Positions 1-36,041 of a DNA stretch of 36,041 nucleotides are shown piece after piece. The stretch spans positions 72,047 through 108,087 of the forward strand of contig JAQUKX010000002.1 in the NCBI GenBank assembly GCA_028718865.1, given 5' to 3'. Numbering within the stretch: position 1 is the first letter of the stretch; the number at the start of each line of letters is the position of its first letter. The translations under genes were made by a program, and so were the position numbers. This stretch comes from Patescibacteria group bacterium. Its GTDB lineage: Bacteria; Patescibacteriota; Patescibacteriia; UBA1558; GWA2-36-10. A model generated the notes under the pieces. It searched no databases. It saw nothing but the letters and a program-made list of their open reading frames with translations, and had not been told where the DNA came from.

Positions 1-69
1 GAATCATAATATCAAGTGGCGGTAAACTGATTTACTATCTGAACACCACCGACTTATTTCAAAACTAAT

Positions 70-1680
70 ATGAATCAGGAAGTACAACCAAAACTCAAGT
101 ACTTCCTCTACGCCCGAAAATCTTCAGAACAAGAAGACAGACAGGTCCTTTCGATTGACTCGCAAAAGGGCGAACTGGAAGCACTCGCAAAAAGAGAAAA
201 GCTTCAGATTGTGGAACGCCTCGAAGAATCCTACTCAGCCAAAGCACCGGGTAGAGAGATTTTTAACGCGATGATAAAGCGTATTGAAAAGGGTGAAGCC
301 GAAGGAATTATTGCGTGGCATCCGAACCGGTTATCGCGTAACTCCGTCGACACCGGCTACCTGGTCTACCTCATGGACCAAAATAAGCTTCTTGATATAC
401 GCACACCCGGACAGGCTTATAGAAATACGCCGAACGATAAATTCCTGCTCAACCTCCTGTGCAGTCAGGCAAAACTCGAGAACGATAATAAGGGCGTTGA
501 TGTAAAGCGCGGCCTCAGGCGCAAAGTCGAGATGGGCTGGCACCCGGGCCCGGCACCGATTGGTTACATGAACACGCCGGATAAGATGAAAGGCTTCAAG
601 ACAATTCGCAAAGACCCTAAGATGTTCCCGATCATCCGGAAAATGTTCGATATGATTTTAGGCGGCACATACACCTCGCCGAGAGTCCACGAAATTGCAG
701 TCAATCAATGGGGATTAAAGAAGCTCGCACGAAGCGGTTTTTACCGCGTCCTTTATAATCCGTTTTATTACGGCTGGTTTGAGTGGCCACAGGGTTCCGG
801 CAACTGGCACAAGGGCAAGCACGAACCGATGATCACCCGTGACGAATACGACCGCATCCAGGCACTTCTCGGCCGGGGCAGTAAGCCAAAACCCGAAACA
901 TACAGCTTTGCCTACACCGGCATGGTGCGATGTGGTGAGTGTGGATGCATGGTTACGGCCGAGCATAAAACCAAGCGAAATAAGAACGGCAACGTTCATC
1001 GGTATATTTACTATCACTGCACTAAACGCAAAGGTCCGTGCAAACAAAAATGCATCGAAGTAAAAGAAATGGAAAAGCAGATCACTAATACTTTGGCGCG
1101 TGTTAAACCGCCGGAAGAATTCCACGGCTGGGCCATGAAGTGGCTTCAGAACGAAAACGGCCGTGAGGCAGCCGATAGAAACGCAATCCTGTCCAACCAA
1201 CAGAAAAACTACGAGGCGTGCGTAAAGAAACTCGACGCACTCATTGATATGCGAGCTGCCGGAGAGATCAGCGAAGAAGAATTCACGCGCAAAAAATCAA
1301 CGATCAACCAGGAGAAAGCCAAACTCCACGAACTTTTGAACGATACCGATGCCCGAGTAGATAGCTGGCTTCAGACGGCCGACAACGTGCTCACGTTCGC
1401 AAGCGATGCCAAAGAAGCCTTCACCGAACGGGGTCAGCATGCGCGAAAGGTCATTCTGTCCGCCCTCGGTTCGAACCTCCTCTTAAAAGACAAAAACATA
1501 AGCATTGACACGGATTCTGCGCTTCTGCCGATGATTCTCGTCTCAAATCCGTCAAGCAAAAATTCAGACACGTTCGAACCTCCGAATGGAGGCTCTAATA
1601 AAGAGAAAAGCCACGCTTTAGACGTGGCAAATCCCATGTGGCTCCGGGGGCAGGACTCGAACCTGCGATATCCACGTTAA
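70..1680 (+). CDS. Large serine recombinase (resolvase/invertase N-terminal domain, recombinase domain, zinc ribbon)
   Basis: N-terminal YARKSSEQEDRQVLSIDSQ with catalytic Ser motif; EGIIAWHPNRLSRN; zinc ribbon CGECGCMVTAEHK..YYHCTKRKGPC; coiled-coil C-terminal region. GC-richer than neighbours. Last codons are antisense to tRNA-Asn (WLRGQDSNLRYPR). Confidence 0.93.
   Translation: MNQEVQPKLKYFLYARKSSEQEDRQVLSIDSQKGELEALAKREKLQIVERLEESYSAKAPGREIFNAMIKRIEKGEAEGIIAWHPNRLSRNSVDTGYLVYLMDQNKLLDIRTPGQAYRNTPNDKFLLNLLCSQAKLENDNKGVDVKRGLRRKVEMGWHPGPAPIGYMNTPDKMKGFKTIRKDPKMFPIIRKMFDMILGGTYTSPRVHEIAVNQWGLKKLARSGFYRVLYNPFYYGWFEWPQGSGNWHKGKHEPMITRDEYDRIQALLGRGSKPKPETYSFAYTGMVRCGECGCMVTAEHKTKRNKNGNVHRYIYYHCTKRKGPCKQKCIEVKEMEKQITNTLARVKPPEEFHGWAMKWLQNENGREAADRNAILSNQQKNYEACVKKLDALIDMRAAGEISEEEFTRKKSTINQEKAKLHELLNDTDARVDSWLQTADNVLTFASDAKEAFTERGQHARKVILSALGSNLLLKDKNISIDTDSALLPMILVSNPSSKNSDTFEPPNGGSNKEKSHALDVANPMWLRGQDSNLRYPR
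1608..1630 (-). terminator. Likely intrinsic terminator of tRNA-Asn, inside the 3' end of the recombinase ORF
   Basis: Minus strand GCCACGtctaaagCGTGGC followed by TTTTCTCTTT. Confidence 0.7.
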
Positions 1681-1714
1681 CAGCGTGGCGTTGTACCAAC
1701 TCAACTACCCCGGA
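1639..1714 (-). tRNA. tRNA-Asn (GTT), CCA encoded
   Basis: Minus strand TCCGGGGTAGTTGAGTTGGTACAACGCCACGCTGTTAACGTGGATATCGCAGGTTCGAGTCCTGCCCCCGGAGCCA; acceptor TCCGGGG/CCCCGGA, anticodon loop CTGTTAA, TTCGAGTC T-loop. Confidence 0.96.
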
Positions 1715-1909
1715 AAATATTAAAAAATCGGCTCAGACGGCCGACTATCATTACTCTCTTAATTTACAAAATAAAATTAGCGGCCGTCTATACGGTTAAT
1801 AAAATTTACACTATTATTTACGGTTTTAGCGAAAATCATTTTGCTTTTATCAATAATTATCTTTATCTTAGTCAAAATATCTTAAAATGTCAAATTAAGA
1901 AAAAATTGT

Positions 1910-1940
1910 CCGCCCGCCCTGCAAAAGCAGTGGCGGGCGG
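1910..1940. repeat. GC-rich REP-like palindrome, probably also terminator of the minus-strand gene at 1969-2583
   Basis: CCGCCCGCCCTGCAAAAGCAGTGGCGGGCGG; on the minus strand followed by ACAATTTTTTC. A related copy in opposite orientation lies at 2699-2733. Confidence 0.75.
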
Positions 1941-1968
1941 TAAGGCACAACAAAGGCAAAGCTCTGTC

Positions 1969-2583
1969 CTAGGGACGACGTCGCCGGCGCTGCCGGCTAC
2001 GACGATAGTAGTAATCGCGGCCAGCCATATCCGGTAGCTGATCTAAAGCCTCAATCATCTCCTCCTCTTCAGCTTGATACAATTCATCAATAAGCCGACG
2101 GAGCTTGAAGACCAGACTGGCTTTGCCATCCAGCCTCCTCCACCCAGAGCCGGTCAGTATGTCCAAGACTTCAGAACTTGTCAAACCAAGTTCCTTGGTC
2201 ATCTTCTCCAGGGAAAGCTGCCCCCAGGCAACAGCCTCCCGAAGCCGGCAAAGTAGGCTGGGCATACCCTCCAACTCAATGAGCTGGTAGCCCAGGCAAC
2301 TTACATAATATTGCAAGCAAATCAATCGCTTGTCCCGAGGAAGCTGCTCCCCAAGGAGCCAACGCCGGACAGTGCTTTGATGCACACCAATGAATCCGCT
2401 CATTTCATCCACTAGATATTTGAGCTTGCCAGCCTCCAGGCTACGCGCCTTGAGATGAGCCAAGCACTGAGCGAGGCTCTCTTTCAAAATCATTTTGGCT
2501 CCGTAACGGAGCCCATAGACAAAACTGTACATCAGAGTGTCGGGATAAAACGGATCCCTAGCAACTGCCTGCTTCTTGGCCAT
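1969..2583 (-). CDS. Putative DNA-binding protein with two HTH-like segments and Arg-rich C-terminus
   Basis: ORF with start at ATG 2583 (MAKKQAVARD..) preceded by AAAGGAG; VHQSTVRRWLLGEQLPRDKRL and LGLTSSEVLDILTGSGWRRLDGKASLVFKL look like helix-turn-helix units; C-terminus RDYYYRRSRQRRRRRP. The 227-aa ORF call uses an upstream non-ATG start. Confidence 0.75.
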   Translation of the reverse strand: MAKKQAVARDPFYPDTLMYSFVYGLRYGAKMILKESLAQCLAHLKARSLEAGKLKYLVDEMSGFIGVHQSTVRRWLLGEQLPRDKRLICLQYYVSCLGYQLIELEGMPSLLCRLREAVAWGQLSLEKMTKELGLTSSEVLDILTGSGWRRLDGKASLVFKLRRLIDELYQAEEEEMIEALDQLPDMAGRDYYYRRSRQRRRRRP

Positions 2584-2665
2584 GACTATTACTCCTTTGC
2601 TGTTGTGAAGCCCCTCCTTAAGGTTGGGCTTCGTTGTGTTGTCGGGGAACAAAACTAGACTTATT

Positions 2666-2694
2666 TTTTTAACATATTTTTACATTTTTGTCAA
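2666..2694 (-). promoter_or_regulatory. Promoter of the HTH gene
   Basis: Minus strand TTGACA-N17-TAAAAA; spacer AAAATGTAAAAATATGT nearly matches the promoters at 12140 and 12975. Confidence 0.6.
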
Positions 2695-2733
2695 AAAACC
2701 CGCCCGCCACTGCAAATGCAGGGCAAGGCGGGT
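2695..2733 (-). terminator. Terminator of the alpha/beta hydrolase gene; REP-like palindrome
   Basis: Minus strand CCCGCCttgcCCTGCATTTGCAGtggcGGGCGGG followed by TTTTTT, which overlaps the next -35 box TTGACA. Confidence 0.7.
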
Positions 2734-2758
2734 AGTTTAAATATACGCTTTAAAATTC

Positions 2759-3535
2759 TTATTTTAAAACTTTTTTGCTGATCCAATTTTTGAAGATTTT
2801 TTTTATTTGCTCTAAATGTTTTTTTTCCTTAAAAGTATGAGTCGACCCCTTGATAACATGCAGCTCTTTATCGCCTTTTAATTTGCTATATAATTTTTTT
2901 TGATCAGCCAATGGCGTGCCAGTATCTTTACTGCCGACCATCAGTAAAACCGGCATAGTCAGTTTATGAGCTAAAATCAAAATATCATATTTTAAAATAT
3001 CTTTTTTAAACTGCGGCCAATTTAATTTTTTCACTATGCCTTTTGATTTGCTAAGCTCTTCCCTTAGACCACTTTCTTCCCACTTGGTCAAATCCTCCGG
3101 CTTATAATGCTGCAAACTGTATTTGCCGCCAATGACCGTAGCGGTCGGTGCTGGTGCTTTTACTTTTTTTGGATGATGAGCCGCGTAATACAAAATACAA
3201 CCGCTGCCCATGCTATGAGATGCCAAAGCAAAAGGCTCCTGATACCATTTATTTTTTTTAGACCAATTAATTACATCTACCAAATCATTATAATAATTTG
3301 TAAAATTAGCCTTGTTATAATCCCCATAACTTTCACCCAAGCTATGGCCATTGTCAAAACGAACTACTGTGAACTTTTTTTCTTTAAAAGCCAGCGCAAA
3401 TGTAGTAATGTGAGGCTGTTCTTTGAATCCGCCCAGGCCATGTGTCACGAAAACCAGGCCTTTTTGGTCTTTGTGCTTTTCCAACAAAACAGCGATTTTT
3501 CTGCCGCGACGATTTTTGATAAAAAATTTATCCAT
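2759..3535 (-). CDS. Alpha/beta hydrolase
   Basis: VFVTHGLGGFKEQPH; nucleophile-elbow-like ASHSMGSG; C-terminal GSTHTF. Confidence 0.85.
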   Translation of the reverse strand: MDKFFIKNRRGRKIAVLLEKHKDQKGLVFVTHGLGGFKEQPHITTFALAFKEKKFTVVRFDNGHSLGESYGDYNKANFTNYYNDLVDVINWSKKNKWYQEPFALASHSMGSGCILYYAAHHPKKVKAPAPTATVIGGKYSLQHYKPEDLTKWEESGLREELSKSKGIVKKLNWPQFKKDILKYDILILAHKLTMPVLLMVGSKDTGTPLADQKKLYSKLKGDKELHVIKGSTHTFKEKKHLEQIKKIFKNWISKKVLK

Positions 3536-3541
3536 AAAAAT

Positions 3542-6211
3542 CTATCTTCTTTTTTTCCTGAAGTAATAAGAAAAAACCGCTTTAACCACTTCCACCAAAA
3601 TCAGCACCAAAATTACAAACAAAAGGATTACTCGCCACTGCTGCCAAGAAAGAGGTTCTGTCCTCAATACCCGATTGAAAAATGGCAGATAAATAGCAAT
3701 CATCTGCAAAGTGATGCCTAAAATAATCGCCCAGTTCAAATATTTATTTTTAAAAGGGTTGTAACGCAAAATGCAGGCATCAAGTTTTTTGATAGAAAAT
3801 ATATAAGTCAAAGTATAACTGCTCAAAGTGGCAAAAGTGACGGTCTGAGCTAACTCCAAATTGCCGGTCGTTGTCCAGAAATACCAAAATACCCATAAAG
3901 CGCTAATGCCGGATATAGCCGAGATAAAAACCATCAAAAAGCGGCTCTCTACATCCAAAAGCCCTTCTTTGGTCTTTGGAGGTTTATTCATGATATCTTT
4001 TTCTTCCGGCTCCATGGACAAAGCCAAAGAAGGCGGGCTGTCGCTGATCAGATTTATCCATAGCACCTGAGCGGCCAATATCGGTAAAGGTAGATTAAAA
4101 ATCAAACTGCCGGCCACTGTCACAATTTCGGCAAAACTATTGGACAAAAGATACAAAATAACTTTTTTGATATTAGCAAAAATAACTCGGCCTTGTTTGA
4201 TGGCCATGACTATGGTCTTGAAATTATTGTCCAAGAGAACCAAGTCCGCTGTTTCTTTGGCTGCATCAGAACCGCTGGCTACCGCTACTCCGATATCAGC
4301 CGCCTTCAGAGCCGGCGCATCATTGACGCCATCGCCGGACATGGAAACAATCGCTCCTTTATTTTGCCAAGCTCTGACTATGCGCAATTTGTCAGCCGGC
4401 GTTACCCGAGCATAGACTTTGATATGCTTTATTTTCTTATCAAATTCTTCATCGCTCCACTTGAGCAATTCATCACCGGTCACCACGCTTTCATCGCCAA
4501 AATCCAAGCCTAGATCTCGGGCAATTTTTTTGGCGGTAAACTTGTTGTCGCCGGTAATAATAATGGTATTGATGCCCGCCTTCAGAGTGTCCTGCAAAGT
4601 TTCTCTGGTTTCCGGACGCAAAGGATCGGATAATCCCCAAATACTGGAAAAAACAAAATCTTCGGGTTTTTCCTTTAGTTTATGAAAGTCTTTGAAATTG
4701 GCTGGTACCAGACGATAAGCACCGGCTAAGACTCTCAGGCCTTGTTTGCTCAAATTCTGCCAACCCTCATCAAAATACTTAAATTTAGCATCCGTCAATT
4801 TTTTTTCCTTATCACCGTCTAAATAGCGGTTGGAAAAACTCAATATTTTTTCTGGCGCACCTTTGATAAAAATAATATCTTCTTTGGCGGAAAATTTATG
4901 CCGGCTAACCATGAATTTGCGACTGGAATCAAAAGGAATTTCTTCCAAACGCTGATGTTTTTTAAACAACTCTTCAAAGGGCAAATAAGCGCCAAATAAA
5001 AGCAAGGCTTTTTCCGTAGGACTACCGATAATACTCCAGAGATGTTTTTCTTCTTGAGGGTTTTCAATAGCCGCGTCATTGGCCAAAAGGGCTATCTGCA
5101 TTGACCTTTCGATCTCTTTATCAATTTTTATATCCCTAAGCGATCTGACAGACAAATCCAACTGATGGCTAGCCGAGACAATGCCGGTTATTCTCATTTC
5201 TCCTTCAGTCAAAGTACCGGTCTTGTCAGTACAAATGAGATCGGCGGCGCCGAGAGTTTCAGCTGAAACCAAACGTCTGACTAGACCGTTTTTTTTCAAA
5301 ATACGCTGCATGCCTACGGTCAAAATCATAGTCATACTGATAATCAAGCTCTCCGGTATGGCCGCTACCATTAAAGCCACGGCAATAGTGAACATCTCTG
5401 CCCAGTACCTGCCCTGCAAAATTCCTATTAAAAAAAGAAGGAAGATAGAGCTAAGAATTACTTTGGTGATAATTTTGGCTGAGTCGTCTATTTTTTTCTG
5501 CAAAGGCGTCCTCTCTTCTTTTGTCTCACTGATTAAAACTGTGATTTGCCCCATCTCGGTTTCAAAACCGGTTTCAGTGATGACTGCCAGTGCTCGGCCT
5601 TCTACAACCAAGGTTCCCATAAAAACCAAATTAGCTCTCTCAGCCAAAGTCGTGCCGATTTTCAAATTAGCTATTTGTTTTTTTACTGGCCAGGATTCGC
5701 CAGTAAGACTGGCTTCATTGACTTTGAGATCGTTGACATCCAACAAGCGTCCGTCTGCCGGTACCCGATCACCGGCCTGCAAAACCACGACATCGCCCAG
5801 CACCAAAAGCCTTGATTCCAATTTTTGTTCGCTGCCATCACGGAAAACCAGGCTTTCCTGCTTGACTATTTTGCTCAGTTGCTCCAGAGCCTTATTGGCC
5901 TTGAACTCCTGACTAAAACCCACTATCACATTGAGTAGTACAGCGGCAAAAATAACATAAGCATCAACGAATTCACCAAAAACAAAACTGATAACTCCCG
6001 CAATAACCAAAACATAAATTAAAACGCTTTTGAATTGCTCCAAAAGCAAGCGGCCGCGAGAAAATCTCTTTTCTTGAGCTAAAACATTGGGACCATATTT
6101 GGCCAAGCGCTTTTTGGCTTCTTCCGAGCTAAGTCCTTGTTCTGATGATTTTAATTTGCCCAACACTTGGGCAGCTGACATAGTATGCCAAACTTTATGA
6201 TCTTTTTTCAT
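3542..6211 (-). CDS. Cation-transporting P-type ATPase (P2-like)
   Basis: ICTDKTGTLTEGEM phosphorylation motif, TGES-like SLTGES, MSGDGVNDAPALKAADIGVA hinge, cation_ATPase_N-like N-terminus. Start MKKDHK at about 6211 preferred over ORF start 6229. Confidence 0.95.
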   Translation of the reverse strand: MKKDHKVWHTMSAAQVLGKLKSSEQGLSSEEAKKRLAKYGPNVLAQEKRFSRGRLLLEQFKSVLIYVLVIAGVISFVFGEFVDAYVIFAAVLLNVIVGFSQEFKANKALEQLSKIVKQESLVFRDGSEQKLESRLLVLGDVVVLQAGDRVPADGRLLDVNDLKVNEASLTGESWPVKKQIANLKIGTTLAERANLVFMGTLVVEGRALAVITETGFETEMGQITVLISETKEERTPLQKKIDDSAKIITKVILSSIFLLFLIGILQGRYWAEMFTIAVALMVAAIPESLIISMTMILTVGMQRILKKNGLVRRLVSAETLGAADLICTDKTGTLTEGEMRITGIVSASHQLDLSVRSLRDIKIDKEIERSMQIALLANDAAIENPQEEKHLWSIIGSPTEKALLLFGAYLPFEELFKKHQRLEEIPFDSSRKFMVSRHKFSAKEDIIFIKGAPEKILSFSNRYLDGDKEKKLTDAKFKYFDEGWQNLSKQGLRVLAGAYRLVPANFKDFHKLKEKPEDFVFSSIWGLSDPLRPETRETLQDTLKAGINTIIITGDNKFTAKKIARDLGLDFGDESVVTGDELLKWSDEEFDKKIKHIKVYARVTPADKLRIVRAWQNKGAIVSMSGDGVNDAPALKAADIGVAVASGSDAAKETADLVLLDNNFKTIVMAIKQGRVIFANIKKVILYLLSNSFAEIVTVAGSLIFNLPLPILAAQVLWINLISDSPPSLALSMEPEEKDIMNKPPKTKEGLLDVESRFLMVFISAISGISALWVFWYFWTTTGNLELAQTVTFATLSSYTLTYIFSIKKLDACILRYNPFKNKYLNWAIILGITLQMIAIYLPFFNRVLRTEPLSWQQWRVILLFVILVLILVEVVKAVFSYYFRKKRR

Positions 6212-6339
6212 AAAAATATTATAACACAAATATCCAAAAAATTAAACGCTAAATAAGCAAAAATTAGGCAAAATAGAAGACTATCACAGTATCAATATTT
6301 TTGCTATAATAGGCTAAGAGTATCAATAAATAAAAATTT

Positions 6340-8145
6340 ATGAAGACCACCTTGGCCCTAAAAAAAGCCATCCGAGACAACCTAAAAGAATCACTAAACA
6401 TAAATCTAACTGACCTTGAGTTGACTTTTCCACCCGACCCTAAAATGGGTGATTATAGTTTTGCTTGTTTTTCTCTGGCCAAAACCCAAAAAGAAAATCC
6501 CGCTTTAATTGCCAAACAATTAGCAGTCAACTTTAAAAAAAATATTCTAATCAAAGAAGTCCGAAATATCGGGCCTTACCTGAATATTTTTGTCAGCGAC
6601 CAATTTTTAACTGACTCTCTTAAAGAAATAAATAGCGCTAAAAATTTTGGGCAAAACAATCTAGGTAAAGGCAAAAAAATCCTAATAGAATATTCCGGCC
6701 CCAACACCAACAAACCTCAGCACATCGGCCATCTGAGAAATAACTGCTTGGGTCAAGCTCTGGTAAATCTCTATCGTTTAAATGGCTACAAAGTAATTGC
6801 TACTAATATTATCAATGATCGTGGCATTCATATAGTCAAAAGCATGCTGGCTTGGCAAGAATTCGGCCAAGGCGAAACTCCACAGAGTTCCGGCCTCAAA
6901 GGCGACCATTTGGTCGGTAAATACTATGTAAAATTCGGTCAAATACTCAAAGAGGAAAAAGAAAAGTATTTTAAAGAAAAAAATATTGATTTGGAAAAAT
7001 TAAACAACCTAGAGCGCAAAAAAACTGAAGAGGATTTTCTCCAACATTCCCATTGGATGACCAAGGCCCGTATTATGCTACGTGCCTGGGAAAATAACGA
7101 TCCAAAAGTAAAAAAACTCTGGCAAAAAATGAATAACTGGGTTTATAAAGGCTATGAAGAGACCTATAAAAATCTAGGGATAAAATTTGACCATATTGAT
7201 TATGAAAGCGAAACTTACTCTTTGGGTAAAAAAATTGTCCAAGAAGGCTTGAAACAAAAACTATTTTACCAAAAAAAAGACAGCTCAATCTGGATAGATT
7301 TAACTGACCAAGGATTGGATGAAAAACTACTCCTAAGAAACGACGGTACTTCAGTTTATCTCACTCAGGATTTGGGCACAGCAGTCAAAAGATACAAAAA
7401 ATTCAAATTTGACCGCGCTATCTATATAGTTGCCAACGAACAGGACTATCACTTCAAAGTTTTGTTTCTAGTTTTGAAAAAAATGAGTCTATCCTGGGCA
7501 GATAAACTCTACCACCTGTCTTATGGTATGGTCAGTCGACCGGATGGTCGCATCAAATCCCGTGAAGGCAAAACAGCTGATGCTGATCAGATAATGACCG
7601 AGATTATAACCCGAGCTGAAAAAATAATTTCCCAAGCTCAAAAACAAATCAAAACCAGCACTAGTCAAAAAAAGAAAATAGCCAAAATTGTCGGGCTGGG
7701 AGCAATAAAATTTGCTATGGTCGGCACCAATCCCCAAAAAGACATAATTTTTAAACCAGAAGAATCTATTTCTTTTGACGGTTACACTGGCACTTTTGTC
7801 CAATACACCCACGCTAGAATCGCTACTTTACTAGCCAAAAGTAAAACAAAAAAATACCCTCTTGACCATTATCAATTTAATCCGGAAGAAAATAAATTAA
7901 TTAAATTGCTTTTGTCTTTACCGGAAATTTTGGCTCAAGCTGTCCAAGAAAAAAACCCCGCTGTCCTGACGCAATACCTTTTTGAACTAGCCAAAAACTA
8001 CAACAATTTTTATCAGCTCCATCCCATACTCAATGCTCCACAAACAGGCGCTAAGCTGACTAGATTAAACATCTCTTTGCAAACAAAAAAAGCTCTAGCT
8101 CTAGGGCTAAACGCTTTGGGTATAGAAGCGCCGGATAAGATGTAA
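6340..8145 (+). CDS. argS: Arginyl-tRNA synthetase
   Basis: IEYSGPNTNKPQHIGHLRNN (HIGH motif), N-terminal Arg_tRNA_synt_N-like domain, GRIKSREGK KMSKS-like loop, C-terminal DALR-type ending LGIEAPDKM. Confidence 0.96.
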   Translation: MKTTLALKKAIRDNLKESLNINLTDLELTFPPDPKMGDYSFACFSLAKTQKENPALIAKQLAVNFKKNILIKEVRNIGPYLNIFVSDQFLTDSLKEINSAKNFGQNNLGKGKKILIEYSGPNTNKPQHIGHLRNNCLGQALVNLYRLNGYKVIATNIINDRGIHIVKSMLAWQEFGQGETPQSSGLKGDHLVGKYYVKFGQILKEEKEKYFKEKNIDLEKLNNLERKKTEEDFLQHSHWMTKARIMLRAWENNDPKVKKLWQKMNNWVYKGYEETYKNLGIKFDHIDYESETYSLGKKIVQEGLKQKLFYQKKDSSIWIDLTDQGLDEKLLLRNDGTSVYLTQDLGTAVKRYKKFKFDRAIYIVANEQDYHFKVLFLVLKKMSLSWADKLYHLSYGMVSRPDGRIKSREGKTADADQIMTEIITRAEKIISQAQKQIKTSTSQKKKIAKIVGLGAIKFAMVGTNPQKDIIFKPEESISFDGYTGTFVQYTHARIATLLAKSKTKKYPLDHYQFNPEENKLIKLLLSLPEILAQAVQEKNPAVLTQYLFELAKNYNNFYQLHPILNAPQTGAKLTRLNISLQTKKALALGLNALGIEAPDKM

Positions 8146-8727
8146 TTAATCTTTTGTTATTTCTATTAACGAATCAAGGGCTATAGGTAATTTTTTAAAA
8201 CCTAAAGATTCGTTAAAATGACCCTGTTTATGCTCTATAATAATTTTTGACCCTAAATTAATAAACTCTTCTTTATTTTCTAAAGGGACAAAATGATCAT
8301 CGTCAGAAAAAATAGCTACACTTCTTTTCAAGCAGTTTTTTACTTTAGAAAAATCCAAAGGAGCTTCAAGCCATTCTTTAGCTACGCTACGCACAATATC
8401 CTCATCTTCTAGATTGCTAAGACTTTTAAAAAAACCGGCTACAAAAACTGCTCCGCCGACTTTTACCCTTTCTGGTAATTTTTCCAAATAACGAGCTATG
8501 GCCTGACAGCCCATGCTATGACCAATAAAATATGTTTGCTCATCTGCTTCGCCTACTACTTCTTTTAATTTTGGCACCCAATTATTTATCCTCGGTTCAG
8601 CAGTGTGGGGAAGCTGAGGAATAAAAACATCAAAACCTATTATTTCTAGCTCTTTTTTCAGCCAAGGAAACCAACCTGTATTTGGATGCCCGTCCCAACC
8701 ATGAACTATAAAAACTCTTTTTTTCAT
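8146..8727 (-). CDS. RBBP9/YdeN-type alpha/beta hydrolase
   Basis: MKKRVFIVHGWDGHPNTGWFPWLKKELE; IGHSMGCQAIARYL; SDDDHFVP. Stop codon abuts the argS stop (convergent). Confidence 0.88.
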   Translation of the reverse strand: MKKRVFIVHGWDGHPNTGWFPWLKKELEIIGFDVFIPQLPHTAEPRINNWVPKLKEVVGEADEQTYFIGHSMGCQAIARYLEKLPERVKVGGAVFVAGFFKSLSNLEDEDIVRSVAKEWLEAPLDFSKVKNCLKRSVAIFSDDDHFVPLENKEEFINLGSKIIIEHKQGHFNESLGFKKLPIALDSLIEITKD

Positions 8728-8744
8728 CTGTAATTAATTTTATC

Positions 8745-8763
8745 TGGTGCGCCCACTAGGATT
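8745..8763. repeat. Direct repeat of the 3'-terminal 19 nt of tRNA-Lys
   Basis: TGGTGCGCCCACTAGGATT, identical to 8902-8920. Confidence 0.95.
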
Positions 8764-8901
8764 TGCCCCGAGATAAACTCGGGATTAAAATATTACTAAT
8801 GGCCTGCCATCCGTAGCTGAATATACAAACTAAAGACCTTTATAATTTACAAATGTCGTCCTACGCTAAAGCTACGAACGACATCCTTCGTAAGCGAAGG
8901 A

Positions 8902-8978
8902 TGGTGCGCCCACTAGGATTCGAACCTAGGACCGTTTGCTTAAAAGGCAACTGCTCTACCGGGCTGAGCTATAGGCGC
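8902..8978 (-). tRNA. tRNA-Lys (TTT), CCA encoded
   Basis: Minus strand GCGCCTATAGCTCAGCCCGGTAGAGCAGTTGCCTTTTAAGCAAACGGTCCTAGGTTCGAATCCTAGTGGGCGCACCA; anticodon loop CTTTTAA. Confidence 0.95.
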
Positions 8979-9091
8979 ATGAAAATAAATTGTGATTGAA
9001 CCGAGAAAATTTGCCTATAGTTTGAAAATGTTGAGGCGAAGCCCGGAGGGCTGCCTGTCCCGCGTATCCGCCGGCTGGCGAAGAAGCGGGA

Positions 9092-9114
9092 AGCTATAGG
9101 CGTATGAAAATAAA
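9092..9114. repeat. Partial repeat of the 5' end and upstream flank of tRNA-Lys
   Basis: AGCTATAGGCGTATGAAAATAAA versus 8967-8989 AGCTATAGGCGCATGAAAATAAA (22/23). Confidence 0.93.
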
Positions 9115-9262
9115 AAAAGCTTATATATAAAATAAAATACGGAGCTTATTATATGCCGTATTGCCAAAAAAGTCAATATTATTGTTGACAAACTGTCCAT
9201 AAATCTAGCTTGAAAAATAAAGAAAAATAAGCTAAGCTGATTCTACGACTAAAAACTGGCCC

Positions 9263-10708
9263 ATGTCAAAAATACCCCCACAAAATTTGGAAGCAGAAAG
9301 TTCGCTCTTGGGCGCTTTACTTTTGGATAAAGAAGGTATTATCAAAGTAAGTGACTTTCTCAAAGCTGATGATTTTTATAAAAGCGCCAATAGCCTGATT
9401 TATCAGGCTATTTTGGATCTTTTTACCAAACATGAACCAGCGGATATTTTATCAGTCGGCAACCGCCTCAATGAAAAAAAACAGCTAGAGGCAATTGGGG
9501 GCAAGACTTATCTGGCGCAACTCACTGCCATGGTGCCCAATTCTTCCCATGTAGAAAACTATGCCAAGATAATACGCAAAAAATCTACTCTAAGAAAACT
9601 AGAGAAAGCTTCAGCAGAAATATCTGAATTCACTTATTCTGAAGCTGAGGATGTGGAAAAAATTCTAGACAGAGCCGAACAAAAGCTCTTTGCAATTTCC
9701 CAGGAATCAGTCAAAAAAAACTTTATTCCCATAAAAAATGTCCTCAACGAAGCTTTTCACCGTATTGATGAGCTGCATCGCTCCGGCGGTCAAGGCACCC
9801 GAGGCATACCGACCGGCTACAATGACTTGGACAAATTGCTGTCGGGCTTTCAGGATTCTGATCTGATTATTTTGGCTGCTCGGCCCTCTTTGGGTAAAAC
9901 GACCCTGGCTCTGGATCTTATCAGAAATATTGCCGTAAAATCCAAAGTACCAGTGGGAATTTTTTCTCTGGAGATGTCCAAAGAGCAATTGGTCGATAGA
10001 CTACTGTCGGCCGAAGCTGGTGTAGATCTATGGCGCATGCGTACTGGCCGCTTGTCCGATAAAGAAGAAGACGACGACTTCCCTCGCATCGGCCGAGCCA
10101 TGGGCGTCCTATCTGAAGCAGCTATTTTCATAGACGATTCACCCAATGCCAATGTCATGGAAATCCGCACCAAAGCCCGCCGCCTAAAAATGGAACACAA
10201 TCTCGGTTTTTTGGTCATTGACTATTTGCAACTGATGGAAGGCGACAGCCGCTCAGAAAACCGAGTTCAGGAAATATCAGCTATTTCCCGCGCTCTCAAG
10301 CAAATCGCCCGCGAACTGGATATCCCAGTCTTGGCTTTGTCTCAGCTCTCCCGTGCTGTAGAAAGCCGCTCTCCAGCCATACCCAAGTTGGCTGACCTGC
10401 GAGAGTCTGGCTCCATAGAACAAGACGCTGATATTGTCATGTTTATCTACCGCAAAGCCAAGGACAAAAGCCGTGAGTGTCCAGAAGAAGAAAAAGCCAT
10501 TGCTGAAATCCATATTGATAAACACCGCAATGGCCCGACCGGAGTCTGTCGCCTATTTTTCGACGAAAACAAAGTATCTTTCAAAAATCTAGATGAAAGC
10601 TTCAAAGAAAGCCTGCCGCCGATAAGCACTGAAGAAGAAGTAAAAGCTAGCGGCAATAATGACGCTGCTAAATCGCAATCAAAAATAGGCTGGCAAAATA
10701 TCCCTTAA
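9263..10708 (+). CDS. dnaB: Replicative DNA helicase DnaB
   Basis: PPQNLEAESSLLGALLLD; Walker A AARPSLGKTT; FSLEMSKEQLVDR; VIDYLQLM; LADLRESGSIEQDADIVMF. Confidence 0.97.
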   Translation: MSKIPPQNLEAESSLLGALLLDKEGIIKVSDFLKADDFYKSANSLIYQAILDLFTKHEPADILSVGNRLNEKKQLEAIGGKTYLAQLTAMVPNSSHVENYAKIIRKKSTLRKLEKASAEISEFTYSEAEDVEKILDRAEQKLFAISQESVKKNFIPIKNVLNEAFHRIDELHRSGGQGTRGIPTGYNDLDKLLSGFQDSDLIILAARPSLGKTTLALDLIRNIAVKSKVPVGIFSLEMSKEQLVDRLLSAEAGVDLWRMRTGRLSDKEEDDDFPRIGRAMGVLSEAAIFIDDSPNANVMEIRTKARRLKMEHNLGFLVIDYLQLMEGDSRSENRVQEISAISRALKQIARELDIPVLALSQLSRAVESRSPAIPKLADLRESGSIEQDADIVMFIYRKAKDKSRECPEEEKAIAEIHIDKHRNGPTGVCRLFFDENKVSFKNLDESFKESLPPISTEEEVKASGNNDAAKSQSKIGWQNIP

Positions 10709-10759
10709 ATTATCTAGCTATAATAAATTAATCTCTTTAAAATAATTAACTAAAACAAA

Positions 10760-11053
10760 ATGTTCAATAAATTAAAACAGTTCAACGATTTACGCAAACA
10801 GGCCAATACTCTCAAGAGCGCTTTGGCTGAAGAAAAAGTAGAAGCTGAAAACAAAGCTGTCAAAATAGTCATGGACGGCAATCAAGAAATAAAATCTCTG
10901 GAAATAAACGAGGAATTTTTATCCAAAGAAAAAAAGAAAGATTTGGAAAAATATATCCAAGAATGCATTGCCGACGCCATCAAAAAAGTCCAGAGAAAAA
11001 TGGCCATGAAAATGCAACAAATGGGCGGACTGGATTTGCCTGGTATGAAATAA
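10760..11053 (+). CDS. YbaB/EbfC family nucleoid-associated protein
   Basis: About 97 aa between dnaB and recR; C-terminal AIKKVQRKMAMKMQQMGGLDLPGM typical of YbaB/EbfC. Confidence 0.9.
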   Translation: MFNKLKQFNDLRKQANTLKSALAEEKVEAENKAVKIVMDGNQEIKSLEINEEFLSKEKKKDLEKYIQECIADAIKKVQRKMAMKMQQMGGLDLPGMK

Positions 11054-11062
11054 TAAGCCGCC

Positions 11063-11659
11063 ATGCAATATTTGCCTGATTTTATCCGCAAGCTTATCGA
11101 TGAATTTGACAAGCTACCCGGTATTGGCCCCAAGACTTCGGCCAAGCTGGTTTTTGATCTGCTGCACCGCAAAGAAGATATCAGGGAATTAAGCCAAGCT
11201 TTGGACAAGGCTTATAAAAACATACATTTTTGTCCTCAGTGTTTTGACTTAAGCAATGACGGACTGTGCAACATTTGCAAAAATCCGCAGAGAGACCAAA
11301 CTGTCATCTGTGTAGTAGCTGGCAATCAGGATGTAGATGCCATAGAAAAGACCAATGAGTTCAATGGAATCTATCATCTGCTCAATGGCCTTATCAGTCC
11401 TCTAGAAGGCCTGACTCCCGACAAACTAAAAATAAAAGAGCTAGCTGACCGGCTAGCCAAAAACAATATCCGAGAAGTTATCATTGCTCTAGACCAAAGC
11501 CTAGAAGGAGAAGCCACTACTCTTTATTTATCCAAACTGCTAAAAAACCACTCCGTCAAAGTGAGCCAACTAGCCCGAGGCATACCCATGGGCGCCAATA
11601 TAGAATACACTGACCAAGCAACTTTGAGCTCGGCGCTTCAAAACCGCAAAGAATTATAA
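11063..11659 (+). CDS. recR: Recombination protein RecR
   Basis: LPGIGPKTSAKLVFDLL HhH; C-x2-C...C-x2-C zinc finger; Toprim; ARGIPMGANIEYTDQATLSSAL. Confidence 0.97.
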   Translation: MQYLPDFIRKLIDEFDKLPGIGPKTSAKLVFDLLHRKEDIRELSQALDKAYKNIHFCPQCFDLSNDGLCNICKNPQRDQTVICVVAGNQDVDAIEKTNEFNGIYHLLNGLISPLEGLTPDKLKIKELADRLAKNNIREVIIALDQSLEGEATTLYLSKLLKNHSVKVSQLARGIPMGANIEYTDQATLSSALQNRKEL

Positions 11660-11710
11660 ATCGTCTACTAAATGAGTATGTTTTAGAGATTAACTAGAGC
11701 ATATATTTAT

Positions 11711-11750
11711 AAAAAACCCAGCCGCTCGAGAGCGGCTGGGTTTTATTTTA
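11711..11750. terminator. Bidirectional intrinsic terminator between recR and rplU
   Basis: AAAACCCAGCCGCTCGAGAGCGGCTGGGTTTTATTTTA. Confidence 0.93.
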
Positions 11751-12062
11751 TTTAGTGATAATTTTATCAATTTTTACTTCACTTCTTTGATGACGATGAC
11801 CGATTTTTCGTCTATATCTGGTTTTATTCTTATACTTTAAAACATCAATTTTCTTGTCTTTTAAATTTTTCAGCAAAGTACCTTCTACTTTGACGCCAGT
11901 CAAATAAGGCGCACCCAGACTGACTTTATCTTTATCGGCCAAAAGCAAAACTTGCTCAAAAACTACTTTGCCTTTTTCTGTCAAAGGCAATTTTTCTACT
12001 TTGATAACATCTCCTTGGGCAACCTGATATTGTTTGCCACCGGTTTTAACAACTGCTTTCAT
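11748..12062 (-). CDS. rplU: 50S ribosomal protein L21
   Basis: MKAVVKTGGKQYQVAQGDVIKVEKL ... KNKTRYRRKIGHRHQRSEVKI. Confidence 0.96.
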   Translation of the reverse strand: MKAVVKTGGKQYQVAQGDVIKVEKLPLTEKGKVVFEQVLLLADKDKVSLGAPYLTGVKVEGTLLKNLKDKKIDVLKYKNKTRYRRKIGHRHQRSEVKIDKIITK

Positions 12063-12139
12063 AAATAATCATTAGCTAATAAACAACCAAGATAATAACA
12101 AAATTAATCTAGTCTGTCAATGATAATTACCAATTATGT

Positions 12140-12168
12140 TTGACAAAAATGTATATTTATGCTATGAT
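12140..12168 (+). promoter_or_regulatory. Promoter of the orphan gene at 12237
   Basis: TTGACA-N17-TATGAT with extended -10 (TGC). Confidence 0.8.
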
Positions 12169-12236
12169 AAGAAATCGTCTACAAAAGACGATGTTCTGTA
12201 AAATCAAGTGGTATTACCCTAGCATGGAGGTTTACG

Positions 12237-12914
12237 ATGAACGGTCAATTCATTTTCGGTATTGTCCGCTTTTTCGAAAACAACGGACTCTGGGCAATCT
12301 GGGGGCTGGGACTCCCGGATAAGCTCAATATTGTTCTGGACTACGTCCGGAGCAAGGTCCAGATCCGACCAGGCTTTGCCCTGGTCAGTATCAATATCGA
12401 GACCGGGAAAGCTCTCCCCAGTCTCAAGATCGACCGTATCCAGGAGGCCATCAATGACCTCCGGACTCAGCGCCGACGCTTCCTGGCCAAGGAAGCGATC
12501 AAGGATGTCCAGGACAGCCTGGACTTCTACCGCCAAAGATACGGCATCTTTGGCAAACCAGTAGTCACGGTCCTACGCTTTGTGCGCAGGACCAGAACCA
12601 TCAACGGACGGGAACTAGAGCAGCCTGTCAGCCAACTAGGCTTCGGCCTGGGTGACAGGGGCTACGGCTCCTCTGTCTACGGAAAGAAGGGAGTGGTAGA
12701 CGGCTACCAAGCTGTCTACATCTTCTTCACCAACGAGGCCCAGAGCAAGGCCGTGTGCCTGCCTCTGGTAGACGCTGGTCAGCTGGGAAAGATCATCGAC
12801 GATCTGTCCTGGCAAGAACAGCAGGTCCTGGCTCTGGAAAAGAAGAGCCAGGCAGACAAGAATCGGAGCGTGGCCAAGACCGTCAAGGCCACCCTTCACC
12901 AAATGGGCACCTAG
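12237..12914 (+). CDS. Hypothetical soluble protein, GC-rich orphan
   Basis: Long ORF with SD GGAGG 6 nt before ATG, dedicated promoter and terminator; no family recognised by eye. Confidence 0.8.
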   Translation: MNGQFIFGIVRFFENNGLWAIWGLGLPDKLNIVLDYVRSKVQIRPGFALVSINIETGKALPSLKIDRIQEAINDLRTQRRRFLAKEAIKDVQDSLDFYRQRYGIFGKPVVTVLRFVRRTRTINGRELEQPVSQLGFGLGDRGYGSSVYGKKGVVDGYQAVYIFFTNEAQSKAVCLPLVDAGQLGKIIDDLSWQEQQVLALEKKSQADKNRSVAKTVKATLHQMGT

Positions 12915-12934
12915 CCCAGTCTTGTGCCTGCTTC

Positions 12935-12976
12935 GAGGGGTTCTGAGTCACCAGACTTGGAACCCCTCTTCTATTT
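12935..12976 (+). terminator. Intrinsic terminator of the 12237 gene, running into the next -35 box
   Basis: GAGGGGTTC-N16-GAACCCCTC followed by TTCTATTT. Confidence 0.75.
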
Positions 12977-13003
12977 GACAAAAATATATATTTGTGCTAT
13001 ACT
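12975..13003 (+). promoter_or_regulatory. Promoter of the orphan secreted-protein gene
   Basis: TTGACA-N17-TATACT with extended -10 (TGC). Confidence 0.8.
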
Positions 13004-13070
13004 TATAAAGTTTCATGCTTAGAGGCTCTTTGAAAAAACAAGGAAGTTAACCCTAGTGAAAGGATTCGTA

Positions 13071-13559
13071 ATGAAGGCACTAGTCATTTTCTTCGTGCTC
13101 ATCATCTGTATCTCTTCAGCCGCTCAGGCCGTCCCCGCTCGGATCGTGGTCAGTAGCGACCCTAGCTACTTTCCACCCCACCACCACCTCTTGAACATGG
13201 GCGATAGTGTCCAGGTAAGCCTGGAAAGACTCGCTATAGTATATATGGAGGAACATATCAAGGAGAAATACTACTTCAAGGTATACAAAAACGGTCGATA
13301 TCTGGCCGACATCCGGCCGGAAGATGGTCAAGCGACCATCTTGGTTGGCAACTATCGTTTTGAGGTCTTTGACCTCAAAGACAAGTATATCGGAGAGGTT
13401 TTCGTCCAGACCCAGGTCTGGACGCATCAAGAATCCTTCATCGGAGACATGTTGATCATCGTGGCCATCATATTGGCCATAGGAATGATAATTTTGATAT
13501 CAAAAGTTTCCGGAGCTATCAAAAGCTCCCGAAACCGTATCAGAAGATACTATTCCTAA
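13071..13559 (+). CDS. Hypothetical exported protein with signal peptide, beta-rich middle and C-terminal TM helix
   Basis: MKALVIFFVLIICISSAAQA|VPA signal peptide; YKNGRYLADIRP..LVGNYRFEVFDLKDKYIGEV; C-terminal hydrophobic MLIIVAIILAIGMIILIS then basic tail. AAAGGA SD 7 nt upstream of ATG 13071; the ORF list start at 13056 is GTG. Confidence 0.8.
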   Translation: MKALVIFFVLIICISSAAQAVPARIVVSSDPSYFPPHHHLLNMGDSVQVSLERLAIVYMEEHIKEKYYFKVYKNGRYLADIRPEDGQATILVGNYRFEVFDLKDKYIGEVFVQTQVWTHQESFIGDMLIIVAIILAIGMIILISKVSGAIKSSRNRIRRYYS

Positions 13560-13575
13560 ACTTCCTTGAACTCAA

Positions 13576-13621
13576 GAGCCCACCTAACTCCTCGCGAGGA
13601 ACTAAGTGGGCTCATTTTTTT
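13576..13621 (+). terminator. Intrinsic terminator
   Basis: GAGCCCACctaacTCCTCGCGAGGAactaaGTGGGCTC followed by ATTTTTTT. Confidence 0.9.
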
Positions 13622-13635
13622 ATTGATAAATTTTC

Positions 13636-13712
13636 TGGTGGTCGCACCTGGACTCGAACCAGGGGCCTTCGCAATGTGAATGCGACGCTCTAACCAACTG
13701 AGCCATGCGACC
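13636..13712 (-). tRNA. tRNA-Val (CAC), CCA encoded
   Basis: Minus strand GGTCGCATGGCTCAGTTGGTTAGAGCGTCGCATTCACATTGCGAAGGCCCCTGGTTCGAGTCCAGGTGCGACCACCA; anticodon loop TTCACAT. Confidence 0.94.
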
Positions 13713-13852
13713 TTAAAATATAAATAATATATCAAACTAAATATAACACCTACATTTCTACAAAATAACCAACTACCTATCTACCTCTGAAGCTAGTATT
13801 CTTAAATTGGCTACGCCATCCGAAGCTCCGATTATCAACGAGGAGCGAAGGA

Positions 13853-13927
13853 TGGTAGTCCCTAGGGGAATCGAACCCCTGTTCCATGGCTGAGAACCAT
13901 GTGTCCTAACCACTAGACGAAGGGACC
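13853..13927 (-). tRNA. tRNA-Glu (CTC), CCA encoded
   Basis: Minus strand GGTCCCTTCGTCTAGTGGTTAGGACACATGGTTCTCAGCCATGGAACAGGGGTTCGATTCCCCTAGGGACTACCA; anticodon loop TTCTCAG. Confidence 0.94.
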
Positions 13928-13979
13928 AGGTAATTAAAATCAAACTATTTTTAGCAAAAAATAGCTCCGGCGTCAAATA

Positions 13980-15248
13980 TTATTTTTTCACCGGCGCTAC
14001 CAAGAGCTTGTCTGCTTGCCAAGGCTTGGCCATGATTTCACAAACTATTTCTTCCATTTTCGCTCCTCTGGAACCTTTGACTAGTATCAAATCCCCTTCT
14101 TTTATCCTTTCCTGTAAAAATATCCCTGCCTCACTGTTGTAGGGAAAATGATAAATCTTGTCTTCACTCATGCCAGCTGCTTTGGCACCACTGGCAATAT
14201 CCCGAGACCTTTCGCCAACTACAAAAAGATATTCTATACCCAGCTTGACCAAATAGCGGCCAACTTCCTGATGCGCTTCTTCCGATATTGCCCCCAGCTC
14301 CAGCATATCGCCAAAAACCGCAATACGACTAGCAAGTGCTGGCATCTGAACCAGAAGATCCAGAGCAGCCTTGGCTGACTGAGGCGAGGCATTGTAAGTA
14401 TCATCAATAATTAAAGTATTTTTTATGCCGCCGATTAAATTGGTGCGGCCGCGGGCTGGTTTATAATCAAGCAAGCCCTTGCTGATTTCTACCAAATTCA
14501 TGCCCAGCGCCAAGCCTACTGCGGCAGCCGCGGCCGCGGCTTGAGCATGTTGCCAGCCCAGCACTCCAGGCAAAAAAATCGGAATGATTGATCCGCGATG
14601 ACTTAGCTTAAAAGCTGTACCAAAATACTTGCCTTTTTTGCTTATTTTTATATCCTCTACCCTGACTTGACTGCCAGCTTGACGACCAAAAGTAATCACT
14701 TGATATTGGCTATTTTTGATCAGACCGACTAAATGCTCATCATCATTATTTAAAATAGCGATTCCTTCCAAACCCAGATGAGCTAATATTTTTGACTTTT
14801 CCTTTACTATATTTTTGATATTGCCAAAAAATTCCAAATGACTGGGGCCAATGGCCGTTATCAAAGCGATTTCCGGCCTGGCAATTGAAGTCAAATACTC
14901 TATATCACCCGGCTTATCCGCTCCCATTTCCAAAATCAAAATCTCCGGATACTTTTTTTTGCCCAAGAGCAAGCCAAGCGCTCGGCAAAAAATCGCCATC
15001 CACTTAAAAATATTTCTGCCCGGACTATCGCTACAACCGATGATAGTCAAAGGGGTACCTAGTTCATTGTTAAAATTCTTGACGCCAGTTCTCACTTCAA
15101 ATTTTTGCTTCAGCACGCTAAAAACCGCTTCCTTGCTGGAAGTCTTGCCCACGCTGCCGGTAATTCCTACTACCTTTGGTCTATACTTGGCAATTATCAG
15201 CCGGGCAAAAATTTTGAGCTTAAAATAAAATATTTTTTTCATAATCAA
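13980..15248 (-). CDS. murF: UDP-N-acetylmuramoyl-tripeptide--D-alanyl-D-alanine ligase (MurF-type Mur ligase)
   Basis: GITGSVGKTSSKEAV P-loop; LEMGADKPGDI; IDDTYNASPQSAKAAL; GDMLELG. Confidence 0.93.
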   Translation of the reverse strand: MIMKKIFYFKLKIFARLIIAKYRPKVVGITGSVGKTSSKEAVFSVLKQKFEVRTGVKNFNNELGTPLTIIGCSDSPGRNIFKWMAIFCRALGLLLGKKKYPEILILEMGADKPGDIEYLTSIARPEIALITAIGPSHLEFFGNIKNIVKEKSKILAHLGLEGIAILNNDDEHLVGLIKNSQYQVITFGRQAGSQVRVEDIKISKKGKYFGTAFKLSHRGSIIPIFLPGVLGWQHAQAAAAAAAVGLALGMNLVEISKGLLDYKPARGRTNLIGGIKNTLIIDDTYNASPQSAKAALDLLVQMPALASRIAVFGDMLELGAISEEAHQEVGRYLVKLGIEYLFVVGERSRDIASGAKAAGMSEDKIYHFPYNSEAGIFLQERIKEGDLILVKGSRGAKMEEIVCEIMAKPWQADKLLVAPVKK

Positions 15249-17059
15249 CGCTCTGGTGCTATCTGGTAATATTCTAACAAAAATTTGCTAATTTCGCCAA
15301 ATATATGAGCGGCCGTTGACTCAGCAAAAGCTCCCGCTTGAGGATAGTCCAACTTTACTATCAAGCTGAATTTTGGATTACCGCTCGGAGCAAAGCCAAC
15401 TATATTGTGTATGGTTCTGTCTGTATAATAGCGGCCGGTTTCTGGATTAGCCACTTGAGCAGTGCCGGTCTTGCCTGCCACATAATAGCCTTCTACTCCC
15501 GCTGTTCGGGAATGACCAGTATCAATAACATACACCATCATAGCAGCGATTTGTGTGGCTGTCGCCCGACTGATCACCCGACGCAAAGTCTCTGGATAAA
15601 AACGCCTTATCTCCCCATTGCTATATCTTATTTCCTCTACTAGATAGGGTTTGACAAACTCTCCTTTGTTGGCAATAGCATTGATTGCCGCCACCATCTG
15701 GATAGGAGTGACAGTAATGCCTTGTCCATAAGAAGCAGTGGCTTTATAAATATCTCCCTGTCTGGCCAAAGAAGAAATATTACCTCGGCCTTCCTGACTT
15801 AACATAATGCCGGACAAAGCGCCAAAACCGAATTTTTGCATATACTCCTCAAAAATCTTGTTGTTGACTCCAAAAGTGCTAAAAATAATCCCCGTATTCA
15901 AAGATGATGCCAAGACTTCTTTCATATCCACAATACCATGGGCTTTACGATCAGAGTTTCTGACAACAAATCCACCGGCAAATTTCACTTCGCCTTCATC
16001 GTTATAAATAGTGTTGGGAGTGACTTTGCCCTGATCAATAGCAATAGCCATGGCAATAGATTTCATCACTGAACCCGGCTCATAAGCATCATAAACCGCC
16101 AGATTATTATACACTTCTCCGCTTTCTACTTTACTATATTCGTTGGGATCAAAACTAGGATAATTGCACATTGCCCTGACAGCGCCGCTTTCTGTTTCCA
16201 TCACTATCACCGTGCCGCTTTTTGCCTGATAACGAGCCACTCCTCTTTCCAAAGCTTTGCAGACAAAATATTGTACTGCTCTGTCAATGGTCAAGACCAA
16301 ATCTGCTCCGTCTTGCACCGGCGCGCCTCCGCTGGCTCCCATCAGTCGGCCAGCCACATCTTTCTCTCCCGAAACTTTACCACCAAATCCAGCTAAGTCT
16401 CTTTCAAAATAAGATTCTAGGCCGTATTTACCCTCGCGGTTTACACCTTCATTGTCATAACCCAAAAAACCCAAAATATGCGCACCCACTTCCTTGTCCG
16501 GATAAAGCCTCAAAATATGTTTTCTAAAATTTACTCCTAGTTCACTGATGGATTTAAGCTTGTCCTTATCATCTTTACTATCATTTACTTCCGCCAATAG
16601 CTCATCTAGCCTGTTAACCAGCTCATCGGCCTTTTCCTGCGATATTTCTCTGGCTACTAATTCATAAAAACGACCTTCTCTTTTGGCCTTGGTCAAGATA
16701 TCCTCTTTTTCCTGGTCACTCAAGCCCAAAACCTGCGCAATAATATCACTAATATTTTGAGGCCTGGTAATTTTACTGGGATCAAGACTGACTTCATAAT
16801 AGACATTGTTGACTGCCAAAGGATAAAGATTGCCTTGATCGCTGGCACCGGCCAAAGCAAAAATCCCTCCCCTTTCAGCGCTCAAGCTCCTGGTGATAGA
16901 TCTCTGGCTAAGACCGAGATTGAGATAATAGTCATGTTTGATTACTTGCAAATAAAATATCCGACCCAGCAGCAGAGCCATTAAGAAAAAAATACCCAAA
17001 TAAAGGGCATTTATCCGGAATCTGGATAATTCAAATTGACGGGATCTAAAAAAATTCAT
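15245..17059 (-). CDS. ftsI: Penicillin-binding protein / FtsI-type D,D-transpeptidase
   Basis: N-terminal TM; AVYDAYEPGSVMKS (SxxK), SSLNTG (SxN), VAGKTGTAQV (KTG). Confidence 0.93.
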   Translation of the reverse strand: MNFFRSRQFELSRFRINALYLGIFFLMALLLGRIFYLQVIKHDYYLNLGLSQRSITRSLSAERGGIFALAGASDQGNLYPLAVNNVYYEVSLDPSKITRPQNISDIIAQVLGLSDQEKEDILTKAKREGRFYELVAREISQEKADELVNRLDELLAEVNDSKDDKDKLKSISELGVNFRKHILRLYPDKEVGAHILGFLGYDNEGVNREGKYGLESYFERDLAGFGGKVSGEKDVAGRLMGASGGAPVQDGADLVLTIDRAVQYFVCKALERGVARYQAKSGTVIVMETESGAVRAMCNYPSFDPNEYSKVESGEVYNNLAVYDAYEPGSVMKSIAMAIAIDQGKVTPNTIYNDEGEVKFAGGFVVRNSDRKAHGIVDMKEVLASSLNTGIIFSTFGVNNKIFEEYMQKFGFGALSGIMLSQEGRGNISSLARQGDIYKATASYGQGITVTPIQMVAAINAIANKGEFVKPYLVEEIRYSNGEIRRFYPETLRRVISRATATQIAAMMVYVIDTGHSRTAGVEGYYVAGKTGTAQVANPETGRYYTDRTIHNIVGFAPSGNPKFSLIVKLDYPQAGAFAESTAAHIFGEISKFLLEYYQIAPER

Positions 17060-17061
17060 TT

Positions 17062-17379
17062 TTACTTTAAGGCTACCCTTTCGTCTTTGGCTGACAAATA
17101 ATAGGTATCTTTGCTTTGCACTTTGACCAAGTCCAGACGCTTGCTCTCGTTTTCTATCCTTTGAGTGCTCTGCAACTCACTGACACTGACATTAAGACGG
17201 CGAGCATGATCTTCGGACGCTTTAATCTGGGCATTGAGCTCGCTTCGGGACAAATTCTGACTATTGGCGTAATTGGCTGAAAATAGCATAAACATCAAGC
17301 ACAGCACGAAAAAAGCCAAATTGACGCTTTTGAGTTTTTTTATGCCCTGGCAGGCTTTTTGCATTCCTTTTTTTAGCAT
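17062..17379 (-). CDS. FtsL-like septum protein
   Basis: Small single-TM protein with coiled-coil-like segment, positioned between rsmH and ftsI as in dcw clusters. Confidence 0.65.
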   Translation of the reverse strand: MLKKGMQKACQGIKKLKSVNLAFFVLCLMFMLFSANYANSQNLSRSELNAQIKASEDHARRLNVSVSELQSTQRIENESKRLDLVKVQSKDTYYLSAKDERVALK

Positions 17380-17413
17380 TTTTGTTTTTGTTTTTATATC
17401 TAAATAATTTTTA

Positions 17414-18379
17414 TTAAATCTTTTCCGCTACTCTCAACACAGCGCTACGACTCCTGGGATTGGTTTTGACTTCAGCCGCTGTCGGCCTTATGCCTTTTTT
17501 GTTGATTAATTTGAGTCTAGGCTTATAATCACAGACGCAAATCGGCGCTGACGACGGACAAATGCAATCCTTGGACATCTGACGAAAAAACTGCTTGACT
17601 ATCCTGTCCTCCAAAGAATGAAAGCTGATAAGAGCCAAACGGCCGCCGACCGGCAAAATATCCAGCGCCTGCGGCAATGCTTGGGTCAGGTTATCCAGTT
17701 CATTGTTGACTGCGATACGCAAAGCCTGAAAAACTTTGGTCGCCGGATGAATTCTAAATCTTTTTAAGCTGCTTTCCGGTATTTTCAATATTCGGAGTAT
17801 GACAGAGACAAGCATGGAAGTTTTTATGGCTTGATTTTGTTTTTGTTTATCGCGCCAGAGAGCAATGCCTCTGGCCAAAATTTTTGCCTTTTTTTCTCCG
17901 CCATACTCCGCAAATATTTTTACTAATTCCTTTTCCGGCCAGGTCAAAATAATATCGCTGGCTGTCAGCGTCTGACCCACTGGATCAAATCTCATGTCCA
18001 GTGGTCCATGATCTTTGAAAGAAAAACCCCGCTGGGCTCTATCCAGCTGGTCAGACGACAGCCCCAGATCAAAAATAATGCCGAAAATATTTTTACTAAA
18101 TCCGTGTTTCTTGGCTTCTGATTCTAAATGTGCGTAATTTTTATTGACTATTATCAATCTATCTTGATATTCGCTCAGTCTGGCTCTGGCCGCATCAATC
18201 GCCCGCTTATCCAGCTCAAAGGCCAATACCTTGCCTCTAGGCCCGTTTCTCTCCAACAATTGCTGACTATGCCCACCCCCGCCCAAAGTACAATCTATAA
18301 AATTCTGTCCCGGCGAAGGGGCTAAAAAATCTATCAATTCTTTTGCCAAAACACTAAGATGCTGGTAAGAATCAGCCAT
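17414..18379 (-). CDS. rsmH: 16S rRNA m4C1402 methyltransferase RsmH (MraW)
   Basis: HLSVLAKELIDFL; DCTLGGGGHSQQLLE; FDLGLSSDQLD; ISFHSLEDRIVKQFF. Confidence 0.97.
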   Translation of the reverse strand: MADSYQHLSVLAKELIDFLAPSPGQNFIDCTLGGGGHSQQLLERNGPRGKVLAFELDKRAIDAARARLSEYQDRLIIVNKNYAHLESEAKKHGFSKNIFGIIFDLGLSSDQLDRAQRGFSFKDHGPLDMRFDPVGQTLTASDIILTWPEKELVKIFAEYGGEKKAKILARGIALWRDKQKQNQAIKTSMLVSVILRILKIPESSLKRFRIHPATKVFQALRIAVNNELDNLTQALPQALDILPVGGRLALISFHSLEDRIVKQFFRQMSKDCICPSSAPICVCDYKPRLKLINKKGIRPTAAEVKTNPRSRSAVLRVAEKI

Positions 18380-18382
18380 AAC

Positions 18383-18814
18383 TTAGATACCTAAATCAAC
18401 CAGGCCTTCAGCTATTTCATTACTATCTTTTTCTGAAGTACGCTGATATTTGCCCCACATCTTTTCATCCCAAAGCTCCAAACGATTATACAAACCGGCT
18501 AAAACTACTTTTTTGCTCAAGCCGGCAAACTGTTTAAGATAATCAGGCAAAACTACTCGGCCCTGGTCATCTAGGGCAACATCCATGGCGCCAGCCAACA
18601 TCAGACGGGAAAAAGCTCGCGATTTGGCTTGGGAAATAGGTAAATTAGCCAGTTTCTCCACCAACTTATTCCATTCTTTGGCTGTATAAATAAAAAGACA
18701 ATTATCAAGCCCTTTGGTGATAACTGCCCCGTCTTTAAACAAATTCCTGAACTTACTGGGCATAGCCAGTCGGTTTTTGCTATCTAGATTGTATTTATAC
18801 TCGCCAATAAACAT
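18383..18814 (-). CDS. mraZ: Transcriptional regulator MraZ
   Basis: MFIGEYKYNLDSKNRLAMPSKFR; DDQGRVVLPDYLKQFAGL. Confidence 0.96.
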   Translation of the reverse strand: MFIGEYKYNLDSKNRLAMPSKFRNLFKDGAVITKGLDNCLFIYTAKEWNKLVEKLANLPISQAKSRAFSRLMLAGAMDVALDDQGRVVLPDYLKQFAGLSKKVVLAGLYNRLELWDEKMWGKYQRTSEKDSNEIAEGLVDLGI

Positions 18815-18882
18815 AAAAAACCTTTTTTATATGGAAAATTTTCTTGGCCAGCGATAATTATCCACAGGCTCTAATGTAAATT

Positions 18883-18902
18883 CCCCACTTTTTACCACTT
18901 TT
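18883..18902 (-). promoter_or_regulatory. MraZ-box operator
   Basis: Minus strand AAAGTGGTAAAAAGTGGGGA: two AAAGTGG repeats with 10-bp period upstream of mraZ. Confidence 0.8.
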
Positions 18903-18917
18903 ACCTAATGTAAATAC

Positions 18918-18947
18918 ATTATACCCCACTCAAAAGAAAAATGTCAA
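18918..18947 (-). promoter_or_regulatory. mraZ operon promoter
   Basis: Minus strand TTGACA-N18-TATAAT. Confidence 0.8.
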
Positions 18948-19035
18948 TAAATAAAAACTCTACTTATCCACAATTTTATAATAAAAAACAGGCTTTTGAC
19001 CAAAAGACTGTTGATAAGTCTATTTTAACTGCTAA

Positions 19036-19467
19036 CTAAGCAATTATTTTATAATTTCTCTTTTTTTTGGAAAAAGTAATATCAACTGCTTGTTTGTATT
19101 GGGCGCTAATAGGGGCAAAAGACTTCTTCGCAGCCAAATCTTTTTTGGCTTTAACCAAGGCCTGCTGATAAGATCCTTGGTAATAAAAATCAGCGGCTAT
19201 AGGCACGGACAGCTGCCAGGCCAAAGTATTTAAAATAGCCGTCAAAACCTTGGCTTGAGTCAGGCCAGACTCCAGTAGTAAAAAAATCAAACCGGAAATT
19301 TTGGTTAAATCAATTTTTTCTTTTTTAAAAAAATCATCCAAATAAAGCAAGCAGCCACCGCTATCCTGCTTGAGCTCAAAATCAAAACGAGACAGCTTAG
19401 CGCCGGCTTCTTTTTCCAAAATCCAGGCGGCCTTATTCTTCTTTGTAACGCTTAAAATTAAAATCAT
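19036..19467 (-). CDS. TsaB-like (YeaZ-type) protein, divergent
   Basis: LDDFFKKEKIDLTKISGLIFLLLESGLTQAKVLTAILNTLAWQLSVPI resembles the TsaB N-terminal fold; the GPGSFTGLR signature is not conserved. Confidence 0.55.
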   Translation of the reverse strand: MILILSVTKKNKAAWILEKEAGAKLSRFDFELKQDSGGCLLYLDDFFKKEKIDLTKISGLIFLLLESGLTQAKVLTAILNTLAWQLSVPIAADFYYQGSYQQALVKAKKDLAAKKSFAPISAQYKQAVDITFSKKKRNYKIIA

Positions 19468-20044
19468 CAAAATTATTTTTTTTGGCGTCTTTGGATATTT
19501 TATCAATCACTACTACTTTATTGTTGGCCCAAATATCATAGATAAACTTGTCGGTTATTTCCAAACGATAGAGGTATTCATTGACCGGCAAAAAAGTACA
19601 ACGCAATTCTCTGGGCAAACCTTCAGCTATCTTTGCTAGATATCTGTCAAACTTGTCTCTATTGACCTTGCCGACCACCAAAACATCAGTAGCTGCCGGC
19701 GACTGAGTCAAGGCTCCGGTAAAAATCAATAATTTAAGACCGACTATTTTAGACATTTTTCCGGCCAAATATATCTCTTCCAAAGCCAAGGCTTTGAAAA
19801 TGAGATTCTTTATCTCTGGAAAAAGAGCAAAATTATGATTAACCTGATAGTACTTTTTGCCGTTTTCATCAAAAGAAGACAAAAAGCCAAAATCCTCCAA
19901 ATTGGCCAGCTCGCGACGAGCGGAGTTCAATTGCAGATTTAGCTGTCTGGCCAGCTCACGGACAAAAAATTTGCCTTCGGCATTGACGCAGAAAAACTTC
20001 AATATCCTTGTCCTGGCTTCTGAACCAAAAATTTGTTCAAGCAT
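19433..20044 (-). CDS. Winged-helix transcriptional regulator, possibly with nucleotidyltransferase-like C-terminal domain
   Basis: MLEQIFGSEARTRILKFFCVNAEGKFFVRELARQLNLQLNSARRELANLEDFGFL wHTH; LLIFTGALTQSPAATDVLVVG resembles an MNT-like domain. Confidence 0.75.
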   Translation of the reverse strand: MLEQIFGSEARTRILKFFCVNAEGKFFVRELARQLNLQLNSARRELANLEDFGFLSSFDENGKKYYQVNHNFALFPEIKNLIFKALALEEIYLAGKMSKIVGLKLLIFTGALTQSPAATDVLVVGKVNRDKFDRYLAKIAEGLPRELRCTFLPVNEYLYRLEITDKFIYDIWANNKVVVIDKISKDAKKNNFDDFNFKRYKEE

Positions 20045-20117
20045 AATAAAAGCCCTAAAAAATATTTACTAAGCTACCCAAATATAGTATAATATTATTT
20101 GGTGGAAATGTAAAATA

Positions 20118-22223
20118 ATGGCTTTAAAATACCACAAAATATTCAACCATGACCATTTAAACGCTCGGGAAATATCTGAGGTTTATATGAGCGCGCCCAC
20201 TGATCGCGGGCGCTTATTTGTCATTTCGGAGCTACCCAAACACAAAATAGATCAAGGGCCTTATATTGACGCTATTGTCAACAAAAGCGCCAATTATTTT
20301 GAATCTTCTCCCCAAGAAAACACTGAAGTTTTGCTGGAGGAAATACTGCAAGAGCTCAACCAGCTTTTGCCTGAATTGGCTGCTGATATCAAAATAAGAA
20401 ACTGGCTGGGAACTTTGGATCTGGCTCTGGGAATAATAGACAACGATGATATTTTTATTGCCTCCATCGGCAAAATAAACGGCCTACTTATTCAAAACAA
20501 CCAACTGGTGCCTATTTTAGAAAAAAGCAATGCCATCAACCCGACCAAAATATTTTCTGACATTGTCAGCGGGCGCTTGGACGAAGGTGATGCTTTGATA
20601 ATCTCCACTGACTCGCTTTTTGACTATATTTCCAAAGAAAAAATACGCCAATTAGTAAGGAAATACAGCCCGTCTGCTGCTGCCATAAAAATCAACGAAC
20701 TACTGGAAAGCGTGCCTGAATTCGTCACTTTCAATTCTCTGCTGATAAAAAAATCAGACCTCAGAGAACAAGAGATATCTCCTCAAGAGATAGAAACCGC
20801 CCGAGAAGAAAGAGAAGAAAAAGTGGCCTTAAGAACTAGCGAAGAAATCCTTGTCAAAAAAGAAAGTCGGCCGCGCACTCGCCTGTCTTTGGATGTCAAA
20901 GCAGCCAAAAATATAAGTGGTTTGAAAAAAATCATCGGCTTTTTTCAGCTTCTCTTTCTCTGCGGTAAATATATAGGCCTGATATTGGCTTATGTTTTCA
21001 AACAGCTGAAAAAGCTGCTGCTATTTATCTTTTCCGCGCCCTATCGCCGCAAAAAAGAAAAAGAAACTCTGGAAGAAATCAAAGAAATCACCGAGAAAAA
21101 ATACAACTGGTGGCAAGCTCTGTCTTTGGCCAAAAAAATATCCTTGATTATGCTTTTCGTCTTTGTCCTGGCTTTTATCCAAAGCCTAGTATTTTTGACC
21201 CAAGACAAAGATATCAAAAACCGAGCCGAAGCTTATCAAGAAGCTTTGACAATGATTGAAATGAAATACGAAGAAGTAGAAGCTAAGCTGATATACAAAG
21301 ACGAACCAGGAGCAGAAAAAACTCTTTTGGAAATTGAGCAGATTATCGACAATCTCAAAGCCGCTTCCCCCCAGCAACAAGCTGAAATAAATAGCCTAAA
21401 AGAAAATCTTTTTTACAAACTAAACAGAGTCCGGCGCATCCATGTAGTTGCTTCACCGCTAAGCCTTTTTGACTTGGGAGAAATAAAAAATACCCTGTCT
21501 TTGGAGCAGAAAAATGGCTTATTTTACCTATTGGCAGACCAAGGAATATACTTACTAGGCGAAGACAAGCCAGAGCTTATCTATAGCCTGCCTGATGATC
21601 AAATCGCCCTATCAATGACTGACTGGCCTGACACTAACCGAATAATCCTAGAAAGCAGCAGCCTAAGCGGAGAAAAATCATTGCAAATTTTTGACTTAAC
21701 AAACAAACGCTTATTAGGCAATGTCCGCTTAGCGCCAGAAAACCAAAACTTTCGCGATCTAGCTATTTACAACAACAATCTCTATACTCTTGACCAGTTG
21801 GCTAAGCAAATCTTTCGCTACGGAGCCAGCGGCCAAAATTTTGGCACTGGCCAAAGATGGCTGACTGAAAACTACGACCTGTCTCAAGCCAATAGTCTGG
21901 CAATTGACGGCAGTATTTATATCTTAGAAAACAGCGGTCAAATAAAAAACTTCTTGCGCGGACGAAGCAATGAGTTCAATTATCACCTTCCTCATCCGGA
22001 GATAGGACCCAACAGCTTGATTAAGACTTTTCGGGAATCAGATTATTTGTATATTGCTGACCCTCAAAATCAAAGAATAATCATTATGGATAAAAACGGC
22101 ACCATCAAAGACCAATATACTTCTCAGAGTTTTGATAAGCTAACTGACCTAACTATTGATCCGGAAGAAAAAGCCGTTTATTTGCTCAACGGCCAGCAAA
22201 TCTTTATCCTGGCTATAAACTAA
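20118..22223 (+). CDS. Membrane protein with PP2C-like N-terminal domain, TM helix and C-terminal beta-propeller-like domain
   Basis: N-terminal GRLFVISELPKHK..LGTLDLALGIIDNDDIFIASIGKINGLLI..GDALIISTDSLFDYIS; TM ISLIMLFVFVLAFIQSLVFL; C-terminal repeats such as DLAIYNNNLYTLDQLAKQIFRYG, LAIDGSIYILENSGQIKNF, YLYIADPQNQRIIIMDKNG. Confidence 0.75.
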   Translation: MALKYHKIFNHDHLNAREISEVYMSAPTDRGRLFVISELPKHKIDQGPYIDAIVNKSANYFESSPQENTEVLLEEILQELNQLLPELAADIKIRNWLGTLDLALGIIDNDDIFIASIGKINGLLIQNNQLVPILEKSNAINPTKIFSDIVSGRLDEGDALIISTDSLFDYISKEKIRQLVRKYSPSAAAIKINELLESVPEFVTFNSLLIKKSDLREQEISPQEIETAREEREEKVALRTSEEILVKKESRPRTRLSLDVKAAKNISGLKKIIGFFQLLFLCGKYIGLILAYVFKQLKKLLLFIFSAPYRRKKEKETLEEIKEITEKKYNWWQALSLAKKISLIMLFVFVLAFIQSLVFLTQDKDIKNRAEAYQEALTMIEMKYEEVEAKLIYKDEPGAEKTLLEIEQIIDNLKAASPQQQAEINSLKENLFYKLNRVRRIHVVASPLSLFDLGEIKNTLSLEQKNGLFYLLADQGIYLLGEDKPELIYSLPDDQIALSMTDWPDTNRIILESSSLSGEKSLQIFDLTNKRLLGNVRLAPENQNFRDLAIYNNNLYTLDQLAKQIFRYGASGQNFGTGQRWLTENYDLSQANSLAIDGSIYILENSGQIKNFLRGRSNEFNYHLPHPEIGPNSLIKTFRESDYLYIADPQNQRIIIMDKNGTIKDQYTSQSFDKLTDLTIDPEEKAVYLLNGQQIFILAIN

Positions 22224-22228
22224 AAACA

Positions 22229-22270
22229 AAAAATCCGCCTGAACCAAAAAACTAGGGCGGATTTTTTATT
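22229..22270. terminator. Bidirectional terminator between the PP2C-like gene and rplL
   Basis: AAATCCGCC-N16-GGCGGATTTTTTATT. Confidence 0.9.
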
Positions 22271-22278
22271 GGTAAAAA

Positions 22279-22686
22279 TTATTTCAAAGTGACGCTAGCG
22301 CCAGCTTCTTCCAATTTTTTCTTCATTTCTTCAGCTTCTTCCTTGGCTACACCTTCCTTGACCATAGCTGGAGCGCCGTCAGTCATATCTTTGGCTTCTT
22401 TTAGTCCCAGCTGGGTAACCTCGCGGATTACCTTGATGACGCCGATTTTGTTGCTACCGGCAGAAGTCAATTCCACATTGAAGCTGGTCTTTTCTTCAGC
22501 GGCTTCGGCTGCCTGTCCCGCTGCCGGCATAGCGGCCATGGCCACTGGAGCAACGGCAGAGACGCCGAATTTCTCTTCCAAAATAGACACTAATTCGGAC
22601 AAGTCCAAAACTGACATTTTTTCAATTTCTTCCACCAATTTGGCGAACTTTTCCGGAACTTTTACCTCTTTTTTCTCTTCAGACAT
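22279..22686 (-). CDS. rplL: 50S ribosomal protein L7/L12
   Basis: [58 protein letters not shown] upstream. Confidence 0.97.
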
Positions 22687-22730
22687 AATATTATCTCCTT
22701 AATAATGATAATTTTAATTATTTATATAAA

Positions 22731-23252
22731 TTATTGTTTCTTGTCTTTTATCGCGCTCAAAACTCCCACCAGATTCCTAATGTTACCGGACAATACATTG
22801 GCCAATCCGGAAACAGGACTCGTCAGTGAAGCTAAAAGAGTGGCCAAAAGCACTTCCCGGCTGGGCAAAGCTGCCAAGCGCTTGACCATCTCGGGCATAA
22901 TAAAAGAATTCTCCAAAATACCGCCACCCAATTCCAATTTATCATTTGTCTTAGCATACTTGCTAAGTATCTTGGCGGCACTGACTTCATCATGATAGGA
23001 AAAGGTCAGAGCGACTGAACCCTGTAAATCATCTATAGCTGGAATATCTCCTCGGTCTTTGTTGGCCAGCTGAAGCAAGGTCTTTTTGGTTACCAGATAC
23101 TCAGCCTGATTTTCCTTGAGCTCCTGACGAAGACTTTCCACGGTCTTGACATCCAAGCCTTTGTCAGCACTAAAAACCACTGCTTTACTTTTGGCTAATT
23201 TATCCTTGATATTTTCCAAAATCTCTTTTTTCTGATCTTTGCTTTTTGGCAT
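22731..23252 (-). CDS. rplJ: 50S ribosomal protein L10
   Basis: MPKSKDQKKEILENIKDKLAKSKAVVFSADKGLDVKTVESLRQEL; VKRLAALPSREVLLATLLASLTSPVSGLANVL. Confidence 0.96.
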   Translation of the reverse strand: MPKSKDQKKEILENIKDKLAKSKAVVFSADKGLDVKTVESLRQELKENQAEYLVTKKTLLQLANKDRGDIPAIDDLQGSVALTFSYHDEVSAAKILSKYAKTNDKLELGGGILENSFIMPEMVKRLAALPSREVLLATLLASLTSPVSGLANVLSGNIRNLVGVLSAIKDKKQ

Positions 23253-23282
23253 ATATTTATCTTACATTCATTTACTGCTACT

Positions 23283-23392
23283 AAAAAACTGCGGCAATAA
23301 CCGCAGACAACCTAAGCTAAAAAAGCTATTTGGCCTCGGCAGGATTTATATTTTGGCCTTATTTTGGCCAAAAAACCTGCTGTCTGCAGCTA
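23283..23392 (-). ncRNA. L10 (rplJ) leader with downstream attenuator hairpin
   Basis: Minus strand GACAGCAGGTTTTTTGGCC...AAATCCTGCCGAGGCC resembles the L10 leader core; followed by CTGCGGTTATTGCCGCAGTTTTTT at 23283-23306. Confidence 0.8.
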
Positions 23393-23412
23393 AAAATTCA
23401 ATTGATGGAAAT

Positions 23413-23441
23413 AGTATATATTAAAAAGAAAAAATTGTCAA
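23413..23441 (-). promoter_or_regulatory. rplJ-rplL operon promoter
   Basis: Minus strand TTGACA-N17-TATACT. Confidence 0.8.
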
Positions 23442-23447
23442 TAAAGC

Positions 23448-24665
23448 TTAATCTTTGACACAGCGCACAGAAAAGCCAGTTAATTTATTATTAGGATTAC
23501 GGTAAATAAGGCCATCGCTTGATCTAACAACTCTTATCCAGGCATTGGTGCTAGATTCCAGAGATGACCAAATATTGCCAAAACTAGTCCTGCCGCTAAA
23601 AGTAGTATCCGTATGATGGCGAGAGCCAGCCAAAACCATTTCCATGCCTGATGTTCCTCCTACTTTTAACTTGGTGCCTTCATTGCTGCCCCGCCAGCTA
23701 TTTAAAGTAGTGGTGTCATAAGGAAAATCCGTAACGCAAGTACCAGAAGTGCAGACTGCTCTTTCCAAAGCCGTCAATTCATAATGAGATGGTATATGCC
23801 AACCTTCTGGGCAAATTCCTTGCGCTGGACTAGCGCAAGCCGGCTGGGACTCACCAGTGCCGTTGCAAGAAGAACCATATTGCATGGCCTCGGCCCACTG
23901 ATACAAGCCACCGTCCGTATTACAGTTAGTTGTATTATCGCTATAACAATATTTTTCTATAATGCCATTATCTGTCTGCGTATCCGCTCCGGCTATCATT
24001 GTGCCGATATTGAGGTGCTGAGCCATCCAGCACTGCGTACCTATTTTAACTGTGTTATATTTTCGACTATCCCTTATATCTACCAGCTGATGCGCGCCGC
24101 AAACAAAAGGAGCCAGCTTGGAAACACCAGCCATTTCAATCTCAGCGGATGTTTCATAAGTATCACAAGCGCCAAAAGAAACTATATCACCGACTTTTTT
24201 ACTGATATAATAACCTGTGTCGGTTGGGCTTTCTTTGCCAGGATCTATTGGCAGCTGCGTCAAATAAATTCCTAAAAAATCATTGTCATCTACAACCAAG
24301 CAATCATAAATCTGTCCGTCGCAGCTAAGCTCATCGGGCTCTGAGCATAAAACTACTTTTTGGCCGGCTTGAATATACCCATCAAAAGAAGCCGGCAAGA
24401 CTCCGTTATCGGCTGTGTATAAATCAAGAGCTCTAACTAGCGCCTGAATATCTCTCAGTCTTTGCGCATCTTGTGCCTGGCCTATTCTTTTGGCTGGATT
24501 GACCAAAATAAAAACAGCGGCTGCCAAAAAAGCCACGATAGCAATCACCACTATTAATTCCAAAAGTGTAAAGCCCCGACTACCAAAATTCAAAATACTT
24601 GTACTTGGCGAGTTTTGTCGTCCAGTATTACTATATCTTAAAAAAGTTTTTTTGATTCTACCCAT
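23448..24665 (-). CDS. Type IV pilin-like/pseudopilin protein with C-terminal FISUMP (Fib_succ_major) domain
   Basis: GFTLLELIVVIAIVAFLAAAVFILVNPAKRIGQAQDAQRLRDI prepilin motif; IGTQCWMAQHLNIGT..CPEGWHIPSHYELTALE..IWSSLESSTNAWIRVV..NNKLTGFSVRCVKD. Confidence 0.88.
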   Translation of the reverse strand: MGRIKKTFLRYSNTGRQNSPSTSILNFGSRGFTLLELIVVIAIVAFLAAAVFILVNPAKRIGQAQDAQRLRDIQALVRALDLYTADNGVLPASFDGYIQAGQKVVLCSEPDELSCDGQIYDCLVVDDNDFLGIYLTQLPIDPGKESPTDTGYYISKKVGDIVSFGACDTYETSAEIEMAGVSKLAPFVCGAHQLVDIRDSRKYNTVKIGTQCWMAQHLNIGTMIAGADTQTDNGIIEKYCYSDNTTNCNTDGGLYQWAEAMQYGSSCNGTGESQPACASPAQGICPEGWHIPSHYELTALERAVCTSGTCVTDFPYDTTTLNSWRGSNEGTKLKVGGTSGMEMVLAGSRHHTDTTFSGRTSFGNIWSSLESSTNAWIRVVRSSDGLIYRNPNNKLTGFSVRCVKD

Positions 24666-24700
24666 TATACTTATATACGCGAATCTAAAGCTAAAAAATA

Positions 24701-25693
24701 CTAATCAAGATATTTTCTTTTATTAGCCAAATGCTCTTCATAATCGCGGCTGTAAATAACCTTGTTTTCCTTGGTAGTCAAGAAAAAATAATAGGGATTG
24801 GTCGTCGGATAAATCACTGCCTTGATGCTGTCTAGGCCTGGATTGGAAATAGGCCCTGGTGGCAAGCCGCGATATTTATAAGTATTGTAAGGCGAATCAA
24901 CTTCCAAGTCCTTAAAAGTCGGCTGAGCCAAGCCTTTGCCAGTTACATAGTTGATAGTAGCGTCTGACTGGAGTCCCATGCCTATATCCAAACGCTTGAG
25001 AAAAATATCGGCCACCATTTGCTTGTCAGAATAAAGCGGCACTTCTCTTTCTACAATTGAGGCCAAGTTCAATACTTCAAAAATTGTCTTGCTTTGTTTT
25101 TGCATTTCTTGGCGCAAATCAGCCGTCAATTTACGATCAAAATTGGCCAAAGACCGATCAATCAAATTATTGACGCTGGTCCTGTTGTCCACAAAATAAG
25201 TGTCTGGGAAAATATAGCCTTCTAAACTGGCGCCAGCCGGTGCATCAGCCAAAAAAGCATATTTTTCCTGCCAATGGTCTTTGCGGCTGCTCAAATCCAT
25301 AAAATCAGCTCCGGAAAAGCCATTTTTATCCAAATAATCAGCCATCATCTGCCTGGTCCAGCCCTCTATCAAAGTAATAGACCTTTGGCTGTTGCCCGGC
25401 CCTAAGCTAAAAATATTGGCCAGCTGGCGGATAGATATATTCTCAGGCAAACTGTAGCTGCCGGCGGCGATTTTATCTTCAGCGTCTTTGAACTTTAACC
25501 AAAATCTGAAAGCCAGCTCGTTTTTTATCAAGCCAGCCTGAGACAAATTTTTGGCCACCTGTCCAGCTCCCTGACCACTCTCCACTACAAAAATTTCGGC
25601 TTCTTGATCATTGCCGCCAAAAATAGCCAGCATCAGCCACCAGGCCGAGCCAACGGCTAAAATAAAAATTAAACTGAATATTTTTTTGATCAT
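24701..25693 (-). CDS. mltG: Endolytic transglycosylase MltG (YceG-like)
   Basis: LASIVEREVPLYSDKQMVADIFLKRL; MGLQSDATINYVTG; SPYNTYKYRGLPPGPISNPG. Confidence 0.95.
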   Translation of the reverse strand: MIKKIFSLIFILAVGSAWWLMLAIFGGNDQEAEIFVVESGQGAGQVAKNLSQAGLIKNELAFRFWLKFKDAEDKIAAGSYSLPENISIRQLANIFSLGPGNSQRSITLIEGWTRQMMADYLDKNGFSGADFMDLSSRKDHWQEKYAFLADAPAGASLEGYIFPDTYFVDNRTSVNNLIDRSLANFDRKLTADLRQEMQKQSKTIFEVLNLASIVEREVPLYSDKQMVADIFLKRLDIGMGLQSDATINYVTGKGLAQPTFKDLEVDSPYNTYKYRGLPPGPISNPGLDSIKAVIYPTTNPYYFFLTTKENKVIYSRDYEEHLANKRKYLD

Positions 25694-26748
25694 AGATATT
25701 TTTGCCAGCCTTTTTTTTCTATTTCCGTCAGCAATTTTTTTATTTCTTGAGCCCGATCAGCTGGGCAAAGCAATATGGCTTTATCCGTCTCTACCAAGAC
25801 AATATCATTTATACCCAAAGCGGCCACCAGCTTATTATTAAAACTATAAAATAAATTACGCCGGCTGTCCAGCAGAATATTTTGAACATTTACAACATTA
25901 GCGGCTGATTTATCCAACTGGATGTCTCTGAGCGCCCGCCAATGACCGATGTCAGCCCAGTGGATATCCGCCACCAAGAGCGACATATTGGTCATTTTTT
26001 CCAAAAGGCCATAGTCAATAGAAATATTTTTGGCGCGGGCATAAACTCGGGCAGTATTTCTTGGTGAAGGGTCAGCTTCTATTTTTTTCAAACTGTGATA
26101 AAGAGCGGGCATAAACTGCTTATACCATTCTAACAACTTGGAAGCCTTAAAAACGAAAAAAGCCGGATTCCAAAGATATTTATCAGAACTTAAATATTTC
26201 CTGGCAGTAGTTGCATCAGGCTTTTCCTTGAAAGACTTGACTGCAAACACCCCTTTTTGCCCCATTGACTTGCCTTTTTCTATATAACCATAGCCGGTTT
26301 CCGGATAAAGTGGCTTGATGCCTATCAAAACCATCTGTTGGGGGTTTTGCCGAACCAACCGGCCGGCTTGTTTGATAATCCTGAGATATTTACGCTCTTG
26401 TTTGATATATTGATCGCTATTGACTGTCACTATTATAGCTTCTTTGTCCAGCTGGCTTATCTTCAATGCTCCATAGCCAATAGCCAGAGCCGTGCCCTTG
26501 GCCTCGGGCTCAACAAAAATATTTTTCTTGGGCGCTTTTATCTGCCTGTCCAATAAAGGCAAATTGCGCTTGGTGGTGACAACAAAAATATCTTTTTGAG
26601 CAAAGCCCAAATTTATCCTGTTATAAGTAGCCTGCAAGAGGGTTTGATTTCCCAAAATAGCTTGAAACTGCTTGGGATTATTTTTGGTGGACAAGGGCCA
26701 CAAACGCTTGCCCATTCCCCCTGATAATATCAGTGGATAAAGCATCAA
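25690..26748 (-). CDS. Mannose-1-phosphate guanylyltransferase (ManC-like nucleotidyltransferase)
   Basis: MLYPLILSGGMGKRLWPLSTKNNPKQF; GYGYIEKG; WNPAFFVFKAS; VADIHWADIGHWRAL. Confidence 0.92.
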   Translation of the reverse strand: MMLYPLILSGGMGKRLWPLSTKNNPKQFQAILGNQTLLQATYNRINLGFAQKDIFVVTTKRNLPLLDRQIKAPKKNIFVEPEAKGTALAIGYGALKISQLDKEAIIVTVNSDQYIKQERKYLRIIKQAGRLVRQNPQQMVLIGIKPLYPETGYGYIEKGKSMGQKGVFAVKSFKEKPDATTARKYLSSDKYLWNPAFFVFKASKLLEWYKQFMPALYHSLKKIEADPSPRNTARVYARAKNISIDYGLLEKMTNMSLLVADIHWADIGHWRALRDIQLDKSAANVVNVQNILLDSRRNLFYSFNNKLVAALGINDIVLVETDKAILLCPADRAQEIKKLLTEIEKKGWQKYL

Positions 26749-27485
26749 ACAATATTAATAATTATAGCCAGCAAAAGCGTGTAAATAAAAAATAAATAAA
26801 AGTAATCCTTTTTGATCAGCGAGCGCAAAAGAGCCAGCGAAGCATAGCTGACCAAAAGCGTTAATAAAAATCCCCAGAGATAAATATTTTCCCAATCCAA
26901 ATCCCCAACCGTCAATAAAAATGAGCCCAAAATCGCCGGCGCCGCCACAATAAACCCGTATTCAAAAGCTCTATCTTTTTTTATTTCCAAAAGCAAGGCA
27001 GTGGCAATGACTGCCCCAGAACGCGATAGCCCGGGTAAAACTGCCAAGCCTTGGGCAATGCCCAAAAGCAAAGCGAATTTCCAGTTTAGATCCTTATCCC
27101 CTTTGACAAACTTGGTAGACAAAAGCAAAGCGGTGGTCAAAAGCAAATAAATAGAAACTGACTGGGGCGTCCTAATAGCATCAGCCTGGCTATAAAAATA
27201 CAAGCCCAAAAAAGCGGTCGGAACACTGCTCAAAGCTATATACCACCACCAATTTTTCTTGTCTCCTTGTCGGCGCCAGCCCTGGGCAATAATTTCTTTG
27301 ATTTGTTTTCTGAAAAACAGCAATATCACCAACAGGCTGGCCAAATGAAGGAAAACATCAAAAGCCAAAGAGCCGTCCATGCCCAGCCAGCTTTGCGCCA
27401 AAACCAAATGACCGGAGCTGGAAATAGGCAGCCATTCGCTGATGCCCTGTAAAACTGCCAAAAAAGTTGTTTGAAAAAAATCCAT
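26745..27485 (-). CDS. uppP: Undecaprenyl-diphosphatase (UppP/BacA)
   Basis: LAVLQGISEWLPISSSGHLVLAQ; LGIAQGLAVLPGLSRSGAVIATALL. Confidence 0.95.
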   Translation of the reverse strand: MDFFQTTFLAVLQGISEWLPISSSGHLVLAQSWLGMDGSLAFDVFLHLASLLVILLFFRKQIKEIIAQGWRRQGDKKNWWWYIALSSVPTAFLGLYFYSQADAIRTPQSVSIYLLLTTALLLSTKFVKGDKDLNWKFALLLGIAQGLAVLPGLSRSGAVIATALLLEIKKDRAFEYGFIVAAPAILGSFLLTVGDLDWENIYLWGFLLTLLVSYASLALLRSLIKKDYFYLFFIYTLLLAIIINIV

Positions 27486-27533
27486 TTTGCTTTTACTTTT
27501 TTTTTGCTATACTATAATTAAATAAATTATTTT

Positions 27534-27962
27534 ATGGATTTCAAATTATTTCTCATTCCTATTATCACCTTGCTTATCAATCAGCTGATAAAAATGCTTA
27601 TTGAAGCTCTGCGGGGCAACTTCAGCTGGTACAAAATTTTTAGCTACGGCGGCATGCCCTCTTCCCACTCTTCTTTGGTCACTTCACTGGCAATAGTCAT
27701 GGGCTATTATCAGGGTCTGGAATCGCCTTTTTTTGCCTTAGCGCTGATTCTGGCCATGATAGTGATAAAAGACGCTTCCGGTATCCGCTTGAAGCTGGGT
27801 CAACAAGGTAAAATAATCAATAGCCTGATAAAGGAGCTGCCCGATCAAAATGAGTATAAATACCCGGTGTTAGCCGAAAAGCTGGGACACACCAATTTTG
27901 AAGTACTAGTAGGCATACTAGCTTCCATAGTAATCACTTCCCTGCTGATAAGCTTATTCTAA
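27534..27962 (+). CDS. Divergent PAP2 family protein (DUF212/YuiD)
   Basis: YGGMPSSHSSLVTSLAIVMG; DASGIRLKLGQQGKIIN; LGHTNFEVLVGI. Confidence 0.9.
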   Translation: MDFKLFLIPIITLLINQLIKMLIEALRGNFSWYKIFSYGGMPSSHSSLVTSLAIVMGYYQGLESPFFALALILAMIVIKDASGIRLKLGQQGKIINSLIKELPDQNEYKYPVLAEKLGHTNFEVLVGILASIVITSLLISLF

Positions 27963-29536
27963 ATCAAAGAACTGCCCGTCATCTGGGGTGGTTTTTTAAT
28001 TCCCATAATTTTCAAAGCGGTCGGAGCAATATCAGCCAAAACTCCCATAGGAGTAACATGGCTCAAATCAGCACTGGAAGATCCTACCAAGACGCTCTTG
28101 CCGGCAAAATCTTTGCCAATGATAAAAAACGGTACTGGATTATTGGTATGCTCTTTTCCCAAAACTCCGGTCTGCAGGTCATACATAGACTCGGCATTGC
28201 CGTGATCAGCGGTAATTAAAACCACGCCTTCATAAGACAAAACTGTATCTATCATTTCCCCCAGCAGATGATCCAATGCCTCAATCGCTTCTACAGTCGC
28301 CTGAATATTGCCGGTATGGCCGACCATGTCCGGATTGGCAAAGTTAACTACAATAAAATCATACTGACCTTCTTTGACTGCGCTGATAACTTTGTCGTTT
28401 ATCTCCCGAGCCGACATCGCCGGTTTCTGGTCATAGCTGGTTACCTGCGGAGAAGGCACCAAGATCCTGTCTTCTCCTTCGTAAATTTTTTCACTGCCAC
28501 CGTTGAAAAAATAAGTAACATGAGCATACTTTTCCGTCTCAGCAATATGGAGCTGCCTGAGACCAGCTTCAGAAACTACTCTAGCCAGAGGATACTCAAT
28601 AGTCAAAGAAGGAAAAGCCACCTGCAAAGGCAGGTCTTTTTCATATTCGGTCATAGTGACCATGAAAAAGTTTTTGTAATAAGGTCGAGAAAATTTTTCA
28701 AAGCCCGGCAAAACCAAAGCTTTGGTCAATTGACGAGCGCGATCCGGTCGAAAATTGAAGAAAATAGCCGCATCGCCGTCTTTGATAATGCCGCGCGGCT
28801 GATCCAAATCATCAACTATCACTGTCGGCACTAGTTCCTCGTCATAGACTTCCCGACTATAAGAATCATTAATTGCTTTGAGGGGATCATCATATTTTTT
28901 GTCGGACTGTCCCATGACTATGGCCTGATAGGCTTTTTCTACCCTATCCCAGCGGTTATCTCTGTCCATAGCCCAAAAACGACCAGATAAAGTAGCTACT
29001 GTACCGGCACCGATGATTTTCAGCTTGTCTTGCAACTTGCTGATAAAATTAATACCGCTATTGTAGGGGGTATCGCGGCCATCTAAAAAAGCATGGATAT
29101 AAATCCTATTTACTTTTTGTTCATGAGCCAATTTAACCAAGGCATAAAGATGCTCGTTGTAGCTATGAATACCGCCCGAAGATACCAATCCCAGCAAATG
29201 CAAAGCTGAATTATTTTTTTTGACATGTTGGCAAGCGGCCAAAAAAGCTTCATTGCTGAAAAAATCACCGTCGCTGATAGACTTGCTAATGCGAGGCAAA
29301 TTCTGATAAGGAATAATACCTGAACCAATAGACAAATGACCTACCTGGGAATTACCCATTTCTCCCCAGGACAAGCCCACAGCTTCACCGCCCGCAGCCA
29401 AAGGCAGCAAAGGATAATTCTGGGAATATTTGTCTAGATTGGGAGTCTTAGACAAAGAAATAGCATTAGCTCGGGAAGGCGGCGCAATACCGAACCCGTC
29501 CAAAATAACCAAAACTAAAGGCTTGGGTCTTTTCAT
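27959..29536 (-). CDS. gpmI: 2,3-bisphosphoglycerate-independent phosphoglycerate mutase, copy A
   Basis: LVLVILDGFGI; GEMGNSQVGHLSIGSG (catalytic Ser); DGRDTPYNSG; ANPDMVGHTG; TADHGNAE. Confidence 0.95.
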   Translation of the reverse strand: MKRPKPLVLVILDGFGIAPPSRANAISLSKTPNLDKYSQNYPLLPLAAGGEAVGLSWGEMGNSQVGHLSIGSGIIPYQNLPRISKSISDGDFFSNEAFLAACQHVKKNNSALHLLGLVSSGGIHSYNEHLYALVKLAHEQKVNRIYIHAFLDGRDTPYNSGINFISKLQDKLKIIGAGTVATLSGRFWAMDRDNRWDRVEKAYQAIVMGQSDKKYDDPLKAINDSYSREVYDEELVPTVIVDDLDQPRGIIKDGDAAIFFNFRPDRARQLTKALVLPGFEKFSRPYYKNFFMVTMTEYEKDLPLQVAFPSLTIEYPLARVVSEAGLRQLHIAETEKYAHVTYFFNGGSEKIYEGEDRILVPSPQVTSYDQKPAMSAREINDKVISAVKEGQYDFIVVNFANPDMVGHTGNIQATVEAIEALDHLLGEMIDTVLSYEGVVLITADHGNAESMYDLQTGVLGKEHTNNPVPFFIIGKDFAGKSVLVGSSSADLSHVTPMGVLADIAPTALKIMGIKKPPQMTGSSLI

Positions 29537-29642
29537 CCGTTTGCTAATTTATTTTTTCTGAAAAAAATAATACTGCATACTCCAGAGAACTGTATATAAT
29601 ACGCCAAGTTTCCAACTTTATCATAGTTTTATTTTTATTTTT

Positions 29643-31211
29643 TTACTTTGTAATCAAAGATTTGGATTTCATCAATTCCGGTTTTTCCAAGTTCAAAATA
29701 TCTAAAATGGTCGGTGCAATATTGGCCAATTTGCCATTTTTGGCCAATTTATATTTATTTTTGCTGACAATCACAAAAGGCACGGGATTGGTCGTATGCT
29801 CAGTAGCCACCTCGCCGGTTTTGAGATTGATCATTTCCTCGGCATTGCCGTGATCGGCGGTCACCAGTACCACGCCTTTTTTGGCTAGAGCTTCCTTGAT
29901 AATCCGTCCGACTGACTCATCTACCAGTTCTACTGCCTTTACAGCTGCCTTGAGATTGCCGGTGTGCCCCACCATATCCGGACTGGCAAAGTTGAGGCAA
30001 ATAAAATCAAAACTGTCTTTTTTTATTTCTCGAACTACATAATCGGTCATCTCCTTGGTGCTCATCTGAGGCGCTTGGTCATAAGACATCACGTCTTGAG
30101 ACGGAATATTGACCCGCTTTTCTCCGGCTACAGCATGATCATAGCCGCCATTGAAAAAATAAGTGACATGAGCATATTTTTCCGTCTCAGCAATATAAAG
30201 CTGGCGATAGCCGCTTAAAGCAAAAGGCAAGGTGTCAGCCAAATCAACTCCCGGATAAGCAGAGAGCACTCCGTCTAAGTCCGGACCAAAATCAGTCAAG
30301 GCCACAAACAAAACATTTTTTAATATTTTTATTCGCGGAAAACAACCGCCGTTTCTATTTTCAAAATCTTTTTGGACAAAAGCTTTGGTTAATTGGCGGG
30401 CGCGATCCGACCGCAGGTTGAAAAAAACCACTACGTCATTGTCGCCAATGGAGCCGACTGGCTTGCCTTTGTCTACAATCACTGTCGGCAGAATAAACTC
30501 ATCGCTCTCTCCTCTGTTGTAGGCCTGATTGACAGCTTCTATTGCATCCGGCGCTTGATGGCCCTTGCCAGCCACCAGAGCTTCATAAGCCGCCTGGGTT
30601 CTGTCCCAAGCCTTTTTCCTGTCCATAGCGTAAAAACGGCCTATAATACTGGCAATTTTAACGCGTTGAGAATTAAAAATTGTGTTATACTGGCTGATTA
30701 TTTTCAAAGCGGCAAACTGAGGACTGTCACGGCCGTCAGTAAAAAGATGCAAATAAATCGGGCGCTTGGTCTTGGCGATAAACAGGCTAATGAGCGACAA
30801 AAGATGATCATCATGAGAATGAGGACTAGAGCCGTCGGACAAAAGCCCCATCAAATGTATGCTGGATTTATTTTTTTCTGCCTGGCTGGCAGCTTGTAAA
30901 AAAGCCGGATTTTTGAAAAAAGTGCCGTTGTTTATGCTTTTGGAAATAATCACTGCGTCCTGCTCTACTACTCGGCCGGCGCCAATATTCATGTGCCCGG
31001 CTTCAGAATTGCCCGGCTGGTCGCTAGGCAAGCCGGCGTCGGTTCCAGAAGCGCCTAGCAAAGTATTGGGGTACTTCTGATACAAAGCGTCCACCACTGG
31101 CGTCTTGGCTTGATAAATAGCATTGCCTTTTTTTTCATTCCAGATGCCCCAGCCGTCCAAAATCGCCAGCACCAAAGGTGTATTGGGTTTTTTTATATTT
31201 TTATCTGCCAT
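29643..31211 (-). CDS. gpmI: 2,3-bisphosphoglycerate-independent phosphoglycerate mutase, copy B
   Basis: LVLAILDGWGIWNE; PGNSEAGHMNIGAGRVV; DGRDSPQFAA; ASPDMVGHTG; TADHGNAEEM. Confidence 0.95.
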   Translation of the reverse strand: MADKNIKKPNTPLVLAILDGWGIWNEKKGNAIYQAKTPVVDALYQKYPNTLLGASGTDAGLPSDQPGNSEAGHMNIGAGRVVEQDAVIISKSINNGTFFKNPAFLQAASQAEKNKSSIHLMGLLSDGSSPHSHDDHLLSLISLFIAKTKRPIYLHLFTDGRDSPQFAALKIISQYNTIFNSQRVKIASIIGRFYAMDRKKAWDRTQAAYEALVAGKGHQAPDAIEAVNQAYNRGESDEFILPTVIVDKGKPVGSIGDNDVVVFFNLRSDRARQLTKAFVQKDFENRNGGCFPRIKILKNVLFVALTDFGPDLDGVLSAYPGVDLADTLPFALSGYRQLYIAETEKYAHVTYFFNGGYDHAVAGEKRVNIPSQDVMSYDQAPQMSTKEMTDYVVREIKKDSFDFICLNFASPDMVGHTGNLKAAVKAVELVDESVGRIIKEALAKKGVVLVTADHGNAEEMINLKTGEVATEHTTNPVPFVIVSKNKYKLAKNGKLANIAPTILDILNLEKPELMKSKSLITK

Positions 31212-31216
31212 AATTT

Positions 31217-32488
31217 TTACTTTAATTTCTGCTCAATACTCAAAAGTCGATTGTATTTGGCTATTCTCTCACCGCGGGCAGTTGAGCCAGTCTTGATATA
31301 GTCGGCATTGACCGCCACGGCCAAATCGGCAATAGTAGTATCGGAAGTTTCGCCGCTTCTATGAGAAACTATAATACCATAATTATGCTCTCGGGCAAAG
31401 GACACGGTCTTGAGAGTTTCGGTCAAAGTGCCGATTTGATTGGGCTTGATAAGGATAGTGTTGGCCACGCCCATTTTTATTCCTTTTTTCAGCCGCTCTA
31501 TATTGGTGACAAAAATATCATCACCGATTATCTTTACTTGATGAGAGCGGACAAATTCATCAGAGGTCAAATCACGCCAGCCTTCCCAATCCTCTTGATC
31601 CAGCGGATCTTCCAAAAAGCGCAAAGGATATATTTCCATCAAATCCAGATAAAAACTGACCAGCTCGTCATTGCTAAAATTTTTGTTTTCCAGCTTGAGC
31701 TCGTATTTGCCGCTGGCGCTGTTGAAAAATTCCGAAGCACCGGCATCAATGCCAAAATAAGTGTCCTCTTCAGGCTCATAGCCGGCATTTTGAGTGGACT
31801 GCATCAAAAGCTCAAAGGCCTGGCGATGAGATTCCATATCCGGCGAATAGCCGCCTTCATTGCCCAGATCAGTGTCCAGCCCAACTGCCTTAAACAAATC
31901 CTCCATAGCATGAAATATTTCACTGGCCTGTCGGATTTTTTCAGCAAAAGTTTCTTTTTTAAAAGGCACTATCCAGAATTCCTGCAAATTGATGTTGGTA
32001 GCGCCGTGAGCACCGCCATTTATCACATTGACTACAGGGGTAGGCAAAAGATAATTTTTCAGCTTAGGGTCGTACAAAAAACGCAAATACTGATAAAGCT
32101 CCATATTCTGCTGCTTGGCGCCGGCTTTGGCCAAAGCCAGAGAAATTGCCAAAATAGCATTGGCGCCCAGCTTGCTTTTATTCTTGGTGCCGTCAAGCTC
32201 TATCATCAGCTTATCTATTTTTTCCTGACTAAAAGCCGATAGGCCTATTAGCTCAGGAGCAATTATTTTTTCCACATTGACTACGGCCTGGAGCACGCCC
32301 TTGCCTCCATAGCGACTAGGGTCATTATCTCTCAATTCATGGGCTTCAAAACGACCAGTAGAAGCTCCAGAAGGCACAGCGGCGCTGGCGCTGATACCAC
32401 TGGAGAGCTCAATGGTTGCCTGGACAGTCGGGTTGCCCCGTGAGTCCAAGATTTCCATAGCTGAAACTTTTTTTATTTTATCTGGCAT
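31217..32488 (-). CDS. eno: Enolase
   Basis: AMEILDSRGNPTVQATIEL; VPSGASTGRFEAHELRD; LEDPLDQEDWEGW; VSHRSGETSDTTIADLAVA. Confidence 0.97.
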   Translation of the reverse strand: MPDKIKKVSAMEILDSRGNPTVQATIELSSGISASAAVPSGASTGRFEAHELRDNDPSRYGGKGVLQAVVNVEKIIAPELIGLSAFSQEKIDKLMIELDGTKNKSKLGANAILAISLALAKAGAKQQNMELYQYLRFLYDPKLKNYLLPTPVVNVINGGAHGATNINLQEFWIVPFKKETFAEKIRQASEIFHAMEDLFKAVGLDTDLGNEGGYSPDMESHRQAFELLMQSTQNAGYEPEEDTYFGIDAGASEFFNSASGKYELKLENKNFSNDELVSFYLDLMEIYPLRFLEDPLDQEDWEGWRDLTSDEFVRSHQVKIIGDDIFVTNIERLKKGIKMGVANTILIKPNQIGTLTETLKTVSFAREHNYGIIVSHRSGETSDTTIADLAVAVNADYIKTGSTARGERIAKYNRLLSIEQKLK

Positions 32489-32519
32489 ATTTTTTGGCTT
32501 ATGGCTTATTGCTTATGCT

Positions 32520-33680
32520 TTATTTTCTCAATCTTTCCAAAGCCGGCAATTTGGCGCCTGACAAAAAAGCCAACATGGCTCCCCCGCCAGTGGAAACAAA
32601 AGCGAATTTTTTCTCCAGCTTCAATTGCCTGACGAGCTCCACAGTTTCTCCTCCGCCGATAATGGTTTTGATTTTTGCTTTAACTAAAAACTGCATTATT
32701 TCTTTTGAAGCGCGGACAAAAAGCGGATTTTCAAAATAGCCAAAAGGCCCATTCCAAACCACTAACTTAGCTTTTTGCAAAATAGCCTTATACTCCTTGA
32801 CTGTTTCCGGCCCAATGTCCAAAACCAAATTGTTTTTGGAAATATTACTAATAACTTCTACTTTGGCTGTCTTGGCATGCAAATTTGTTGCCACCAGAGC
32901 ATCCAAAGGCAAATACAAATTATCGGACAAAAGCTTTTTGGCCAAAGGCAAAGTTTTTTGCTCAAGTAAAGACTGGCCTAAGTTGTAGCCAGCTGCCGTC
33001 AAGACCGTGTTGGCCAGCACTCCGCCCAGCAATATACTATCAGCTCTTTTGATGTTTTTTTCTATCAGTTTGAGCTTGGTTTCAGCTTTGGCGCCGCCAA
33101 AAATCATCACCAAGCCTTTTTTGGCTGACATCACTCGGGAAAAATAAGCAACTTCTTCCTCCAGCAATAAGCCGCTGTAAGCCGGCAGATAATAGGTAAT
33201 GGCAGCCATAGAAGCATCTTGGCGGTGGATATTGCCAAAAGCGTCATTGACATAAATATCCGCCAGCCGGCTCAAATCCCGCGCCAAGCGCCGGCAATTT
33301 TTCTTTTCCCGAGGCTCAAAGCGGATATTTTCCAAAAGCAAAACAGAGCCGGCTTCTAGATCCCTGGCGCTATTGGGATAAAGACGAAAATCGCCCGGCC
33401 AAAATTCTACTTTTTTCTTGAGCAATTGAGAAAAATAATCAGCTACTGGCAAAAGCGAAAAACGCTGGTCTATCTTGCCTTCCGGCCGACCCAAGTGCCC
33501 GACCATGATGACTTTGGCTTTTTGAGCTGTCAGATATTTGATAGTAGCCAGAGATCTTTCCAAGCGCCAAGCTCCTTCCGGGCTTACTTTCGCCTTGGCC
33601 AAAGGCACATTGACATCCAGCCGCAAAAGCACTCTTTTGCCGGCTAGGTTTTTTAGCTGTTTGACGCTTTTTAATTTCAT
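32520..33680 (-). CDS. pgk: Phosphoglycerate kinase
   Basis: RVLLRLDVNVPL; VGHLGRPEG; LLLENIRFEPREKKN; VWNGPFGYFE; FVSTGGGAMLAFLSG. Start at MKLKSVKQ (about 33680); upstream ORF extension is not credible. Confidence 0.95.
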   Translation of the reverse strand: MKLKSVKQLKNLAGKRVLLRLDVNVPLAKAKVSPEGAWRLERSLATIKYLTAQKAKVIMVGHLGRPEGKIDQRFSLLPVADYFSQLLKKKVEFWPGDFRLYPNSARDLEAGSVLLLENIRFEPREKKNCRRLARDLSRLADIYVNDAFGNIHRQDASMAAITYYLPAYSGLLLEEEVAYFSRVMSAKKGLVMIFGGAKAETKLKLIEKNIKRADSILLGGVLANTVLTAAGYNLGQSLLEQKTLPLAKKLLSDNLYLPLDALVATNLHAKTAKVEVISNISKNNLVLDIGPETVKEYKAILQKAKLVVWNGPFGYFENPLFVRASKEIMQFLVKAKIKTIIGGGETVELVRQLKLEKKFAFVSTGGGAMLAFLSGAKLPALERLRK

Positions 33681-33691
33681 CAGGCAAAAAA

Positions 33692-34066
33692 TTACTGATT
33701 GAGATCGGGTATAAACACTCGAGTCACTGCCACTTCCCCTACCAAAGCACACAAGCTGTCAGTGGGAATCTCGGCCATGACATAGTCAAAAATCCAAGTG
33801 CTTTCTTTCAAAAAAATATTATTCTGCTCCAGCCGCTCTTGCAAGCTCTCGTCAATCGGCACGGTCTTGAAGCTGATAAAAGCGCCTATCAGGCTGGTAT
33901 CGCCGCGCAGATTATAGACTGAGGGATCTATTTTGTCCGACTGGCATTTGAGAGTTTGCAAAAGTATTTTTTGCTCAGCCGGCTCATCTGACCAAAAAAA
34001 GGAAAAAATAAAAAAAATAACTACCAAGATAAGTACAAAAAAGCCTATGGAATAACTGGTTTTCAT
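33692..34066 (-). CDS. Hypothetical membrane-anchored protein
   Basis: N-terminal TM helix YSIGFFVLILVVIFFIFSFFW; small C-terminal domain; co-oriented with pgk. Confidence 0.7.
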   Translation of the reverse strand: MKTSYSIGFFVLILVVIFFIFSFFWSDEPAEQKILLQTLKCQSDKIDPSVYNLRGDTSLIGAFISFKTVPIDESLQERLEQNNIFLKESTWIFDYVMAEIPTDSLCALVGEVAVTRVFIPDLNQ

Positions 34067-34160
34067 GTCTTTAAATTAGAGATTTTAAACATAAATAAGT
34101 AAGAGTATTATAACATTTTTTACTGCTTTGGGAAAGAAAAAAAATATGGTATTTTTTAAT

Positions 34161-34190
34161 AAAAAAGCCCTCGCTAGGAGGGCTTTAGTT
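34161..34190. terminator. Intrinsic terminator
   Basis: AAAGCCCTCgctagGAGGGCTTT with T/A tracts on both sides. Confidence 0.88.
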
Positions 34191-34208
34191 AATACACTAA
34201 TTTACTCA

Positions 34209-35021
34209 CTATAAATCAATCTCTAAACCATCATAGGAAATAAAATAATTTTCGGGCAATTTGGCTTGCATTTCCTGATGATTCAATCCTGTTAAATGAG
34301 AGATGCTATGAAAATAAACCTGCTTAGCTCCAATACTACTAGCTAACTGAAGTATTCCCTCATTGTGCATATGATTAAGTTTTATCCCCTTGAACTTATC
34401 AGTAAAAAGATAAGTGCCATCAGCGATAAGCACATCAACGCCCTTGATTTTATCCAGAATCTTTGGCTGGATTTTATAATAATCTGACAAATAAACTACT
34501 CGCTTACCTTCATATTCCAAAAGATAAGCAAAAGTATTGTTAATCTCCTCCTCTGATAATTCCTCATCTATGCCAAAGGCGTGATAAAGAGGCAAAGGAG
34601 TTATGTCTACACCACAAAGATTTATTTTTTTATAAGGCTCCAATAGATTAAAATCAAAAGGCAAATAGCTGAATTCTTTTTCAATCTTATCCTTAGTGGA
34701 AAGAGAGCCATGAACAACTGGCTTAATCTCCAGACTTTTCAACCAAGTCAAGAGCTCATGCAAGCCGTACATATGATCAAAATGCCAATGACTAACCACA
34801 AAATCATTAACAGCCGGCAAAGAAAATCTGGTAGATTGCGTCCTAATGTCGGGACTTACTTCAATTAAAAAGGAACCCTGTCTGGTTTCTACCATAAATT
34901 GAGGACGAGTACGAGCATCTTGACAGTAGAGATTTTTGACTGCCAGCTGACAAAGCTTACAGCTACAAAATGGAGCTGGAATGCCTTGCCAAGCGCCTGA
35001 GCCTAATATTTTTATTTTCAT
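34209..35021 (-). CDS. MBL-fold metallo-hydrolase, PhnP-like
   Basis: MKIKILGSGAWQGIPAPFCSCKLC; VVSHWHFDHMYGLHEL; YLSDYY; LNHMHNEG. Confidence 0.9.
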   Translation of the reverse strand: MKIKILGSGAWQGIPAPFCSCKLCQLAVKNLYCQDARTRPQFMVETRQGSFLIEVSPDIRTQSTRFSLPAVNDFVVSHWHFDHMYGLHELLTWLKSLEIKPVVHGSLSTKDKIEKEFSYLPFDFNLLEPYKKINLCGVDITPLPLYHAFGIDEELSEEEINNTFAYLLEYEGKRVVYLSDYYKIQPKILDKIKGVDVLIADGTYLFTDKFKGIKLNHMHNEGILQLASSIGAKQVYFHSISHLTGLNHQEMQAKLPENYFISYDGLEIDL

Positions 35022-35058
35022 AATATTAATTGTTTATTTTTTATGTTTTCCGAAAAAC

Positions 35059-35420
35059 TTATGACGATTTTAATTCTTCCCAATCAACATACTCTCCCTC
35101 TTTTATATTATATTTATCCAACGAAAATCCTGGTTTAGTTATATCAAAAGCGACAATAATGTAGCCAGTGATCCGCAAGAACGTTGTCTTTTATTATATA
35201 CATCTTTAGCTGAAGTGAAACGAGATATAGCAAAATCATTTACCATATTGACTTTATATAATTTTGGATCAAATTCTTGTCTAATCAGTTCAAAAATTTT
35301 ATTTACTGAATCCTCATTGATTTTCCATAAATGCAACGCTTTTATTTTATCTAAAAGCTCTTGAGGATAATCAGCTGTATATTTACCAAATTGTAGATAT
35401 TTTTTATTTTCTTGACTCAT
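35059..35420 (-). pseudogene. Disrupted transglutaminase-like protein (remnant or frameshifted)
   Basis: 93-aa ORF ends NKRQRSCGSLATLLSLLI*, matching a transglutaminase-like Cys motif; a second frame continues downstream as ..GYIIVAFDITKPGFSLDKYNIKEGEYVDWEELKSS* to 35059. Confidence 0.55.
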
Positions 35421-35495
35421 GTATAAAATTATAATTCCTTTTCCATATTTATTAAACGACCGGTTTCTTTAAAACCAGCTTTTTTAAAAATGTAA

Positions 35496-35918
35496 TTAAA
35501 TTCCAATATACTTAAATCCCCGCTTGATATATTCTTTAACATTAGGCGAAAAATCATAAGAATCTAATTCATTCTCTGTGATCCACGCTACATCATTGGT
35601 ATCTTCGGCAGACTTGGCAACTCCCTTAATCCAATGACATATAAAAATCATAGCAACGACATGTTGCCCGCCAGTTCTTATAAATGTATTATTGGCAACT
35701 AATTTGATATCGCCCCCAACCTCTATATCCACTTCTTCTGCTACCTCCTTCTTTAATGTTTCTTCTAAAATATCCCGAATATTACCCTTTGTTTGTTCCA
35801 CTTTTCCACCCGGGATTGTCCATTTACCTGGATCATGATTTTCATTTGACCCTCTTTGTGAAATTAATATTTTATTATCTTTTACTACCAAAGCATTAAC
35901 AATTATTGAATGGAGCAT
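35496..35918 (-). CDS. NUDIX hydrolase
   Basis: QRGSNENHDPGKWTIPGGKVEQTKGNIRDILEETLKKEVAEEVDIEV: extended, slightly divergent Nudix box. Confidence 0.88.
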   Translation of the reverse strand: MLHSIIVNALVVKDNKILISQRGSNENHDPGKWTIPGGKVEQTKGNIRDILEETLKKEVAEEVDIEVGGDIKLVANNTFIRTGGQHVVAMIFICHWIKGVAKSAEDTNDVAWITENELDSYDFSPNVKEYIKRGFKYIGI

Positions 35919-36041
35919 AAATTTATAGTTAATTATATTCTAACCCATTGTTGCTAATTAGAGAATAATTGTCCTAATTTCGGGGCGCCTGTCAAATGAT
36001 TACATTAAAATAAGACGGGGATTTACTCATACTTAATCACT

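Follow-up and report, generated by a model that had tools for sequence, protein, structure and literature searches.

Introduction

Transfer RNA genes are landing sites for large genomic islands, and islands at tRNA 3' ends come with a direct repeat of that end. Tiny palindromes that insert into genes, RNA genes included, are represented by the palindromic GC clusters of yeast mitochondria and by the Rickettsia palindromic elements, and the attC site of integrons is a folded single strand with paired outer boxes, an unpaired spacer and a variable inner stem-loop. REP elements and REPINs are short, dispersed and imperfect palindromes, non-autonomous and mobilised by RAYT (IS200/IS605-like) transposases (PMC3733652). 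SegB, a T4-type free-standing GIY-YIG homing endonuclease of phages, is widely found alongside tRNA genes, whose segmental amplification it drives (PMC13096335), and in CPR bacteria the insertions in rRNA genes with LAGLIDADG homing endonucleases are introns in 16S and 23S rRNA (PMC11270868).

Here we analyze a stretch of 36,041 nucleotides (the window) on contig 2 of a Patescibacteria genome of 877 kb in 24 contigs. Short hairpins beside its tRNA genes, and beside those of relatives, have the appearance of a family of very small mobile elements not described before. No description of the CCA-hairpin family was found in Rfam or in the open-access papers searched.

The elements share traits with each of these systems and differ from each. 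Like REP elements, they are short, dispersed, non-autonomous palindromes, and the window's genome has one Y1-transposase ORF with AACCCGTCGGGTT palindromes; yet the GTAG or CGTC tag is absent from 24 aligned cores (which start with CCATCC and end with GGATGGC-NN-GCCA), the targets are tRNA CCA ends, and the palindrome of the Y1/RAYT gene itself is another sequence. Like the yeast GC clusters and the Rickettsia elements they are tiny palindromes, but those are not known to be anchored on the CCA of many tRNAs or to take half of their stem from the 3' end of the host gene. The likeness to SegB is co-location alone, a GIY-YIG gene adjoining tRNAs; SegB occurs in phages and yields long tandem repeats, whereas here truncated copies carry hairpins. 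As with the CPR rRNA insertions, stable RNA genes are hit in the same bacterial radiation, but the present elements are tens of bases in length, sit next to tRNAs and require no splicing. A direct repeat of the tRNA 3' end (19/19 bp) recalls tRNA-targeted islands, although integrase and cargo are missing and 5'-end copies occur too. Finally, the folding layout of outer boxes, spacer and variable inner stem-loop is that of attC, but there is no cassette, and the target is the tRNA CCA.

Results

Anatomy of the tRNA-Lys locus

The following features, all on the minus strand, make up the locus and a second copy of its element; statements about the whole genome rest on pattern and family searches.

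8745-8763, minus strand: 3' relic, a copy of tRNA-Lys nt 59-77 that ends exactly at CCA
8767-8783, minus strand: hairpin CCCGAG-TTTAT-CTCGGG (plus strand CCCGAG-ATAAA-CTCGGG), directly before the truncated tRNA 3' end, at the expected place of the T-arm; read from the sequence
8800-8901, minus strand: CCA-anchored element, long form, 102 bp, starting right after the tRNA CCA and ending GGATGG-CAGG-CCA; defined by homologous copies abutting other CCA ends
8855-8882, minus strand: hairpin B, GTCGTTCG..GGACGAC (GTCGTCC..GACGAC, internal mismatches); read from the sequence and formed in the RNA fold
8882-8903, minus strand: hairpin A, CATCCTTCG-CTTA-CGAAGGATG (plus strand CATCCTTCG-TAAG-CGAAGGATG); read from the sequence
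8902-8978, minus strand: intact tRNA-Lys(TTT), encoded CCA at 8902-8904; ARAGORN and Rfam RF00005, 68.5 bits
9013-9101, minus strand: whole 5' relic, a predicted closed three-way junction with two hairpins in which GCCTATAG pairs with CTATAGGC; RNA fold of 9138-8740
9058-9091, minus strand: hairpin TCCCGC..GCGGGA, inserted after nt 12 of the 5' relic; read from the sequence
9092-9103, minus strand: 5' relic, a copy of tRNA-Lys nt 1-12 (11/12), the similarity running on 11 nt upstream to 9114
9148-9176, minus strand: probable promoter TTGACT-17-TATAAT upstream of the 5' relic, likewise in relatives
13808-13852, minus strand: second copy of the element in the window, short form, after tRNA-Glu(CTC) with its CCA at 13853-13855

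Read along the minus strand, the order is promoter (9176-9148), 5' relic, about 35 nt, intact tRNA-Lys, CCA-anchored element (8901-8800), about 16 nt, hairpin 8783-8767 and 3' relic. The sequence-only reading had described perfect 19-bp direct repeats bounding a 157-bp unit, three hairpins and an absence of coding content, and each of these observations holds: TGGTGCGCCCACTAGGATT, the last 19 nt of tRNA-Lys, stands at 8745-8763 and 8902-8920 in identical form (19/19), 157 bp apart; all three hairpins are present (8767-8783, 8855-8882, 8882-8903); and no ORF of at least 80 aa lies in the insert. Beyond that reading, the CA of the tRNA CCA lies inside hairpin A, and a mirror-image copy of the 5' end occupies 9092-9114. 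The 138 bp of hairpins between the repeats resolve into the 102-bp CCA-anchored element, whose far box is TGGCCTGCCATCC (8800-8812 on the plus strand), and the hairpin before the truncated tRNA 3' end, which recurs, inverted, in the 5' relic of tRNA-Thr(TGT) on contig C4. Rfam returned tRNA matches only for the window at the gathering score, and no relevant match for 8600-9260 at a relaxed E-value. An intrinsic terminator was considered as the identity of the hairpins at the tRNA-Lys locus and rejected, as none was found there.

The tRNA-Lys gene is divergent from dnaB (window 9263-10708) here and in G015 and G025. In most of the relatives examined the two genes point the same way, so an inversion or a move of the tRNA segment has taken place. 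Upstream of tRNA-Asn (window 1910-1940), CCGCCCGCCCTGCAAAAGCAGTGGCGGGCGG is a member of another palindrome family, which has copies on several contigs.

An element that abuts the tRNA CCA

The 5' arm of hairpin A begins with the CA of the tRNA-Lys gene's own CCA (8902-8903). Copies of the element share one plan, CCATCC-TTCG-(variable stem-loop)-CWWC-GGATGG-C-NN-GCCA, which pairs with the tRNA CCA, and 24 aligned copies have the same core anatomy of CCATCC, TTCG, an inner stem of changing sequence, CWWC, GGATGGC, 2-3 nt and GCCA. The structure is conserved beyond its sequence: the inner arms of the 24 copies differ yet are complementary (mean 3.3 bp versus 0.36 when shuffled), stem variants of hairpin A remain paired in other copies, and hairpin B has covarying versions. 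Several unrelated stem sequences follow a common plan, CCA-stem-loop-stem'-TGGC-NN-GCCA, and so does CCATGAACCG-TCA-TGGTTCATGGCGAGCCA behind Gln and Asn tRNAs, the end of which repeats the last 6-7 nt of the tRNA. Within one genome, the hairpin TGAACCGTCATGGTTCATGGC comes after the CCA of Asn, Gln(TTG) and Gln(CTG), two of which have it in tandem; in G000 (L090, L094: tRNA-Gln TTG, tRNA-Asn) the tandems that follow the CCA of these unrelated tRNAs run to two and three units.

A BLAST search with the insert, proposed in the sequence-only reading as a way to find other tRNAs that carry it, returned copies abutting the CCA of tRNA-Leu, Ser, Thr, Arg, Tyr, Val, Ala, Lys and others; over all searches, homologous copies also adjoin the CCA of tRNA-Ile and of tmRNA. 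The suggestion of a micro-element or MITE-like insertion in that reading is supported, most of the 138 bp being a dispersed hairpin element that abuts many tRNA CCA ends in the order. When 36 genomes of the order were scanned with the pattern, independently of tRNA positions, there were 29 matches as against none for the reversed-pattern control. The matches begin precisely at a tRNA CCA in 20 cases (11 amino acids), at a tmRNA CCA in one and at a tRNA-Val relic in one; one lies within a 23S rRNA gene and six are elsewhere. The tmRNA that bears the element at its CCA (L299) scores 124.6 bits in Rfam. The type-1 core CCATCCTTCGCTGAAGCTTCGGATGGCAAGCCA inside the 23S rRNA gene (L306, G000:C21:708-740) is on the antisense strand and may be an inserted rRNA helix. 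The wider plan CCA-stem-loop-stem'-TGGC-NN-GCCA occurs at 53 places in all DNA examined, of which 31 adjoin the CCA of a tRNA and the others are tmRNA, relics or chance occurrences in ORFs. The elements are short (about 30-140 bp), non-coding and dispersed over many tRNAs and genomes, with CCATCC..GGATGG ends. When hairpins of any kind were counted by their offset from CCA, a test that ignores sequence and counts terminators too, there was no sharp peak, and so our claim of anchoring is limited to sequence-defined families.

The same element occurs in an order relative (G030:C16), and an exact scan of the whole collection found eight records, Peribacteria and Peregrinibacteria included, with one tmRNA (L282) and one unrelated match in Nocardioides. 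Of 380 genomes sampled from the whole phylum, only four had the strict short pattern; the family is therefore concentrated in this order.

Occupancy varies between congeners. In genus g7, the tRNA-Lys of G020 reads CCA-TCCTTCGCTAAAGCTTCGGATGGCACG-CCA and then a terminator; in G016 the CCA leads straight into the same terminator, in G007 a decayed version follows, and in G019 another sequence. The sequences of G020 and G016 fit a filled and an empty site, with an apparent insertion of about 30 bp bounded by CCA, in a comparison between species rather than strains. The search for empty sites suggested earlier yielded this one pair of species.

Truncated tRNA copies on both sides of intact genes

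At the other end of tRNA-Lys, 23 nt around the 5' end (8967-8989) are repeated at 9092-9114 with 96% identity. The hairpin that interrupts this relic is followed by the D-arm-like CAGGCAGCCC and then by CTATAGGC, the complement of the relic's GCCTATAG, and an inverted piece of the tRNA 5' end is present within the relic. The predicted RNA fold of 9138-8740, the tRNA-Lys transcript, has z = -4.9. In the orthologous relics of G013, G015, G016 and G025 the hairpin differs in sequence and is kept as a palindrome. A conserved GGACAGGCAGTRRTAG box after the hairpin was considered as an element end and rejected, since it resembles the tRNA D-arm sequence of the relic. The relic has the same orientation in G016 and the divergent one in G000, G015 and G025; tRNA-Lys adjoins dnaB with no relic in G005, G018, G004 and G019.

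Such relics recur throughout the lineage. Among 241 tRNAs of six genomes there are 23 upstream copies of the 5' end and 11 downstream copies of the 3' end, a few relics being counted for two related tRNAs, with about 0.4 and 0.2 expected by chance; five partner-swapped controls together gave two upstream and one downstream. Upstream relics are anchored at nt 1-2, and downstream relics stop at the tRNA 3' end or no more than 1 nt from it. Mostly they start at nt 1 or end at CCA, and a palindrome commonly replaces the missing part, at the position of the D-arm, anticodon loop or T-arm. At the tRNA-Ile of G013 and G012, as at the window tRNA-Lys, relic pieces flank the intact gene on both sides. 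The G+C-rich CCCGC..GCGGG palindromes are themselves dispersed (57 versus 12 in the control) and also occur away from tRNAs.

Conceivably, the repeats could be what remains of a decayed second tRNA-Lys, the alternative named in the sequence-only reading. Part of it stands: in G003 (L012) the intact tRNA-Lys is preceded by a decayed second copy, and truncated tRNA copies are therefore real. The palindrome TCCGCCAGCTGGCGGA is inserted in that copy, however, and copies generally occur together with inserted hairpins, not instead of them. Target duplication by a single staggered cut of fixed length was also rejected, the 5'-end copies often being 12-13 nt long and others reaching nt 20, 34, 38 or 50.

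Genes that might act on tRNA loci

At 18 of 32 loci with small GIY-YIG genes, a tRNA lies no farther than about 1.5 kb away. Several of these genes end no more than 10 nt from the start of a tRNA or relic, whose U8-A9-G10 serves as their stop codon. There is none at the window tRNA-Lys locus; the same genome has them at other tRNAs, for example Lys(CTT), Ser(TGA) and Asn. These nuclease genes are suspects by association only, and in the DNA examined no enzyme is tied to the elements by sequence or shares their ends. In L084 (G000:C5; 1589-2287 and 1083-1415), a reverse transcriptase-like ORF (motif YVRYTDDF) adjoins tRNA-Ser(TGA), and beside it is a GIY-YIG ORF that extends 37 nt into this tRNA. 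The genome's sole Y1-type transposase ORF (Y1_Tnp, C17:9880; L256, G000:C17 ~8380-11729) has AACCCGTCGGGTT palindromes on both flanks and interrupting its coding frame; tRNA hairpins do not flank it.

Discussion

These sequences are, in our view, probably mobile elements of Patescibacteria, palindromic and non-autonomous, with tRNA genes as their target and an intact tRNA left behind. What the sequences show directly is the anatomy, its recurrence, the exact anchoring at CCA, the variable occupancy and the conserved structure; transposition, a protein that would move the elements in trans, and the processing of the RNA we infer. We envision that two or more kinds of small mobile elements, palindromic and non-coding, struck the tRNA-Lys locus. 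Element 1 (8800-8901) would enter directly behind the tRNA CCA, which would become part of its terminal stem CCATCC/GGATGG, followed inward by the conserved TTCG/CWWC internal loop and a variable inner stem-loop or long insert, and then by C-NN-GCCA; as it takes the CCA as part of its stem, CCA would stand on both sides and the tRNA would stay intact. Element 2 would be the G+C-rich palindrome lodged in the truncated copies, after nt 12 in the 5' relic and before nt 59 in the 3' relic; since such palindromes also occur away from tRNAs, it would not be tRNA-specific. With an essential tRNA gene, insertions would be recoverable only when the end that was hit had been duplicated, so that the broken end comes to lie outside and the intact tRNA inside. 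Transcription would still start at the old promoter upstream of the 5' relic, leaving RNase P and 3' processing to remove the leader and trailer with their hairpins. Either a GIY-YIG nuclease acting by breakage of tRNA genes or the single Y1-type transposase of the genome might be the mover.

A bolder and rather doubtful extension is that Patescibacteria possess a dedicated, structure-guided insertion system for which the tRNA or tmRNA CCA is half of the recognition hairpin, possibly together with GIY-YIG nucleases that break tRNA genes, such that these would be repeatedly destroyed and replaced beside their relics.

How else might the hairpins be explained? Because the structures are conserved through compensatory change, the main rival is that CCA hairpin and leader relic are functional RNA parts controlling the maturation of tRNA and tmRNA, a trailer pairing with CCA or switching to the TGGC-NN-GCCA hairpin and a structured leader. 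The compensatory stems and fixed internal loop, the position of the hairpin next to CCA on the transcript and the two mutually exclusive pairings of TGG would suit such a role. So would the similar leader layout at the tRNA-Lys of several relatives, where the relic fold is kept despite changed stems, which could mean function rather than decay. We nevertheless regard it as unlikely, given that most tRNAs have no hairpin, that occupancy varies among congeners, that identical hairpins stand at unrelated tRNAs of one genome, and that a trailer paired with CCA would hide the very end that needs processing.

Local replication errors, slippage or template switching at tRNA stem-loops, might also produce partial copies and hairpins with no mobile element. 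Consistent with this are the inverted piece of the tRNA 5' end and some relics that are plain tandem copies sharing upstream sequence (L032, L223, tRNA-Thr(TGT) of G013). In 28 of 31 cases, though, the sequences upstream of relic and intact copy resemble each other no more than random pairs do, so plain tandem duplication fails as a general cause and is kept for those three; and the boxes of the type-1 element are constant at unrelated tRNAs and in distant Patescibacteria. Errors of this sort are, we believe, quite improbable as the origin. At the tRNA-Lys(CTT) of G033 (L032, 1503-1690 region), two near-identical 66-nt units, each a D-arm-like box, promoter and tRNA nt 1-12, lie in tandem with a hairpin between them, a ladder of repeated events.

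Very improbable is an origin from a tyrosine-recombinase island that once sat at the 3' end of tRNA-Lys and left 8745-8763 as attR and 8902-8920 as attL: the 19/19-bp repeat from T-loop to CCA suits a classical att core, but the 138 bp between the repeats hold no integrase, cargo or ORF, mirror-image copies lie at tRNA 5' ends and hairpins at truncation points, and the deletion scar once suggested is unsupported because the unit recurs in the same small form and size at many unrelated tRNAs and in other genomes.

A practical corollary is that truncated tRNA copies can mislead tRNA annotation. In these bacteria, elements of about 30-140 bp appear to target tRNA genes and to make the universal CCA a part of their own structure. 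Should they be mobile, few known site-specific elements would be smaller, and this in a radiation of minimal genomes; they would also open a route to learning how an essential RNA gene present in a single copy withstands insertion.
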